Shown in pieces: positions 1-64,000 of a stretch of 64,000 bases of DNA. Position 1 is the first letter of the stretch, and each line of letters begins with the position of its first letter. The DNA is taken from the NCBI GenBank assembly GCA_019633985.1, contig JAHQWE010000056.1:1-64000 (forward strand), written 5' to 3'. Source of the stretch: Acidiferrobacterales bacterium (GTDB lineage Bacteria > Pseudomonadota > Gammaproteobacteria > Arenicellales > Poriferihabitantaceae). The notes under the pieces were generated by a model that was not told the DNA's origin, did not search any database, and saw only the letters and a list, made by a program, of their open reading frames with translations. A program made the translations under genes and the position numbers.

Positions 1-314
1 GAGGCAGGAAGTGGCGTAGCTCGCTAACCCGCTCGGATAGTGGTGCCCATGCCTGCGAGTTGATCTATGTTCAAGATTTCAAGATTTTGTAAAAGCCTCG
101 CCTTCATAGTGTTGAGGCCGAGAAAAAGCTTCGAGCTTCACCTTGCAGCTCCTGCAGTACCAGTTCGGTTGCTGAAAAAGTTGTGCTGAAACAGGCCAGG
201 GGAACGGTATTGCTCCCAAATAGCGTTTGAGTGGTCTTCAGACTTTAATTTACATGAGTCTGAAACAGGGAAGCGCTATCGGTATAATTCGCGGTTTTAA
301 GCGTCTGTTGCCGA
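1..314. other. Left edge, no confident gene
   Basis: I see no convincing gene here. A minus-strand reading frame stays open for about 55 codons across roughly 105-250 but has no ATG and no ribosome binding site, so I do not call it. The right end holds the likely promoter of the phosphoribosyltransferase gene. Confidence 0.5.
260..288 (+). promoter_or_regulatory. Probable sigma70 promoter of the phosphoribosyltransferase gene
   Basis: A perfect TATAAT lies at 283-288. A weak -35 candidate CTGAAA (four of six) lies 17 bases upstream at 260-265. Transcription would start near 295, leaving a leader of about 20 bases before the ATG at 315. Confidence 0.5.
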
Positions 315-905
315 ATGTCTGAAAAACGCTATATCTCCGCCGAAGAACTATTAGAAGATTCGTTCCGTCTAGGTGTACAAGTGATCAACAGCGGGTTTCG
401 GCCTGACTTTATTGTTGCAATTTGGCGTGGAGGAACGCCCGTGGGTATCGCAATACAAGAGTTGCTTGAGCACTTTTCGATACACACTGACCACATCAGT
501 TTGCGTACATCGCTCTACAAAGGAATCGCCAAAACCAAAAAGAATGTGCGTGTTCACGGTTTGGGATATTTAGTGAAAAATCTCAATGCGCATAATTCTC
601 TTCTTATTGTTGATGACGTATTTGACTCAGGTCGCAGTATCGATGCGGTGATTGACCAGCTTACAGCGAGAACACGTCGCAATACACCCCACCAGATCAA
701 GGTCGCAACTCCCTGGTTTAAGCCCGGCAATAACGCGACGACACGGGTGCCAGATTTTTATCTACATGAAACGGATCAATGGCTGGTTTTCCCCCATGAA
801 ATAAATGGATTGAATGAAACGGAACTGGATCAAGGGAAAGGTAAATTATTTGAGATTATGCAACAGGTAAGCGTGCCGGAAAGTGTGAGGACGGATGGCA
901 GCTAA
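315..905 (+). CDS. Phosphoribosyltransferase, COG2236 type
   Basis: A cytoplasmic type I phosphoribosyltransferase of 196 residues. The PRPP-binding loop is plain: IVDDVFDSGRS at about residues 98-108, preceded by the hydrophobic strand LLIV. The N-terminal half (GFRPDFIVAIWRGG near residues 27-40) matches the small xanthine/guanine-type PRT group (COG2236) rather than the Hpt of E. coli or Pseudomonas. The base it uses (xanthine, guanine or hypoxanthine) cannot be told from sequence. It has its own promoter, and its stop overlaps the start of the next gene (TAATG), so the two are probably translated together. PRT assignment is firm, substrate is not. Confidence 0.85.
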   Translation: MSEKRYISAEELLEDSFRLGVQVINSGFRPDFIVAIWRGGTPVGIAIQELLEHFSIHTDHISLRTSLYKGIAKTKKNVRVHGLGYLVKNLNAHNSLLIVDDVFDSGRSIDAVIDQLTARTRRNTPHQIKVATPWFKPGNNATTRVPDFYLHETDQWLVFPHEINGLNETELDQGKGKLFEIMQQVSVPESVRTDGS

Positions 906-1222
906 TGCACAGAACTTTTCTTCAATCTCGTTTCTTTCGTGAAGTGAATCGTTACTTCGGGTTGTGCTTGATTGCGGTGATATTGACAGGCTGCAATGAA
1001 GATGAATCAGCCATGTTTTGCATAGAACAATCGCCCGGCCCGTCCGGCATTAATGTTTCCAACCAATGCAATGAGACCGTTACCGTAAAAACCGATACGA
1101 GCGAAATGCTGATTATTGCGGCGGGTCAAACCCACGAGCTGCTGCGAGCCGGGCAGCAACTGGGCGCTTGTTTTTCTCCAAAGGAGCCGGGAATTAATGG
1201 ACAGCGGTTTCGCTGTGATTGA
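905..1222 (+). CDS. Small putative lipoprotein
   Basis: A 105-residue protein I do not recognise. The N terminus has a basic stretch, then a hydrophobic segment (residues about 18-29) ending in a lipobox LTGC. This predicts lipidation at Cys30 and anchoring to the cell envelope. The mature part is about 75 residues and contains four further cysteines, which could form disulfides in the periplasm. The ATG overlaps the stop of the upstream phosphoribosyltransferase by one base. It ends 14 bases before the converging end of rep. No function can be proposed. Confidence 0.6.
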   Translation: MHRTFLQSRFFREVNRYFGLCLIAVILTGCNEDESAMFCIEQSPGPSGINVSNQCNETVTVKTDTSEMLIIAAGQTHELLRAGQQLGACFSPKEPGINGQRFRCD

Positions 1223-1235
1223 AGGTGATTGACGG

Positions 1236-3245
1236 CTATTGACGGTTGCGGAGTGCGCGGATGCTGGCGAGATGTGCTCGTCCGGTATCTTGCTGTTGCT
1301 CCGGAGAGAGGGATAGTTGGTCTTCCCATTCTACATCTTCAGCAGGTAGTTCTTGCAGGAATCGACTTGGTTCACACTCTACGCTATCTCCGAAACGCTT
1401 TCGACGCCTAGCGTAAGATAGTGTCAGAGAGCGCATTGCCCGGGTGATGCCAACATAAAATAATCGACGCTCTTCCTCATCACTGCCTTCTTCCACTGAA
1501 ACCTTATGAGGCAGAATATTCTCTTCGACACCGACAATAAAGACATGGGGGAATTCGAGTCCTTTGGCAGCATGCAGTGTCATCAAATTGACCTGGTCAA
1601 CGTTCTCTTCGTCTTTTTGTTGGTCCAGTGCGTCGTTCAGTATAAGTTCGGTCACCAACTCGGGTAGGGTACGATCCTCTGTCGCTTGACGATCGGCAGC
1701 TTCCAACCAATCCACCAATAGTCGCACATTCTCCCAACGTCGATCAGCATCTGCGGTCTCACAAGACTTATGCAACCAACGCTGATACTCCACCGCTTCC
1801 AGCAAGGCGTTAACGCAGTCAATCGGGTCACCGTCTGTAGCGCGCTTTGAGAGAGCTCCCATTTCATTGCCGAATGCTTGTAACGATTTTGCCTGACGAG
1901 ATTGCAATATGAGGTGGAGCTCCGGATCCGCCAGAGTATGAAACATGCCCTGACCGCGCTTACCGGCTAAACCTGCGAGTTTTTCAAGACTTGAGGCGCC
2001 GATGCCGCGCCTTGGAGTATTAATAATGCGCAAAAACGCGGTGTCGTCGGAAGGATTGGTAAGCAATCTGAGATAGGCCATAACGTCGCGGATTTCCCCA
2101 CGGTCAAAAAACGAAGAGCCACCACTGATTTTGTAGGGAATCCTCATCTCGCGCAGCTTGATCTCCAACTCCCTCGCCTGATGGTTACTTCGATAAAGTA
2201 TGGCAAAGTCCCCATGACTACTCCGGTGTTTAAACTGATGACGCATGATGCCGGACACAGCACGTTCTGCCTCGAGTTTTTCATTGTCTGCCGGAATAAT
2301 ACGAATAACTTCGCCATGCCCAAGATCACTCCATAATGATTTATCAAAATGGCGAGGATTGTTGGCAATGACGTGGTTGGCCGCTTTTAAAATTCGCGCA
2401 CTCGAGCGGTAGTTTTGTTCGAGTTTGGTCACCGTGAGATTAGGAAAGTCTTCCGCTAGAACAGCCAGATTTTGCGGCTGTGCGCCGCGCCAGGCGTAAA
2501 TCGATTGATCGTCATCACCGACTACCGTCAGACGTTTGCCGTCCCCAGCCAGCTGTTTCACCAGTTGGTATTGGGCAGCGTTGGTATCTTGATATTCATC
2601 TACCAAAAGATAACGGATTCGCAGCTGCCAGCTGCGGCAGATTTCTGGCTGGTCGCGGAAAAGTTGTGAAGGCAGAAAAATCAGATCATCCAAGTCCACG
2701 CTGTTACAGGCGAGCAAGTAACGCTGGTATTCCTTGTAAGCGGAAGCGGCAGTTTGCGCGATAGGATCCTCTGCAAATTGTAGGGCCTCTGAAACACTCA
2801 AGCCCAAATTTTTCCATCCGGAGATTCTCCGAGCCACCTGGTTTACCAGGTCTTTATTGTGAATAGGATCTGCACGCAGCGTTTCCGAGAGTACGGTTGT
2901 GACATCCCGCGGGTCGATGATGCTAAAACCACTGCGAAGCCCCAGATCTTTGGCATGAAGACGAAGTATCTTCATGCCCAAAGAGTGAAAGGTTGAAACG
3001 GTAAGGCCTTGAAGGTTTTCAGCCTCTCCGAGTCGTTGCTGCAGACGCTCCTTCATTTCCCGCGCAGCTTTATTGGTGAAAGTGACCGCTGTGATGTCAG
3101 CAGGGGAGACAGCCCGGTTTTGTATCAGCCAGCTGATTTTTTCAGTAATGACACGGGTTTTGCCACTACCGGCCCCGGCGAGCACCAGCAGCGGGCTACC
3201 AAGGTGTTCTACGGCCTGTTTCTGGGGGGAGTTAAGGGTCGACAC
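1236..3245 (-). CDS. rep: ATP-dependent DNA helicase Rep
   Basis: A superfamily 1A 3'-5' DNA helicase of 669 residues, the usual Rep length. It unwinds DNA and helps the replisome past bound proteins. Visible motifs are Walker A LAGAGSGKT (about residue 22), motif II DEYQDTN, motif III SIYAWRGA, motif V NLMTLHAAKGLEF and motif VI YVGITRAM. It is shorter than UvrD and lacks a UvrD-like C-terminal tail, which favours Rep. The start is GTG at 3243-3245, giving MSTLNSPQKQAVEH, the expected Rep N terminus; no strong ribosome binding site precedes it. It is divergent from the corrinoid cluster across a 370-base gap. Confidence 0.93.
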   Translation of the reverse strand: MSTLNSPQKQAVEHLGSPLLVLAGAGSGKTRVITEKISWLIQNRAVSPADITAVTFTNKAAREMKERLQQRLGEAENLQGLTVSTFHSLGMKILRLHAKDLGLRSGFSIIDPRDVTTVLSETLRADPIHNKDLVNQVARRISGWKNLGLSVSEALQFAEDPIAQTAASAYKEYQRYLLACNSVDLDDLIFLPSQLFRDQPEICRSWQLRIRYLLVDEYQDTNAAQYQLVKQLAGDGKRLTVVGDDDQSIYAWRGAQPQNLAVLAEDFPNLTVTKLEQNYRSSARILKAANHVIANNPRHFDKSLWSDLGHGEVIRIIPADNEKLEAERAVSGIMRHQFKHRSSHGDFAILYRSNHQARELEIKLREMRIPYKISGGSSFFDRGEIRDVMAYLRLLTNPSDDTAFLRIINTPRRGIGASSLEKLAGLAGKRGQGMFHTLADPELHLILQSRQAKSLQAFGNEMGALSKRATDGDPIDCVNALLEAVEYQRWLHKSCETADADRRWENVRLLVDWLEAADRQATEDRTLPELVTELILNDALDQQKDEENVDQVNLMTLHAAKGLEFPHVFIVGVEENILPHKVSVEEGSDEEERRLFYVGITRAMRSLTLSYARRRKRFGDSVECEPSRFLQELPAEDVEWEDQLSLSPEQQQDTGRAHLASIRALRNRQ

Positions 3246-3619
3246 AAAAGGCGTGGAGTTTAGTGGCAGGCTTGCAAAAAAGACAGATTAAGGTGGGATT
3301 TATTGAACCAGTAGACCAGTTTGTTAACTTATCTCCCCAGCGCATTATATTTTGTCTCCAGACGTTGTTTTTTGGGGGAAAATTGTCGCTGTCAGATCGC
3401 CTTTTCTGGAAAAAACTTGAATAGAATACGCGACCAATATAAAACTCTCGAGTGTTTACCAAAAGAAACAAACACATACGGGTTTGGGTGAAAGAGGTTT
3501 CGGGAAACTGGACAAAGATTGAGAGTCAGAGTATTGATCCCGAAATTAAAACTTTGTGACAAAACAGGTATCAGTGAAATAGATACCAAAGTGAATTAAC
3601 ACCAATCGAGATAGTGACG
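3246..3619. promoter_or_regulatory. Divergent region between rep and the corrinoid cluster
   Basis: A noncoding, A/T-rich stretch that must carry the promoters of rep and of the methyl-transfer operon. A possible weak promoter is TTGAAT at 3417-3422 with TATAAA at 3438-3443, but the 15-base spacer is short. At 3567-3587 there is a perfect inverted repeat GGTATC-N9-GATACC, just 32 bases before the first start codon. The sequence ACTTTGTGACAAAAC at 3551-3565 resembles a motif in front of the MttB gene. No ORF here is credible. Confidence 0.45.
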
Positions 3620-4318
3620 ATGAGCGACGAAAACCTTGACGACGATATTGATTTGTCAGCTCTGCCTGATGATGAACTTGTTGAGCAAATGCATGACGAC
3701 CTTTACGACGGTTTGCGAGATGAAATCGTGGAAGGAACCGAGATTCTTTTGAGCCGCGGCTGGAGCGCGAGTAAGGTTCTAGACGAGGCTCTGGTTGAAG
3801 GGATGCGCATCGTCGGTATTGATTTTAGAGACGGTATTCTCTTTGTTCCTGAAGTGCTGATGTCGGCCAATGCGATGAAAGGCGGCATGGGAATTTTGAG
3901 ACCTCTTTTGGCTGAAACTGGCGCTGAGCCGATCGGTAAAATGGTTATCGGTACCGTGAAAGGGGATATCCACGACATTGGAAAGAATCTGGTGGGTATG
4001 ATGATGGAAGGCGCGGGATTTGAAGTGATCGATTTGGGTATCGATAATCCGGTTGAAGACTATCTGGCAGCGATCGAAGAACACAAACCAGATATTCTGG
4101 GCATGTCAGCACTACTAACAACTACGATGCCTTACATGAAAGTGGTGATTGATACCTTGGTGGAAAAGGGCATTCGGGACGACTGTATCGTTTTAGTCGG
4201 CGGAGCGCCGTTGAATGAAGAGTTCGGTAAGGCGGTTGGCGCTGATGCTTATTGTCGTGATGCGGCGGTGGCGGTTGAAACTGCGCAGAATCTGATTTCA
4301 CAGCGTCGCGCGGCATAA
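3620..4318 (+). CDS. Corrinoid (B12-binding) methyl-carrier protein, MtbC/MttC type
   Basis: This protein carries the methyl group on a bound corrinoid between a substrate methyltransferase and a tetrahydrofolate methyltransferase. The N-terminal half is a helical cap domain (residues about 15-100). The C-terminal Rossmann-like domain has the base-off cobalamin signature DxHxxG as D116-H118-G121 in GTVKGDIHDIGKN, with H118 the expected lower cobalt ligand. A GTG lies at 3614, but a GAG at 3608-3610 sits nine bases before the ATG at 3620, so I prefer that ATG (232 residues). It is the first gene of a same-strand cluster with DUF1638, a virulence-factor-domain protein, a pterin methyltransferase and a reactivator. 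The first 25 residues are unusually acidic. Confidence 0.92.
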   Translation: MSDENLDDDIDLSALPDDELVEQMHDDLYDGLRDEIVEGTEILLSRGWSASKVLDEALVEGMRIVGIDFRDGILFVPEVLMSANAMKGGMGILRPLLAETGAEPIGKMVIGTVKGDIHDIGKNLVGMMMEGAGFEVIDLGIDNPVEDYLAAIEEHKPDILGMSALLTTTMPYMKVVIDTLVEKGIRDDCIVLVGGAPLNEEFGKAVGADAYCRDAAVAVETAQNLISQRRAA

Positions 4319-4357
4319 CGACTTCGACTGGGTCGGTTGTGATACTAGGCACGTTCA

Positions 4358-5050
4358 ATGAATCTGCAAAACCCATTGCAACAGACCCGAGACAATCATT
4401 CGACCTCGCGTTCAGAATTACAACACGGCGATACACCCGGAACGCATACTGAACGTGTATTGGTTATAGCCTGTGGCGCGCTGGCACCTGATCTGGTGCG
4501 TGTACGTGACATGAACGGTTGGGATCATATCGATTTTCAATGCTTGCCTGCCGAACTACATAATCAGCCTCAGCTGATTACCGGAAAAGTTCGAGAGAAA
4601 ATCCAACAAAATCGCAATGCGTACAAGACCATTTTTGTCGGATACTCGGATTGTGGAACTGGTGGACAGCTCGATGCGTTAATTGAGCAGGAAAAAGTGG
4701 AAAGGCTGCCCGGTGCACACTGTTATGAAATGTTCTCTGGCAGCGAAACGTTCGATGCGTTGCATAAAAAGGAACTCGGCACTTTCTACCTGACAGATTT
4801 CCTGGCACGGCATTTCGAAAGACTCATTGTTCGGGGTTTAGGAATCGACAAACACCCCGAGCTGAAAGAACTCTACTTTAGCAATTACAAGAAGCTCGTT
4901 TATTTGGAGCAGTGTCCTGATGAAAAAATTGAATCTCGTGCCCAAGAAGCCGCACAGCTTCTCGAGCTGGAATACGAAAAAATACATACTGGTGATGACT
5001 ATTTGACACAGTCGTTGAACGTCATCGTCAATCCTGAGAAAACTGCTTAA
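4358..5050 (+). CDS. DUF1638 domain protein of the corrinoid cluster
   Basis: A 230-residue protein that I assign to DUF1638, a family of unknown biochemistry. After a poorly structured N terminus of about 30 residues the conserved core begins (ERVLVIACGALAPDL). It continues through FVGYSDCGTGGQLDAL and GAHCYEMFSG, motifs with conserved Cys, Gly and His residues that could bind metal or cofactor. To my knowledge DUF1638 genes often sit beside methylamine- or betaine-type corrinoid methyltransferases in archaea, clostridia and alphaproteobacteria, which matches this position 39 bases after the corrinoid protein. An accessory role in corrinoid loading or methyl transfer is inference only. Confidence 0.8.
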   Translation: MNLQNPLQQTRDNHSTSRSELQHGDTPGTHTERVLVIACGALAPDLVRVRDMNGWDHIDFQCLPAELHNQPQLITGKVREKIQQNRNAYKTIFVGYSDCGTGGQLDALIEQEKVERLPGAHCYEMFSGSETFDALHKKELGTFYLTDFLARHFERLIVRGLGIDKHPELKELYFSNYKKLVYLEQCPDEKIESRAQEAAQLLELEYEKIHTGDDYLTQSLNVIVNPEKTA

Positions 5051-5072
5051 ATTAGAGGATCAAAACTCACGA

Positions 5073-5372
5073 ATGGCAAATCTGATTACAGTGTATTGGC
5101 GGGATATTCCTGCTCAAGTGATGGCGAAGGAACGGCGAACAACCGCCAAGGTTGAGCTAAGCCCCCGTTTTGCTGACGCGATTGATCGTGCTGCGATGCG
5201 TGGCGGTGCGGCTGGCACTGATGCCTATCTGGAGGAATGGCGACGCGAAACAACGGCTTGCGGCGCTGATTTGCAGGCGGAAGCGGATGCCGCTGCCGCA
5301 AAGCTGGAAGAAGCTTATGACAAGGAGCGACTGCTGGCTTTGATTAAAAACGAAGGTCGGGATACCGCCTAA
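5073..5372 (+). CDS. 'Virulence factor' domain protein (PF13769-like)
   Basis: A 99-residue protein with the pattern of the misnamed virulence-factor family: an N-terminal strand ITVYWRDIPAQVMA, then KVELSPRFADAIDRAAMRGG and a conserved Tyr-Leu-x-x-Trp (YLEEWRR). The C-terminal 35 residues are alanine/glutamate rich and probably helical. Nothing links it to virulence here. It lies 22 bases after the DUF1638 gene and 49 bases before the pterin methyltransferase, in the same orientation. The family recurs in corrinoid methyltransferase loci (from memory), so a small structural or assembly role is possible. Function unknown. Confidence 0.75.
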   Translation: MANLITVYWRDIPAQVMAKERRTTAKVELSPRFADAIDRAAMRGGAAGTDAYLEEWRRETTACGADLQAEADAAAAKLEEAYDKERLLALIKNEGRDTA

Positions 5373-5421
5373 ACTTTTACGTGATCCGATAAGGACCACT
5401 CTATTTTCTTAACTCAGTACC

Positions 5422-6327
5422 ATGACAGATACAGTAATTAGTTCCGCCACCAAGGAAGTCAAAATAGGATTTGATCAGCCATTCGTCATCATCGGTGAGC
5501 GTATCAACCCCACGGGAAGAAAAATCCTGGCGGAAGAAATGAAAAATGGCGACTACAGCAGAGTTGAAAGCGACGCACTTGCACAAGTGGCCGCTGGTGC
5601 CACGATGCTGGACGTCAATGCCGGGATTCCGCTAGCAGATGAGCCTCGTATACTCGCTGAGTCAATCAAGTTGGTTCAATCGATTACCGATGTACCATTA
5701 TCGATTGACTCTTCAATCGTGGCAGCGCTGGAGGCGGGGCTGGAAGTGTATGAAGGTAAACCGTTGCTCAATTCGGTCACTGGCGAGGACGAACGACTGG
5801 AAGCAGTGCTGCCTTTGGTTAAAAAATACGACTGCGCCGTTGTCGCAATTTCCAATGACGAAGCAGGTATTTCTGAAAACCCGGATGATCGTTTTGTTGT
5901 CGCGAAGAAAATAGTGGAGCGTGCAGCAGACTATGGTATTCACTACAGTAATATTGTGGTGGATCCACTGGTGATGCCGGTTGGGGCGGTGAACAGCGCT
6001 GGAAAACAAGTAGTGCATCTGGTCAATCGTTTGCGAGAAGAGCTCAAAGTCAACACAACCTGTGGTGCTTCCAACTTCAGTTTTGGCATTCCAAATCGCA
6101 AGGGTATGGATGCGCATTTTCTTAGTATGGCAATTGGTGCTGGTATGACATCGGCGATTACCAATCCGCTCCATGAGGAGGTAATGCAAGGTGTCATGGC
6201 TGGCAATGTTGTAATGGGGCACGATGCAAACTGCGCTGCCTGGCTCAAGCGTTATCGACAACCTGCGGCTGAAGGTGAAGGTGCAGCAGGTGGGCGTAGC
6301 GGTCGGCGACGTCGTCGAAGCGCCTGA
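5422..6327 (+). CDS. Methyltetrahydrofolate:corrinoid methyltransferase, MtgA/MetH-pterin-domain type
   Basis: A 301-residue TIM-barrel protein of the pterin-binding (dihydropteroate synthase-like) superfamily. It should move the methyl group between the corrinoid protein and tetrahydrofolate, giving methyl-THF for one-carbon metabolism. Supporting motifs are FVIIGERINPTGR near residue 18, MLDVNAGIP, LSIDSS, LLNSVTGE and CGASNFSFGIPNR (about residues 213-225, the typical pterin-site asparagine/serine region). It has no B12 domain, in keeping with the separate carrier gene upstream. The last dozen residues form an arginine-rich tail (RSGRRRRRSA) not needed for the barrel. A similar tail is found on the reactivator two genes downstream. 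Confidence 0.9.
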   Translation: MTDTVISSATKEVKIGFDQPFVIIGERINPTGRKILAEEMKNGDYSRVESDALAQVAAGATMLDVNAGIPLADEPRILAESIKLVQSITDVPLSIDSSIVAALEAGLEVYEGKPLLNSVTGEDERLEAVLPLVKKYDCAVVAISNDEAGISENPDDRFVVAKKIVERAADYGIHYSNIVVDPLVMPVGAVNSAGKQVVHLVNRLREELKVNTTCGASNFSFGIPNRKGMDAHFLSMAIGAGMTSAITNPLHEEVMQGVMAGNVVMGHDANCAAWLKRYRQPAAEGEGAAGGRSGRRRRRSA

Positions 6328-6333
6328 TTTTCA

Positions 6334-6720
6334 ATGCAGCAATCTCGGCGATTAAATGGTGGTTGTCTTTGCGGTGGCGTGCGCTATCGTCTGAGTGGTC
6401 CGATGCGAGAAGTAGTGAACTGTTTTTGTGATCAATGCAAGAAAACGTCAGGTCACTACGTCGCTGCTACCAGCGTCGCGAGCGCAGATCTCACTCTACT
6501 AGCTGAGTCAACCTTGCGGTGGTATCAATCGTCAGATGTTGCGGAACGAGGATTTTGCAATCGCTGTGGAGGTAATCTGTTCTGGCGCAAACTTGGCGCA
6601 GATAAAACCAGCATAATGGCAGGCACCATAGATCACCCTACTGGATTGCGGACGGCAGAAAATATATTTACAGAAGATAAGAGCGACTATCATTCGCTTC
6701 CGGAAACTACCTCCTGCTAA
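6334..6720 (+). CDS. GFA/CENP-V family zinc protein
   Basis: A 128-residue member of the glutathione-dependent formaldehyde-activating (GFA) fold family. The zinc ligands are visible as CLCGGVRY (near residue 12), CFCDQCKK (near 31) and FCNRCGG (near 80). The family is named for an enzyme claimed to condense formaldehyde with glutathione, but most members have no proven activity. It starts only six bases after the pterin methyltransferase stop and lies inside the methyl-transfer operon, which makes a one-carbon or formaldehyde role attractive but unproven. Confidence 0.85.
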   Translation: MQQSRRLNGGCLCGGVRYRLSGPMREVVNCFCDQCKKTSGHYVAATSVASADLTLLAESTLRWYQSSDVAERGFCNRCGGNLFWRKLGADKTSIMAGTIDHPTGLRTAENIFTEDKSDYHSLPETTSC

Positions 6721-6759
6721 TTTCCTATTTCCCACTTTGATCACGCTGAGTGAAGTTTT

Positions 6760-8781
6760 ATGAGTGACGCATCCACTGTTCAAGTCGTCTTTACGCCATC
6801 GGGCAAACGAGGGCAAATCGCTGCTGGGAAAAGTGTTTTGGATGCAGCGAGAATTCTCGGCGTCGACCTCGATACTGTTTGTGGAGGGCGCGGCATCTGT
6901 GATCGTTGCCAGATAGATCAGAGTATCGGCGAATTTTCCAAATTCGGAATCCATTCAAAAGCAGAAAACCTGTCGCCCAGAACGAGCAGCGAAAATGAGT
7001 TTTTTCCAGAAGAAACTCCTCCCAAACGTCGTCTCGGTTGTCAGGCATTGCTGCAGGGAGATGTGGTCATTGATATTCCCCCCGAAAGTCAGGCACACAA
7101 GCAGGTCGTGCGCAAGCGGGCCGATGTCCACAACATCACAGTGAACCCTGCTGTGAAAATACACTATGTTGAGGTGCCCGAACCCAATATGCACGACCCC
7201 ACTGGAGACTGGCAGCGATTGATGGATGCGCTGGAGTTTGAATGGGGTCTGTCGCCACTGCGGTGTGATTTTCATTTGCTCTCGACGTTGCAGCCTGCTC
7301 TTAGAGAGGGAAAATGGGCAGTGACCGTGGCTGTTCACGATGAAACGGATGTGATCGCGATATGGCCAGGCCTCCACGATACCGTTTATGGGGTATCTGT
7401 CGATGTGGGTTCGACTACGATCGCGGCCCATCTCTGTAATCTGGTTGATGGCCAGGTAGTCGCTTCAAATGGCAGGATGAACCCTCAAATTCGCTTTGGC
7501 GAAGATCTGATGAGTCGTGTGTCGTATGCCATGATGAATCCCGGTGGGGAAAATGACATGACTGCCGCCGTGCAAGAGGCGTTACAGGGGCTAATTGTTG
7601 ATTTAGCGGTGGAAGCAGAAATTTCACTAGGCGAAATTATGGATATCACCCTGGTAGGGAACCCGGTGATGCACCATTTGCTGCTCGGTATCAATCCTGT
7701 TGAACTGGGAGGCGCGCCATTTGCGCTTGCGACAGATCAGTCCGTGAAGGCGTTGGCGTCTGACATCAATCTCTCGGTGAACCCTGGTACACGAATCTAC
7801 GTATTACCGTGTATCGCCGGGCATGTGGGTGCTGATGCTGCTGCGGCGACCTTATCAGAAGCCCCTTATGAGCGGGATGAGCTCAGTCTTGTGGTTGATG
7901 TGGGTACGAACGCTGAAATCGTGCTCGGAAATAATCAACGTATGGTCGCTGCTTCTAGCCCCACTGGGCCCGCATTCGAGGGAGCACAAATTAGCGGTGG
8001 GCAGCGAGCAGCGCCTGGAGCGATAGAACGAGTTAGGATCGATCCAGATACCCTGGAGCCTCGATTCAGTGTGATTGGAAGTGATATTTGGTCAGACCAG
8101 CCCGGTTTTGCGGAATCGATTCAGCAAACCGGAATTACCGGTATCTGTGGCTCTGGAATAATCGAAGTGATCGCCGAAATGTATCTTTCTGGGATCGTGA
8201 AAACAGACGGTATTATCGATGGTGCGTTGCAATCGAAAACGGCCCGTATCGTTCCTGACGAAAAAACCTTTAGTTACGTGGTGCATGATCAGGGTGGTCT
8301 TCAAGTCGTGATCACGCAAAATGATGTGAGGGCGATTCAGTTAGCGAAAGCAGCGTTGTATGCCGGGTGCAGGCTTTTGATGGACAAACTGGGTGTGGAG
8401 ACGGTAGACAGAATTCGTCTGGCGGGGGCGTTTGGCGCACATATCGACACGAAATATGCGATGGTGCTCGGTATGATTCCGGATTGCGTGCTAGAGCATG
8501 TGACTTCTGCGGGGAATGCGGCTGGCACTGGTGCGACGATCACCCTGCTCGACCGAGATGCCCGAAGTGAAATCGAAGATGTGGTTCGCCGCATCCAGAA
8601 AATCGAAACGGCGGTAGAACCGAAATTTCAGGATCACTTTATTGAAGCGCTGGCGATACCGCATAAAACAGCTGCCTATCCGATGCTGCAAAAAGAGGTG
8701 GTGCTGCCAACACCCTCTGAATCCGGTTCGACCGAAAGCGAAGGAGGGCGGCCGCGTCGACGACGACGACGCGCAAGCTAG
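6760..8781 (+). CDS. Corrinoid reductive activator (RACo/RamA-like), 2Fe-2S plus ASKHA (DUF4445) domains
   Basis: A 673-residue protein expected to re-reduce inactive Co(II) corrinoid to Co(I) in an ATP-dependent way. The N-terminal domain has a plant-type 2Fe-2S pattern: Cys41, Cys47 and Cys50 (CGGRGICDRC) and Cys94 (RRLGCQ). The middle and C-terminal parts form an ASKHA ATPase with repeated phosphate motifs, SVDVGSTTIAAH (about 212) and VVDVGTNAEIVLG (about 378), plus GICGSGIIEVIAEM and LAGAFGAHID. This is the architecture of RACo-type activators of corrinoid proteins in methylotrophic and acetogenic microbes. It lies 39 bases after the GFA gene. The C terminus is arginine rich (GRPRRRRRRAS). 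Confidence 0.9.
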   Translation: MSDASTVQVVFTPSGKRGQIAAGKSVLDAARILGVDLDTVCGGRGICDRCQIDQSIGEFSKFGIHSKAENLSPRTSSENEFFPEETPPKRRLGCQALLQGDVVIDIPPESQAHKQVVRKRADVHNITVNPAVKIHYVEVPEPNMHDPTGDWQRLMDALEFEWGLSPLRCDFHLLSTLQPALREGKWAVTVAVHDETDVIAIWPGLHDTVYGVSVDVGSTTIAAHLCNLVDGQVVASNGRMNPQIRFGEDLMSRVSYAMMNPGGENDMTAAVQEALQGLIVDLAVEAEISLGEIMDITLVGNPVMHHLLLGINPVELGGAPFALATDQSVKALASDINLSVNPGTRIYVLPCIAGHVGADAAAATLSEAPYERDELSLVVDVGTNAEIVLGNNQRMVAASSPTGPAFEGAQISGGQRAAPGAIERVRIDPDTLEPRFSVIGSDIWSDQPGFAESIQQTGITGICGSGIIEVIAEMYLSGIVKTDGIIDGALQSKTARIVPDEKTFSYVVHDQGGLQVVITQNDVRAIQLAKAALYAGCRLLMDKLGVETVDRIRLAGAFGAHIDTKYAMVLGMIPDCVLEHVTSAGNAAGTGATITLLDRDARSEIEDVVRRIQKIETAVEPKFQDHFIEALAIPHKTAAYPMLQKEVVLPTPSESGSTESEGGRPRRRRRRAS

Positions 8782-8937
8782 CGTTCCTGTTCGGTGTAGT
8801 TGTTAAAAGCCGTTCTCTGAGAGAAAGCCTTACAAAGCAGTTTTGTGATTCGATATTGAATTGCAACCCCTGAGGACGTTGGTGCACCGTTGGGGGCACT
8901 CCGTGTAGAATTCTGTTTCCAGCTTCTTTCTTGATTT

Positions 8938-9900
8938 ATGGGGACCTCGCTACATATCACTAATGGAGATGCAACCGTCAGCCTGATGCGGGAAGGCGGC
9001 ATAGAGGGGGACATTCTGCCATGGCGAGATGTGTTGCATGATGGACCTGTTCCTGAATGCGCAGATATTGCCTCTTTATCCGCGATTCGAGCCCGTTTTA
9101 TTGGTAGTCGTGGATGGGCCGATACAGAGGAATGTTTGCGGTCGTTCAATGAGCGCGATGCCATGTTGGCTGCATTTCCGGACTATGGTCAGGTTTGTCT
9201 GTGGTTTGAACATGATCTCTACGACCAACTGCAAATATTGCAGGTTCTCGACTTCCTTCACCGCAGTGAAGCAGATCAACGGCATGTCAAAATCATTTGT
9301 ATTGATCGCTATCTAGGGCTCATGAAGGCCAACGAAATTACCGAACTTGCACCACTAGCGAGGACCATTACCCCTGCACAATATGCACTTGCCTCCATGG
9401 CATGGCAGGCTTTTTGTTCCTCATCGCCAGAGAGGTGGAATGCATTGCAGGAGCGTGATTTATCACCGTTACCCTTTTTGAAAGGGGCAGTGGTGCGGTG
9501 CCTAGAAGAGTATCCATCGTTGGGTCAGGGCTTGACCCGAACAGAGCGACAGGCGTTGACTCCCTTGTATTCGGCAATGCGCTCTCCTGGGGAGTTGTTT
9601 CGCGAAAATCAGAAAAGTGAAGAGCGAATATTTATGGGAGATTCCAGTTTTTGGGTCATTCTCGATGAGCTCATGGCGGATTCCCACCCACTTTTGCGGT
9701 TTGAACACGGCAAGGAAAAAATTAATCGCGAAAATCTGCAACAACCCATGTGCTTGACGGAGGAGGGGAAGGGGGTACTGAACGGCAAGCTAAATCGTAT
9801 GGATTTACACTTTCCTGAGCGCTGGATTGGTGGGGTACGAATTGACCAGCATACACAATGGCGATGGGATGCTGACAAAGGTCGGATCCACTGCCTTTAA
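8938..9900 (+). CDS. DUF1835 domain protein
   Basis: A 320-residue protein whose N terminus (LHITNGDATVSLMREGGIEG, then LPWRDVLHDGPVP) is the DUF1835 signature. Two acidic motifs follow, FEHDLYDQLQ near residue 90 and a C-terminal winged-helix-like region. The family has no established function. It starts 156 bases after the reactivator and is probably not a core part of the methyl-transfer system. It ends just before the FMN riboswitch. No strong ribosome binding site is seen before the ATG. Confidence 0.75.
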   Translation: MGTSLHITNGDATVSLMREGGIEGDILPWRDVLHDGPVPECADIASLSAIRARFIGSRGWADTEECLRSFNERDAMLAAFPDYGQVCLWFEHDLYDQLQILQVLDFLHRSEADQRHVKIICIDRYLGLMKANEITELAPLARTITPAQYALASMAWQAFCSSSPERWNALQERDLSPLPFLKGAVVRCLEEYPSLGQGLTRTERQALTPLYSAMRSPGELFRENQKSEERIFMGDSSFWVILDELMADSHPLLRFEHGKEKINRENLQQPMCLTEEGKGVLNGKLNRMDLHFPERWIGGVRIDQHTQWRWDADKGRIHCL

Positions 9901-9917
9901 TATCGAGTATTTTCTTT

Positions 9918-9923
9918 TATAAT
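9918..9923 (+). promoter_or_regulatory. -10 box ahead of the FMN riboswitch
   Basis: A perfect TATAAT stands about 10 bases before the conserved riboswitch start. No good -35 is visible 16-18 bases upstream, where the DUF1835 gene ends. Transcription would begin near 9930, at the riboswitch itself. Confidence 0.5.
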
Positions 9924-9932
9924 AGCACTGTG

Positions 9933-10075
9933 TTCTCGGGGCGGGGTGCAATTCCCCACCGGCGGTAAATGTTTCTTCAACATAAGCCCGCGAGCGCTTT
10001 CGCATACGATGCGAAGGGTCAGCAGATTCGGTGTAAATCCGAAGCCGACGGTCATAGTCCGGATGAAAGAGAACG
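9933..10075 (+). promoter_or_regulatory. FMN riboswitch (RFN element)
   Basis: The classic RFN landmarks are present in order: a 5' strand TTCTCGGGGCGGGGTG, then GCAATTCCCCACCGGCGGTA, a variable arm, AGCAGATTCGGTGTAAATCCG, GCCGACGGTCATAGTCCGGATG and the closing GAGAAC. FMN binding should turn down the downstream lumazine synthase gene. About 145 bases separate it from that start. Two further hairpins in between (TCCGC/GCGGA around 10100) could belong to the expression platform, but I see no clear U-tract terminator. Confidence 0.95.
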
Positions 10076-10220
10076 ACAACCTGGCAGTGGCAGGTGTCCG
10101 CGTAATTGCGGATATCGATTTGATATGCTGCACTGGAGCCGTGTTTGTCTATTGTCCCGATTGTTTTAATTCGTTTTCAGAGTTCTGAAAATGTGTCACA
10201 GAGACTATAGAGATCTACAC

Positions 10221-10709
10221 ATGACTCAAGCCGATAACTTCCTTCCGAAAGGCAAAAAGATTGCCTTCATTCAGGCGAGCTGGCACCGCGACATCGTTGA
10301 ACAGAGCCGAATTGCATTTACCGATACTCTGGTTGAAAACGGTTATCTGAACAGCGATATTGAGTTGCTGGAAGTGCCGGGCAGTTTGGAGATTCCACTT
10401 GAAAGCAAACGCCTGATAGAGAGCGGTCGCTATGCACTGATCGTCGCGGCGGGGTTAATCGTTGATGGCGGAATTTATCGGCACGATTTTGTGGCGCAAA
10501 CGGTGTTGGATGGCATGATGAGAGTTCAACTGGATTCTGGTGTTCCGATTCTCTCTGTTGTGCTGACACCGCATCACTTTTCAGGTGACCAGGCGCACTA
10601 CGATTTTTTCTTCTCTCACTTTAAGCTCAAAGGAAAAGAAGCGGCGAATGCATGTATGCAAACTTTGGCGAATCTCGCTTCCGCGCCTTCTCACTTATCC
10701 GCTGCTTAG
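10221..10709 (+). CDS. ribH: 6,7-dimethyl-8-ribityllumazine synthase, RibH2-like
   Basis: Makes the riboflavin precursor from 5-amino-6-ribitylaminouracil and dihydroxybutanone phosphate. Recognisable motifs are KIAFIQASWHRDIVEQS, EVPGSLEIPL, AAGLIVDGGIYRHDFVA and the C-terminal HYDFFFSHFKLKGKEAA. The YRHDF in place of the usual T.H.D/Y segment resembles the type II (decameric) RibH2 enzymes of alphaproteobacteria. An ATG exists at 10191, but the one at 10221 is preceded by AGAG at a better distance and gives MTQADNFLPKG (162 residues), close to family length. It stands alone, without ribB, ribD or ribE, under an FMN riboswitch. Confidence 0.88.
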   Translation: MTQADNFLPKGKKIAFIQASWHRDIVEQSRIAFTDTLVENGYLNSDIELLEVPGSLEIPLESKRLIESGRYALIVAAGLIVDGGIYRHDFVAQTVLDGMMRVQLDSGVPILSVVLTPHHFSGDQAHYDFFFSHFKLKGKEAANACMQTLANLASAPSHLSAA

Positions 10710-10745
10710 AGGGAGACAGCTAAACTGGGAGATAGAAAATTCGGT

Positions 10746-11780
10746 TCAGCTTTTAGCTTCTGATGACGAACCCACCGTCTCGATTTGTTTATGAGCGCGT
10801 CTCTCCTCTCGGGGAGGAATACCGAAAAACTCACGAAAACACTTGCTGAAATGGGGCGTAGAGACAAACCCGCTGGCATAGGCAATATCGACGATGGGCA
10901 TGCTAGTTTGTAACAGCAGCTGCCGTGCATGCATCAATCGCAGGCGCATATAGTAGCGAGTTGGTACACAGTGTAGATACTTTTGAAACAACCGTTCGAG
11001 CTGGCGACGAGACAGGCCCACGTGGGAGGCAATTTCGTTCAGACTGATTAGCTCTTCGATATTGGCTTCCATAAAGGCGACCGCTTCCGCCAGCTTCGGC
11101 TGGCTCGCACCGAGCTGTAATCGCAGTGGCAAGCGCTGCCGGTCATTGCGGCCACGTATGCGTTCCACTAGAAACTCTTCAGCGACTTCGGTGGCCAGAT
11201 CCCAGCCATGCTTCTGGGCGATGAGATACACCATCATATCCATCGCGGCACTACCCCCGGCACAGGTATATCGATCATTATCGATTTCAAATAAATCTGG
11301 GCTAATCACCAGCTCTGGAAACTGTTCTCTTAAGCCGACCATGTTCTCCCAGTGAATGGTGCAGCGGTAGCCCTGCAGCATACCGGCGTCTGCGAGAAGG
11401 TAGGTGGCAGTGCATAACGCACCGATGGAGACTTTTCGCGCCGCCTGATCTCGTAGCCAGCTATTCCTGGCTTTATTGACCTTGTTTTCAATATTAATGC
11501 CACCGCAAACAAACACCGCATCCAGAGGTCCTGAATCCGCAAGTGCGGTAGTCGCCAGTTCCAGGTCGTTACTTGCACTCACGGGCGCGCCGTCGTCGCT
11601 GAGTACGATCCACTCATACAGCTTTTTTCCCGACAGGCGATTTGCCATGCGAATCTGATCAATCGCAGCAGTAAATGCCATCATGGAATACTCCGGCACC
11701 AACAGGAATCCGTACCTGGTTGGTTCGGTGGCAGTTGTCGGATTTTTCAATGCCGTTTTAGGAGCTGAGTTTTTTGCCAT
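10746..11780 (-). CDS. GlxA-family AraC regulator, GbdR-like
   Basis: A 344-residue transcription regulator with an N-terminal DJ-1/PfpI-like domain (residues about 22-190, with GFLLVPEYSMMAF and the pseudo-active-site IGALCTATYLLADAG) and a C-terminal AraC double helix-turn-helix (about 240-335, SRRQLERLF and DIAYASGFVSTPHFSKCFREFFG). The layout and the segment IRMANRLSGKKLYEW resemble GbdR/CdhR, regulators of glycine betaine, dimethylglycine and carnitine catabolism in Pseudomonas. It faces away from the MttB-family gene across a palindrome-rich gap, so it is a good candidate activator of the corrinoid genes. The ligand is inferred, not shown. Confidence 0.87.
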   Translation of the reverse strand: MAKNSAPKTALKNPTTATEPTRYGFLLVPEYSMMAFTAAIDQIRMANRLSGKKLYEWIVLSDDGAPVSASNDLELATTALADSGPLDAVFVCGGINIENKVNKARNSWLRDQAARKVSIGALCTATYLLADAGMLQGYRCTIHWENMVGLREQFPELVISPDLFEIDNDRYTCAGGSAAMDMMVYLIAQKHGWDLATEVAEEFLVERIRGRNDRQRLPLRLQLGASQPKLAEAVAFMEANIEELISLNEIASHVGLSRRQLERLFQKYLHCVPTRYYMRLRLMHARQLLLQTSMPIVDIAYASGFVSTPHFSKCFREFFGIPPREERRAHKQIETVGSSSEAKS

Positions 11781-12106
11781 CAGTTTTGCACGCGCAAAAA
11801 GTCGGAATTCAGGAGGCGAGACAGGAAAGTAATGAATGGCTCTTCTTGAGCTCGCCAGAATTTGGATATCCAGATCCAGGATGAAGGATACGATTCTCCG
11901 ATATTTCTACTGCTTTTCTCCCCTTGTATCCAGTGAAACACTGTTGCGAATTATGACATTGTCACTTTGTTGCAACATTGTGCTGATTATCCATCAGCAA
12001 TCCCCGTGGCGCAATCGGTTATATCTGGGTCGTGAGGCGGGATGTTGTGATTTGTATACCTAACTGCATACTTGCAGCACACTAGAATCACTAACTGATC
12101 GAGTTG
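11781..12106. promoter_or_regulatory. Divergent regulatory region between the GlxA regulator and the MttB-family gene
   Basis: No credible ORF. The centre has closely packed palindromes: TGACA-T-TGTCA at 11954-11964 and the perfect TGTTGCAACA at 11968-11977. The latter lies within a 20-base imperfect palindrome, CACTTTGTTG/CAACATTGTG, at 11963-11982. These are likely operator sequences for the adjacent regulator. The half ACTTTGTTGCAAC resembles ACTTTGTGACAAAAC upstream of the corrinoid-protein gene. Confidence 0.45.
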
Positions 12107-13648
12107 ATGTCAGAAAATCCAAGAAAAAGAGGCGGGCGGCGCGCGCGTGGCGGTACTGGTGCTGCAGAGGGTGGTTCGGCGCCAGCTATCGTGCCCTATA
12201 TCTCCCGGAAAATTCCCCTGTACGAGATCATCAGTGAAGAGGGCTTAGCCACTATTGAGCATAATGCCGACACCATTCTGGAGGAAATAGGGATTGATTT
12301 TCGCTACGAACCAGCACTAAAGATGTTTAAACAGGCGGGTGCCTCGATCGAAGGGGAGCGAGTCCGTTTCCCACGGGGTATGTGTCGGGAGTTGATTCAG
12401 GCTTCCGCGCCGAAGATATTCGAGCAAAAAGCACGAAATGCGGCGCGGAATGTGATGATTGGTGGCAACAATACTGTGTTCGCACCGGTTTACGGCCCGC
12501 CATTTGTGCGTGACCTCGACGGCGGCCGTCGTTATGCGGTACTGGAAGATTTCCAAAATTTTGTAAAGCTCACTTACATGCTGCCTTCTCTGCATCACTC
12601 TGGTGGTACCGTGTGTGAACCGACCGATGTACCGGTCAACAAGCGTCATTTCGATATGGTGTACGCCCATATGAAATACAGCGATAAGCCTTTTATGGGC
12701 TCAGTGACCCACCCGGATAGAGCGCAGGACACCGTAGATATGTGCAAAATCCTGTTTGGCGAGGAGTATGTCGAACAGAACACAGTGGTTATCAATTTGA
12801 TTAACGCCAATTCTCCCATGGTGTTTGATGAGACGATGCTGGGCGCATCTGAGGTGTATGCGCGAAATAATCAGGCAAGCATTGTCTCGCCTTTTATACT
12901 TGCAGGCGCGATGTCTCCGGTCACTGCTGCTGGCACGTTGGCGCAAATTCTCGCTGAAGCAATGGCGGGTATGACGTTTACCCAGCTCGTTAATCCAGGC
13001 TCGCCGGTGGTATTTGGGACATTTGCCAGTTCGATGTCCATGCAATCCGGAGCGCCAACTTTTGGTACACCTGAGCCTGCAATTGTGTTGAATGGTGCAG
13101 CGTCTCTGGCCAGGCGTCTGGGAGTGCCCTTTCGCAGCGGTGGGTCACTATGTGGCTCGAAAGTACCAGATGCCCAGGCGGCCTATGAAAGCGCCCAAAC
13201 TATCATGCCGTCGATCACAGCCGGCGTGAACTTTGTGTTACATGCTGCAGGCTGGTTGGAAGGTGGTTTGGCGTCTAGTTACGAGAAGCTGATCATGGAT
13301 GCGGACCAATTGGGGATGATGCAGGTTTACGCCAATGGCATTGATTTAAGTGAGAATGGCCAGGCGTTAAGCGCTGTCAGAGAAGTCGGGCCCGGCGCCC
13401 ACTTTCTAGGCTGCAACCATACACAGAATAATTTCAAGGACGCTTTTTATCGATCAAACATCGCGGACAACAACAGCTTCGAACAATGGGAACTAGAAGG
13501 ATCGAAGGACGCTGTGATGCGTGCAAACGGTATCTGGAAGAAAATGTTGAACGAATATCAGGCTCCGGAAATTGATCCGGCCACGGACGAAGCACTTCTG
13601 GCATTTATCGCGAAGCGTAAAGGCGAGTTTGAGGATATGAATTATTAA
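12107..13648 (+). CDS. MttB-superfamily methyltransferase without pyrrolysine (glycine betaine/TMA-type)
   Basis: A 513-residue TIM-barrel methyltransferase. It should take a methyl group from a quaternary or tertiary amine and give it to the Co(I) corrinoid protein. Family features include EHNADTILEEIGIDF near residue 47, FAPVYGPPFVRDLDGG, GGTVCEPTDVP, PFILAGAMSPVTAAGTLAQ and PGAHFLGCNHTQNNF. The frame has no internal UAG, so it is a non-pyrrolysine member; characterised ones include glycine betaine methyltransferase MtgB and others acting on carnitine or proline betaine. A TTG lies just before the chosen ATG. The first 25 residues are arginine/glycine rich (RKRGGRRARGG), echoing basic tails in the same cluster. 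Glycine betaine is the likeliest substrate given the GbdR-like neighbour. Confidence 0.9.
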   Translation: MSENPRKRGGRRARGGTGAAEGGSAPAIVPYISRKIPLYEIISEEGLATIEHNADTILEEIGIDFRYEPALKMFKQAGASIEGERVRFPRGMCRELIQASAPKIFEQKARNAARNVMIGGNNTVFAPVYGPPFVRDLDGGRRYAVLEDFQNFVKLTYMLPSLHHSGGTVCEPTDVPVNKRHFDMVYAHMKYSDKPFMGSVTHPDRAQDTVDMCKILFGEEYVEQNTVVINLINANSPMVFDETMLGASEVYARNNQASIVSPFILAGAMSPVTAAGTLAQILAEAMAGMTFTQLVNPGSPVVFGTFASSMSMQSGAPTFGTPEPAIVLNGAASLARRLGVPFRSGGSLCGSKVPDAQAAYESAQTIMPSITAGVNFVLHAAGWLEGGLASSYEKLIMDADQLGMMQVYANGIDLSENGQALSAVREVGPGAHFLGCNHTQNNFKDAFYRSNIADNNSFEQWELEGSKDAVMRANGIWKKMLNEYQAPEIDPATDEALLAFIAKRKGEFEDMNY

Positions 13649-13657
13649 TGCGTACTC

Positions 13658-13678
13658 AACCCTTTCGAGGGTTTCTTC
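13658..13678 (+). terminator. Weak intrinsic terminator after the MttB-family gene
   Basis: A six-base-pair stem AACCCT/AGGGTT closed by a stable TTCG tetraloop lies 10 bases after the stop, followed by TCTTCC. The U-run is poor, so termination may be partial. Confidence 0.45.
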
Positions 13679-13746
13679 CGCGCGCTTCACATTCGCAGCA
13701 GCTGTCCTACTTTTGGATTTACTGCGATGTGCAGCTACCATCTCTT

Positions 13747-14550
13747 CTAGCGCTCGAACATACCGGTTTGTAGAAAGTGACGTATTTGCTTGATAACAAG
13801 ATCGCTTCGCATAATGAAGGTATGGCCATGGTTAACCAATAGAAAATCCTTCATCTCTGTGAGCCGCGTGCTCTCCACAGATACTTTGCCGTCGTCTGGC
13901 CCGGGAATCAGCCAGGAAAACCAGGGGTCGAGAGACCGGTCTCCGGCGATAATTCCGATTTCCCCTTCAATGGGTTTGAGCGTATTGGGGTAGCTGTTTG
14001 CATCGGTGCCTAATTCCTGGCCGGCTGGGCCAAGCATGGTTTTGTAGAGCTCGATTTCCTGCATCACATCAGGGATTTCGCTGCCTTTGTTTGGCGGGCT
14101 CAGCATGACGATTCTTCCAGAGTAAGGTTTGTCCTGCAGGTAAGTTCGGACCAGAATGCCGCCTAGGGAGTGCGTGACAAAACTGGTATTGGAAAGGCCC
14201 TTACAGTAATCGATTCCCGGTTGGATGGCAGATTGAGCCAGATTACCAACTCCTAACTTGGTTGAAGGATAGCTTTTATTCCACACCTTGAAGTCGTCTT
14301 CCAACAACCGGTTTTCAATCTTGCTCATTGCATCAGCACTTCGCCCTAAACCGTGAAGCAAAATGACACAAGGCTCTTCAGCACGAGCCGGAAGAACAAT
14401 CAAAATCCACAATATCAAAGCGAGAAAAATGCGCACAGTCAGAACATAAGTTAGCCAATAGCTTAAAATCCTACCACTATTCATAGCGCCAATATTTCGC
14501 GAGGGCATATCATTAATTTGCAGTGTGTATGCTTTTTGAGTTGTTGCCAT
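13747..14550 (-). CDS. Exported alpha/beta-hydrolase (lipase/esterase-like)
   Basis: A 267-residue alpha/beta hydrolase. The oxyanion region is CVILLHGLGRSAD, and the nucleophile elbow is THSLGG, with Ser near residue 139, in the lipase/PGAP1-like style. An Asp and a His (VNHGHTFIM near the C terminus) can complete the triad. A strong hydrophobic segment (residues about 30-57) ends in PARA-EEP, which looks like a signal peptide cut site, so the enzyme is probably periplasmic or secreted. The annotated ATG has a fair AGGT upstream, but an internal ATG near 14484 would give a more typical signal peptide. Substrate unknown. Confidence 0.8.
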   Translation of the reverse strand: MATTQKAYTLQINDMPSRNIGAMNSGRILSYWLTYVLTVRIFLALILWILIVLPARAEEPCVILLHGLGRSADAMSKIENRLLEDDFKVWNKSYPSTKLGVGNLAQSAIQPGIDYCKGLSNTSFVTHSLGGILVRTYLQDKPYSGRIVMLSPPNKGSEIPDVMQEIELYKTMLGPAGQELGTDANSYPNTLKPIEGEIGIIAGDRSLDPWFSWLIPGPDDGKVSVESTRLTEMKDFLLVNHGHTFIMRSDLVIKQIRHFLQTGMFER

Positions 14551-14641
14551 CGTGACCTGGCAAAGAAACCACTAGATCGGTTCAAAATTACCGTGCATCC
14601 ATGAAAAGTCCTGACTATCCACCATTGCGCAGAATGGCTAG

Positions 14642-15703
14642 ATGATTCAGCAAATTCAACAGGGTTGGCAACAACCTGGATGGCTCAATTATCTGGTACT
14701 ACCGATCAGCTGGCTCTACGCGGGACTAGTCTGGGTGCGCCAATGGCTGTATCGGATGGGGATGATTCCTGCCAAAAAACCGTCTGTGCCGGTTGTTGTA
14801 GTCGGGAATATCACGGTTGGAGGCAGTGGGAAGACCCCGTTAGTGATCTCTCTGGCAAATCATCTAAGAAGACAAGGTTGGAATCCAGGATTGATCGCAA
14901 GGGGCTATGGCGGGCAAAGCGCCACCTGGCCAAGATTGGTGACGGATACCGAGACTCCCAATGAGGTTGGAGATGAGCCTGTTTTGCTCTATCAGTCTAC
15001 CGGTTTGCCAGTGGTGGCGGGGCCGCATCGGTTGGAGAGCATTGCGCTATTGGTTGATCAGTGTCGGTGCAACGTCGTGATTAGTGACGACGGCTATCAG
15101 CATTTTGCGCTGATTAGAGATCTAGATTTAGTGGTAGTAGACGCCGATCGGCAGTTTGGCAATGGCTGGTGTTTGCCGGCCGGTCCTTTGCGTGAGCCGC
15201 TCTCTGGCCTGTCAAGAGCTGGATTGGTCGTTCTAAATGGTGAGGTTCGAGAACAGATGACCGCGGTCAAGCAAACGGCGTCAGAGGCTGGCTATACCGG
15301 CAAGGTCTTTTCCTCTGTAGTGAAACCAGCAGGTGTTTATCGGCTGAAGAATGTGAATGAAAAGAAGGATCTATCGCAATTCTCCGGAACACAAATTCAT
15401 GCGGTTGCTGGTTTGGGAAACCCGGATCGATTTTCACGACTACTCAGCGAGCATGAAATATCCCATACTCCCCATTTCTTCCCCGATCACCACGCTTATT
15501 GTGATGCAGATTTTTTATTCCTGCAAAAAAACGATGTAGTTATCATGACAGAAAAAGACGCAGTGAAATGCACCCACTTATCGATGCCTGATCAGACTTG
15601 GGTGCTGCAAATAGAAGCAGTTTTACAGCCAGATTGTCTGCAAGCGATTGAAGTCATTGTCGGTAGGTCAGTCGAGGCACAGGGTTACACAGGAGCAGCA
15701 TAA
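14642..15703 (+). CDS. lpxK: Tetraacyldisaccharide 4'-kinase LpxK
   Basis: Phosphorylates the 4' position of the lipid A disaccharide precursor at the inner membrane. It has 353 residues. An N-terminal membrane-associated segment (residues about 15-38) is followed by the P-loop VVGNITVGGSGKTP near residue 53, then LIARGYGG and VISDDGYQH, both typical of LpxK. The stop is directly joined to the start of kdsB, giving a two-gene operon for LPS. No msbA gene is present upstream, unlike in many gammaproteobacteria. Confidence 0.95.
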   Translation: MIQQIQQGWQQPGWLNYLVLPISWLYAGLVWVRQWLYRMGMIPAKKPSVPVVVVGNITVGGSGKTPLVISLANHLRRQGWNPGLIARGYGGQSATWPRLVTDTETPNEVGDEPVLLYQSTGLPVVAGPHRLESIALLVDQCRCNVVISDDGYQHFALIRDLDLVVVDADRQFGNGWCLPAGPLREPLSGLSRAGLVVLNGEVREQMTAVKQTASEAGYTGKVFSSVVKPAGVYRLKNVNEKKDLSQFSGTQIHAVAGLGNPDRFSRLLSEHEISHTPHFFPDHHAYCDADFLFLQKNDVVIMTEKDAVKCTHLSMPDQTWVLQIEAVLQPDCLQAIEVIVGRSVEAQGYTGAA

Positions 15704-16480
15704 TTGAGCGAATTGTTTACCGTTGTCATACCCGCGCGCTTTGAATCAGCGAGACTACCGGGCAAAGTACTGGCCGATATCCACGGCAAATCAATGATTC
15801 AACGCGTGATTGAGGCAGCGCAAAAAAGTGACGCACACGAGATTGTTGTGGCGACCGATGATCGGCGTGTGTTGGCTACGGTAGAAGATCTGGGAATCAG
15901 TGCAGTGATGACTTCGATCGAGCACGCTTCGGGTAGCGACCGAATCGCCGAGGTCTGTGAAAAACGGAACTGGGATGATCAGATGGTGATAGTCAATGTT
16001 CAGGGCGACGAGCCGGCGATGCCACCGGTTTTGATTAATCAGGTAGCAAAATTACTGATGGTCCATGGAGTGGCCTCGATGGCGACGCTTTCCACCCCAA
16101 TGTTAAGTCAGGAGGAAATGCAGGATCCTTCCATGGTGAAGGTCGTGACAGATGTCGATGGGACAGCGCTTTATTTTAGCCGCGCTCCAATTCCCTGGAA
16201 GCGGTCAGAGACGAGTGCAGTATTGGATTCGACTGGATATTCTGCGGCGCGCCGCCATCTTGGGATATATGCGTATCGAAGCGGTTATATTCGTCAGTTT
16301 TCAGCCCGACAACCATGTCCGTTAGAGAGTCTGGAGCGACTCGAGCAATTACGCGCACTTTGGCATGGCGAGAGAATCGTTTGTGCTGAAGCCGAGGTAA
16401 CGCCGTTGCCGGGAGTCGATACGCTGGATGATCTCGAGAAAATGCGAGAATTTTTTGCAAGTTCGCAAACTGATAATTAA
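15704..16480 (+). CDS. kdsB: CMP-KDO synthetase KdsB
   Basis: Activates KDO with CTP for lipopolysaccharide inner-core synthesis in the cytoplasm. The 258 residues carry the nucleotidyltransferase N-terminal motif VIPARFESARLPGK, then VATDD and IVNVQGDEP, all family hallmarks. The start is TTG immediately after the lpxK stop, with AGGAG at 15691-15695 eight bases upstream, so the unusual start codon is well supported. It pairs with lpxK in an LPS operon. Confidence 0.95.
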   Translation: MSELFTVVIPARFESARLPGKVLADIHGKSMIQRVIEAAQKSDAHEIVVATDDRRVLATVEDLGISAVMTSIEHASGSDRIAEVCEKRNWDDQMVIVNVQGDEPAMPPVLINQVAKLLMVHGVASMATLSTPMLSQEEMQDPSMVKVVTDVDGTALYFSRAPIPWKRSETSAVLDSTGYSAARRHLGIYAYRSGYIRQFSARQPCPLESLERLEQLRALWHGERIVCAEAEVTPLPGVDTLDDLEKMREFFASSQTDN

Positions 16481-16558
16481 GCGGTGTTTTACCGCTAAGC
16501 TTCAATTTTGCCGACAACAGGCATACAATTAATTTAGTAGAGAAACTAATCCGATTCC

Positions 16559-17068
16559 ATGGCACTTCTAGAAATTCTGGTATACCCCGACAAACGCTTG
16601 CGCGAACGCGCCAAGCCGGTGGAGGTATTTGATGATGAATTGAAACAATTGGTAAAAGACATGGCTGAGACCATGTATGACGCGCCCGGTATTGGTCTGG
16701 CAGCCATTCAGGTCGATGTACCCAAACGTGTGATTGTGATGGACTTATCTGAAGAGCGAAACGATCTGAAGGTATTCATCAACCCAGAGATCGAAGCGAT
16801 TGAAGGCAAGCAGGAATACGAAGAAGGCTGTTTATCGGTACCCGGCGTATTTGCCACAGTAGAACGAATCGAAAGAGTGCGAATAAAGGCGTTGAATGTT
16901 GAAGGCGAGCCATTCGAAATCGAGGCGGACGGCTTATTGTCGGTTTGTATTCAGCATGAGGTGGATCACCTGGATGGGAAGGTATTTGTCGATTATCTCT
17001 CGCGTTTGAAACAGGATCGGGTGCGAAAGAAAATGCTGAAAGAGATCAAGGAATCCCAGGCTGCTTGA
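16559..17068 (+). CDS. def: Peptide deformylase
   Basis: Removes the formyl group from nascent proteins at the ribosome. All three class I motifs are present: GIGLAAIQV (residues 44-52, motif 1), EGCLS (89-93, with metal ligand Cys91) and QHEVDHLDG (132-140, with ligands His133 and His137 and catalytic Glu134). The length of 169 residues is standard. It is followed by fmt 62 bases later, the usual def-fmt-rsmB-trkA order. Confidence 0.96.
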
Positions 17069-17130
17069 GGTAGATAACTGCCTCGCCGTATGCTCCCCAC
17101 ATCAATCTGAAGTATTCAACGTAAGCCGCC

Positions 17131-18063
17131 ATGCGGGTCGTCTTTGCCGGTACTCCGGTCTTTTCATTGTCCAGCCTTGAGGCGTTAATTGCGCACCCAG
17201 CAGCCAACGTGGTGGCGGCCTATACACAGCCTGATCGCCCTGCAGGGCGCGGTAAAAAACTCACGCCGTCGCCTGTGAAGACTCGCGCACTGGAGTTGGG
17301 CATTAACGTCCTTCAGCCCGATTCATTCAGGGACGAGGGAACGGTTGAAGCTTTTCGGGCGCTGCAACCCGATTTAATGGTTGTGACGGCATATGGTTTG
17401 ATATTGCCGCAAAACGTATTGGACACCCCGTCGCTAGGTTGCATAAATGTGCATGCCTCATTGCTACCAAGGTGGCGAGGGGCGGCGCCGATACAACGGG
17501 CGATTGAGGCGGGCGATCGCGAATCCGGAGTGACGTTGATGCAAATGGAAGCCGGACTGGATACTGGTCCTATGCTTGCCAGACAATCGGTTGAAATTAC
17601 TCCGGAAGAAACCGGCGGCACCTTACATGACAAGCTTGCCGTGCTGGGCGGGCGACTGTTATCGGATGCCCTGGACTCCATCGCTGCAAAGACACTGATT
17701 GCAGAACAACAAAATGAAGATGAGGCCAGCTATGCAGATAAGCTGGTTAAGTCGGAAGCCAGGATAGATTGGTCAGAACCTGCGATTGTCATCGAACGCA
17801 AGGTTCGCGCTTTTAATCCCTGGCCAATGGCCAATACTCTGCTTGGCGATCAAGTGCTACGGGTATTAACCGCGAGAAACGTGGGTCAACATCATGAAAA
17901 CCCTCCAGGTTCGATTGTACAGGTGAACGCGAATAGTCTTGTGGTAGCGACGGCGGAAGGCGGGCTTGAAATTTCTCGCGTGCAAAAAGCCGGCTCCAGA
18001 CCAATGGCGGTGAAAGATTATTTAAACGGCGCCAAGCTCACCGTTGGAGACCGTTTTGGCTAA
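17131..18063 (+). CDS. fmt: Methionyl-tRNA formyltransferase
   Basis: Formylates initiator Met-tRNA using 10-formyl-THF. The 310 residues contain the catalytic core motifs INVHASLLPRWRGAAPIQ near residue 107 (the Asn/His pair) and TLMQMEAGLDTGPML near residue 136 (the catalytic Asp), then a C-terminal OB-like tRNA-binding domain. It overlaps the start of rsmB, consistent with a def-fmt-rsmB operon. Confidence 0.96.
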   Translation: MRVVFAGTPVFSLSSLEALIAHPAANVVAAYTQPDRPAGRGKKLTPSPVKTRALELGINVLQPDSFRDEGTVEAFRALQPDLMVVTAYGLILPQNVLDTPSLGCINVHASLLPRWRGAAPIQRAIEAGDRESGVTLMQMEAGLDTGPMLARQSVEITPEETGGTLHDKLAVLGGRLLSDALDSIAAKTLIAEQQNEDEASYADKLVKSEARIDWSEPAIVIERKVRAFNPWPMANTLLGDQVLRVLTARNVGQHHENPPGSIVQVNANSLVVATAEGGLEISRVQKAGSRPMAVKDYLNGAKLTVGDRFG

Positions 18064-19372
18064 ACCTAATTTGCAGCTGGTCGCGGCGCACACGCTGCGG
18101 GATGTGATAGACCAGGGTCGATCACTGGATCGCACACTCGAATCAGAAGCACAACGACTGGGTGCAGAGCAACGACCTTCTTTGCATGAAATCGCGTACG
18201 GTGGTTTGCGGTTTTACAGTTACTTCGATGGATTACTCGCGCAACTGATTGCTAAGCCGATTCGACGAAAGGATCGAATGGTGCACTTCTTGCTTATTGT
18301 TGGGCTTTATCAACTCAAACATATGCGTACGCCAGATCATGCGGCTGTCAATCAAACGGTGAAAGCGTTAGCGGCGAGCAAGCAGTCCTGGGCTAAGGGG
18401 TTGGTGAACGGCGTGTTGCGGCAATTTTTGCGTGAAATGGAGAAAGATAATTTGGCCTCTCTGGATGCACACCTTACCGCGGCCCAACGCATCGCATTTC
18501 CCACTTTTTTTTACGGCTGTATCCGCGACGCCTGGCTCGAGGAGAGCGAAAAAATCTTTGAGTCGAGTAATCAAAAACCGCCCCTGACACTGCGTGTGAA
18601 TCAACAAAAGACCACACGAGCAGATTATTTGAAATTGCTGGCAGCCAAAAATATTGATGCACTGCCGACAGAGGAAAGCAAATTGGGGGTGCTGGTGACG
18701 CAGCCGCGACCGGTGACAGAATTGCCGATGTTTAGCGAAGGTTGGGTTTCGGTACAGGACGAATCTGCGCAGCTATGCGCCCCACTTTTAGCACTTGAAC
18801 ATGGTATGCGGGTGCTTGACGGTTGCGCCGCGCCTGGCGGCAAGACTTGCGCCATGCTCGAAGCCGAGCCGTCTCTTAAAATGACCGCTGTTGACCTTCC
18901 TGAGCGGGTATTGGGAATAGAGCAAAACCTGAACAGGCTTGGTTTAGAAGCAGAAATTCGTGATATGGGGTTGGAGGAATACAGCGACTGGTGGGACAAG
19001 CACCCATGGGATCGAATTCTGATGGATGTTCCCTGTTCGGGTTCAGGTGTGATTCGGCGGCACCCAGATATTCGCCATCGCCGACAGCCGGGAGATCTTG
19101 AACGGTTCGCGGGTCAGCAATTTGATTTACTAGAGACAGCATGGGGTTTACTGGCAGACAACGGTTTGCTCTTATACGTCACCTGCTCCCTATTCCCGCA
19201 AGAAAACGATGGGGTGATTGAGCGATTTCTCTCAAATCATTCAGATGCAAAATTTTTACCCGTTGCTTCCGCAGGAGGGATAAGCACTCGCTACGGACGC
19301 CAGCGATTGCCAGGGGTTCACGCGGGTGATGGCTTTTACTATTCTTTGCTTTCTAAAGCGGGAGCCGCATGA
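18056..19372 (+). CDS. rsmB: 16S rRNA m5C967 methyltransferase RsmB
   Basis: Methylates C967 of 16S rRNA with SAM. An N-terminal NusB-like domain (residues about 1-135) precedes the Rossmann methyltransferase. Motifs are LDGCAAPGGKTC (SAM site), MDVPCSGSGVIRRHPDI (with its catalytic-region Cys) and YVTCSLFPQEND (motif VI Cys). A TTG at 18044 is possible, but a TTG at 18056 has GGAG six bases upstream and gives MAKPNLQL (438 residues), so I prefer it; it lies inside the end of fmt. The stop overlaps the ATG of a small downstream ORF (ATGA). Confidence 0.94.
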   Translation: MAKPNLQLVAAHTLRDVIDQGRSLDRTLESEAQRLGAEQRPSLHEIAYGGLRFYSYFDGLLAQLIAKPIRRKDRMVHFLLIVGLYQLKHMRTPDHAAVNQTVKALAASKQSWAKGLVNGVLRQFLREMEKDNLASLDAHLTAAQRIAFPTFFYGCIRDAWLEESEKIFESSNQKPPLTLRVNQQKTTRADYLKLLAAKNIDALPTEESKLGVLVTQPRPVTELPMFSEGWVSVQDESAQLCAPLLALEHGMRVLDGCAAPGGKTCAMLEAEPSLKMTAVDLPERVLGIEQNLNRLGLEAEIRDMGLEEYSDWWDKHPWDRILMDVPCSGSGVIRRHPDIRHRRQPGDLERFAGQQFDLLETAWGLLADNGLLLYVTCSLFPQENDGVIERFLSNHSDAKFLPVASAGGISTRYGRQRLPGVHAGDGFYYSLLSKAGAA

Positions 19373-19602
19373 GCAATATTGTTGTTCCAATCGCCACCGA
19401 TTCTAAATATGCAAATACGCTTGGGTTTCCAAATTGCGCAACTTTTCAGGTTAACCCTATTTGTCAGGGTGATGATCGCGGCGGAAAACACCTGCTATCC
19501 TATCGTAAGTGTTGCTCTTCATCTTTGGCACGAACAAAGCTGATCGGAGGCGTAAACGATCATACAATCGGTATCGGAATGCAGGAGGTAGGCAAATGGT
19601 AA
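19369..19602 (+). CDS. Doubtful 77-residue ORF between rsmB and trkA
   Basis: The ATG overlaps the rsmB stop (ATGA) and has GGAG four bases upstream, so translation by coupling is plausible. The predicted protein has no recognisable domain, signal or membrane segment, and its composition is unremarkable. It ends in TAA seven bases into the next small ORF. It may be a coupling device for trkA rather than a protein with its own function, or it may not be translated at all. Confidence 0.3.
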   Translation: MSNIVVPIATDSKYANTLGFPNCATFQVNPICQGDDRGGKHLLSYRKCCSSSLARTKLIGGVNDHTIGIGMQEVGKW

Positions 19603-19664
19603 TTCACGAAGGGCGTTGCCCGTACTCAGTGCCAATAAAACAAGGCTGGATCGCGACTCAATGA
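19596..19664 (+). CDS. 22-codon leader ORF coupled to trkA
   Basis: A short ORF whose peptide begins MVIHEGRCPY and ends WIATQ. It is preceded by a near-perfect AGGAGGT at 19583-19589, six bases before the ATG, the strongest ribosome binding site I saw in this area. Its TGA overlaps the trkA ATG in ATGA. trkA itself has a poor ribosome binding site, so translation of trkA may depend on ribosomes finishing this leader. Its sequence shows no run of regulatory codons. Confidence 0.5.
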   Translation: MVIHEGRCPYSVPIKQGWIATQ

Positions 19665-21037
19665 AAATTATTATTCTCGGCGCTGGGCAGGTAGGAAGTT
19701 CGATTGCAGAAATTCTGTCCCGAGAAAATAACGATATCACCTTAATCGATCATGACCGGGAACTGTTGAACCGAATCCAGGATCGCATGGATATTCGAAC
19801 AGTAGAGGGTCATGCTTCGTCTCCCAAAGTCCTCGCGCAAGCGGGTGCAGAGGATGTCGATCTTCTCCTGGCTGTGACGCATTCTGATGAGGTGAATATG
19901 ATCGCCTGCCAAGTGGCGCATACGGTTTTCAAGATACCCACCAAAATGGCTAGAGTGCGCTCATCTGACTATCTGTATCACGAAAACCTGTTTGGCGACC
20001 AAAGTTTACCGATCGACAGCATCATTAGCCCAGAGCAAATAGTCACCAATCAAATTCGTCGTGTCATTGAATATCCCGGTGCGCTTCAGGTCATTGATTT
20101 TGCTGGTGGAAAAATTCATCTGGTCGGATTACGCGCTTATTATGGTGGAGCACTGGTTGGACAGCAGCTTCGGGAGCTCAAACATCATTTACCCTCAGTG
20201 AATACCCGCGTCGCCGCGATATACCGACAGGATCATGCGATTATTCCGACAGGTCGCACTGTGATCGAACCTGATGACGAAGTCTTTTTTATTTCGACAA
20301 GAGAAGATATTCGCAAGGTGATGCTGGAGCTGCGTACCATAGAAGAAGTTGGTAAGCGGGTGATTCTCGCAGGTGCTGGAAATATTGGTTTGCAACTCGC
20401 TCGCTCGTTAGAGCGCAGCAGCTATCAGGTAAAGCTCATTGAAAAGGATGCGAAGCGTGCACAATTTGCGTCGGAGAAACTGGAAAACACGGTGGTATTG
20501 CATGGTGATGCTGCAGATGAGGAATTACTGCGGCAAGAAAACATCGATGGCATGGAACTGTTTTGTTCTCTGACCAACGCCGATGAGGCAAATATTCTTT
20601 CTGCAATGCTGGCGAAGCGACTTGGAGCACGACGAGCTATGGCGATCGTAAATCGTTCAGCCTATGTAGATTTAATAGAAAGCAGTGTGTTAGACATCGC
20701 GATCTCTCCCAGAATGGCAACAGTAAGTGCGTTGTTATCCCGGGTAAGAAGAGGGGATGTTGTGGCAGCGCATTCTTTGCGAAGAGGCGTGGCAGAAGCG
20801 ATTGAGGCAGTTGCGCATGGTGATTCAAAGCAATCTCGATTGGTCGGGCGACGGCTTGCGGAAATCAAGCTGCCGAAAGGAGCCACTATTGGGGCGATAC
20901 TTCGTGAAGATGAGCTGGTTCCCTTGGACAAAGATGTCGTTGTTGAAGAATTCGATCACATTATTATTTTTGTGATTGACAAGAAAAAAATCCCTGAAGT
21001 GGAAAAACTGTTTCAGGTATCGGCAACATTTTTCTGA
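19661..21037 (+). CDS. trkA: Trk potassium uptake regulator TrkA
   Basis: Peripheral NAD-binding subunit that gates the TrkH potassium channel. Two RCK modules are evident, each starting with a Rossmann glycine motif: IILGAGQVGSS at residue 4 and ILAGAGNIGLQLA near residue 235. A longer frame begins with TTG at 19616, but ATG at 19661 gives MKIIILGAG and exactly 458 residues, the E. coli length. The ATG overlaps the stop of a 22-codon leader. trkH follows 13 bases later. Confidence 0.96.
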   Translation: MKIIILGAGQVGSSIAEILSRENNDITLIDHDRELLNRIQDRMDIRTVEGHASSPKVLAQAGAEDVDLLLAVTHSDEVNMIACQVAHTVFKIPTKMARVRSSDYLYHENLFGDQSLPIDSIISPEQIVTNQIRRVIEYPGALQVIDFAGGKIHLVGLRAYYGGALVGQQLRELKHHLPSVNTRVAAIYRQDHAIIPTGRTVIEPDDEVFFISTREDIRKVMLELRTIEEVGKRVILAGAGNIGLQLARSLERSSYQVKLIEKDAKRAQFASEKLENTVVLHGDAADEELLRQENIDGMELFCSLTNADEANILSAMLAKRLGARRAMAIVNRSAYVDLIESSVLDIAISPRMATVSALLSRVRRGDVVAAHSLRRGVAEAIEAVAHGDSKQSRLVGRRLAEIKLPKGATIGAILREDELVPLDKDVVVEEFDHIIIFVIDKKKIPEVEKLFQVSATFF

Positions 21038-21050
21038 CTGCATGGATTGA

Positions 21051-22499
21051 ATGCGCTCTTCTGTATTTAAAAACTTGGGCGTATTGCTCGGTCTGTTTAG
21101 TGTGACGCTGTTACCGCCCCTCGCGGTATCCTGGTTTACCCAAGACGGGCAGGTGACACCTTTTCTTTACAGCTTTCTGATCATCCTGGGGCTGGGATTA
21201 ATTCTCTGGTTTCCGCTCCGACGACGGCGCGGGGAGATGCGCTTTCGCGATGGTTTTTTGATTGTAGTTTTGTTTTGGGTGGCGTTGTCGGGAGTGGGTG
21301 CGGTACCGCTCTGGTTATTGGAATCGCCTTCATTGACCTGGATTGAAGCCTTGTTTGAATCTATGTCGGGTCTCAGCACCACCGGGGCGACAGTTTTAAC
21401 GGATATTGACTCTCTTCCTGTCTCGATTCTTTACTACCGACAGCAACTGCAATGGTTTGGTGGAATGGGGATCATCGTGTTGGCGGTTGCGGTGATGCCG
21501 ATGCTTGGCGTGGGGGGGATGCAACTTTATCGAGCTGAAACTCCCGGCCCGGTGAAAGACGCCAGACTGGCTCCCCGAATTGCTGAAACCGCAAAGCGGC
21601 TTTGGTACGTTTATCTTTTCCTCACGGTGGCTTGCCTTGGTTGCTACTGGCTCGCCGGTATGAGCTTTTTCGACGCGGTGAGTCACGCTTTCTCCACCGT
21701 TGCTATCGGTGGCTTCTCTACCCATGATGCCAGCCTGGCCTGGTTTAACAGTACCGCCATTAATGCCATCGCTGGCGTGTTTATGCTGTTGTCAGGCTTT
21801 AACTTCGCTCTGCATTATGGGGTGTTTAAATCACGCCGTATCAGCACATATCTTGCCGATCCTGAATCACGGGTTTACCTGTTCTTGACCCTTGCCGCTG
21901 CTACACTTTGTTTGCTTGTGTTATTTACAGTGGACTACTACACGCCAACAATCGCCAGTGCGGTAGCGAGTTTTGTGCAAGTGATTTCAGTCGTGACGAC
22001 GACTGGCTTTGCCACTACAGATTTTTCTCTGTGGCCATCTTTTTTGCCGATCCTGCTAATCTTAATGAGTACCGCGGGTGGTTGTGCAGGATCCACCGCA
22101 GGTGGAATGAAAATTATCCGATTGATTCTCTTGTTTAAACAAGGCTCACGAGAGATCTCAAGACTGGTACACCCGAACGCGGTCATACCGATTAAGCTGG
22201 GTGGAAAACCGGTACCGGAAAACGTGATTAACGCAGTATGGGGCTTTTTGTCGCTTTATATATTGAGTTATTTGATTTTGCTGATCGCCATGTTGGCCAC
22301 TGGAGTTGATCCGGTCACCGCTTTTTCTGCAGTGAGCGCATGCCTGAATAACTTGGGGCCAGGGCTTGGCGATGTAGCGCAAAACTATGCGAGTATTACC
22401 GATGTTGGCAAAGGAATATTAATTTTCGCCATGTTGCTGGGTCGCCTGGAATTGTTTACTTTACTGGTCTTGTTTTCACCTGTTTTTTGGCGAACTTGA
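21051..22499 (+). CDS. trkH: Trk potassium transporter TrkH/TrkG
   Basis: Inner-membrane K+ translocating subunit, 482 residues with about ten membrane segments and four pore-loop repeats. Selectivity-filter-like segments include STTGATVLTDID near residue 110, TVAIGGFSTHDAS near 217, TTTGFATTDFSLWP and LNNLGPGLGDV in the C-terminal third. LQWFGGMGI matches the family. It forms a potassium uptake unit with trkA just upstream. Confidence 0.96.
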   Translation: MRSSVFKNLGVLLGLFSVTLLPPLAVSWFTQDGQVTPFLYSFLIILGLGLILWFPLRRRRGEMRFRDGFLIVVLFWVALSGVGAVPLWLLESPSLTWIEALFESMSGLSTTGATVLTDIDSLPVSILYYRQQLQWFGGMGIIVLAVAVMPMLGVGGMQLYRAETPGPVKDARLAPRIAETAKRLWYVYLFLTVACLGCYWLAGMSFFDAVSHAFSTVAIGGFSTHDASLAWFNSTAINAIAGVFMLLSGFNFALHYGVFKSRRISTYLADPESRVYLFLTLAAATLCLLVLFTVDYYTPTIASAVASFVQVISVVTTTGFATTDFSLWPSFLPILLILMSTAGGCAGSTAGGMKIIRLILLFKQGSREISRLVHPNAVIPIKLGGKPVPENVINAVWGFLSLYILSYLILLIAMLATGVDPVTAFSAVSACLNNLGPGLGDVAQNYASITDVGKGILIFAMLLGRLELFTLLVLFSPVFWRT

Positions 22500-22588
22500 G
22501 TGCGGCTCAGTTTAAGCGTTGGATAACTGCAGAGCGTGCAGGGTCAGAGCGACTAAAAATAAAGATAACTTAGACTAAGTCTTAACAG

Positions 22589-24037
22589 TTATTGAATCGC
22601 CAATGTAAAACTGCGCATTTCAAACATCGTACGTCCCATCGTGGTCGCTGATGTGTTGGATTCTGCGTTTCGGGCGAAATCAAAATCGAAGTCATTGTAG
22701 CGATACGATGCAGATTGGTTATTTTCCAACCAGTCATTGATGTACTGGATATCCTCGTCTCCAAGATTACCAATGGCGTTTTCCAATCGAAGAAGCGCAA
22801 TGATGTAGTTGTATTTGGCCCGCAAAAAGTCCGTCCGCGACCGAGAAAGATCTCGCTGAGCGTCCAGAACATCGAGGTTCGTTGTGAGGCCGGCGCTAAA
22901 CCCTTCTTCTTTGGCTTCCAAGGCGCTTTCGCCTGCGCGAATGGCTTCCGCCAGCGCTTCGACTTCACTAATGCCGCTGGTGACGTCGAGAAATGCGGCA
23001 GTTGTCTGGGTGGAGGCGCTGCGCTTGAGTTGCTCAAGGACCTGCTCTGCTGCGGTAAAGCGCCTGGCAGCTTGTTCGGTGCGTAAATTGATCGCCCCTC
23101 CCAGATAAATTGGAATATCGAGGGTGAGTCCTACCGTAGTTGTGCTGTTGGTGCCGTCAGAGGTTGCAGTAGGACCGGTATCGTTCCATCGCTGATTGGC
23201 GCCGACATTCAGTGTGGGGCGTCTGGCAGCTCTCTGTCTGTCAATTTCCTTTCCCGCTACCAGCAGGTTGATCTCTTCAGCCCGTACATTCAAATTATCG
23301 GTTTTTGCTAGCGTGGTCCAATGTTCTAGGTTGTTGGGTTCTGGTAGCTCAAGCGGCGAATTCTCAGAGAGGCTGGCAATACTCTGTGGCACCAATCCGG
23401 TAATCTCCGCCAGTTCGCGTAGCGCATTATTGATGGCGATCTCTGCGGCGATTTCGTCTGCTTTGGCCCGTTCAAACCGCGCCTTGGCGTCAAACAAATC
23501 GGTACGTGTTCCGAGCCCAACATCGAGTCTTTCAGTGGCCAGATCCATCTGCCGCTTGATCGCTACTTTCTGCAGTCTAGCTACCTCTTTGTTGTCTCGC
23601 GCCGCCAACAGATTGAAGTAGCGTTCTGCCACGCGCAACGTCAAATTATCGCCGGCTATCTCATATTGCAGTGCGGCGTTTTCTACCTGCAGTTCAGCCT
23701 GACTGATTCCAATACGTTGCGCCCGGTCATAAAGAGGTAAGTCGACACTAAGAACAAACTGATTATTATCACTACTTACGCTTTCCCCAGTGAAGTCGCT
23801 GCGTTGCTTTCCTAATGTGGCGGATGAATTCACCAAAGGCCGGAACGCGGTTTGTGAGAGCGGAAGATCTACCTTTGCTGCTTCAAAGTTTGCAGCTGCG
23901 GCGCGATATTCCGCATCATTTTCAAGGGCGAGTTGATAGATATCCCACAGATTTTCTGCTGCAGCGGACTGCCACAGACACCCCGATACCAAAATGGACA
24001 AGGCTAGCCTGGGTATTGCATGGGTAAATCCCGCCAC
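22589..24037 (-). CDS. TolC-family outer membrane channel
   Basis: A 482-residue outer membrane efflux protein. The N-terminal signal peptide ends near residue 27 (SAAAENLWDIYQLAL, the typical TolC mature start). Two repeats of long helices and strands follow, with FRPLVNSSATLG, FVLSVDLPLYD, TVGLTLDIPIYLGG and NLDVLDAQRDLSRSRTDFLRAKYNYI. This is the TIGR01844 TolC pattern for type I secretion and drug efflux. The start is GTG with GGAG seven bases upstream. It is followed in the transcript by nothing obvious and preceded by the Pcm-like gene, an arrangement common in gammaproteobacteria. Confidence 0.9.
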   Translation of the reverse strand: MAGFTHAIPRLALSILVSGCLWQSAAAENLWDIYQLALENDAEYRAAAANFEAAKVDLPLSQTAFRPLVNSSATLGKQRSDFTGESVSSDNNQFVLSVDLPLYDRAQRIGISQAELQVENAALQYEIAGDNLTLRVAERYFNLLAARDNKEVARLQKVAIKRQMDLATERLDVGLGTRTDLFDAKARFERAKADEIAAEIAINNALRELAEITGLVPQSIASLSENSPLELPEPNNLEHWTTLAKTDNLNVRAEEINLLVAGKEIDRQRAARRPTLNVGANQRWNDTGPTATSDGTNSTTTVGLTLDIPIYLGGAINLRTEQAARRFTAAEQVLEQLKRSASTQTTAAFLDVTSGISEVEALAEAIRAGESALEAKEEGFSAGLTTNLDVLDAQRDLSRSRTDFLRAKYNYIIALLRLENAIGNLGDEDIQYINDWLENNQSASYRYNDFDFDFARNAESNTSATTMGRTMFEMRSFTLAIQ

Positions 24038-24065
24038 CTGTTTTCTCCTTTAAATAGTGTACCAA

Positions 24066-24716
24066 CTAGAATTCAAATTCTGGTGTTTCTTCAGCATTTT
24101 TCAATCTTGGCGCCCACGTTTCAAACAGGCTTTCGCGTTTGACGCTAGAACCAGACTTGATGTATCGAACCGCCTGCATCGCAGGCTCATGACCTTCGAT
24201 TACCATCAGTCTGCCTCCTGGTTTGAGCTTGTCAAACCAGATGCTGCTCACAATGGGTAAAGAGCCGCCAATCAAAATAGCGTCATATTCTCCTGCTTCA
24301 CCCCAACCAGCGTGACCGTCGCCCTCAACCACTGCGGCATTGTCGATACCAGCCATGCCGAGATTGCGCTGACCAAGCTGCAACAGAGTGGGATTGATTT
24401 CAACGCTGGTAACGTGTTTGCTTACCAGCGCCAAAAGTGCGGTGAGATATCCGGAGCCGGTCCCGATCTCGAGTACCTTATCGGTAACTTGCAGATGCAG
24501 CGCCTCCATCATGCGAGCGCTCAGTTTCGGTTCCAGCATTACTTCACCATCTGGAAGCGGAATCTGCACATCAGCGAAGGCCAGATCGCGATGCTCCGGG
24601 GGAACGAAATCTTCTCTTCTAAGCGCTCCAAGTGCGTCAAGGGTCTGCATTTCCAGCACATTCCAGGGGCGAATCTGTTGTTCGATCATGTTTGCGCGGG
24701 CGGTCTCGTAATCCAT
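24066..24716 (-). CDS. Protein-L-isoaspartate O-methyltransferase family protein
   Basis: A 216-residue Rossmann methyltransferase with the Pcm-family SAM motif VLEIGTGSGYLTALLA near residue 80 and a post-motif acidic site GDGHAGWGEAGEYDAI. The N terminus (MDYETARANMIEQQIRPW) is that of the TolC-adjacent Pcm-like subgroup rather than true Pcm, whose hallmark active-site segment differs. It lies 28 bases before the TolC-family gene on the same strand. Methyltransferase fold is firm; repair of isoaspartate is not proven. Confidence 0.85.
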   Translation of the reverse strand: MDYETARANMIEQQIRPWNVLEMQTLDALGALRREDFVPPEHRDLAFADVQIPLPDGEVMLEPKLSARMMEALHLQVTDKVLEIGTGSGYLTALLALVSKHVTSVEINPTLLQLGQRNLGMAGIDNAAVVEGDGHAGWGEAGEYDAILIGGSLPIVSSIWFDKLKPGGRLMVIEGHEPAMQAVRYIKSGSSVKRESLFETWAPRLKNAEETPEFEF

Positions 24717-24855
24717 GTGTCAGGAGCTTATTGGAGTTTTGATGGGTGATTGAGTTTATCAAACTTTGCCAGTTACAAGCGTTTGTGAACGTCAAGGTGG
24801 ATTAAAAATACAGGCAATACTGAATCGAGTACGCAGGTAAGTCGAGTGCTTGTAC

Positions 24856-24861
24856 TATAAT
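24856..24861 (+). promoter_or_regulatory. -10 box of ilvA
   Basis: A perfect TATAAT lies 33 bases before the ilvA ATG. No good -35 is visible at 16-18 bases upstream, so it may need an activator. Confidence 0.4.
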
Positions 24862-24893
24862 CGCCGATCTTTGATTGCTCTTCAATTCATTCC

Positions 24894-26432
24894 ATGCCGA
24901 CCAAGACTCTGGTCTCCTACCTCACAGATATTTTGAATGCACGGGTTTACGATGTCGCCCGTGAGACGCCGCTTGATCACGCAAGATTATTGTCTCAAAG
25001 GGTCGGTAATTCAGTCTTTCTCAAGCGAGAAGACCTGCAACCCGTGTTCTGTTACAAAATTCGGGGGGCTTACAACAAAATGACCTCACTATCGCCGGAG
25101 CAAAGGGCGGCAGGTGTGGTAGTGGCATCTGCAGGAAACCATGCGATTGGGGTCGCTTTAAGTGCAAACAAACTCCGGTGTCAGGCTACGATCGTGATGC
25201 CGAAAACAACGCCAGCAGTAAAGATAGAGGCGGTTGAACGCTGGGGCGCAGATGTCAGGTTGGTAGGTGACAGTTACGACGGTGCATATGAATACGCGCT
25301 AGCTCTTTCTGAGAGGGAGAATAAGCTGATGGTTCATCCCTTCGATGATCCAGCAATTATCGCTGGGCAAGGAACGGTTGGGCTCGAGATTCTCAAACAA
25401 GCAGACGCTCCGATCAATGCTATTTTTATGCCAGTAGGTGGCGGCGGTCTGATCAGTGGTGTTTCGGCGTACGTGAAACAAGTTCAGCCTGGTGTTCGAA
25501 TCATCGGGGTTGAGCCTGAAGAATCCGATGCGATGTATCGATCACTGAAGGCAAATAAGCGGGTTCGTCTGAAAGAAGTGGGTATCTTTGCCGACGGCGT
25601 TGCGGTCAAGCAGGTCGGTAAAGAAAATTTTCGAATATGCCGTGAAACAGTTGATGAAGTTGTTCGAGTAAGTACGGATGAAATCTGTGCTGCGGTAAAA
25701 GATACTTTTGAAGATACCCGTACCCTGGTGGAACCTTCTGGTGCGCTTGGAGTTGCTGGCATCAAGCGCTGGGTTGAGGAGTCTGAAAAAGCGGGAAATC
25801 CGATTACCAATCAGAGGCTGGTGGCAGTTTCTTCGGGGGCGAATGTGAACTTCGATCGTTTACGTCATATTTCGGAGCGAGCTGAAATCGGCGAACGCCG
25901 AGAGGCGATTCTGGCGGTGACCATTCCGGAAAAGCCGGGCAGTTTTCGTCACTTTTGTTCTCTCCTCGGTGATCGCGAGGTTTCTGAGTTCAATTATCGA
26001 TATGCGAGTGACAATCAAGCGCATATTTTTGTTGGCGTGCAAATCAAACAAGCCAGCGAAATTGCTGAACTTATTGACAAGTTAGATTCGGAGGGATTCA
26101 CAACCCTCGATCTCACCGATAATGAAATTGCGAAAATCCATGCGAGACACATGGTAGGCGGGCGGGCAAGTGGGCTGGATAATGAAAGGATCTATTCATT
26201 TGAATTTCCTGAGAGGATCGGCGCATTAAAAAAGTTTCTGGATCAACTTGGAAACCGGTTTAATATCTCTTTGTTCCACTACCGTAATCACGGTTCCGAT
26301 TTTGGGCGAGTTCTGTGCGGTATTCAGGTGCCGAAGGCAGATCGTGCAGCGTTCAAGCAGTTTTTGCTGGATCTGGGCTACAGGCACAATGAAGAAACTG
26401 ACAATCCAGTTTACAAGCTATTTTTAGAATGA
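24894..26432 (+). CDS. ilvA: Threonine deaminase (biosynthetic)
   Basis: PLP enzyme converting threonine to 2-oxobutanoate, the first step to isoleucine. The 512 residues match the E. coli IlvA length. The PLP lysine lies in CYKIRGAYNKM near residue 56, the phosphate loop is GGGGLISG near residue 182, and SSGANVNFDRL ends the catalytic part. The C-terminal 190 residues carry two ACT-like regulatory domains (VTIPEKPGSFRHFC and FEFPERIGALKKFL), which predict isoleucine feedback inhibition. The stop overlaps the next ORF in ATGA. Confidence 0.96.
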   Translation: MPTKTLVSYLTDILNARVYDVARETPLDHARLLSQRVGNSVFLKREDLQPVFCYKIRGAYNKMTSLSPEQRAAGVVVASAGNHAIGVALSANKLRCQATIVMPKTTPAVKIEAVERWGADVRLVGDSYDGAYEYALALSERENKLMVHPFDDPAIIAGQGTVGLEILKQADAPINAIFMPVGGGGLISGVSAYVKQVQPGVRIIGVEPEESDAMYRSLKANKRVRLKEVGIFADGVAVKQVGKENFRICRETVDEVVRVSTDEICAAVKDTFEDTRTLVEPSGALGVAGIKRWVEESEKAGNPITNQRLVAVSSGANVNFDRLRHISERAEIGERREAILAVTIPEKPGSFRHFCSLLGDREVSEFNYRYASDNQAHIFVGVQIKQASEIAELIDKLDSEGFTTLDLTDNEIAKIHARHMVGGRASGLDNERIYSFEFPERIGALKKFLDQLGNRFNISLFHYRNHGSDFGRVLCGIQVPKADRAAFKQFLLDLGYRHNEETDNPVYKLFLE

Positions 26433-26650
26433 GCGAAAGCACAGAAAAAACCCGACTAGTAGGTATCTTCAGTATGCCTGGTGAAGGATTGGTGGTGGAG
26501 TTAGGTTCCGAATCGGGAACCGCGTTGTATGACAAACAGGGGCTGCAATATCGGATCATTCAACGTCAGCAGGCTGGTATGGATACTTCAACGGAAGAAA
26601 TTGCTTTGGGTCAAATGAACAACTTTTCTCCTGTATTTGATGTTAGCTGA
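26429..26650 (+). CDS. Small protein translationally coupled to ilvA
   Basis: A 73-residue protein I do not recognise. It starts in the ATGA overlap at the ilvA stop, and its end overlaps the start of the phosphopantetheinyl transferase gene by 11 bases, so it looks like a real, coupled gene. The sequence is soluble, acidic and predicted to be mostly beta (RLVGIFSMPGEGLVVELG). It has no Ser in a carrier-protein DSL motif, so it is not an acyl carrier protein. Function unknown. Confidence 0.55.
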   Translation: MSESTEKTRLVGIFSMPGEGLVVELGSESGTALYDKQGLQYRIIQRQQAGMDTSTEEIALGQMNNFSPVFDVS

Positions 26651-27461
26651 AGGTGCAGTCGATAACACCAAAGCTGTTTCAGAACTTGCGTTGGAATGGC
26701 ATCAAAACAATGCAAATACCATCGACTTTAATTCTCTGCAAGGCAGCATTCATCTGTGGATATTGGATCTCTCTGATACTGATCTCGAGACGCTGAGTCA
26801 GAGGGCGACTGCCTTGGAAGTGGGCAGAGCCTCACGTATCACAGATAAACAAAAGAGACTTCTCTACTTAGGAGGCAGAGTCGGCTTACGATCTTTATTG
26901 AGTCGATATACTGGGTTGCATTCCCACGCTCTCAATTTCGGTTACGGTCATCGAGGCAAACCCCGGCTGGAAAATTGCCCACATGATCAAGAGATTACGT
27001 TCAACTACACGTTGTCGGGGGATAAAGTTTTATATGCTTTTTCTGTAGATTGTCAGTTAGGTGTGGATCTGGAACAAGTTCCCCGTAAAGTGAATGCGGA
27101 AGCGATGGCTCGCAGTAAACTCGCATTATTGGAAAGGGAGACCTGGAAGAAAGTGCCGAAAGAAGAAAAAGAGTCTGCCATGCTCAGTTGCTGGACCAGA
27201 AAGGAAGCGTACGGCAAAGTGTTGGGGGTCGGCATCCGGTACTTTATGCGCGAAGTGGTACTGTTTACCGAACTACAGTGCCCTTGGTTCCAAGTATCGA
27301 AGACAGGATTATTTAACACTACGTCGCATTCTTCAATGCCCGAGCTTCTGCAGGGAGTGCAGATTGGGTTACCATTCAGCGGCGTTGCAACATTGATGTA
27401 TGGACGCGACCATCTGTATGAGCCCACACCACAGTTGTTGGCGACGTGTTTAAAGATTTAG
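26640..27461 (+). CDS. 4'-phosphopantetheinyl transferase, Sfp/AcpT type
   Basis: Transfers phosphopantetheine from CoA to carrier proteins. Of about 273 residues, the family motifs are in the second half: FNYTLSGDKVLYAFS, QLGVDLEQVPRK (with the Mg-binding Asp/Glu) and SCWTRKEAYGKVLGVG (with the W-x-x-K-E-A-x-x-K core). The N-terminal part carries YLGGRVGLRSLLSRY. A TTG precedes the ATG at 26640 directly. Its size and motifs suit the Sfp group, which serves non-ribosomal peptide or polyketide carriers, or AcpT/HetI types. No carrier protein or synthetase is nearby, so its partner is unknown. Confidence 0.88.
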   Translation: MLAEGAVDNTKAVSELALEWHQNNANTIDFNSLQGSIHLWILDLSDTDLETLSQRATALEVGRASRITDKQKRLLYLGGRVGLRSLLSRYTGLHSHALNFGYGHRGKPRLENCPHDQEITFNYTLSGDKVLYAFSVDCQLGVDLEQVPRKVNAEAMARSKLALLERETWKKVPKEEKESAMLSCWTRKEAYGKVLGVGIRYFMREVVLFTELQCPWFQVSKTGLFNTTSHSSMPELLQGVQIGLPFSGVATLMYGRDHLYEPTPQLLATCLKI

Positions 27462-27480
27462 CCCTTAAGAGAGTGATTTG

Positions 27481-28599
27481 ATGAAATTTGTTGATCTGGA
27501 CGCCCAGTTTCGTTCTTTAGAAACTGATATTCGTAGCGCGATTGATGCTGTTCTAGAACACGGGCAGTACATTATGGGCCCCGAGGTAGCGGCATTTGAA
27601 GAAGAGTTGGGCGAATTTTGTGGTGTGGAACACGTGATCGGTTGCTCGAGCGGTACGGATGCTTTGTTGATGGCATTGATGAGCTATGGTGTCGGTCCTG
27701 GTGATGCCATTATTGCCCCGCCATTTACTTTTGTTGCTACGGCTGAAGTGATTCAACTGCTCGGCGCTACCACTGTTTTTGTCGATGTCGAGGAAGACAC
27801 ATTTAATATTGATGTCGCTCAGCTGGAAGAGACGGTGCAGCGTGTAAAAAGTCAGGGCAAGCTCAACTTGAAAGGCATCATTCCTGTCGATTTGTTTGGT
27901 TTAAGCGCGGATTACGAAAGCATTGATCGAATTGCTAAAGAGCATGATTTGTTCGTACTTGCGGATTCAGCACAGAGCTTTGGCGGGAGCTACCACGAGA
28001 AGCGGATAGGCTCTTTTGGCGATGTTTGTGCCACCAGCTTTTTCCCAGCGAAACCGTTGGGGTGCTACGGTGATGGCGGAGCAGTGTTTACCAATAACGG
28101 AGATATCGCGGATATTTTGAGATCAATCAGATTTCACGGAAAGGGTACGAATCAGTATGACAACGTGCGCACAGGAATTACCGGTCGCCTCGATACTATT
28201 CAAGCCGCGATATTGCGATGTAAGTTAAAGGTGCTCGAGCAGGAAATTGACGCCAGACAGGCGGTTGCTGACCGCTATTCCGCTGCGCTTGCTGATGTCG
28301 TAAAGACACCTAAAATCCCGCCAAACAATCAGTCGGCCTGGGCACAATACACTGTGAGATCCAGTCAACGTGACCAAATCCGGCAGCAACTGCAGGAAGC
28401 AGGCGTACCTACGGCAGTTTACTACCCGTGTCCACTGCATATGCAACCCGCTTTTAGCGAGGCCGATGGTGCAGGTGTCAGTATGCCAGTTTCAGAAATG
28501 TTGTCGAAGGAAGTGTTCAGTCTCCCAATGCACCCGTATTTATCTCATGAAGATCAGGATCGAATTATCGAGCTGATTAAAGATAGCGTGTCGGCTTAG
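27481..28599 (+). CDS. DegT/DnrJ/EryC1/StrS aminotransferase
   Basis: A 372-residue PLP-dependent sugar-type aminotransferase. Features are the substrate loop PPFTFVATAEVIQLLGAT, the PLP-contact ADSAQSFGGSY, and the PLP lysine in TSFFPAKPLGCYGDGGA near residue 186. The C terminus has YYPCPLHMQPAF and LPMHPYLS, all family typical. Members make amino sugars such as the WbpE product of O-antigen pathways. No sugar dehydrogenase or acetyltransferase lies alongside, so the substrate is unknown. It follows the phosphopantetheinyl transferase by 19 bases and begins with ATG at 27481. Confidence 0.9.
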   Translation: MKFVDLDAQFRSLETDIRSAIDAVLEHGQYIMGPEVAAFEEELGEFCGVEHVIGCSSGTDALLMALMSYGVGPGDAIIAPPFTFVATAEVIQLLGATTVFVDVEEDTFNIDVAQLEETVQRVKSQGKLNLKGIIPVDLFGLSADYESIDRIAKEHDLFVLADSAQSFGGSYHEKRIGSFGDVCATSFFPAKPLGCYGDGGAVFTNNGDIADILRSIRFHGKGTNQYDNVRTGITGRLDTIQAAILRCKLKVLEQEIDARQAVADRYSAALADVVKTPKIPPNNQSAWAQYTVRSSQRDQIRQQLQEAGVPTAVYYPCPLHMQPAFSEADGAGVSMPVSEMLSKEVFSLPMHPYLSHEDQDRIIELIKDSVSA

Positions 28600-28651
28600 C
28601 AATCGTGTCATGCGGACAAGGCTCGAGCAGTCATAACGCGCCCACGAGGTT

Positions 28652-29857
28652 GTGAAAAACTTAATGCAAGGGTTTCCTGTCGTCGCGGAAAACCGAATAC
28701 CAAGAAATCTCTGGGACAGGGCGCCATACAATCGATGGTCGTTTCAGCATATTCGCGAAGTACTGGCCACAGTAGAAGTGTGGAGAGGAGAAGGTGCGGT
28801 ATGGGAGCTCCCTCAAAAATTGAGCGATCTTTCGGCGCTTAGTTTGACTTCGGCGGTTGCGACAGGGAAAGCTCAGACGATTACCGTGAACAATTGGTTG
28901 GATACCAGCTATACCGACGGATTTCTAGTAATGCATCGCGGCGAGATTGTTTTCGAGCGTTATATGAACCACATGCACCATCGTAGCCTACATTTATCCC
29001 AATCGATGGCGAAGTCAGTGACCGCCTCGGTCGCCGGAGTTCTGATTGGCAGGCGATTGCTGGATCCGCAGGCGTTGGTTGTGCACTATCTTCCTGAGCT
29101 GGCACATACCGCATGGAATGGTGCCACCGTGCAGCAGGTGATGGATATGACCACAGGCGTACGTTATATCGAAGACTATGAAGCACTGGATTCTGATATT
29201 GCTATTACAGATATAGCGTCCGGGTGGAAGGAACCTTCAGCGGGTTATACAGGCCCCGCCTGTATATGGGATCAGATTTTGACCTTAACCCGTACCGATC
29301 GCGCTCATGGAAGTACGTTTCAATACCGTTCAATTGAGACCGATGTGCTAGCACATTGTATGGAGCGTGTTTCCCAGACCAGACTATCAGATCTGATCAG
29401 CAAAGAGCTATGGCAACCATTAGGTTGTGAGAACGACGCGTGCTTTACCGTCGATTCCGCCGGCTACGCATTGGCGGATGGTGGTTTCAATGCGACTCTG
29501 CGGGACTACGCCCGTTTCGGTCAGATGCTCTTGCAAAACGGCTTTGCCAATGGCCAACAGATTGTGCCGTCAGAATGGATTGCTGATATCCACAATACCG
29601 ATGGCGCGCTGTTTCAGTTTCCTTATACGAATGCCACCCCCAATGGTGGATATCGAAATCAGTTCTGGATTGAGAACGTAGATGAACCTGCGTTTATGGC
29701 GCGAGGCGTGTTTGGTCAACTGATTTATGTCAGTCCGGCAAACCAAATGGTTGCGGTCAAACTGTCGAGCTGGCCAGAGTTTACCTCCGTATTAAGGCTG
29801 CAAGAGGCACTGAGCGCGCTGCATAGTATTGGTTCTTTTCTTGCGACTGCAGAGTAA
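28652..29857 (+). CDS. Class C beta-lactamase-like serine hydrolase
   Basis: A 401-residue member of the serine beta-lactamase/penicillin-binding superfamily. The SxxK nucleophile is SMAK in LSQSMAKSVTASV near residue 116, and FQYRSIETDVLAHC near residue 226 occupies the YxN position as Tyr-Arg-Ser. The domain also has MDMTTGVRYIEDYE and LADGGFNATLRDYARFG, which favour the esterase/6-aminohexanoate-dimer-hydrolase subgroup. There is no clear signal peptide. The start is GTG at 28652; an ATG 12 bases later is possible. Substrate unknown. Confidence 0.82.
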   Translation: MKNLMQGFPVVAENRIPRNLWDRAPYNRWSFQHIREVLATVEVWRGEGAVWELPQKLSDLSALSLTSAVATGKAQTITVNNWLDTSYTDGFLVMHRGEIVFERYMNHMHHRSLHLSQSMAKSVTASVAGVLIGRRLLDPQALVVHYLPELAHTAWNGATVQQVMDMTTGVRYIEDYEALDSDIAITDIASGWKEPSAGYTGPACIWDQILTLTRTDRAHGSTFQYRSIETDVLAHCMERVSQTRLSDLISKELWQPLGCENDACFTVDSAGYALADGGFNATLRDYARFGQMLLQNGFANGQQIVPSEWIADIHNTDGALFQFPYTNATPNGGYRNQFWIENVDEPAFMARGVFGQLIYVSPANQMVAVKLSSWPEFTSVLRLQEALSALHSIGSFLATAE

Positions 29858-30188
29858 GTTTCTGCGATCCGATGGGATGTATCTGAGCAATTGGTGTTTA
29901 CCCTTTTTAGTGTCGGCTCATTTCAGAATGTTTGAGAGTGAGCTCCGAGCTTAACTGTCCGAGCAGCGTCAGACGGGTAGATGGCAACCGCAGGTAGACG
30001 CTGGCATTTGCTGATCTGAGCGCGCAGTTGGAGTGCTGTATCGGGGTTAACCTGGCTATCCATCAATATTCTCACGGTCGCTTCCGATTGCGTAGTATCC
30101 CTATGGAAATTGAACCATCTGGTCTCTTAAACGAATACCGAACTATGCACACGATACCAAGTAGCGGATCGCATCCCAGGGCACCAAG
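29858..30188. other. Intergenic stretch, no confident gene
   Basis: Nothing clear. On the minus strand a 50-codon frame starting with GTG at 30073-30075 and ending at 29923 has a protein-like composition but no ribosome binding site or known domain. It might be a gene remnant. Confidence 0.4.
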
Positions 30189-30542
30189 TTGAGTCGCTTT
30201 TTTAGAAAACTCAATGTTTTCCTTGTCTTAATCTATGTGCTTGGATGGGTAACAGGGATGGCATTTTCCAGTGTGTTATTTGTGTTCTGGTTAATGATTC
30301 CGATGGTTTCGCTGTTGATTATTCTATGCTTTGGCTGCGGTTTGACGCCGGTTCAAGATAGCGTTTTTCGCATTGTGGCATTTGTTCTTTTGCTAATAGC
30401 GACCTGTTATTCAGTCTATTCGGTATTTTATGCTGGAGAACAAGGCGCGGTGGGGCTAATCTTTGTAGGTGTTCCAACGGTGGCCCTATGTCTGCTGCTT
30501 TACACTATCTTCGTGCTTATCAACCAAATTCGTAAACGTTAA
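30189..30542 (+). CDS. Small integral membrane protein
   Basis: A 117-residue hydrophobic protein with about four membrane segments (near residues 8-30, 32-50, 60-82 and 88-111) and basic ends (LSRFFRKL and NQIRKR). I recognise no family. The start is TTG at 30189, weakly supported by AGGGC upstream. The consistent hydrophobic pattern argues for a real gene. It stands alone between a serine hydrolase and topA. Confidence 0.6.
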   Translation: MSRFFRKLNVFLVLIYVLGWVTGMAFSSVLFVFWLMIPMVSLLIILCFGCGLTPVQDSVFRIVAFVLLLIATCYSVYSVFYAGEQGAVGLIFVGVPTVALCLLLYTIFVLINQIRKR

Positions 30543-30715
30543 TCAACGACAGCAATAGGAGGATTAACCGGAATAAATCGGTGAGTTACAGAGAGAGTCA
30601 GAACCATATTCTGTAAAAAAACAGGATTACTTTCTGGTCTGGAAAGTTGACGTAAGAGGCGGAATAGAGACGTTGCGTCGACGACAACTTAATGTCGCGG
30701 TCAAGATGTTTTAGG

Positions 30716-33157
30716 TCAGCTGCTCTGGGTTTTCTTCTTGGTTGTTTTCTTTTTACTCGCCTTTTTCTTGGCCTTCTTTTTTGATGCTTTCTTTTTCGCT
30801 TTTTTCTTAGTCTTCTTTTTTGCGACCTTCTTTTTCGCTACTTTCTTCTTGGCGACCTTTTTCTTGCCGCGTGGCGGCTTCGCATTTTTGAGGAGTTCTT
30901 CGCAGTCTTCAAGTGTAAGGGTCTTCGGTTCCTCAATATCCTTGGGTACCCGCGCGTTCTTTTCACCATCGGTTACATAGGGACCGTATCGGCCATTCAG
31001 CACCTGGATGCCAGCCTCCTCAAAATCGAGAATCAATCGATTGGCATCTTTTTCTTTTTTCTCTGCGACCAGCTGAAGGACAACGTCGAGTTCCACCGTA
31101 TACGGATCGTTATCTTTGCCTAGAGAAACAAACTTGTCACCGTATTTTACGTAGGGTCCGAACCGTCCTATTGCAACGGTCAGCTTTTCACCCTCGGCGG
31201 TTTCTCCCATCGAGCGTGGCAGCTTGAAGAGTTCAATGGCTTCTTCAAATGTGATGCTGTCCAGCTTCTGTCCGGGGCGCAAGCTCGCGAACGTAGGTTT
31301 TTCTTCATCATCTCGCGTTCCGATTTGTGCATAAGGTCCGTAGCGACCCATGCGCACAGACAGCGGCTTGCCTGTTTTGGGATCTTCTCCGAGCACCCTG
31401 GCCTGGATGACCTCATCTCTGGAGACAGATTCATCTTTATGTTCAACCTGTTTGGAGAAGGGTTCCCAGAAATCCTTCATCAAGGGGATCCATTTCTTCT
31501 CCCCGCGAGAAATCTCGTCGAGCGCATCCTCCATTTTTGCCGTAAAGTCGTAGTCGACATATTGCGTGAAATGTTGGGAAAGGAACCGGTTAACAATTTT
31601 TCCGATGTCCGTGGCTTCAAAGCGCCGTTGTTCCAGTGTCACATACTCTCGATTCAGCAGCGTGCTGATGATGCTTGCATAGGTAGACGGACGCCCAATG
31701 CCGTAGGCCTCGAGGGTTTTAACCAGTGATGCTTCATTGTAACGAGGTGGCGGTTCGGTAAAGTGTTGTTCCGGGCGAATCGCCTTCAAGTTCACTTCGT
31801 CGCCTTCTTTCATTGGCGGCAAGATGACATCTTTCTCGTACTGATCTTTTTTATCGTCCAGTCCTTCCTTATAGACCGACATAAATCCTGGAATTCGGAT
31901 TGTGGAACCCGTCGAACGAAATGTACCGGCATCGCCTGCTGCGAGATCGATAGAAACGGTATCAATGGTAGCGTGCATCATTTGACATGCCACGGTACGT
32001 TTCCAAATCAAATCGTAAAGACGGTATTGATCATCGCTCAGCGCGGACTTGATCTTCTCCGGTATGCGATCGACAGAAGTCGGACGCACTGCCTCGTGCG
32101 CTTCCTGGGCATTTTTCGCTTTACTCTTAAAAACACGCGGTTCCTCGGGCACCATATCGGCACCATATCGCTTGGCAATCAGGTTCCGTATTTCTGCTAC
32201 CGCCTCACCAGCCAGCACGACAGAGTCAGTTCGCATATAGGTGATAAGACCCACTGCACCACCTTCAAGTTCTATACCCTCGTACAACTGCTGTGCGGTC
32301 TGCATCGTTCTGCGGGTATTGAAGCCTAGCTTTCTGGATGCTTCCTGCTGCAGAGTTGACGTCGTGAAGGGAGCCGTGGGATTTCGCTTGCGTTCACGTT
32401 TAGTGACTTTGGACACCACCAGTTTTCCATTCGCCGCCTGATTCAGCCGACTTTCTACTTCACTGGCACGATCGCCGTTGGTGATGGAAAACTGTTCCAG
32501 CTTCTCGCCTTCGAAGATCGTGAGTTTGCTGCCAAAGTCTTCTTCGGAGAATTGTAAATCTGCTTCGACGCTCCAGTATTCTCTTGGAATGAATGCTTCG
32601 ATTTCCGCGTCTCGCTCGCAAATCATGCGAAGCGCGGGGCTTTGCACTCGGCCGGCAGACAATCCGGTTCGTACTTTTTTCCAGAGCAACGGGGATAGGT
32701 TGAAACCAACCAAATAGTCCAGTGCTCTTCGTGCCTGCTGGGCGTCGACTAGGTCACCGGAGAGTTCTCGTGGGTTTTCGACGGCTTTTCGAATCGCGGT
32801 TCGCGTAATTTCATGAAATTCGACTCGATAGACGGGCTTGTCTTTGAGCAAGTCCATCTCCTTGAGCAACTCGTAGAGGTGCCAGGAAATCGCTTCCCCC
32901 TCTCTGTCGGGGTCAGTTGCGAGATACAGTGCATCCGCCTTTTTCATGGCCCTGACGATGGCGTCAACATGTTTTTGATTGCGCTCGATGATTTGGTAGG
33001 TCATCTCAAAATCATTCTCAGGGTCGACCGCCCCTTTCTTGGGTAACAAGTCACGCACATGACCATATGACGCAAGCGCGGTGAAGTCGTTATCCAGATA
33101 TTTGGACATGGACCGGGCCTTCGCCGGTGATTCGACAATGATGAGAGGTTTACCCAT
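30716..33157 (-). CDS. topA: DNA topoisomerase I with lysine-rich tail
   Basis: Type IA topoisomerase of 813 residues that relaxes negative supercoils. The Toprim domain starts at residue 1 (LIIVESPAKARSM) with DPDREGEAISWH near residue 94. The active-site tyrosine is in GLITYMRTDS near residue 308. In place of the zinc ribbons of E. coli TopA it has three Topoisom_I C-terminal repeats (MGRYGPYAQIG, IGRFGPYVKYG and NGRYGPYVTDG, within about residues 585-745). The last 50 or so residues are almost all lysine, alanine, valine, serine and threonine (KKKVAKKK repeats), likely a DNA-binding tail. It is the last gene of the LysM-dprA-smg-topA group. Confidence 0.95.
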   Translation of the reverse strand: MGKPLIIVESPAKARSMSKYLDNDFTALASYGHVRDLLPKKGAVDPENDFEMTYQIIERNQKHVDAIVRAMKKADALYLATDPDREGEAISWHLYELLKEMDLLKDKPVYRVEFHEITRTAIRKAVENPRELSGDLVDAQQARRALDYLVGFNLSPLLWKKVRTGLSAGRVQSPALRMICERDAEIEAFIPREYWSVEADLQFSEEDFGSKLTIFEGEKLEQFSITNGDRASEVESRLNQAANGKLVVSKVTKRERKRNPTAPFTTSTLQQEASRKLGFNTRRTMQTAQQLYEGIELEGGAVGLITYMRTDSVVLAGEAVAEIRNLIAKRYGADMVPEEPRVFKSKAKNAQEAHEAVRPTSVDRIPEKIKSALSDDQYRLYDLIWKRTVACQMMHATIDTVSIDLAAGDAGTFRSTGSTIRIPGFMSVYKEGLDDKKDQYEKDVILPPMKEGDEVNLKAIRPEQHFTEPPPRYNEASLVKTLEAYGIGRPSTYASIISTLLNREYVTLEQRRFEATDIGKIVNRFLSQHFTQYVDYDFTAKMEDALDEISRGEKKWIPLMKDFWEPFSKQVEHKDESVSRDEVIQARVLGEDPKTGKPLSVRMGRYGPYAQIGTRDDEEKPTFASLRPGQKLDSITFEEAIELFKLPRSMGETAEGEKLTVAIGRFGPYVKYGDKFVSLGKDNDPYTVELDVVLQLVAEKKEKDANRLILDFEEAGIQVLNGRYGPYVTDGEKNARVPKDIEEPKTLTLEDCEELLKNAKPPRGKKKVAKKKVAKKKVAKKKTKKKAKKKASKKKAKKKASKKKTTKKKTQSS

Positions 33158-33304
33158 AAAAAGCGTACAGCATGAATGTTTTTTCCGTTATTCCGTCGCG
33201 CCTGATCCCAGAAGAGGAGCGCTTGTTACGACGGCACCGGTTTTTAACCGTTGCGGGCGGGTGGGGTCAAGGGACCCGTACAAATTTATCAAGTGGCTTT
33301 CTTC

Positions 33305-33787
33305 TCAGTGAATGCAGGCATGGAGGCCGTCGAGAACCAGGGATTCTGTCAATTCGCTCATACCTTCGCCACCGGTGTAGTTGCTCAACACCATCAAAAT
33401 GACCCACTTAATATGGTCAATCTCGACCGGTTCAACACCTAGAGCCATCAGCTGATCAATGACCATTTCGCGAGAAACAGGGTTGAGAACGCCACATTGC
33501 TCGAGACTTAACAACAATCCTCTTGCCTCGAGGTTCAGATAATCCATTTCTTCCGGGGTGTAATGCCGAATGGATCCGCCAATGGTCGGGGTAAATTCTT
33601 CCGGATGTTCTTCACACAGGGTTGCCAGGTTTTCCAGCCAGTCGAATGCCTGGTCGATCATACCGCTTTCAAATCCTGCCTGGCTAAGCTCAAGAACCAG
33701 TGTTTCCTGGTCCGGCTCGTAGCCATCGTCATCAAACATATAGTTTTCAAACAGATAGATCAGGACATCAAGCACGCTTTCTTTCAT
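33305..33787 (-). CDS. smg: Smg/DUF494 family protein
   Basis: A 160-residue protein beginning MKESVLDVLIYLFENYM, the DUF494 (Smg) signature, with further conserved segments FDWLENLA, RHYTPEEMDYL and ARGLLLSLEQ. The family is acidic, helical and soluble, and sits between dprA and topA in most gammaproteobacteria. Its role is not established. It lies 39 bases after dprA and 147 bases before topA. Confidence 0.92.
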   Translation of the reverse strand: MKESVLDVLIYLFENYMFDDDGYEPDQETLVLELSQAGFESGMIDQAFDWLENLATLCEEHPEEFTPTIGGSIRHYTPEEMDYLNLEARGLLLSLEQCGVLNPVSREMVIDQLMALGVEPVEIDHIKWVILMVLSNYTGGEGMSELTESLVLDGLHACIH

Positions 33788-33826
33788 ATATTGGATTATT
33801 CTGGTCTTATTTTGGACGACAGTGCC

Positions 33827-34933
33827 TCAAGGAAGCCGCTGATACCCCCCAATGGATTCGGTCACCAATCCTTGCAGTTCTAATTGCATGAGAATGGATG
33901 ATACTTGGTCTGCCGTCAATCCGCTATGATCAATTAGTCGATCGACTGGGCAGGGTGAGAAATCGAGCAAAGAATAAAGCTGCTCCTGGCTTTGATTCAG
34001 CTCTGCTCTTGTCACTGTCTGCTGAAAAGTCGTGTGCAGGCAAACTGTGGTCGGGTCTCGCAGCTCCTCCATGACATCTTCCGGAGACTCGGCAATGGCG
34101 GCGCCTTGTTTTAGGAGGTAATGACAGCCTTTACTACCCGGCATGTGAATAGAACCGGGAATTGCAAAAACCTCTCGCCCCTGTTCCGCTGCGAGCCGCG
34201 CGGTGATGAGGCTGCCGCTCTGAAAACCGGCTTCTACCACTAAAGTGGTGAGACTGAGTCCGCTGATGATGCGATTTCGGCTGGGAAAATGCGCTCTTCG
34301 CGGCGGCGTTTGTGGTGGAAATTCGCTAACAACCAAGCCCCGATCGACAATAGCGCGATGCAATGCTCGGTTACGCGTCGGATAGATTTGGTCAATTCCA
34401 GTAGCGACCACCGCAATCGTATTGCCCCCAACATCTAATGCGCCTTGATGCGCGGCTGTGTCGATACCCAAGGCCAATCCACTCGTGACCACAAAATTAT
34501 TTTCACAGAAAACGGATGCAAACTGCTGCGCAGTTTCGGCTCCGCCACGACTGGCATGTCGACTTCCTACCATGGCAATTTGAGGTAGATCCAGCAGAGA
34601 AATATTTCCCGCGCAAAATAAGCCGAGCGGCGCATCCTCTGTGCTTTTGAGCAGAGCGGGATAGCGACTATCGGTAATTGGTAGAAAACTGGCGCCTATT
34701 CTCTCCAGCAATTCAACGTCTGCCGCAACCGTTTCTGATATTGCCAGGGTTGGCGGCCGAGAAATTTGGTCCAGATCGAATTTCTTGCCTCCGGCTTTTG
34801 TCAGTATCTCCAGCAGGAGGCCTTGGGGCGCGTTGAAGATCAACTCGGGTGAGCCGAGTTGTTCAAGCAGATAGCGTTTTTGCGTGAGTGAAGCGCCTTT
34901 CATATATATAAGGCGCAGCCAGTGTTCCATCAT
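33827..34933 (-). CDS. dprA: DNA-processing protein DprA
   Basis: Loads RecA onto incoming single-stranded DNA in natural transformation. The 368 residues show an N-terminal SAM-like helical domain, the Rossmann core with GSRHASRGGAETA and SGLALGIDTAAHQGAL (near residue 155), and a C-terminal winged-helix region (residues about 305-368, LDFSPCPVDRLIDHSGL). The gene's conserved neighbours are present. No other competence gene is seen here. Confidence 0.94.
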   Translation of the reverse strand: MMEHWLRLIYMKGASLTQKRYLLEQLGSPELIFNAPQGLLLEILTKAGGKKFDLDQISRPPTLAISETVAADVELLERIGASFLPITDSRYPALLKSTEDAPLGLFCAGNISLLDLPQIAMVGSRHASRGGAETAQQFASVFCENNFVVTSGLALGIDTAAHQGALDVGGNTIAVVATGIDQIYPTRNRALHRAIVDRGLVVSEFPPQTPPRRAHFPSRNRIISGLSLTTLVVEAGFQSGSLITARLAAEQGREVFAIPGSIHMPGSKGCHYLLKQGAAIAESPEDVMEELRDPTTVCLHTTFQQTVTRAELNQSQEQLYSLLDFSPCPVDRLIDHSGLTADQVSSILMQLELQGLVTESIGGYQRLP

Positions 34934-34999
34934 TATGACTCTCCATGTCTTTGATCATGAGGGGGCACGATCAAGTTAATCCAAGTTAATCAATGGCAC

Positions 35000-35072
35000 C
35001 GTGCAGAGCGCTTTCCATGCGCTCACAAATGCCGTGAGTTCTGATATTGCGGCTTTTGTACCGCAATATCAA
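35000..35072 (-). other. Two strong hairpins between the LysM gene and dprA
   Basis: An 11-bp perfect inverted repeat TGATATTGCGG/CCGCAATATCA (35042-35052 and 35061-35071, loop of eight) and a 6-bp one GAGCGC/GCGCTC (35006-35011 and 35019-35024) lie in the gap of about 205 bases. Neither is followed by a U-tract on either strand, so they are not ordinary terminators. They may be an mRNA processing or stability element. Confidence 0.5.
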
Positions 35073-35139
35073 TCACTTTATAGGCAGTGGTAGATTTGAT
35101 CTGGCCCCAGTTTGAAATATCCGGGGCTTTATCCGGTCG

Positions 35140-36207
35140 TTAGGGGTTTTGGTATCTGTCGCCCAGGCTGATGGCGCGGGTCGCCTCCATCACCAATGCA
35201 TAGCTCAGCTTGTCAAAGACGCGGAATACCATCATCAGACCAGAAGATTCATCGGGCGGCGTGAAAGTCTCGCCGGTAACAGGATCTTTGCGGTTCTTGC
35301 GGTGGGCCATCGCCCGAACAACGTGACCTGGTTCTAAGCCTTCACGCGCCCCACCAGAGATAATTACGACATCGAATCTTCCGACGTCTCTCACTCCTTT
35401 GGGTGCATACAAAATCCATCCAGCGACTTCGTTTTCTGGGGCTCGAGGTTCGAAGTAGGGAAGCGGGGCGGAGTCGTCGTAAGGCATGATTCGGTTGCCA
35501 GGCCGGATGTCTTCGTTGGATTCGATCACCACCAGCTTTGAGATATCTTCCTCACCACGGAGCATACGGGCATCACCCAAATGTCGAGCCTCAATCCCTA
35601 GCACTTCGCCAGATTCAGGCTCGATCAGTGTTTCTCCAATTTGGAACACACGATAACCTTCTGCGTCCAGATCGCCGAGATTTCGCGCGTAAAACTGGTC
35701 GTATTTACCAAGCAGAATCTCATCATCAACCCCTTGCAACACATAGCCTGTTTCATCCAATTCCCCGGGCTCGATAATGAGGGGGGAGGTCAGAAATGGA
35801 CCGATGACATTGGGTGGAATGGCCGGAATGCCGCGATCCAAATCACTGCGTCTTGCCTTGGGTTTAAGGCGAACCACTTTAATATTGTTGAGCCCAGTAA
35901 CAACTAGCAAGTCGCCTGGATAGATCAAATGGGGATTGGCAATTTCCTGATTATTTTGCCAAATCAGCGGCCAACGCCACGGATCTCTTAAAAACCGGTT
36001 CGCGATTCCCCAAAGCGTATCCCCCTTTTTGACGACATATCTGTCTGGTGCGTCATCTTTCAGTGCCTGGGCATTTGCAGTAGTAATCGCTGCCAATGAG
36101 GTCAAGATGAAAACCAAACCGATTAAACGCTTTGTGAGTGACTGCGTCCCCTGGTGCACGTTCGAGCTGCGAACCTGTGGGCGTTTAAAAAAAGACAAAC
36201 GTCTCAT
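35140..36207 (-). CDS. Exported LysM-domain protein, TsaP-like
   Basis: A 355-residue protein with a hydrophobic signal sequence (residues about 27-46, ending TTANAQ). A single LysM domain follows at about residues 57-105 (RYVVKKGDTLWGIANRFL, with HLIYPGDLLVV), which binds peptidoglycan. The C-terminal 240 residues resemble the Pseudomonas PA0020/TsaP group, a pilus-secretin-associated protein. The position beside dprA, as in Pseudomonas, supports that. No pilus gene lies here, so a role in type IV pilus secretin anchoring is inferred from family only. Confidence 0.85.
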   Translation of the reverse strand: MRRLSFFKRPQVRSSNVHQGTQSLTKRLIGLVFILTSLAAITTANAQALKDDAPDRYVVKKGDTLWGIANRFLRDPWRWPLIWQNNQEIANPHLIYPGDLLVVTGLNNIKVVRLKPKARRSDLDRGIPAIPPNVIGPFLTSPLIIEPGELDETGYVLQGVDDEILLGKYDQFYARNLGDLDAEGYRVFQIGETLIEPESGEVLGIEARHLGDARMLRGEEDISKLVVIESNEDIRPGNRIMPYDDSAPLPYFEPRAPENEVAGWILYAPKGVRDVGRFDVVIISGGAREGLEPGHVVRAMAHRKNRKDPVTGETFTPPDESSGLMMVFRVFDKLSYALVMEATRAISLGDRYQNP

Positions 36208-36802
36208 GGTGACGGATCCTGATTAGTGTGTTTAGTTTATGGGCCGCATTCGCCGGTCACCAACCTGGTGATCGACGCCCCCGCCGTCCGCAAAACCGTT
36301 GTTCGTTCGCATTCGGAAACCCGGATTTTATGTTTATTAAACAATCAAAGTCCAATTTTACAATAGTTTACCGATGTTTTTTAGACGTATTTATCGATAT
36401 AGTAGCGGTTCTGGAGTACGTAAGGGGCTGGAACGCTTCCAAGGTGGTGGAGGTGAATGCCGAAAACTCAGGTTATTAGCACTGATTCCACTTACATTCC
36501 TGGTGCATTTGTTATCAAATACAGGTTGAACCTGGGCCGACTCGGTTGTTATTGACAGCTTGAACAGCATATCTGAATCTAAATACCAATTTTTGAGCAT
36601 TGGCTATCTGAAGATACCAGTTCAGCTATCCATTAGACAAAAATTAGCCATATCCGACAGTATATCAACCATCTAAACCAACGCCCGAACGCGCTTGTTG
36701 TTGGAGTCTCCTATTTTGAGATGACGAATTGACCCTAGGTCGAGCAAGACAACGCGACGGCTTCGTTCCATATAATCTGCACAGCATCTTAATTAACCAA
36801 CT
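36208..36802. other. Long intergenic region upstream of hisB
   Basis: About 595 bases between the LysM gene and hisB. A frame at 36228-36479 has no ribosome binding site or credible protein and is rejected. I see no his leader peptide with a run of histidine codons and no terminator structure, so classical attenuation is unlikely. The right end carries the hisB promoter. Confidence 0.5.
36746..36776 (+). promoter_or_regulatory. Probable promoter of the his operon
   Basis: A perfect TATAAT lies at 36771-36776. A partial -35 AAGACA (four of six) lies at 36746-36751, with a long 19-base spacer. The start would fall near 36783, 20 bases before the hisB ATG. Confidence 0.42.
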
Positions 36803-37393
36803 ATGACCGATCGAATCGCTTCCGTGACCCGTGATACTGCGGAAACGCAAATTACAGTTACGGTGAACCTTGATGGCACCGGAAAAGCCCAGTTTGATAC
36901 GGGAGTTCCCTTTCTTGAACACATGTTGGATCAAATCGCTCGTCATGGTGTGATGGATCTGGATATTGTGGCGAAGGGTGATCTGCATATTGATGATCAT
37001 CACACGGTAGAAGATATCGGGATTACCCTAGGTCAGGCAATCGCCAAGGCGGTGGGAGACAAGTCTGGTATCCGGCGATACGGACACGCCTATGTGCCGC
37101 TGGACGAAGCGTTGAGCCGGGTTGTCATTGATTTTTCTGGTCGGCCGCTTTTGACCCAGAATGCGAGCTTTCCTGATGGAACGATTGGTCGATTCGCGAC
37201 GACTCTCATCCATGAGTTTTTTCAGGGATTCTGTAATCACGCTCTGGCAACGTTACATATTGATAATCTGCGGGGCGCGAACTCTCATCATATTGCCGAA
37301 ACCATGTTCAAGGCGTTCGGCCGCGCTGTGAGAATGGCGGTAGAAGTCGACCCCCGAATGACCGGGGTACCGTCAACCAAGGGAGTGCTATAG
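36803..37393 (+). CDS. hisB: Imidazoleglycerol-phosphate dehydratase
   Basis: Sixth step of histidine synthesis. The 196 residues are the single-domain form (no phosphatase fusion as in E. coli). The two Mn-binding histidine motifs are [11 protein letters not shown] near residue 63 and [11 protein letters not shown] near residue 160, with [13 protein letters not shown] near residue 33. First gene of a compact his operon. Confidence 0.97.
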
Positions 37394-37403
37394 GTTTCAA
37401 ATC

Positions 37404-38057
37404 ATGCACAGTGTGGTGATTGTGAACTTGGGTACGGGCAATCTTCGCTCGGTCTACCGCGCATTTGAATATGTGGGCGGAAAAGGTGATGTAGTCATCA
37501 GCGCCGACCCCGAAGTGATTCGCAACGCCAGAAAATTGGTTTTGCCGGGGCAGGGAGCGATTGGAACATGGATGCGTCAGTTGCATCAGGATACCCGGCT
37601 GCGAGCAGCGGTTTTCGAGCGTTTGCAAACCGGCCCGGTACTAGGTATTTGTCTGGGATTGCAGGCCTTATTTGATTTTAGCGAAGAAAATGGTGGGCAA
37701 GATGGTATGGGTCTGATCACCGGCCAGGTAAGACACTTTGAGCCAGCACATCGGGCTGCAGACGCTTCTAACAGCCATCTAAAAATCCCTCATATGGGGT
37801 GGAATCGGGTCAAACAACGTTTCGATCATCCACTTTGGCATGATATTGCCGACCAAGAACGTTTTTATTTCGTGCATAGTTACTATGTTGATGCGGCTGA
37901 TCCAGCTACGGTAGTTGGGGAGTCAGATTACGGAATACCATTTACCGCAGCGGCCGCTCGAGATAATCTGTTTGCAACGCAGTTTCATCCCGAAAAAAGC
38001 CAGCAGGCGGGTTTACAACTTATCAAGAATTTCATCCACTGGAACGGGGTCCAATAA
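37404..38057 (+). CDS. hisH: Imidazole glycerol phosphate synthase glutaminase subunit HisH
   Basis: Class I glutamine amidotransferase subunit that supplies ammonia to HisF. Its 217 residues have the nucleophile Cys in VLGICLGLQ near residue 80 and the His/Glu pair in TQFHPEKSQ near residue 196, with [10 protein letters not shown] forming the oxyanion region. It is separated from hisB by 10 bases and is followed by hisA after one base. Confidence 0.97.
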
Positions 38058-38058
38058 G

Positions 38059-38814
38059 ATGTTGTTGATACCAGCGATCGACCTGAAGGAAGGTCAATGT
38101 GTGCGTCTCAAGCAAGGCGATATGAATGAAACCACCGTGTTTTCAGATGACCCGGTTGCGGTGGCGGGTCGTTGGGTTGAGGCGGGTGCCAGAAGGTTGC
38201 ACATCGTCGACCTGGATGGGGCATTTAAAGGCGAGCCGGTGAATGCAGATGTGATTCATGAAATCGCAGAGGCCTATCCAGACCTTCCAATTCAGGTTGG
38301 AGGGGGCATTCGCAATGAATCTACCGTTGATGTCTATATTCAGGCCGGTGTTCGCTACGTGATTATCGGCACCCAGGCGGTGAAAGAACCTCACTTTATC
38401 AGCGACCTTTGTGCCGAATTCTCCACCCATATTATTGTCGGGCTGGACGCTAAAGATGGGAAAGTCGCCACAGACGGCTGGTCCAAGCTCTCAAAGCACG
38501 ATGCCATCGATATGGCGCAGCATTTTGAGGAAGATGGGGTTGAGTCCATTATCTATACCGATATTGCGCGAGATGGCATGATGCAGGGAGTGAATATCGA
38601 GGCCACCATGCAGCTCGCCGAAGCAATCAACATCCCGGTAATCGCTTCCGGGGGAATTAAAAATATCGAAAATGTGAAGAAACTCGCCAAGGTCGCAGAG
38701 TCAGGAATTGTTGGCGCAATTACCGGGCGCGCGATTTATGAGGGCACCATGGATTTTGCGGAAGCGCAACAGGCGGCTGACGAGATTGCCGGAACCAACG
38801 TGTTTGGCCTCTAA
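38059..38814 (+). CDS. hisA: ProFAR isomerase HisA
   Basis: TIM-barrel isomerase acting on phosphoribosylformimino-AICAR phosphate. [21 protein letters not shown] is the exact family N terminus; the frame extends upstream to 37915 into hisH, but this ATG is clearly the start. It has the first catalytic Asp (AID, residue 8), the phosphate motifs QVGGGIRN near residue 80, and [14 protein letters not shown] near residue 169 with the second catalytic Asp. Length 251. Confidence 0.97.
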
Positions 38815-38827
38815 AACTAACGAGTTA

Positions 38828-39592
38828 ATGAGCCTGGCTAAACGCATTATTCCCTGCCTCGACGTGGACGATGGTCGCGTCGTCAAAGGTGTGCAGTTTG
38901 TGGATATACGCGACGCTGGCGACCCAGTTGAAGTGGCCAGACGGTATGATCGGCAGGGCGCAGATGAAATCACTTTTCTGGATATTACCGCGAGTTCCGA
39001 TCGACGGGATACCATCGCCCATGTGGTGGAGAAAGTGGCCAGTGAGGTATTTATACCGCTTACCGTGGGTGGCGGTATTCGTCAGCTGGAAGATATCTAT
39101 CGACTCCTGGATGTCGGTGCCGACAAGGTTTCCATCAACACCACAGCGGTAAATAACCCCGATTTCATTAATGAAGCGAGCGGTCATTTTGGAAACCAGT
39201 GTATTGTTGTCGCTATCGATGCGAAACGCGTCGATGATGGATCGCATTGGGAAATTTTTACCCATGGTGGTAGAAATTCGACAGGACTTGATGCCATTGA
39301 ATGGGCAACACAAATGGCCGATCGTGGTGCCGGCGAGTTGCTTGTTACCAGTATGGACCGCGATGGCACCAAAGATGGGTTTGACTTAGCGCTAATGCGC
39401 GCGATCACAGACGCAGTGAGCGTTCCGGTGATTGCCTCCGGAGGCGTGGGCGAATTGGAACATCTGGCTGAGGGGGTATTGGAGGGTGGCGCTGACGCGG
39501 TTTTGGCAGCGAGTATTTTCCACTTTGGCGAATTCACGATTCAGGAAGCCAAACAGCATATGGCCTCAAGGCAAATAGAGATGAGACTATAA
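38828..39592 (+). CDS. hisF: Imidazole glycerol phosphate synthase cyclase subunit HisF
   Basis: Cyclase partner of HisH, producing IGP and AICAR. The 254 residues start [21 protein letters not shown], with the catalytic Asp at residue 12. Further motifs are [23 protein letters not shown] and [14 protein letters not shown], with the second catalytic Asp. The reading frame is open further upstream inside hisA, but the family N terminus fixes this ATG. It overlaps hisI by one base (TAATG). Confidence 0.97.
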
Positions 39593-39996
39593 TGGATATT
39601 GACCAACTCGATCTGGACGAAATCAAGTGGAATGAGGCGGGATTGGTGCCCGCTATTGCCCAAGAGCACGATAGTGGACAGGTTTTAATGGTTGCCTGGA
39701 TGAATCGTGAAGCGTTGTCTCTTACAATCCAAGAACAGCGGGCGATCTATTTTTCACGGTCACGCCAGAAACTCTGGCGAAAAGGTGAAGAATCGGGTCA
39801 CATACAAGTATTAAAAGAAATTCGTATCGATTGCGATAGCGATGTGGTTCTTATGCAAGTAGAACAGTTAGGTGGAATTGCCTGTCATACCGGCCGCCAC
39901 CATTGTTTTTACAAGCGATTTGAGGAAGGAGGTTGGCGTGATGTTGAACCAGTCATTAAAAGCGCTGACGAAATTTACAAGGGAAAATCTGGTTAG
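39592..39996 (+). CDS. hisI: Phosphoribosyl-AMP cyclohydrolase HisI
   Basis: Opens the purine ring of PR-AMP. The 134-residue single-domain enzyme has [29 protein letters not shown], the metal site DCDSD (near residue 82) and [11 protein letters not shown]. It is separate from hisE, as in Pseudomonas and unlike the fused E. coli form. Its start overlaps the hisF stop. Confidence 0.96.
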
Positions 39997-40065
39997 TCCG
40001 CTATTTAGTTTGAGCCTGGCTCAGTAGCTACAAGGTTTAACCAGCCGAAATCACCTGGGGGAGAA

Positions 40066-40410
40066 ATGACAATAGCCCGAGTAGAAGAAGTGCTCATCGA
40101 TTTGGAAAAAGCGATTGAGGAGCGTAAAGATGCAGATCCGGAAGAATCTTATGTGGCCAGTTTATTACAGGGTGATCCGGATCGGTTACTCAAAAAAATT
40201 GGGGAGGAAGCTACGGAAGTCATATTGGCTTCGAAATCTGGGCGACCTGGAGCGGTTTCCAGTGAGTCTGCGGATCTAGTTTTTCATTTAATGGTACTAC
40301 TGGCGCAACACGGTCTGGGATTTCGGGATGTGCTTGCTTGTATCGATAGCCGCAGCGGAGTATCTGGTTTTCAAGAAAAATCCCTTCGCAGTACTGACAA
40401 ATCCAGCTAA
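40066..40410 (+). CDS. hisE: Phosphoribosyl-ATP pyrophosphatase HisE
   Basis: Hydrolyses PR-ATP to PR-AMP, the step before HisI. The 114 residues carry the MazG-like core SYVASLLQGDPDRLLKKIGEEATEVILAS, with the metal-binding EExxE pattern and downstream ESADLVFHLMVLL. A GGGGGAG ribosome binding site lies just ahead of the ATG. The last 12 residues diverge from the family and look like a harmless extension. hisG, D and C are not in this window. Confidence 0.95.
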   Translation: MTIARVEEVLIDLEKAIEERKDADPEESYVASLLQGDPDRLLKKIGEEATEVILASKSGRPGAVSSESADLVFHLMVLLAQHGLGFRDVLACIDSRSGVSGFQEKSLRSTDKSS

Positions 40411-40597
40411 AATCAAAGACTGAGCAATCAGTCGCATAACAGCCGGCTGAACACAACGAATTGCGGTTTTGATCGAATGAATCGGGTTGTCAGTGGAGCC
40501 ATGCTTCGCTTTCCGTTCTCAGAGTGAGTAACACCTGTCCGATCAGTTTCACTCTGACTACTTCCGCAATACTTATTTATTTAGTGGAGAAAAAATC

Positions 40598-40855
40598 ATG
40601 GGTTTAGGTGGAATCAGTCCTATCCAGTTAATCATTATTCTGATCATCGTGTTGCTAATTTTTGGCACCAAAAAATTGCGCGGACTAGGCGGCGATTTGG
40701 GCGGAGCGATTAAAGGTTTTAAAAAAGCAGTAAAAGAAGACAACACGGCGGAAAAAACCGCGGAAACTTTAGAAGAAGCGAAAGAAGCTGCTACCGACCA
40801 AGCAGAGGAAGTTGTTGAGAAGGTGAAGGATTCGGTCGACAGCAATAAAAGCTGA
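40598..40855 (+). CDS. tatA: Twin-arginine translocase TatA
   Basis: Pore-forming subunit of the Tat exporter. The 85 residues give a short N-terminal membrane helix ([17 protein letters not shown]), the FG hinge followed by an amphipathic helix ([20 protein letters not shown]), and an acidic, alanine-rich tail. It starts the tatABC operon, 187 bases after hisE. Confidence 0.95.
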
Positions 40856-40895
40856 TTGGGAGTAAAAGACTCAGTCAGTGTGAGGATGCATTGCG

Positions 40896-41387
40896 ATGTT
40901 TGACATCGGCTTTTGGGAGCTGACCATTATTGGTATCGTGGCTTTGGTGATTGTTGGTCCGGAGCGCTTACCTGGGTTGGCGCGTACCGCCGGTTTATGG
41001 GTCGGCAAGGGCAGGCGTATGCTTGCAGATGTAAAAAGGGATATAGACCGGGAGATTAAGTCCAGCGAAATGGCGGATTTGAATTCTTTGAAAAAAGATT
41101 TTGAAGAAGCAGGCAAGGAAGTTGAAAAAGTCAGCGACGAGATCAAAACTGAATCTGGAATGGATGATCTGAAGTCCACATTCAAAGACGCCTCTCCGAT
41201 CAAGGAAGACCTAAAAGAGGAACTGGATGAGATTGATCAAGTCAGTAAAGATTTTGATTCTGAGCTATCCGGAAAAACGGAAGGCCAAACTGTGGCTAAA
41301 GAGATAGATGCAGAGGACGCAGTTGAAGCAACTTCTGAATCGCCTGGGGTAAAGAAGATTAAGCAGTCAGAGGATGATGCGGCTTAA
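40896..41387 (+). CDS. tatB: Twin-arginine translocase TatB
   Basis: Substrate-receptor subunit that pairs with TatC. MFDIGFWELTIIGIVALVIVG is followed by the PERLPG motif and a long amphipathic, charged helix. The 163-residue protein has a glutamate/lysine-rich C terminus of low complexity, typical of TatB. Confidence 0.94.
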   Translation: MFDIGFWELTIIGIVALVIVGPERLPGLARTAGLWVGKGRRMLADVKRDIDREIKSSEMADLNSLKKDFEEAGKEVEKVSDEIKTESGMDDLKSTFKDASPIKEDLKEELDEIDQVSKDFDSELSGKTEGQTVAKEIDAEDAVEATSESPGVKKIKQSEDDAA

Positions 41388-41472
41388 CCCGTTTCGGTTA
41401 GATAACTACTGATATGCATACTTCCCTTGTCCCCGTCAGCATTTCCTCTAACCATCTGCGTCGCGATCAATC

Positions 41473-42246
41473 ATGAATGATAAAACGGTTATAGGCGAAG
41501 GTACGCTGGTTTCTCATCTGCTAGAGCTGCGGGACAGATTGCTTCGGGCTATCCTTGCTGTCATTGTGATTTTTGTTTGTTTGGCGCCATTCGCCAATGA
41601 ACTCTATGTACTGTTGGCGGATCCGCTAATGTCTGCTCTGCCAGAAGGCAACAGCATGATTTCTACTGAGCCCCATGGCCCGTTTTTTGTGCCCTTTAAG
41701 TTTGCCTTTGCCTGCGCGTTCGCGATCGCGGTTCCGTATCTCTTGTATCAGATGTGGGCATTTGTGGCGCCGGGTTTATATACACATGAGAAACGGCTGG
41801 TAATGCCGATACTGGTTTCGAGCAGCATGTTGTTTTACCTCGGAATTGTGTTCGCCTATTTTGTAGTGTTTCCCATCGTGTTTAGCTTCTTTGCCAATAG
41901 CGCGCCAGATGGGGTGCAGGTGATGACCGATATCAATGCCTATTTTGGCTTTGTAGTGAAACTATTTTTTGCCTTCGGCTTAGCTTTTGAAGTACCCATT
42001 GCCACGATTATTCTGGTACGTCTTGGGGTTACCACACCGGAATCACTGGCAACTAAAAGACCCTACATTATTATCGGTGCATTCGTGGTTGGCATGTTGA
42101 TGACGCCACCGGATATCTTCTCGCAAACGCTTCTGGCGGTTCCCGTGTGGCTACTTTTTGAGGTGGGTTTGTATTTCTCCAAATACTTTGTCAAACCTGA
42201 TGAAGATGAAGAAGAGAACAAAGAGTTAGCTGCCTCCGAAGACTAA
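41473..42246 (+). CDS. tatC: Twin-arginine translocase TatC
   Basis: The polytopic core of the Tat receptor. It has 257 residues and six membrane segments. The N-terminal LVSHLLELRDRLLRA and the loop YQMWAFVAPGLYTHEKR are the signal-peptide-binding signatures. FGLAFEVPIATIILVRLGV lies near residue 167. The C terminus is strongly acidic (DEDEEENKE). It ends the tatABC unit. Confidence 0.96.
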   Translation: MNDKTVIGEGTLVSHLLELRDRLLRAILAVIVIFVCLAPFANELYVLLADPLMSALPEGNSMISTEPHGPFFVPFKFAFACAFAIAVPYLLYQMWAFVAPGLYTHEKRLVMPILVSSSMLFYLGIVFAYFVVFPIVFSFFANSAPDGVQVMTDINAYFGFVVKLFFAFGLAFEVPIATIILVRLGVTTPESLATKRPYIIIGAFVVGMLMTPPDIFSQTLLAVPVWLLFEVGLYFSKYFVKPDEDEEENKELAASED

Positions 42247-42414
42247 CTCGAATCTTCAGCTTGACTACCATCCGCGAACCAAAATTCTAATGTATTTCCC
42301 TGGGTGAACATTCAAACCGTTTAACTGCGCAGGGTCTTAAATTCGAACGTATGCAGATCCGGAGCAACCACATTTTCCTCCGCCAGCGGTCAATCTCTGC
42401 GGTATGATTTGAAG

Positions 42415-43089
42415 ATGACTACCCATATCTTGATCGTTGAAGACGAGAGCGAAATTGCAGATACCCTGCAATATGCGCTTGAATCTGAAGGGATGACCGC
42501 GCACTGGGCATCTCAAGGAGAGCGGGCGCTACAGTTGCTCGCATCCAACCATATAAGCCTGATCATTCTTGACGTCGGATTACCCGACTGCAATGGTTTT
42601 GAACTACTTAAAACAATTCGTCAAAGTAGTGAGCTACCGGTACTCATGTTGACCGCGAGAAGCGACGAAGTGGATCGAATCGTCGGTCTGGAAATTGGCG
42701 CAGATGACTACGTAACCAAGCCCTTCAGTCCGAGAGAGGTGGTTGCACGGGTGAAGGCTATCTTAAAACGCACTGCAAATGTGGCGCAAAAGAGTGGTTC
42801 ACGTTTTAAGCATTTAGTGGCGGAAATGCGTATCCGCTTTGATGATCAACCACTGGAGCTCACGCGCTCGGAATACCGGTTACTTCAAACCCTGTTAAAT
42901 CGCCCTGGTCAGATTTTTAGCCGTCGTCAGTTGATTGAAGCGGTTTGGTCTAGCCACCATCCATCTGACGATCGAGTGATCGATACTCACGTTAAATCTC
43001 TCAGGGCCAAGTTGAAAAAGGTTGACCCTGATTCCAGTCCCTTGGTTACCCATCGGGGGTTCGGGTATTCCCTGGAGAGGGAGGAATGA
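42415..43089 (+). CDS. creB: Response regulator CreB
   Basis: An OmpR/PhoB-type regulator of 224 residues. The receiver domain has the phospho-acceptor Asp53 in LIILDVGLPD and the switch Lys in DDYVTKPFSPREV. The C-terminal winged helix starts near residue 135 (LELTRSEYRLLQTLL and VDTHVKSLRAKL-like segment). It is paired with a clear CreC, so I call it CreB. The frame opens at a TTG two codons earlier. In E. coli CreBC responds to carbon state and controls creD; here the next genes are a sortase substrate and sortase instead. Confidence 0.87.
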   Translation: MTTHILIVEDESEIADTLQYALESEGMTAHWASQGERALQLLASNHISLIILDVGLPDCNGFELLKTIRQSSELPVLMLTARSDEVDRIVGLEIGADDYVTKPFSPREVVARVKAILKRTANVAQKSGSRFKHLVAEMRIRFDDQPLELTRSEYRLLQTLLNRPGQIFSRRQLIEAVWSSHHPSDDRVIDTHVKSLRAKLKKVDPDSSPLVTHRGFGYSLEREE

Positions 43090-44546
43090 CGCCCCCGATC
43101 AAAATCAGTTTCAGCTTACGCGCGTTCGTTTTTTACTTTGCTATTCTGGCAACCCTGTCTTGGTTTATTTTGGATGAGGCTATTGAACGATTAAACGTTG
43201 CATTAAGAAAATCTGCGGAAAGCGTTCTCGTCGATACTGCCAACCTGCTGGCCACTTCCCTTGAACAACAGTTGAGTGATGGGTCGTTGGACACCTGGGA
43301 AATCGAGCGGCTGTTTGATGCGGTCTATCAACGAAAGTTGCAGGCACAAATCTATCAGGTGCTCAAAGAAAAAGTAGATACAGAAGTGTACGTCACCGAT
43401 GGCCAGGGTAAAGTAGTTTACGATTCGACCGGTTTGAACACGGGTGAAGATTTTTCGGAATGGCGCGACGTCAGATTAACGTTGGATGGTGAGTATGGTG
43501 CGCGAACCAGCTTTCGATATGCTGATCAAACCGAAGAGGATGACGAGAAGATCATGGTGATTTCTGCGCCTATTCATCTCGATTCGGAAATTGTGGGAGT
43601 AGTGGGGGTGGTCAAACCGATCGAAATTCTGGAAATGTTTTTGCTGGCAGATAGTAATCAGCTTAAGCGCTATGCCATCGGGTTGTTGGCACTGGCGATG
43701 ATTCTGGGCTATCTGGTCAGTCATAGCTTTACCGCTTCTACGAACCGGCTAGCGAACTTTGCCAATGACATCGCTGCGGGCAAAAAGGTAAGGCGGCCGG
43801 AGTTTATGGACAAACGATTTTCTAATCTATCCAAAGCGATTGCACACCTAAGGCAACAATTGGATGGCAAGGAATATGTAGAGCAATACGTGCACAGCCT
43901 AACCCATGAACTAAAAACCCCAGTTACCGCTATTCAGGGTTCCACCGAACTGCTTCGAGAAGATCTGCCTGAGGAAGAGCGCAATCGTTTCTTACAGAAT
44001 ATCGAAACTTCGAATTCGAGAATGGCGCGTTTGGTTGATCGTATGTTGTCGCTGGCTAAGATCGAAGGACTGCCAGAGGTGACAGAATCAAAAGTGCTCA
44101 ATCTTTCTGAAATTGTGGATCAATTAGTTTCGGAAAGACAAACACAATTGCAGGAGCGGAATCTAGCTGTGCGGCAAAAGCAGACCGGTGAGGGCGAAGT
44201 GATGGGAGACCCTTTACTCATTTCCCAGGCAATAGCCAATTTGTTGGATAACGCAATGGATTTCAGCTCTCCCGATAGTCAAATTGAAATTATGTTAGAA
44301 ACAACTAATCGGGACTGCCAGGTTTCTGTTTGTAACAAGGGGCCGAGGTTGGACGAGTTCGCACTGAACAAGGCGTTCGAAAGATTCTTTTCGCTACCCG
44401 GTCCGTTTCGGGCGACCAAGAGCACCGGTTTAGGCTTGAGTTTTGTCCACGAGATTATGTCACTGCATCAAGGCAATGCGTCCATTCAGAATACGCAAGA
44501 GGGAGTGATGGCGAAAATATGGTGGCCAAATGGAACCACCGCGTAA
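43086..44546 (+). CDS. creC: Sensor histidine kinase CreC
   Basis: An inner-membrane kinase of 486 residues. Membrane helices at about 13-29 and 194-212 flank a periplasmic sensor domain whose segments VYVTDGQGKVVYDSTG and WRDVRLTLDGEYGARTS are close to CreC of E. coli. A HAMP-like linker is followed by the phospho-acceptor His274 in SLTHELKTPVTAI and by ATPase boxes ANLLDNAMDFS and STGLGLSFVHEI. It overlaps creB by four bases (ATGA). Confidence 0.9.
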   Translation: MTPPIKISFSLRAFVFYFAILATLSWFILDEAIERLNVALRKSAESVLVDTANLLATSLEQQLSDGSLDTWEIERLFDAVYQRKLQAQIYQVLKEKVDTEVYVTDGQGKVVYDSTGLNTGEDFSEWRDVRLTLDGEYGARTSFRYADQTEEDDEKIMVISAPIHLDSEIVGVVGVVKPIEILEMFLLADSNQLKRYAIGLLALAMILGYLVSHSFTASTNRLANFANDIAAGKKVRRPEFMDKRFSNLSKAIAHLRQQLDGKEYVEQYVHSLTHELKTPVTAIQGSTELLREDLPEEERNRFLQNIETSNSRMARLVDRMLSLAKIEGLPEVTESKVLNLSEIVDQLVSERQTQLQERNLAVRQKQTGEGEVMGDPLLISQAIANLLDNAMDFSSPDSQIEIMLETTNRDCQVSVCNKGPRLDEFALNKAFERFFSLPGPFRATKSTGLGLSFVHEIMSLHQGNASIQNTQEGVMAKIWWPNGTTA

Positions 44547-44555
44547 TCAAGTGCT

Positions 44556-44594
44556 CATTCTGTGGTGACATCTCCATACCTTCCACACAGAATG
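44556..44594. repeat. 9-bp inverted repeat between creC and the sortase target
   Basis: CATTCTGTG (44556-44564) and CACAGAATG (44586-44594) form a perfect inverted repeat with a 21-base spacer. A separate perfect palindrome GGAAAGATCTTTCC lies at 44619-44632, 24 bases before the next ATG. They may be regulator sites. The direct-repeat CreB box (TTCAC-N6-TTCAC) is not seen. Confidence 0.4.
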
Positions 44595-44656
44595 CTCACA
44601 TAAAACCCATCTGACATTGGAAAGATCTTTCCGGAACAAAACACCGGAGGATTTCC

Positions 44657-46735
44657 ATGTTCACCCAAAAACGAAAACATCTTGCGTTTGGCGTAATAGT
44701 TGCTCTATGTAGCCTATCTCATATCGCGTTCGCGAATATTCAGGAAGAATCATCAACAGCTGAACTGGTTTTTACTTCGAACCAGGGCGCTGATGTATCT
44801 GCAATGCTTCTCGATACCAACGTGAGTGGTAGCGTCAGCGGGCTAGTATCGACCATCACCATTGTTCAAAAATATCGTAATGATTCGAATGACTGGGTGA
44901 ATGGACAATATCGGTTTCCGCTTCCAGAAAACGCTGCAGTAGATAGCCTGACGCTCGAAACAGAAGGGCGCATTTTACACGGCGTGGTGAAGGAGAAGCA
45001 GGCCGCACAGAAGGAATTCAATGTGGCAAAAAAAGAGGGGAAGAAAGCTGGATTACTCAAACAACACCGTCCGAATTTGTTTTCGATGTCTTTAGCGAAT
45101 ATTGCGCCTTGGTCAGAAGTGACGGCCACCATTTCCTTTGTATCAACAGTTCAGTATGAGCATGGCACCTTTTCACTACGACTTCCAACCACATTCACAC
45201 CGCGATTTATTCCAGGTGCGCCGCTATGGTTAAGCAAAGTGGAGGAGACAGAGTTTGAGAGTGAGGGGAGTTTGGATATTGATGCAACCGCAGGTTGGGC
45301 ATTCAATACCGACCAGGTGCCGGATGCAAGTGAGATTACTCCGCCTCAAATCGCGTCACCTCCTAACGCGGATAGTCATCGCTTCAGTTTGACGCTCTTA
45401 TTGGATGCCGGAGTTCCACTGGATGATATATCGAGCGTGACCCATGCCATCAATGTAGCAAAAACAACCAATGATACGCATGAAGTGTCGCTCGCAAACG
45501 GCACTGCAAACCTGGATAGAGATCTGCTACTAACCTGGACTCCGGCGGCAAATCAAGCACCGGAAGCCGCAGTATTTCGTCAGCAAGGTGAGTCTGCGCA
45601 GCATAATTTGGTGATGCTGATTCCGCCAACCAAAAATGTGGTCTCCACCCTACCGAGAGAAATAATTTTCATCATTGATTCATCCGGATCGATGGCCGGC
45701 GTCTCCATTCTTCAAGCTCAGCAAGGTTTGCAAACCGCACTGAATTTACTGGCGCCAGGTGACAAGTTTAATGTCATTGACTTTGACTCCAGTGCGAGAA
45801 AACTATTTTCCGCTCCTCAGCCAGCCACCAACAACAACGTAGTGCGTGCCAGTACGTTTGTGAACAATCTGGTGGCTGATGGTGGAACCAACATGGCAGA
45901 AGCGTTGGAAATGGCATTTTCAATGCCGAAAGAAGAGCAGTCTCTCAGGCAGATTGTGTTTATCACCGACGGCAGTGTAGGGAATGAGCAAGCGCTGTTC
46001 AAAATGATTCGCAGCAAACTTGGAGCAGCGCGACTATTTACAGTGGGAATTGGTTCCGCCCCTAATGCCCACTTTATGCGCGGTGCGGCGCGATTTGGCC
46101 GCGGGAGTTACCAGTACATCGACGACATTGCATTGGCTGCGAGCAATATGCGTGGACTATTCGAACGACTGAATCGACCAATATTGAAGGATCTGAAAGT
46201 ATGGGTTGACGGAGAGTCGATGAAAAATGGTTACCCTAATCCACTGCCGGATTTGTATTTGGGTCAACCGGTAATGCTAACAGTGAAAACACCCGCCCCA
46301 GTTTCTGAAGTGGTATTAAGCGGCAACCTCGCGGGAGAAAGCTGGCAACGAACGATCACAGTTAATGGCACTGCGAACGCCCAAAATATCGATAAAATTT
46401 GGGCGAGGAGCAAAGTGGAGCAGCTCGAGAGCGATATAGTGACGGGATTGATTGATTTTGACTCGGCGAAAAAGGTGATCACCCAAACCGGCCTCGACTA
46501 TCAATTGGTGACCAAACATACCAGTTTTATTGCGGTAGAAGAGGTGGTGAGCAAACCCGCTGAGGTCAAGGCAAAATCGAGTCAGACTCCGAACCTGATG
46601 CCTGCAGGAAATACGATGCCGATACCCATGCCTAACACCGCAACGCCGTCGTCGCTGTTAACAATCTTAGGGGCGATAATGATGTTAGGTTCTCTTGCAA
46701 CAGCAAGGTACCGTCGCAGGAGGCAGTGGCAATGA
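44657..46735 (+). CDS. Marine proteobacterial sortase target protein (VIT and vWA domains)
   Basis: A secreted 692-residue protein. The signal peptide ends near residue 26 (SHIAFA). A vault/inter-alpha-trypsin (VIT) domain covers about residues 35-160, and a von Willebrand A domain about 330-505 with an intact MIDAS start DSSGSM and TDGSVGN. The C terminus has a sortase-type signal: a proline-rich linker, PMPNTATP, a hydrophobic helix and the basic tail RYRRRRQ. This is the architecture of the substrate of class GN sortases (TIGR03788-like). Its stop overlaps the sortase start. It likely forms a surface-anchored or outer-leaflet adhesion protein, although the anchoring target in Gram-negative bacteria is unsettled. 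Confidence 0.92.
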   Translation: MFTQKRKHLAFGVIVALCSLSHIAFANIQEESSTAELVFTSNQGADVSAMLLDTNVSGSVSGLVSTITIVQKYRNDSNDWVNGQYRFPLPENAAVDSLTLETEGRILHGVVKEKQAAQKEFNVAKKEGKKAGLLKQHRPNLFSMSLANIAPWSEVTATISFVSTVQYEHGTFSLRLPTTFTPRFIPGAPLWLSKVEETEFESEGSLDIDATAGWAFNTDQVPDASEITPPQIASPPNADSHRFSLTLLLDAGVPLDDISSVTHAINVAKTTNDTHEVSLANGTANLDRDLLLTWTPAANQAPEAAVFRQQGESAQHNLVMLIPPTKNVVSTLPREIIFIIDSSGSMAGVSILQAQQGLQTALNLLAPGDKFNVIDFDSSARKLFSAPQPATNNNVVRASTFVNNLVADGGTNMAEALEMAFSMPKEEQSLRQIVFITDGSVGNEQALFKMIRSKLGAARLFTVGIGSAPNAHFMRGAARFGRGSYQYIDDIALAASNMRGLFERLNRPILKDLKVWVDGESMKNGYPNPLPDLYLGQPVMLTVKTPAPVSEVVLSGNLAGESWQRTITVNGTANAQNIDKIWARSKVEQLESDIVTGLIDFDSAKKVITQTGLDYQLVTKHTSFIAVEEVVSKPAEVKAKSSQTPNLMPAGNTMPIPMPNTATPSSLLTILGAIMMLGSLATARYRRRRQWQ

Positions 46736-47286
46736 GCAGAATGCTTATCGCGATCGGTTTGACAATCGGTGCTGGTCTGGTTTTCGAGGGCAGCTATATA
46801 AAAACCAAAGCGGTGATGGCGCAAATATTAATTAGCACGAGCTGGGCCCAACGCTCAGCAACCTCTCCGCCCCGAGTACCCTGGCCGTGGGCGGATACCC
46901 ATGCGATAGCGAAGCTTAGCTTTTCTAAAACTGCGGATTCTCAGATGGTGATGAAGGACGCAAGTGGAGAGTCTCTAGCGTTTGGCCCGGGCATGGTTTC
47001 AACGGGGCAATTTGGGAGCGCCCCAATTGTGATTGCCGGTCACCGTGATACCCATTTTAAAAACCTGCAAAAAATTGCTATTGGCGACGTGATTGATTTG
47101 GAGCATTGGCATGGAAAAAGGCAGAGATTTAACGTAACTAGTTACAGAATTTTGGACACGAACGCCGAGTCATTGACAATACCGTCAGACCAATCGTCGC
47201 TGATATTGATCACCTGTTGGCCTTTCGATGCGCTAGTACCCGGAGGGCCTGAGCGATTCATTGTGATTGCAGAGACGGCAATCTAA
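46732..47286 (+). CDS. Class GN sortase
   Basis: A 184-residue cysteine transpeptidase with one N-terminal membrane helix. The catalytic triad is visible: His104 in IAGHRDTHF, Cys162 in LILITCWPFD and Arg175 in GGPERFIV. AGGAGG at 46718-46723 lies eight bases before the ATG at 46732, which overlaps the stop of its target gene (ATGA), so that ATG is preferred to GTG at 46726. It should process the PNTAT-type signal of the upstream VIT/vWA protein. Confidence 0.94.
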   Translation: MSRMLIAIGLTIGAGLVFEGSYIKTKAVMAQILISTSWAQRSATSPPRVPWPWADTHAIAKLSFSKTADSQMVMKDASGESLAFGPGMVSTGQFGSAPIVIAGHRDTHFKNLQKIAIGDVIDLEHWHGKRQRFNVTSYRILDTNAESLTIPSDQSSLILITCWPFDALVPGGPERFIVIAETAI

Positions 47287-47304
47287 ATTCTGAGGTGATC
47301 TCTT

Positions 47305-47904
47305 TCATTCGTCGGATGGAGCGATGTTCCAGTTTCTTTGCAGAGCGGTTTGCTTAAGTGTCAATAAGTTTGTTGATGCAACTTCGATGAGGCAATTAAC
47401 TCGATCACTGTAACTAATTTCGAGAACAACACCCTGGTTGGTTGATAACCAGTGTCTGAGATCTTGCTCCTGAGGGAATCCGATTGAGATGGAAAGCTGG
47501 GTTTTATCGACATGAGAATGTACTTTCAGCTCGCTCATAACAGCCTGTGCGGCACCTGAGTAGGCGCGAACCAATCCACCAGTCCCTAGTTTAATACCGC
47601 CAAAGTAACGACTCACCACGACAATGACATTGCCCACATCCTTGTGCTGCAAAACATTGAGTATCGGTTTTCCAGCGGTGCCACTGGGCTCTCCGTCGTC
47701 AGACATGGCGACACTGGACGGGTTAGCGGGTGAGCCAAGCAGGTAAGCCCAGCAATGATGACCGGCATCCGGAAAGTGTGCTCTCGATTTCTCTATCGCC
47801 CGCATCGCAGCTGATCGATCATCTGCATAGCGTGCCGAGGCGATAAATCGGCTTTTTTTTATCGATGTTTCTATCTGTGCCATTGTGACGGGTACTTTGA
47901 ACAT
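47305..47904 (-). CDS. yigZ: YigZ/IMPACT family protein
   Basis: A 199-residue UPF0029 protein. The N-terminal IMPACT domain has KKSRFIASARYA, DAGHHCWAYLLG and SDDGEPSGTAGKPILNVL, then VVVVSRYFGGIKLGTGGLVRAYS. A C-terminal DUF1949 domain follows. Function is not established; related proteins influence translation or proline peptide turnover. An alternative start is the internal ATG at codon 8 (MAQIETSI). It converges on the sortase gene. Confidence 0.92.
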   Translation of the reverse strand: MFKVPVTMAQIETSIKKSRFIASARYADDRSAAMRAIEKSRAHFPDAGHHCWAYLLGSPANPSSVAMSDDGEPSGTAGKPILNVLQHKDVGNVIVVVSRYFGGIKLGTGGLVRAYSGAAQAVMSELKVHSHVDKTQLSISIGFPQEQDLRHWLSTNQGVVLEISYSDRVNCLIEVASTNLLTLKQTALQRNWNIAPSDE

Positions 47905-48027
47905 AGCTGGGGATAGAGGCTGGTCGAGATCAAGAACCGGATCATAGTGAATAATTTGTCTAGTACCAACCGAGTCATCGATGGCTTTTTTGAGTCAGTA
48001 AAAATTGAAGTTTACGTGTACACAAAA

Positions 48028-48050
48028 AAAGCGCCGCATTGCGGCGCTTT
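48028..48050 (-). terminator. Intrinsic terminator of the histidine-rich protein gene
   Basis: Read on the minus strand, a GC-only stem GCGCCGC/GCGGCGC with a three-base loop is flanked by AAA/TTT and followed by a run of seven Ts. It lies about 43 bases beyond the stop of the gene at 48093. Confidence 0.85.
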
Positions 48051-48092
48051 ATCGTGACTAGCAAATGAAATGTCTTGCCAGTTTTATCGAGT

Positions 48093-48827
48093 TTAGTAGT
48101 AGGTCACGTAACGCTGATGATGAGGCCGCTTGTGACGATGCGGAATATCTCGGCGATGTGCCTTTCGGTGACGTTTCGAATGAATCGCAAATCGTGGCAA
48201 CTTATGATGACGCTTCCATTTATGACCGTGACTATGATCTACATAATCATTGTCGTAAGACTTGTAAGAACCATAAGAACCTTTTTGCGGCTTGTGGTTA
48301 TAGTACACACCTTGGTCATTATAGTGATCCGAATAACCAGCATGATCCCGACCACGATATCGATTATCCACGTAGTCGTCGTTGTATCGGTGGTTGTAGC
48401 CGAAACTGCTGTTGTCATGGTCTTTACCCTTCCACTTGTGCGGCTTGTGGGTAGGCTTCGAATAATGTCCAAGGTCAACATGTACATAACGACGGAACCA
48501 GTTATTGACATGTCGATCGCCTCGATCGCCCTCGCCAAAAACATACTCACGACCGTTTACCGCGAGAGAAACCCGCGTACCCGGGTGGCGTTTTGCCAAT
48601 TCGATTTGAACATTGCCAGAATGGCAAATTTTGCCGATGACACTACCATTACTTGCTTTGCGGAAGTCTCTCGAACCAACCATGACCCGGAAGCCAGCAT
48701 CTCCACCGTAGGCAGACAGTCGATATTCGGTGCAGTTGCCTCCAGCAAACGAAGCGGGCGACATCACCATGCTGGTTACCAACCCGGCACCCATAATCAG
48801 AGTTTTAAAAAAAGTTGTGCTTTTCAT
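48093..48827 (-). CDS. Secreted histidine- and tyrosine-rich basic protein
   Basis: A 244-residue protein I do not recognise. It starts MKSTTFFKTLIMGAGLV with GAGGT eight bases upstream; the frame extends 12 codons earlier, but this ATG is better. A signal peptide ends in SFAGG near residue 28. The folded N-terminal part (residues 30-115, with CTEYRLSAYGGDAGFRVMVG) has two cysteines. Residues about 120-244 are very rich in His, Lys, Arg, Tyr and Asp (HKPHKWKGKDHD, HSHGHKWKRHHK), suggesting metal, surface or nucleic-acid binding. A clear terminator follows. Confidence 0.75.
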   Translation of the reverse strand: MKSTTFFKTLIMGAGLVTSMVMSPASFAGGNCTEYRLSAYGGDAGFRVMVGSRDFRKASNGSVIGKICHSGNVQIELAKRHPGTRVSLAVNGREYVFGEGDRGDRHVNNWFRRYVHVDLGHYSKPTHKPHKWKGKDHDNSSFGYNHRYNDDYVDNRYRGRDHAGYSDHYNDQGVYYNHKPQKGSYGSYKSYDNDYVDHSHGHKWKRHHKLPRFAIHSKRHRKAHRRDIPHRHKRPHHQRYVTYY

Positions 48828-49015
48828 AGAAAGTACCTCAATGAGGTTTATATTGACGACCATTGTAGGGTGACCAACTGAATCAATGCTGAAAATAGAC
48901 TGAATTACCGTTTAGGAACGTGGCGATTGCAGGGTGAGCCTGTTGGGAGAAAAGGGTAGGCCGGGGACGAACCACTATTGAACATAGTGCCCGTATGCCG
49001 CCAAATCCACCAGCC

Positions 49016-49091
49016 AAAAAAAAGGGCCCGGTTGGGGCCCTGTAAAAATCCGCTATGCGGCGAGGAAACTCATGACTACCTTGCTAAAGGT
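49016..49091 (-). ncRNA. Candidate CRP-activated small RNA, about 76 nt
   Basis: On the minus strand the predicted transcript starts at 49091 and ends in a run of eight Ts at 49023-49016. It can fold into three hairpins: ACCTT/AAGGT at its very 5' end, CCGC/GCGG in the middle, and the terminator GGGCCC/GGGCCC. Between the first two is an unpaired pyrimidine-rich stretch (TTTCCTCGCC) complementary to ribosome binding sites of the GAGGAAA kind, as in many Hfq-dependent RNAs. A promoter with a perfect CRP site lies just upstream. I recognise no known RNA family. It could alternatively be an attenuated leader of the gene at 48827, but about 190 bases separate them. Confidence 0.65.
49017..49042 (-). 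terminator. Intrinsic terminator of the candidate small RNA
   Basis: Minus-strand stem GGGCCC-CAACC-GGGCCC followed by eight Ts. The plus strand has no U-tract after the stem, so the terminator is directional. Confidence 0.8.
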
Positions 49092-49097
49092 GGGATC

Positions 49098-49140
49098 ACT
49101 ATAACGTTCTGCTCCCGGTTGTTATGTGAGGTAAATCACA
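49098..49140 (-). promoter_or_regulatory. CRP-class-II promoter of the candidate small RNA
   Basis: TGTGA-GGTAAA-TCACA at 49125-49140 is a perfect match to the CRP consensus TGTGA-N6-TCACA. On the minus strand a -10 box TATAGT lies at 49103-49098, giving a start at 49091. The CRP centre is then 41.5 bases upstream, exactly the class II activator position where CRP overlaps the -35 element. Confidence 0.7.
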
Positions 49141-49407
49141 CCCGGTCGGGTAGGGTGTCACAGGGGCCGTCCTCGTTTATTCTGAAATGGAAGTATCACC
49201 CTCTCTCAGATTGGCTAATCTAAACAGTTTCCGAGGAAATCTCCGTGTATATGTGTTGTCGAATATGAGCGAATAGTTAATAGCTATGAACATATTGTAC
49301 GATCCATAAGATATCGGCAATCAACCCAGACTGCGTCAGAGCCTCGGTACTTGCATCCATCTCAGCTGCCATTACACTCCCACCCCTGTTCGATGAATTA
49401 AGGCCCT
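49141..49407. other. Intergenic region between the small RNA promoter and the ABC transporter
   Basis: No credible gene. It should hold the promoter of the ABC transporter operon, which I cannot place with confidence. Confidence 0.4.
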
Positions 49408-50334
49408 ATGTCTTCACTGATCTCTGTTTCTGGATTGACGAAAACCTATGAAGGTGGATTTACTGCACTGGAGCACATTGACCTGGATATCCGGGAGGGA
49501 GAAATTTTTGCCCTCTTGGGCCCTAATGGTGCCGGTAAGACGACGCTCATTAGTATTGTGTGCGGCATCGTAAATCCGGGTAAAGGGTCGGTGATGGTGG
49601 GTGGGTTTGATATCGTCAAACAGTATCGAAAAACCAGAGAGCTGATTGGGCTGGTGCCCCAGGAGCTCCATACGGATGCTTTCGAAACGGTGTGGAATAC
49701 GGTGTCATTCAGTCGTGGACTATTTGGTTGTCCTGCGGATCCGGCGCTTATTGAGGCATTGTTAAAAGATTTGTCTTTGTGGGACAAAAAAGACAGTCGA
49801 ATCATGCAGCTCTCTGGCGGCATGAAGCGTCGGGTGATGATTGCCAAGGCGCTTTCCCACGAACCTCGCATACTGTTTCTCGATGAACCTACAGCGGGGG
49901 TCGATGTCTCTTTGCGCAAAGATATGTGGGAGGTCGTTCGCCGCCTGAGAGAAACGGGTGTCACGATTATATTGACCACACACTATATTGAAGAAGCGGA
50001 AGAAATTGCCGATCGTGTTGGGGTAATCAGCAAAGGGCGTATGGTGGTTGTTGAAGAAAAGGCCGAGCTGATGCGCAAAATGGGTACCAAGCAACTGATA
50101 CTCGACATTTATCAGCAACTGGATCAGGTTCCCGACGCACTAAGTAATTTTGACTTGTCTTTGTCCGAAGATGGTATGCAATTGATTTATAGCTATGACA
50201 AACAGCAGGAACGAACCGGTATTACGTCTCTTTTGGGTGCGCTCAACGAAGAGGGTATCAAGTTTAAAGATCTGAAAACCGAACAAAGCTCACTGGAAGA
50301 TATTTTCGTGGGTCTGGTGGAGACACAATCATGA
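49408..50334 (+). CDS. ABC transporter ATP-binding protein (ABC-2 exporter)
   Basis: A 308-residue ATPase with Walker [10 protein letters not shown] (near residue 39), the signature [15 protein letters not shown], Walker [14 protein letters not shown] and the switch His in [11 protein letters not shown]. It has a C-terminal extension of about 80 residues, as in YadG/DrrA-type exporter ATPases. It overlaps the permease gene by four bases. Substrate unknown; YadGH-like is the closest description. Confidence 0.92.
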
Positions 50335-51092
50335 ACATCCATGGCATTCGCGCAATTTATTTCTTTGAAATGGCGCGTGCCTGGCGCACACTGTTTCAGA
50401 GTATCGTATCGCCGGTTATTTCGACCTCGCTGTATTTCGTCGTGTTCGGCTCAGCAATCGGTTCAAGAATCACTGAAGTAGAAGGGGTGAGTTACGGTTC
50501 TTTTATTGTGCCGGGTTTGATCATGCTGTCGCTGATGACCCAAAGTGTTTCGAATGCCTCTTTCGGTATTTACTTCCCGAAGTTTTCCGGCACGATTTAT
50601 GAAGTGCTTTCCGCGCCAATTTCCTATTTCGAAATTGTGATTGGCTATGTTGGCGCTGCCGCGACCAAATCCATCGTTGTTGGGCTGATTATCCTGGCCA
50701 CAGCTGGGTTGTTTGTGCCGTTGCACATTGCGCATCCGTTCTGGATGCTCCTTTTCCTGGTGCTGACGTCGATCACGTTCAGTTTATTTGGGTTCATCAT
50801 TGGCATCTGGGCAGATAACTTTGAGAAATTACAAATTATTCCACTGTTGGTGGTGACACCTCTGGTGTTTTTGGGCGGCAGCTTCTATTCCGTCGATATG
50901 TTGCCTGCAGTTTGGCAGAAGATTTCCCTGTTGAATCCGGTGATGTATCTGGTGAGTGGGTTTCGCTGGAGCTTTTACGAAATTTCTGACGTGAGTGTAA
51001 TGACCAGTTTGACCATGATTACGGTGTTCCTGGCAATTTGTATCTTCACCGTGTGGCGCATCTTTAGCACAGGCTATCGAGTTAAAACCTGA
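50331..51092 (+). CDS. ABC-2 type permease
   Basis: A 253-residue membrane protein with about six segments, belonging to the ABC-2 permease family (YadH-like). [29 protein letters not shown] and [13 protein letters not shown] are typical. It pairs with the ATPase upstream (ATGA overlap) to make a homodimeric exporter. Confidence 0.92.
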
Positions 51093-51170
51093 TCAGCTTT
51101 CTTCGTTTTCACTGCATGTTTTGATTCTGGGTTCAACGTATAATCGAGCTACCAACTCGTTCATTTCTGC

Positions 51171-52184
51171 GTGTTGTCATGCTACCGCTATTTGCCGCTT
51201 TCGTTGAAAGATAAAACCTTACTTGTCACCCTGCTTATTTCAATCGCGCTTGTCGGTGTGTCCGGGCTGGTCTATCCCTACTATGCCAAGAGGTCTACTT
51301 TTCAGGAGGCCACCTGGCATTTAATCAACAGCAATATCGGCGGTTTGCAGGGAGAAGCTAATTTGCTGACAGTAGGCGATCAGGTGGTGATGGTCGATAC
51401 CGGACAGCGTAAGGCTGCTGAAGAGATGGTGCTTAAATATCTATTAAGACTATCCGTTTCCAAAGTGCATCACTTGTTTATTTCCGAGACCAATCGCACT
51501 CATTTTGCTGGGCTAGCAACCATTATTCAGGCCGGTATTCCCATCGAACGGATTTATTATCTGAAGGGCGCGGAAAAGAGTTTTTCCAAGCAGAGAAGGC
51601 GTAAGCGGTTTGAGCGCTATTTGCGTTACGCCCGCGAAAGTGGTGCGGAGATCATTCCAGTTGAACCCGGGTTTACCTTGGATCTCCCTGGCAACGCCTC
51701 GTTGGAGGTCTTAAAGGTTATTCCCAATTCCAGCGATCGGGATAACATGGCATTTCAGGTTTCCACCATGCTGTTGCGCTTCAACATTGCAGATTCCAGG
51801 GTACTGTTTTCCGGGGATATCGGTCGAGAGTACGCCAATTATCTGATAGAGAAGGCCGACTCCGATTCAACCGTCAAGCAAGCCCTGACAGCGGACTACT
51901 TCAAGCTACCACAACCGGATACCCTGGATCCAACTCCTTCAGCATTCTACGATTTAGTCGATGCCCGGTTTGCCTTTGTTCCCTCACCGAAGCGGCGTTG
52001 GTGCACGGACGAGGGCGCTGTTGCCAGAGAATGGTCGTTCGACAGTGAATTGCCAACCTGGGTGACCGGGCCAAATGGACATATCCGTGTCACTTGGAAG
52101 CCTGGAGAAGCCATGATTTTGCCGCAATTCATCAGCGGAAAATGTAAGCTGAAGGAGTTTGGTAGTCTGATGGTCAGAGACTAA
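51171..52184 (+). CDS. Degenerate metallo-beta-lactamase-fold protein, ComEC-C-terminal-like
   Basis: A 337-residue protein with one N-terminal membrane anchor (about residues 18-37). The rest looks like the metallo-hydrolase domain of ComEC/Rec2: GEANLLTVGDQVVMVDTG, then ISETNRTHFAGLATII where active enzymes have HxHxDH, and SRVLFSGDIGREYANYLI. The zinc-binding histidines are mostly missing (only one His in the central motif), so it is probably not catalytic. The start is GTG or the TTG next to it. It follows the ABC permease by 78 bases but may be separate. Function unknown. Confidence 0.65.
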   Translation: MLSCYRYLPLSLKDKTLLVTLLISIALVGVSGLVYPYYAKRSTFQEATWHLINSNIGGLQGEANLLTVGDQVVMVDTGQRKAAEEMVLKYLLRLSVSKVHHLFISETNRTHFAGLATIIQAGIPIERIYYLKGAEKSFSKQRRRKRFERYLRYARESGAEIIPVEPGFTLDLPGNASLEVLKVIPNSSDRDNMAFQVSTMLLRFNIADSRVLFSGDIGREYANYLIEKADSDSTVKQALTADYFKLPQPDTLDPTPSAFYDLVDARFAFVPSPKRRWCTDEGAVAREWSFDSELPTWVTGPNGHIRVTWKPGEAMILPQFISGKCKLKEFGSLMVRD

Positions 52185-52228
52185 CGCCAGATCAACCTTG
52201 ATTTCCAGGTTGCGATAACACCGCAGTG

Positions 52229-53020
52229 TTAATGAAGTGGTGTATGTACCTCGTCCCAGCTGGAAAACGCCAACTTTGGCGCGTTGATAAAAAACACAAT
52301 CGACCAGCGAGCGCAGAGCGCATTGACATTTTGCTCAGTGGGCGCGTGTATCACATCATGCCATACCGGTTTTATCTCTCCATCAGAAGTTTCAAATAAC
52401 ATCCAGGCTGGCATAAACAGCGCGGTACCGCTTCCATAATTCACCGCTTTCAATGGGTGGGCATCACAGCAACCGATTCGTAGTCCGGGAGCGCTGTCTG
52501 CAATAGCCAGGGTACTAAATCCTTTGTCAAAATGCGCGCGTGCGCAGAAGCTGTGTTCTTGACGCGGGCTGTAGCTAAGAAACCGAAGAATGCCGTCAGC
52601 TAGCTGATCCCCATTAAACACTGCTTCCTTGTACGCGCGAAGCTCGTGGTTGAATAGATCAAGCAGCACTGATTCCACCTGGCGATAGATGGTTTCGGCA
52701 GCATTAAAAAACAGCCGAATTTCCTGATGCTCGGCAGCAAGTGCTTCGGCAGCAGCTTGGCACTTCAGATATGGACTCCAGTGAAAGAACTGTTTTGGAT
52801 CCTTTCGCTCAATGGTCGTCTTGTCGGTGTAGCCATCGGCGCTGGCTCGATGACTGCGCGCGGAGAAGTGGAGCTGTCGTTTAATCTGCTCCGGCATCGC
52901 GAGAAAGTTGAGAAAGTAATGTGCCGCTTGACCAAGTTCATCCGGCCCCATCGGAAACTGCAGCGCGGCATGATGATTTTGATTGAGTTGTTCAACAAAC
53001 GAAAGCGAGACATTTGACAT
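52229..53020 (-). CDS. 2-oxoglutarate/Fe(II) oxygenase-like protein, isopenicillin N synthase fold
   Basis: A 263-residue protein with the jelly-roll signature of the isopenicillin N synthase/2OG oxygenase family: the iron ligands His163 and Asp165 in ARAHFDKG, a distal His near 225 (VWHDVIHAP) and an Arg in ARWSIVFF near residue 238 where the co-substrate carboxylate binds. It is shorter than plant or fungal members. Substrate unknown. It is divergent from the proline iminopeptidase gene. Confidence 0.75.
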   Translation of the reverse strand: MSNVSLSFVEQLNQNHHAALQFPMGPDELGQAAHYFLNFLAMPEQIKRQLHFSARSHRASADGYTDKTTIERKDPKQFFHWSPYLKCQAAAEALAAEHQEIRLFFNAAETIYRQVESVLLDLFNHELRAYKEAVFNGDQLADGILRFLSYSPRQEHSFCARAHFDKGFSTLAIADSAPGLRIGCCDAHPLKAVNYGSGTALFMPAWMLFETSDGEIKPVWHDVIHAPTEQNVNALCARWSIVFFINAPKLAFSSWDEVHTPLH

Positions 53021-53094
53021 CTTTTATGACAATTTTTCTGAATCAGAGCGTCGGCCATAGTACAGTAAGTTGTTCGCCCCAGTAACCAAGACGA

Positions 53095-54051
53095 ATGACC
53101 AATTTACTCTCTTTTTTTGATCCGATTGCGCCATATGACCAGGGATTGCTCTCAGTCGGCAACGGTCATCAAATTTATTATGAACAATCCGGTAACCCTG
53201 CGGGGAAAGCAGCAGTCTACCTGCATGGTGGCCCCGGGTCGGGCAGTAACCCCAACCAGCGTCGTGTATTTAACCCTGAAAAATATCGAATCATCTTGTT
53301 TGATCAGCGAGGCTGTGGCCGAAGTCAACCAAATGCCTCGTTGGATCACAATACAACCTGGGATTTGGTCGAAGATATGGAAACGCTGCGCCAACATTTG
53401 CAAATTGAGAAATGGCAGGTATGTGGAGGGTCATGGGGAAGTACACTTTCGCTAGCCTACGCCATACTGCACAGCGAAGCGGTATCCGAGCTTATTTTGA
53501 GAGGGATCTTTACACTTCGAAAGCGAGAGTTGGATTGGTATTACCAAGGCGGTGCGGCCCATCTCTTTCCCGATTGCTGGGAAAAGTTTGTCGACCCTAT
53601 TCCAAATGAGGAACGAGGCGACATGATACAGGCATACTACCGACGACTGACCGGCAACGATGCAACAGAAAAAAAACGTGTTGCCACCAGCTGGAGTCAA
53701 TGGGAGGGCAGCACGATTAATCTCCAGCCGAGACCGAAGCAGGTGGAGCACTATGGCGAGAATCAATTTGCGGAAGCGTTTGCCCGCATTGAAACTCACT
53801 ACTTTGTCAATCACGGTTTCTTTGAGGAAGATGGATGGCTTCTGAACAACGTCGACAAGATAAAACATATACCAGCCACAATCATCCAGGGTCGATACGA
53901 TATATGCACACCGATGCGGACCGCCTGGGATTTACATCTGGCATTTCCCGAAGCCGATTTTTATATCATCGACGATGCGGCGCATGCATTTGATGAGCCC
54001 GGAATCACCGATCGGTTAATCAAAACTACTAATCGTTACGCGCGCTTCTAA
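53095..54051 (+). CDS. pip: Proline iminopeptidase
   Basis: Removes N-terminal proline from peptides. The 318-residue alpha/beta hydrolase (family S33) has the HGGPGSGSNP oxyanion motif near residue 44, FDQRGCGRS, and the nucleophile Ser113 in GGSWGSTLSL. The acid and base are in GRYDICTP and AAHAFDEPG. Length and motifs are standard. Confidence 0.95.
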   Translation: MTNLLSFFDPIAPYDQGLLSVGNGHQIYYEQSGNPAGKAAVYLHGGPGSGSNPNQRRVFNPEKYRIILFDQRGCGRSQPNASLDHNTTWDLVEDMETLRQHLQIEKWQVCGGSWGSTLSLAYAILHSEAVSELILRGIFTLRKRELDWYYQGGAAHLFPDCWEKFVDPIPNEERGDMIQAYYRRLTGNDATEKKRVATSWSQWEGSTINLQPRPKQVEHYGENQFAEAFARIETHYFVNHGFFEEDGWLLNNVDKIKHIPATIIQGRYDICTPMRTAWDLHLAFPEADFYIIDDAAHAFDEPGITDRLIKTTNRYARF

Positions 54052-54062
54052 CCTACTTATCT

Positions 54063-54914
54063 ATGTCGCTTTTTCTCGTCTGCCTGGTATTGGCTGCAGC
54101 TGTTCTTCATGCGAGCTGGAATGCCTTGGCAAAATCTGCGGGATCGCCAGCCTATGCGATTGCGGCATACCGACTGGTGGCGTCAGTGATTAGCTGTGGG
54201 TTGATTTTTATTGTGCCATTTCCTGCACCGGAAAGCTGGCCTTATTTAGCGGGCTCAGTGATTGTGCACAATGTCTACTACGTGACACTAGCGATGTCTT
54301 ATCGAAGTGGCGATCTGTCTTTGGTATATCCTATTTTTCGCGGGCTAGCGCCAGTGCTGGTTGCAATTTCTGCTGCGGTATTTTTTGGCGAGCATCTGAC
54401 ACCGGCTGCACTGTTTGGCGTGGTGTTGGTGAGCACAGGTTTGGTCATTCTGCCTTTACTCGGTGCGAGGGCGAATCGTCCAACCAAAACCGCATTGAAA
54501 TGGGGTCTGGCAACTTCTGCTTTGATCGCCTTTTACACAGTATTGGACGGAGCCGGGGTCAGAGCTTCCGGAACAGAGTTTGGTTATATCACCTGGTTAT
54601 TTGTTTTTGAAGTGTTACCCATTGGCATCTGGTTATTGTGTCGTGAAAGAAGCCGGTGGTTGACGTATTTGGGAGAGAACAAAGGGACCGTGCTGTTTGG
54701 CGGCATCGCATCATCCCTGGCTTATGGCATGGTGATTTATGCAATGAGTTTTGGCGCAATGGCGCTGGTGTCATCCTTACGAGAAACTAGCGTGATCTTT
54801 GCGGCGATCATTGGCACAGTATTTTTGCGGGAACCATTTGGCAAGCAACGTATCTTTGCCGCTAGCGTTGTCGCATTAGGAGTGGTTACCATCCGATACT
54901 TTGGCGGTAGCTAG
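54063..54914 (+). CDS. EamA/DMT-family transporter
   Basis: A 283-residue membrane protein with ten hydrophobic segments in two EamA repeats (WNALAKSAGSPAYAIAAYRL and LVYPIFRGLAPVLVAISAAVFFGE in the first, MALVSSLRETSVIFAAIIGTVFLREPFG in the second). These carry metabolites or drugs across the inner membrane. Substrate unknown. It follows pip by 11 bases and may be co-transcribed. Confidence 0.9.
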   Translation: MSLFLVCLVLAAAVLHASWNALAKSAGSPAYAIAAYRLVASVISCGLIFIVPFPAPESWPYLAGSVIVHNVYYVTLAMSYRSGDLSLVYPIFRGLAPVLVAISAAVFFGEHLTPAALFGVVLVSTGLVILPLLGARANRPTKTALKWGLATSALIAFYTVLDGAGVRASGTEFGYITWLFVFEVLPIGIWLLCRERSRWLTYLGENKGTVLFGGIASSLAYGMVIYAMSFGAMALVSSLRETSVIFAAIIGTVFLREPFGKQRIFAASVVALGVVTIRYFGGS

Positions 54915-54953
54915 AGTTTGAGTACCTTTCGAAAGTGAGAAACGAACAGAGTG

Positions 54954-55787
54954 CTAGGACCAAAGGTGATGTTGATGCCAGACAGTCTTGCAGTCTTCCG
55001 GCAGCTCGGCCAGTTGCCCAAGCGTCGCCCAGGGTTTATCAGGACCATGAAAATCGGAACCGATAGACGCTGACAGTTGATGCTTATCCGCGAGTTTTTT
55101 GACGCAAGAAATCTCTTTCTGCGAAGTATTCCCCGAGATCATTTCCAGGCCGTCGCCCGCACAATCCGCAAATGCAGCGACTAGTAATTCTATTTGCCTG
55201 TTGGATAGACCATAACGCAGAGGATGGGCGAGTACCGCAGCACCACCTGCCTGATGGATGGTGGAAATTGCCTGGTCCATGGTGCACCAGTTAGCAGACA
55301 CATAACCGGGCTTGCCCCGCACCATATAACGTTTAAACACTTTCTTGAAGTTTTTGGCCAGGCCGCGATTGACCAGCATTTGGGCGAAATGGCCTCGGCC
55401 TAAGATATCCGTTCCTGCCATCTCGACGGTTGCGGCGTAGGCATCGGTGATGCCTGATTGCTCTAGTTTTCGGCCAATCTCGATCGCGCGCTGAGCTCTA
55501 GACTGTTGCGCGTCCGCAATCAATTGCTGTAGCGCAAGGTTTTCTGGGTCGATGCCAAGGCCGATGATATGCACGGTTCGTGACTCAAATTTCGCAGAGA
55601 GCTCGATGCCGTTCACCACCTCCAGCTCTGTGTTCTTTGCCGCCAGCTGGGCTTCGGCAAGACCCGCAGTCGTATCATGATCGGTCAATCCAAGATAACG
55701 CAGATTTTGCTCCAGCGCTTTGGCTATGAGCTGGGTGGGGGTAAGACTGCCATCCGAAGCGGTGGAATGGGTGTGCAGATCAATCAT
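54954..55787 (-). CDS. PHP-domain phosphoesterase (RNase AM/YciV type)
   Basis: A 277-residue PHP protein. The metal ligands are in MIDLHTHSTASDGSL (residue 4 onward), LGLTDHDTTAG, VNGIELSAKF, AVLAHPLRYG and SIGSDFHG. The pattern is that of YciV/TrpH, a 3',5'-nucleotide phosphatase and 5'-3' RNase that trims ribosomal RNA. In E. coli it lies by trp genes; here it is alone. Confidence 0.93.
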   Translation of the reverse strand: MIDLHTHSTASDGSLTPTQLIAKALEQNLRYLGLTDHDTTAGLAEAQLAAKNTELEVVNGIELSAKFESRTVHIIGLGIDPENLALQQLIADAQQSRAQRAIEIGRKLEQSGITDAYAATVEMAGTDILGRGHFAQMLVNRGLAKNFKKVFKRYMVRGKPGYVSANWCTMDQAISTIHQAGGAAVLAHPLRYGLSNRQIELLVAAFADCAGDGLEMISGNTSQKEISCVKKLADKHQLSASIGSDFHGPDKPWATLGQLAELPEDCKTVWHQHHLWS

Positions 55788-55949
55788 GGGTTGAAATATA
55801 TTCCTTGCGTATTCGAGTTACAACAACTGTTAAAGCAATGCGAGATCAGTTACATTTTTAACTGTCGTTAACAGATAAGTCACTTCGACACAGTAGCCAG
55901 TCTTAATGTTGATGGCTTCGAATAAAAGCTAATTCTTTCGGTTTATCAA

Positions 55950-57185
55950 ATGAATATTTCGTCTGGCAATGTGGCCGCCCGTCAACACGGTGCGATGGAG
56001 TTTACAGAAGCACCCGTAGATATTGATGAAGTGAGACGGTATCGACTCGAACGGATTCAAGAGCAATTACGCGAAAAAGATTATGCTGGGGCATTGTTAT
56101 TTGATCAGGTGAATTGCCGATACGCCTGTGACGCCACCAACATGCAAATTTGGTGCTCACATTATGAAACTCGCTGTGTGTTTGTCGCCACAGACGGGCC
56201 TTTGATCCTCTTTGATTACGGCAACTACCCGCATCTTGCGGAGGGGATTCCAACAATTGATGAGTATCGGGTGAACTCCTCTTTCTACTATTTCACTGCC
56301 GGAAGCAATCGCGATCAACGGGCGGACGAATTTGGTCAGATCATTGCGGATTTGGTGCGGCAATATGGTGGTGGTAACACTCGCCTAGCAGTCGACAGAT
56401 TATCGCATACCGGCTGCAGCCGACTGCTTCAACAAGGTTTGTCGTTGCATGATGGTCTGGAAGTGTTGGAAATCGCGCGGGAGATCAAGTCCAAAGAGGA
56501 ATTGGTTCTAATGCAACACGCTATTGACGTCTGCGAGATAGGTGTCTCAAAAATGCGCGAAGCACTGGAGCCGGGTATCACAGAAAATGCACTATGGGCG
56601 AAGCTACATGAGGCGAATATTAGCCTCGGCGGCGAATGGATTGAAACTCGCTTGTTATCTTCAGGAGAACGCACGTATCCGTGGTTTCGAGAAAGCTCGA
56701 TGCGAAAAATTCAGGCGGGGGACATGGTGAGCTTCGATACCGATTTGATCGGGCCATATGGCTATTGCGCCGATATGTCCCGGAGCTGGGTTTGCGGTGA
56801 CAAACCCACTGCGGAGCAAAAGAGACTCTATGCACTTGCCTGGGAGCAGATTCAACATAACTGCTCGATTTTGAAAGATGGGGTGAGTTTTCGCGAAGTT
56901 TCCGAACAAGCCTGGGATATCCCAACCGAATTTACCCAAACCCGCTATGGCAGTTTAATTCACGGTGTGGGTCTCGCAGATGAGTATCCCTCAATTAAAC
57001 ATATCCACGACTTTGATGCCAAAGGCTACGACGGTATTGTGAGAGAAAATATGACGTTATGCGTCGAATCGTATATCGGCTCGGAGAAAAGTGGAGAAGG
57101 CGTCAAACTTGAGGAGCAGGTGTTGATTACGAAAGACGGCTGCAGGCTGATGACCAGTTACCCTATGGAAGCAGATTGGTTATAG
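55950..57185 (+). CDS. M24-family DddP-like protein (possible DMSP lyase)
   Basis: A 411-residue metallopeptidase-fold protein very close in pattern to DddP, the iron-dependent lyase that splits DMSP into dimethyl sulfide and acrylate. The N-terminal half has LLFDQVNCRYACDATNMQIW, as DddP does. The active-site half has GGEWIETRLLSSGERTYPWF near residue 228. The six metal ligands expected of DddP are all in place: Asp263, Asp265, Asp275, His338, Glu373 and Glu388. Roseobacter DddP is somewhat longer (about 445 residues). An M24 dipeptidase of another specificity remains possible. It is followed 19 bases later by an unusual P-loop protein gene. Confidence 0.8.
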   Translation: MNISSGNVAARQHGAMEFTEAPVDIDEVRRYRLERIQEQLREKDYAGALLFDQVNCRYACDATNMQIWCSHYETRCVFVATDGPLILFDYGNYPHLAEGIPTIDEYRVNSSFYYFTAGSNRDQRADEFGQIIADLVRQYGGGNTRLAVDRLSHTGCSRLLQQGLSLHDGLEVLEIAREIKSKEELVLMQHAIDVCEIGVSKMREALEPGITENALWAKLHEANISLGGEWIETRLLSSGERTYPWFRESSMRKIQAGDMVSFDTDLIGPYGYCADMSRSWVCGDKPTAEQKRLYALAWEQIQHNCSILKDGVSFREVSEQAWDIPTEFTQTRYGSLIHGVGLADEYPSIKHIHDFDAKGYDGIVRENMTLCVESYIGSEKSGEGVKLEEQVLITKDGCRLMTSYPMEADWL

Positions 57186-57204
57186 CGCTTCATCCATTCG
57201 CCCG

Positions 57205-58983
57205 ATGACATCCATGAACCAGGAAACAGGCGAGACATTTGGCCCATGGAATCCGGGTATATCCTCTACGCTGCCTGCGGAGCTGCTGCCCTATGTCACG
57301 CTGTTGGATCCGGAGAATGTGTTCGAGTCGATTGAAGAAGTCGACGAGCTGAGCGCGTTTACTGGATTGCCTCGTGAGCAGCTGGTTACCTTCAGGCCGC
57401 AAAGATTGATGGTGCATGAATTGCTAGTTCGCGTATGTGCTGACTATGCGGTTTCTGACGGTACTCAATATGAAGATTTAGGCAACAACTTCCGCCAAAT
57501 GGCGAAGACGATCCTTGATAAGCATCTCGCCGGTTGCCTGCCCAAAGTAGAAAGAGTGTACGCCAACTCCCGTGCCGAAATTGAGAAGCTGGTAGAGGCA
57601 TGTTTTGCTGATCAACCGACAACAGGACCGACAACCCAGCTGCCCAGCCAGAGCTGGTTTGCTCGTTTTTTTAAATCTCAAAAACACGTTGAAAAAAAAC
57701 CTTCGGCGATGGAGCAGGATCAGGCGCAAGTTGCGCACTGGCGTGATTCGGCTGCTGCATCCGATGGGCTAACCAGAAAAGTCTATCGATCACTGGCCCA
57801 TGTAGTGGGGGCAGTAATGACCGTTCATGGAAGAATTCGCGGTGACAGAGAATTGCATCAGCGCCTGGTCGTCAATCAGCTATGCAATGATATCGTCAGT
57901 GAACGTATTGCCGACTTCCTGGCACCGCTTATCGCGCAGGGAGCAGCACAAGAAGGTTTTGAGACACTGCCAACTCAGCCTGCGCCAGTCATTATCAATG
58001 TAAAAGGAGCTTCGGCAGCGGGAAAAAGCACCCTCAGACCGAGACAGCAGAAGATGACCGAAGAGCTTGGTTTAGCCTGGCGTGACTTCGCGCTGATCAG
58101 CCCCGATATATTCCGGAAGTTTTTGCTTGAATATGAATCGCTCGGTGAGCATCATAAATACGCAGGAATGTGCAGCGGCGATGAGTTGCAGATCGTGGAT
58201 CAGAAGCTGGATGCGCTAATGGCGCGAAAGGCGCGAAACAAGCAGTTGCCACATTTGCTTATCGATCGATTCCGTTTTGACAGCTTTGCCACGAAATCAA
58301 GTGAAGAGGGCAGTAACCTGCTCACGCGATTTGGCTCCAGGGTATTTATGTTTTATATGATCACACCCCCACACGCGACGGTGGAAAGGGCATGGTCAAG
58401 AGGTTTGCAGGTAGGTCGCTTCAAGGCTGTCGACGACCTGTTGGATCATAATATGGAGGCATTTAATGGAATGCCCCAGCTGTTTTTCACCTGGGCATTA
58501 AATCGCGAAAAAGATGTGTACTATGAGTTCCTGGATAATAGTGTAGCGATGGGTGAGCAGCCACGTACCGTTGCTTATGGGCGTAATGGGTCACTTACGA
58601 TACTGGATATTGAAAAGTTTATTGATATCAAGCGCTTCCAAAATTTGGATGTGAATGCGCTGAACCCAGATGCGGTGTACAACAAATCGATCTCTCAACC
58701 AGACGATCTGCTGGAGTTCATGAAAGAGTGCTTTGAACGGCTGGATGAAATTACCTTATGTGATTTCTCGAGCGGTAGAATTTACGCTCGGGGGGATAAA
58801 GAGGGAAAAGTAGAACTGGATGTAGAAGGACTGTTCGCCGCTATCGGTGATCAGGATCTAGCGATGGCGCTGAAGAAAATGATTGTTAAGCAATGTGGAA
58901 AAAGGCAAGCTGCGCTGGCCTCACCACACTATATTGATCGCTCAACGGCGACCACCCTGGGTAACAGTGGCCAATCTACATGA
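57205..58983 (+). CDS. Large P-loop protein, zeta-toxin/kinase-like
   Basis: A 592-residue protein I do not recognise as a whole. Residues 262-276 form a Walker A loop (VIINVKGASAAGKST) with a preceding beta strand, like zeta-toxin and small-molecule kinases. ALISPDIFRKFLLEYESLG follows with the Asp typical of the zeta/phosphotransferase fold. The N-terminal 250 residues are mostly helical with no known domain; a charged, low-complexity region lies at about residues 140-175. The C-terminal 180 residues are also unassigned. It is probably co-transcribed with the DddP-like gene. Kinase activity and substrate are inference. Confidence 0.65.
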   Translation: MTSMNQETGETFGPWNPGISSTLPAELLPYVTLLDPENVFESIEEVDELSAFTGLPREQLVTFRPQRLMVHELLVRVCADYAVSDGTQYEDLGNNFRQMAKTILDKHLAGCLPKVERVYANSRAEIEKLVEACFADQPTTGPTTQLPSQSWFARFFKSQKHVEKKPSAMEQDQAQVAHWRDSAAASDGLTRKVYRSLAHVVGAVMTVHGRIRGDRELHQRLVVNQLCNDIVSERIADFLAPLIAQGAAQEGFETLPTQPAPVIINVKGASAAGKSTLRPRQQKMTEELGLAWRDFALISPDIFRKFLLEYESLGEHHKYAGMCSGDELQIVDQKLDALMARKARNKQLPHLLIDRFRFDSFATKSSEEGSNLLTRFGSRVFMFYMITPPHATVERAWSRGLQVGRFKAVDDLLDHNMEAFNGMPQLFFTWALNREKDVYYEFLDNSVAMGEQPRTVAYGRNGSLTILDIEKFIDIKRFQNLDVNALNPDAVYNKSISQPDDLLEFMKECFERLDEITLCDFSSGRIYARGDKEGKVELDVEGLFAAIGDQDLAMALKKMIVKQCGKRQAALASPHYIDRSTATTLGNSGQST

Positions 58984-59209
58984 ATTGAGCAACCCTGGAT
59001 ATTGATAGTGAAATAGGAATTAAATATATTTTTGATAAACTTGTTGAGTGATCCCTGGCTGTTAAAAAAACTGTTTTCTACAGCAAATTGGATTCGAGGT
59101 AATCCACAAACTTAGTACGTCGCATCAGCTTACCTATTTAATGCCTCAGGCAATGCCTGTATTAGCAGCTGGGTTTCAAAGTACGTTAATCACATAGCTT
59201 TGAATATTT

Positions 59210-60016
59210 ATGCAAAATTTCGTTGTTACAGATTTCCCCGATTCGCCTGATATCGAATCCTCGACCTCAGGATATGCGAGTCGTTTTAGTGGAAAGGTTG
59301 GCCAATGGTTCCTTGCTGTTCAGGATCGCGCTACGAAAAAAGCGATCAAGGCACATTTTGGAGACAAGAAGGGGCTGACTGTTGCTGATGTGGGGGGTGG
59401 TCATGGCCAGAATGTCAAACTCATGGCAAACCTCGGGCATCATCTTACGATAGTCGGCAGTCATTCCAGCGAAACAACCCAGATCCAGGAAGCGATAAAC
59501 AAAGGGCAAATTGAATATGTAGAGTCATCGCTACTTGAATTACCCTTTGCAGATCATAGTTTTGATGTGGTGATCTGCTACCGCGTTCTGTCCCATATGC
59601 ACTCATGGGAGCGTCTGTGTGATGAGCTGATGCGAGTTTCGAATACCTTGGTACTGGTTGACTACCCAAACAAACGTAGTGTGAATGTGTTCACAAACCT
59701 CTTTTTTGGCTGGAAAAAGCGCGTTGAGGAAAATACTCGGCGTTACCGACTCTTTTCTGACAGTGACGTATCACAGCAATTCCAGAAACGACGATGGCAG
59801 GGCACGTTTATATATCGCCAGTACTTGTTCCCCATGGCATTACACAGACTTGTTGGATCGAGAACGTTAAGCTTGTGCTTCGAGAATGTGGCAAAAATCC
59901 TCGGTCTCACCTTTCTTTTGGGTTCACCAGCTATCGCCGGCTTTGTTTGTCCAGAAATGATTGAGCTTGTGCTACAGACAGGAACTTCGTCGATTCATCA
60001 TAAAGAAGTTAACTAA
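59210..60016 (+). CDS. SAM-dependent methyltransferase, class I
   Basis: A 268-residue protein with the SAM-binding motif TVADVGGGHGQNVKLM near residue 62, a type-11 methyltransferase post-motif LPFADHSFDVVICYRVLSHM near residue 109, and VLVDYPNK. The C-terminal third has a basic, aromatic stretch. Substrate unknown. Upstream 226 bases hold no gene. Its stop lies five bases from the stop of the next, converging gene. Confidence 0.82.
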   Translation: MQNFVVTDFPDSPDIESSTSGYASRFSGKVGQWFLAVQDRATKKAIKAHFGDKKGLTVADVGGGHGQNVKLMANLGHHLTIVGSHSSETTQIQEAINKGQIEYVESSLLELPFADHSFDVVICYRVLSHMHSWERLCDELMRVSNTLVLVDYPNKRSVNVFTNLFFGWKKRVEENTRRYRLFSDSDVSQQFQKRRWQGTFIYRQYLFPMALHRLVGSRTLSLCFENVAKILGLTFLLGSPAIAGFVCPEMIELVLQTGTSSIHHKEVN

Positions 60017-60031
60017 CACTTTAGGGTGTTA
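60014..60031. terminator. Weak hairpin at a convergent gene junction
   Basis: TAACAC-TTTAGG-GTGTTA forms a six-base-pair stem spanning both stop codons. No strong U-tract follows on either strand, so it is a marginal terminator. Confidence 0.25.
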
Positions 60032-60542
60032 AAGGGTTTGATTCTGTCTGGTTCTCGAGCTGCTGGAAGTACCAACTGGCTTGTTCCCATTCCTGATCTT
60101 GTTCCATGCGATAGTCGAATTCCCTCGGGTATTGATGTTGTTTCAGAATGGATTGCAGATGTGAATGTGCGACCTCGGGGTCATAAACTCGCCAGATCAT
60201 CGTTCTGCTCTCGTTCCAGGTTTCGCGAATCAAAAACAGAGCATTGCCACCAGCCTGACTATCGATATCCAGCTTATCGCAGAAGGGGTCAACAACATCT
60301 CTTTCTTGTTGCGACGGCATTCCATTGTCGATGAGATCTTTAAACTGGATGGTGAGTGTCAGATGCCAGCTAAAGACACCTTTGTGCTCAAAGTTCTTCA
60401 ACCCTGTGTTTAAAACAGCTACACATGGCAACCCATTTTCATTCCATTTGAGAACACCAAACTTCTCCTCCGGTAATACGACTCTGACTTCGTTTTCCTT
60501 GAGTTTGTTGTCTTTATTTCTTCCAAAGAGCTTTTTTAACAC
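60021..60542 (-). CDS. DUF695-like protein
   Basis: A 173-residue soluble protein. The C terminus, FDYRMEQDQEWEQASWYFQQ, is the DUF695 signature (a family of unknown function), preceded by MIWRVYDPEVAHSHLQ. The N-terminal 20 residues are lysine rich. No function known. Confidence 0.7.
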   Translation of the reverse strand: MLKKLFGRNKDNKLKENEVRVVLPEEKFGVLKWNENGLPCVAVLNTGLKNFEHKGVFSWHLTLTIQFKDLIDNGMPSQQERDVVDPFCDKLDIDSQAGGNALFLIRETWNESRTMIWRVYDPEVAHSHLQSILKQHQYPREFDYRMEQDQEWEQASWYFQQLENQTESNPLTP

Positions 60543-60613
60543 GTGAATGTTGCTACGTTATTTGCAAAGGAATGTTCTGCACTGGTTTTAATTGACGCTG
60601 AGACTGTTGAACC

Positions 60614-61090
60614 CTACGCGAGACTTTTTTCAAGCTCGATATAGTGGTCGTCAAAGCCGCGTGATCGATACATATTGACGGCGGGAGTATTTCTTGCCAG
60701 CACGCCAATCCGCAACCATTTGACATTGTGTCTTCTCGCATAAGCCTCAGCGGCCTCCATCAGGTCTCCACCAATCCCTGCCCCACGAAATTCCTGCAGT
60801 ACGACCAGGTCTGAAATCAAACCGTATTCGAGTTTGCCATCCTCTAATTCCTCACTGACTACTTTCGTAAGTATCACCACGTACCCCGCGATCTGGTTGT
60901 CTTTGTCCGCAATTAGAATTTGGCCATCACAGTGTATGCAACGTTGAAACAGATGTGCCACATACTCCTCGGCAATCTCAGTGCCGGCGGGCATTCTCGA
61001 ATCAATCTGGCGCTCAAAATCCTGTAGCTCGATAAGGCAGTGCATCAAATCTGAAGAATCCTGGTGTTGATTTGCTGTTCGGATGTTCAT
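60614..61090 (-). CDS. GNAT-family N-acetyltransferase
   Basis: A 158-residue GCN5-related acetyltransferase with the acetyl-CoA motif LVVLQEFRGAGIGGDLMEAAEAYAR (near residues 95-119; R/Q-x-x-G-x-G/A core) and ARNTPAVNMYRSRGFDDHY at the C terminus. Substrate unknown. Confidence 0.85.
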   Translation of the reverse strand: MNIRTANQHQDSSDLMHCLIELQDFERQIDSRMPAGTEIAEEYVAHLFQRCIHCDGQILIADKDNQIAGYVVILTKVVSEELEDGKLEYGLISDLVVLQEFRGAGIGGDLMEAAEAYARRHNVKWLRIGVLARNTPAVNMYRSRGFDDHYIELEKSLA

Positions 61091-61252
61091 TAAGTTTTTA
61101 TCTGGCTATCGGATATACAGAGCTCGCGTAGTCGGGTTTGAAGGCTGGATCTTCTGTGACCAATTGAGTTTTGTCGTTGATTGGCTGTATTTTTTTGAAA
61201 ACGCGATTTTATCGCAGCTGTGATTGTTGAGCTTCACTTAAACCAAGACAAC

Positions 61253-62002
61253 CTATATCTCGCCCCTCAAGTATCGTTGACGTTCTGATGGTGGAAACTT
61301 TTCAATGGCGTATCGGAGCATTGTTCTTGGCATGCGTTGGTAATGCTGCTTCAGAAAATATTTCTCCACAGTTTTGTTGCGGTTGCCGACTTCTCTTAGC
61401 ATCCAGCCCACTGCTTTATGCATCAAGTCTTCTCTGTCATCAATCAGTTTTAGTGACAATGCAAGCACATCCTCGAAATCGCTTTTTCGTATGAAATGTA
61501 ACGTTGCCATAATCGCAATCCGACGTTCCCATAAACTGTTCGATTCTGCCAGGTCGTATAATAGCTCTCTGCTTTTATCTTCCAGATAGGGGCCTACAAT
61601 ATGATAAGCCGAGCTGTCGACGAGATCCCAGTTATTGATATGTTGGGTATTGTTCAGATAGGTATCAAATATGACTGTACGTAATTTTTCATCCCCCTCG
61701 GTAAATTTCTGTACCAGTAAAAGCAGAGCCAACAGTCGCTCTTCGTGATAAGGCGACCTGAGTAAGTGTTGTACTTCATTCAGCGCGATGTTGGCATATG
61801 TCTTGGCAAACTTTCTCAGTACCGGCACCCGAATTCCCAGAAATTGATCTCCCTCGCCATACTCTCCTTTGCCGGTTTTGAAGAACCGGGTTGAGCCCTT
61901 GGCAATAGCGGGATTGGCCTGGATTTTTAGCAATGCCTGAACGTCTCTGGCTTTCATTGATGACTGAAACAAACTCTCTATGTAATGAACAACCGGAGCC
62001 AT
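61253..62002 (-). CDS. DNA alkylation repair protein (AlkD-like HEAT-repeat glycosylase)
   Basis: A 249-residue all-helical protein with the AlkD pattern: KGEYGEGDQFLGIRVPVLRKFAK near residue 47, WDLVDSSAYHIVGPYL near residue 123, LWERRIAIMATLHFIR near residue 156 and EDLMHKAVGWMLREVG near residue 194. These are the aromatic and Asp residues that AlkD uses to remove 3- and 7-alkylated purines. Likely cytoplasmic base excision repair enzyme. Confidence 0.9.
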   Translation of the reverse strand: MAPVVHYIESLFQSSMKARDVQALLKIQANPAIAKGSTRFFKTGKGEYGEGDQFLGIRVPVLRKFAKTYANIALNEVQHLLRSPYHEERLLALLLLVQKFTEGDEKLRTVIFDTYLNNTQHINNWDLVDSSAYHIVGPYLEDKSRELLYDLAESNSLWERRIAIMATLHFIRKSDFEDVLALSLKLIDDREDLMHKAVGWMLREVGNRNKTVEKYFLKQHYQRMPRTMLRYAIEKFPPSERQRYLRGEI

Positions 62003-62101
62003 AAATAGGCTTTCAACTAACGGAAGTGGTTTACCGAATCGAACTAACAGGATTTATATATCCAGGGTTTAAGTAAATCGAATCTAGGTGCTCTGACATT
62101 G

Positions 62102-62566
62102 TTAATCTATCGCATCAATCCAGTATTCGTTCAATGACTTCTCAATCATATCTTTCTCAAATTCGTACTCTTCCTGATTCTGGCACCATAGCAAATATTT
62201 TCTCACGGCTGCTCTTTGAGAGATCGAAAGAGAGGTGTACATCGATCTAACGTAGTCATTAAGATGGGTCAGATGAAATAGCAAACCGTCCATATTTTCT
62301 CTGAATTCTTCGCTCAGCATAAACGCGGGCAGGTGAAATCGCATGCCGTCTGCATCAAAGAATGACAAGCTGCTATGACATCTGATTAACTCTTTTCCCT
62401 TGAGTTTTCGCCAGTCTGTTTTTTCATCACGTAGTCTCGCTTTGAGAATATCTTCTTTTGATGCATAGTCATCGATTGCCTGAGCTTGCCACAATCCAAT
62501 ACCTTCCCCAAGCTCAACCCTGTCAAAAGCCACTTCAATAGTTTCTCGAATCTTTCTTGGAATCAT
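62102..62566 (-). CDS. DUF6714-like hypothetical protein
   Basis: A 154-residue protein. It resembles the DUF6714 group: IRETIEVAFDRVELGEGIGLWQAQAIDDY at the start, SSLSFFDADGMRFHLPAFML near residue 67 and LSISQRAAVRKYLLW near residue 111. The assignment is by memory of the pattern and tentative. No function is known. Confidence 0.6.
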   Translation of the reverse strand: MIPRKIRETIEVAFDRVELGEGIGLWQAQAIDDYASKEDILKARLRDEKTDWRKLKGKELIRCHSSLSFFDADGMRFHLPAFMLSEEFRENMDGLLFHLTHLNDYVRSMYTSLSISQRAAVRKYLLWCQNQEEYEFEKDMIEKSLNEYWIDAID

Positions 62567-62614
62567 ATTAAATGAAAACTAGATTTGTAAGCGTGACCTA
62601 TCCATCAGTGCTAG

Positions 62615-63217
62615 TTAGCTGGACATTACAGTATTGTCATTGAAGAACCTGTCTCTACACCAATCTATCACCAGAAGTCCCATGCAAGTTAAGATACCGC
62701 CAAGTGCATCGGCCAGCAAGTCTAGCATCGTGTCATGAAGACCACGCTGAGCGTAAAACAGTCCGGTTGAATCCATTGCAAATTCAAAGATCTCCCAAAG
62801 CGCACCCGCGCTTAAGGTTCCTGTAACCACGAGTACACTTATCAAGATTATCGGTAATTGAATCTGGTGGTTTTTGCAGTAGCTGTATATGACAATGGCC
62901 AGGATTGCAGCTACTGCTGCGGATCCCAAAAGATGAACAGCCTTATCATAGAAAGCGGAGGTTTCGTACAAACCGACATGCATTCCCAATACGATATGGG
63001 CAGCAAGCAGCGCCGCAGTCACAACGCTAGACGCGATACGAACGGCTTTTTCCTGGACAAAAACGCTCGGTAAAAACGTGATTAGCAGAGCGGCAACTGC
63101 AACTGTTGCCCTGAGTCCGTCGAAAGAGCTTAACCACAATAGTCCGATGGCGGCAATGGAAAGACGACATAGCACTACCAAAAAACTCAGTAGTTGAACC
63201 ATTCCAAATTTGTTCAT
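62615..63217 (-). CDS. DUF2238/YjdF-like membrane protein
   Basis: A 200-residue membrane protein with six hydrophobic segments. The conserved part is FYDKAVHLLGSAAVAA, then GALWEIFEFAMDSTGLFYAQRGLHDTMLDLLADALGG, matching the DUF2238 pattern of acidic and aromatic residues. Function unknown. It overlaps the upstream methyltransferase stop by four bases and is likely co-translated with it. Confidence 0.75.
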   Translation of the reverse strand: MNKFGMVQLLSFLVVLCRLSIAAIGLLWLSSFDGLRATVAVAALLITFLPSVFVQEKAVRIASSVVTAALLAAHIVLGMHVGLYETSAFYDKAVHLLGSAAVAAILAIVIYSYCKNHQIQLPIILISVLVVTGTLSAGALWEIFEFAMDSTGLFYAQRGLHDTMLDLLADALGGILTCMGLLVIDWCRDRFFNDNTVMSS

Positions 63218-63906
63218 GATGCTTTCCTCGCAATCATGAACACTGCTTTTTTCGGCGCAGGTTGCCAGGCATATTCGATATCGAAGCCCGTTTTCGACAT
63301 GGCGTATTGCAAATCGATAATGTTAAAGAAACTGAGTTGTGGGATGACGCCAACCATTTGACCCAATTTGGCGATGGGTCGCATAAATGCCGCGCCGTCA
63401 TTCAAACAGATGGTGCTGGTAACACAGACTCCGCCTGGTTTAATCATGTCGTACATTGCTTCAATCGTATGCTCCCAATCAGCAAGTACATGTAACAAGT
63501 TTAGTGCCAGCACCACATCCACTTTCACATCCAATTTGATCTCATCTGCCACAGAGCTACAGACAAAGTCGACATTGGCAACACCCTCTAATGCCCTCCG
63601 CTCCTCAGCAATCTCGATCATTCTTAATGAGAAATCTGTTGCCCGGATATGTTTGACAAATGGCGCATGGGCTAATGCAGTTGAGCCGGTTCCGCAACCG
63701 ATCTCAAGTACTTCTGCGTTCTCATGTAAATACCCACGGGTGACGTCTAATTTATGGCGGTACGCGTCCGGTGCAGCCACCGGTTTTGCCGCATAACGAT
63801 CGGCGACGCGGTTCCAGATACGGGCATCAGAACAAGCCTTTTCCTTCGCTACAGCCGTGACTGCTGTGCCAAGATAATCAACGGGTTGGTTTGTGTGAAC
63901 GGTCAT
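63214..63906 (-). CDS. SAM-dependent methyltransferase, class I
   Basis: A 230-residue methyltransferase with the SAM motif VLEIGCGTGSTALAHAPF near residue 66, the post-motifs ATDFSLRMIEIA and VVLALNLLHVL, and a hydrophobic C terminus. The frame starts 19 codons earlier, but the ATG at 63906 has GAGGAAAA just upstream and gives MTVHTNQPVDYLG, so I prefer it. Substrate unknown. It is co-transcribed with the DUF2238 gene downstream. Confidence 0.82.
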   Translation of the reverse strand: MTVHTNQPVDYLGTAVTAVAKEKACSDARIWNRVADRYAAKPVAAPDAYRHKLDVTRGYLHENAEVLEIGCGTGSTALAHAPFVKHIRATDFSLRMIEIAEERRALEGVANVDFVCSSVADEIKLDVKVDVVLALNLLHVLADWEHTIEAMYDMIKPGGVCVTSTICLNDGAAFMRPIAKLGQMVGVIPQLSFFNIIDLQYAMSKTGFDIEYAWQPAPKKAVFMIARKAS

Positions 63907-64000
63907 TGTGTTTTCCTCTGTGAATTTCAGAGGCCAATGATCAACAATTGAGTCAATGCACACATCAGTGCTTTGGCTATTTTTATATCGTCTGAATGTG

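Follow-up and report, generated by a model that had tools for sequence, protein, structure and literature searches.

A candidate CRP-activated small-RNA gene from a multicopy family known so far in a single bacterial genus

The window analysed here, the whole stretch of 64,000 nucleotides, carries on its minus strand a compact intergenic locus that lies upstream of a gene for a probable secreted histidine-rich protein (48093-48827, minus). In the direction of reading, the locus begins with a TGTGA element (49158..49162, minus) whose second half is degenerate (TACCC), and 22 bp further on stands a CRP site, TGTGATTTACCTCACA, of the form TGTGA-N6-TCACA (49125..49140, minus). The -10 box, TATAGT (49098..49103, minus), is followed by a predicted small RNA of 76 nt (49016..49091, minus), both ends of which are predictions, the start being placed seven bases past the -10 box. 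Within this RNA can be recognized a 5' hairpin from +1, ACCUU-UAGC-AAGGU (49078..49091, minus); a largely unpaired segment, UAGUCAUGAGUUUCCUC (49062..49078, minus), which contains the heptamer UUUCCUC (49062-49068, minus) and is the proposed pairing region; a second hairpin, CCGC-AUA-GCGG (49050..49060, minus); and an intrinsic terminator, AGGGCCC-CAACC-GGGCCCU with eight Ts (49016..49041, minus). An earlier sequence-only reading had described the intergenic region as empty, and between the neighbouring genes it is so except for a chance frame of 81 aa on the opposite strand. Elsewhere in the window, a strong Rfam match marks an FMN riboswitch (9928-10078), and a pyrrolysine insertion element (PYLIS_3, 13149-13247) scores above the Rfam threshold within an MttB-like gene (12104-13648); the frame of this gene has no internal TAG, and it therefore looks like a non-pyrrolysine homologue.

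When the minus-strand layout was recomputed, the centre of the CRP core fell at 49132.5 and the predicted +1 at 49091, a distance of 41.5 that agrees to the base with the geometry first proposed and corresponds to the class II position; the length of 76 nt, from this +1 to the terminator end at 49016, was likewise reproduced. The CRP palindrome had been called perfect, which is true of the TGTGA/TCACA core but does not extend to the full 22-bp E. coli consensus, and the upstream TGTGA (49162-49158 as read) had been overlooked. Shuffling gives an expectation of 0.09 perfect CRP cores per window versus two observed, the other of which, at 59680, is located within a methyltransferase-like coding frame. 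Fold prediction (z = -2.6 for the 76-mer versus shuffles) returned both hairpins and the terminal stem with its eight Ts, as had been described, and added a weak linker hairpin of 3 bp; the pyrimidine-rich middle segment, which had been regarded as free, is largely unpaired. The terminator is the top-scoring terminator-like match of the region. The RNA has features expected of a trans-acting small RNA, namely its own promoter and an intrinsic terminator with a T tract. The locus stands above chance because every one of its elements is conserved in five further copies.

These copies came to light in two ways. A 301-bp query detected a paralogue on contig C34 of the source genome (G000) and a tandem pair of copies in a congener (G001), with 82-83% identity over about 95 bp and unalignable flanks. 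The CRP site, the -10 box, the 5' hairpin, the CCGC hairpin and the terminator are common to all four aligned copies (two from G000 and two from G001), across which the pairing segment and TAGTCATGAGTTTCCTC are 100% identical. A covariance model built from these four copies (R1), which begins at the -10 box and leaves out the CRP site, then gave weak matches in two other congeners, G002 (E 5e-4) and G003 (E 4e-3), and the covariance search recommended in the earlier reading did in this way pick out diverged orthologues. At both loci TGTGA-N6-TCACA is found at the identical 21-bp distance to the -10 box, together with the upstream TGTGA; since R1 contained no CRP site, this agreement is an independent check. 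The scores of a full-length model, R2, on the same two loci (E about 1e-22) arise by construction because R2 includes those sequences. G002 harbours a second copy in tandem, masked in its upstream part, and hence six copies with complete promoters were compared, of seven copies in total.

Invariant across the six are the upstream TGTGA, TGTGA-N6-TCAC 22 bp on (and with it the class II spacing, the start being taken in each case from the -10 box), the -10 box itself, which reads TA(T/C)A(G/C/T)T and follows the 16-bp CRP core at a constant 21 bp, the heptamer TTTCCTC, and CCGC-(A/T)T(A/C/T)-GCGG, a hairpin with an unchanging stem and a variable loop. The long segment TAGTCATGAG is confined to G000 and G001, and the core common to all is TTTCCTC beside the CCGC hairpin. 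The 5' hairpin and the terminator change in sequence while their stems are retained, and every copy possesses a GC stem of other sequence with a T tract. This is clearest in G003, where the 5' stem is AACGCG/CGCGTT (6 bp, of unrelated sequence and in the same place) and the terminator stem is AGCGGCAG/CTGCCGCT. G002 is the most divergent at the 5' end, its hairpin being weak or replaced; the conserved single-stranded core UUUCCUC is present in 6/6 copies, though partly paired in the G002 prediction. Conservation of the CRP site, the -10 box and the terminator in relatives, on which the first proposal had staked itself, was therefore found in three congeners and one paralogue. Comparison at the sequence level establishes the gene family, its promoter architecture, its terminator and its invariant core, and what lies between the genes here is almost certainly a genuine small-RNA gene. 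Directly behind terminators there are REP-like palindromic repeats (CCTACAGGATGTAGG in this genome and ACCAGGATGGT in G002; L171 10480-10800, L006 after 6162, and L173), which in G002 sit between and behind the two small-RNA copies.

The small RNA is present in 4/5 genomes of the genus. The copies of G002 and G003 are syntenic: on one side of them stands the secreted-protein gene and on the other a dienelactone-hydrolase-like gene, beyond which comes the same ABC transporter. The secreted protein (window 48093-48827) has no match in Pfam or NCBIfam, and its gene adjoins the small RNA in all four genus genomes that have it. In these four genomes the gene lies downstream of the RNA and in the same orientation, an arrangement that would also suit a CRP-controlled attenuated leader, whose short RNA would be a by-product and whose read-through product would be the mRNA. 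We regard such a leader as quite unlikely: the terminator is strong, the secreted-protein gene is equipped with a Shine-Dalgarno sequence of its own and, as read by eye, with a candidate -10 box, the RNAs are paired in tandem in G001 and G002, and the C34 paralogue faces a convergent gene, which makes a leader role impossible there.

In the fifth genome, G004, neither a close homologue of the flanking ABC transporter nor the small RNA was found. Searches with R1 and R2 outside the genus gave no convincing member in overlapping sets drawn from the family (24 genomes), the order (109) and the class (369), about 450 further genomes in all, with stricter filters for the larger sets; the weak matches from other families and from the sample of the class lacked the architecture where inspected. 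Homologues of the ABC transporter occur in several other genera, with no small RNA beside those that were readable, and the 20-nt core had no exact match in viral contigs. A contig scan with a short degenerate core proved too loose, yielding 120 chance matches over all phyla, and none of the matches fetched from it had both a terminator and a CRP site. R1 also matched loci of another kind, which are not members of this family and consist of the 3' end of a small-protein gene with TTCCTCC and a terminator (G000:C83, G001:C89, G002:C100:99540, G003:C55 and G004:C47). They form a second conserved candidate, with ATTCCTCCATTGGTGTTTATT or a close variant, in 5/5 genus genomes (G000:C83:3564-3651, L165; G001:C89, L166; G002:C100:99540, L167; G003:C55:75426, L168; G004:C47:57507, L158). 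The protein gene appears DUF1127-like as judged by eye, and the candidate is possibly a 3'-UTR-derived small RNA with an anti-Shine-Dalgarno core.

The complement of the whole pairing segment in G000 and G001, GAGGAAACTCATGACTA, comprises a Shine-Dalgarno sequence and a start codon. The plus strand might itself be functional, and a tiny peptide (MTTLL...) would then begin at GAGGAAACTCATGACTACC, read as a Shine-Dalgarno sequence with its start codon. Such a peptide seems highly improbable: a plus-strand Shine-Dalgarno sequence with ATG does recur in four copies, yet the peptides would be of 5-10 aa with endings that are not shared, G002 and G003 no longer have the ATG arrangement, the region directly upstream offers no plus-strand promoter candidate, and it is for the minus strand that the spaced elements (CRP site, -10 box, terminator) have been conserved.

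The reading that we favour, with a probability of roughly 70%, is that the minus strand encodes a free-standing, CRP-activated, trans-acting small RNA whose UUUCCUC covers ribosome-binding sites with the help of Hfq, a protein encoded in the genome (E 3e-30). Transcription, CRP binding, Hfq dependence and target repression are inferred. A cAMP-CRP-like protein would bind at -41.5 and activate, in class II fashion, a sigma-70 promoter whose -10 box is accompanied by a poor -35; the TGTGA at about -63.5 would probably add a second dimer or strengthen binding. The RNA of ~76 nt would terminate at its own terminator, and its UUUCCUC, exposed between two hairpins, would pair with GAGGAAA, the Shine-Dalgarno region of its target mRNAs, Hfq assisting the pairing and target translation being lowered at high cAMP.

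As to which mRNAs these might be, G000 and G001 were searched for sequences complementary to nearly the whole 17-nt segment, with wobble and one mismatch allowed. G000 has 14 such non-self sites and G001 has 10, and almost all of them are intragenic or off gene starts. The pattern somewhat exceeded a reversed-pattern control (16 versus 7 and 12 versus 7, counts that include the small-RNA copies themselves). Only one site, that of a small membrane protein in G001:C8, coincides with a gene start that is clearly plausible, and G000:C86 is a possible second. This search for near-complete complements in two genomes yielded no convincing target among the 24 non-self sites. An alternative is that the CRP-activated RNA has a protein or another RNA as its partner instead of the ribosome-binding sites of mRNAs; in its favour are that no target could be named in these two genomes, that the CCGC hairpin is conserved as well as the core, and that a multicopy state would suit a titrating RNA. 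A repeated protein-binding motif was not seen, however, and an unchanging pyrimidine stretch, for the most part unpaired and matching Shine-Dalgarno sequences, is the typical signature of a pairing small RNA, and for these reasons we hold action on a protein or another RNA to be rather unlikely.

In the promoter of the proposed pairing RNA, the upstream TGTGA may be a second site of the CRP family, with its centre at -63.5. Within 210 kb of sequence from the genus, a set chosen partly for containing the six sites, the tandem TGTGA arrangement occurs at these six sites only and is absent at other CRP-like sites; another tandem pair, at G003:C27:131796, stands without the RNA, and the arrangement may therefore not be limited to this family. 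Four proteins of G000 exceed the Pfam Crp-HTH cut-off. Two adjacent CRP-like paralogues of 220 aa each (G000:C25:22372-23150; L242, L243) have the recognition helix SSREMVSR versus CSRETVGR in E. coli CRP, and one of them, searched against the PDB, found CRP/CAP (E. coli CRP) as its best matches (E 2e-25). With 124 and 106 bits, both are below the NCBIfam CRP cut-off of 266 bits, and they are consequently to be called CRP-like and not certified CRP, cAMP dependence being likewise uncertain. That this pair acts jointly at -41.5 and -63.5, 22 bp apart, to set the level of a genus-specific multicopy start-codon-masking small RNA is a speculative and unlikely extension.

Among known regulators, OmrA/OmrB and Qrr are multicopy sibling small RNAs, tandem or dispersed, with an invariant pairing core and a diverging remainder. 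The present RNAs resemble them in copy number, in the invariant core and in the diverging rest, and differ from them in control and in core sequence. They make up a well-bounded family with a strictly conserved promoter, and the copies in four genomes provide a covariance model ready for use and, for the search for targets, a clear candidate core. Judged by sequence, the family is new and absent from Rfam 15, which gave sub-threshold chance matches only. The kind of regulator, one that responds to carbon status, is already known, since both CyaR (PMC11795201) and CRP-controlled small RNAs of Yersinia (PMC4376681) have been documented. In Yersinia many small RNAs are under CRP control, and binding is cooperative at those with two or more predicted CRP sites (PMC4376681); Ysr206 and Ysr226 are likened to the present RNA by mode of control alone, that is, direct CRP control of small-RNA genes. 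CyaR (RyeE) is a CRP-dependent and Hfq-dependent small RNA that pairs with the Shine-Dalgarno sequence of ompX (PMC11795201); the present RNA would share with it a free-standing, CRP-dependent gene and the proposed Shine-Dalgarno pairing. The earlier judgement that the likeness is one of logic and not of sequence is borne out, as CyaR is enterobacterial and no Rfam covariance match to it was obtained here at E up to 10, while tandem TGTGA boxes and multiple copies are features of the present family. The rule of CRP-driven start-site masking would thereby be extended to an unrelated sequence, which would suggest that the same circuit has been invented repeatedly.
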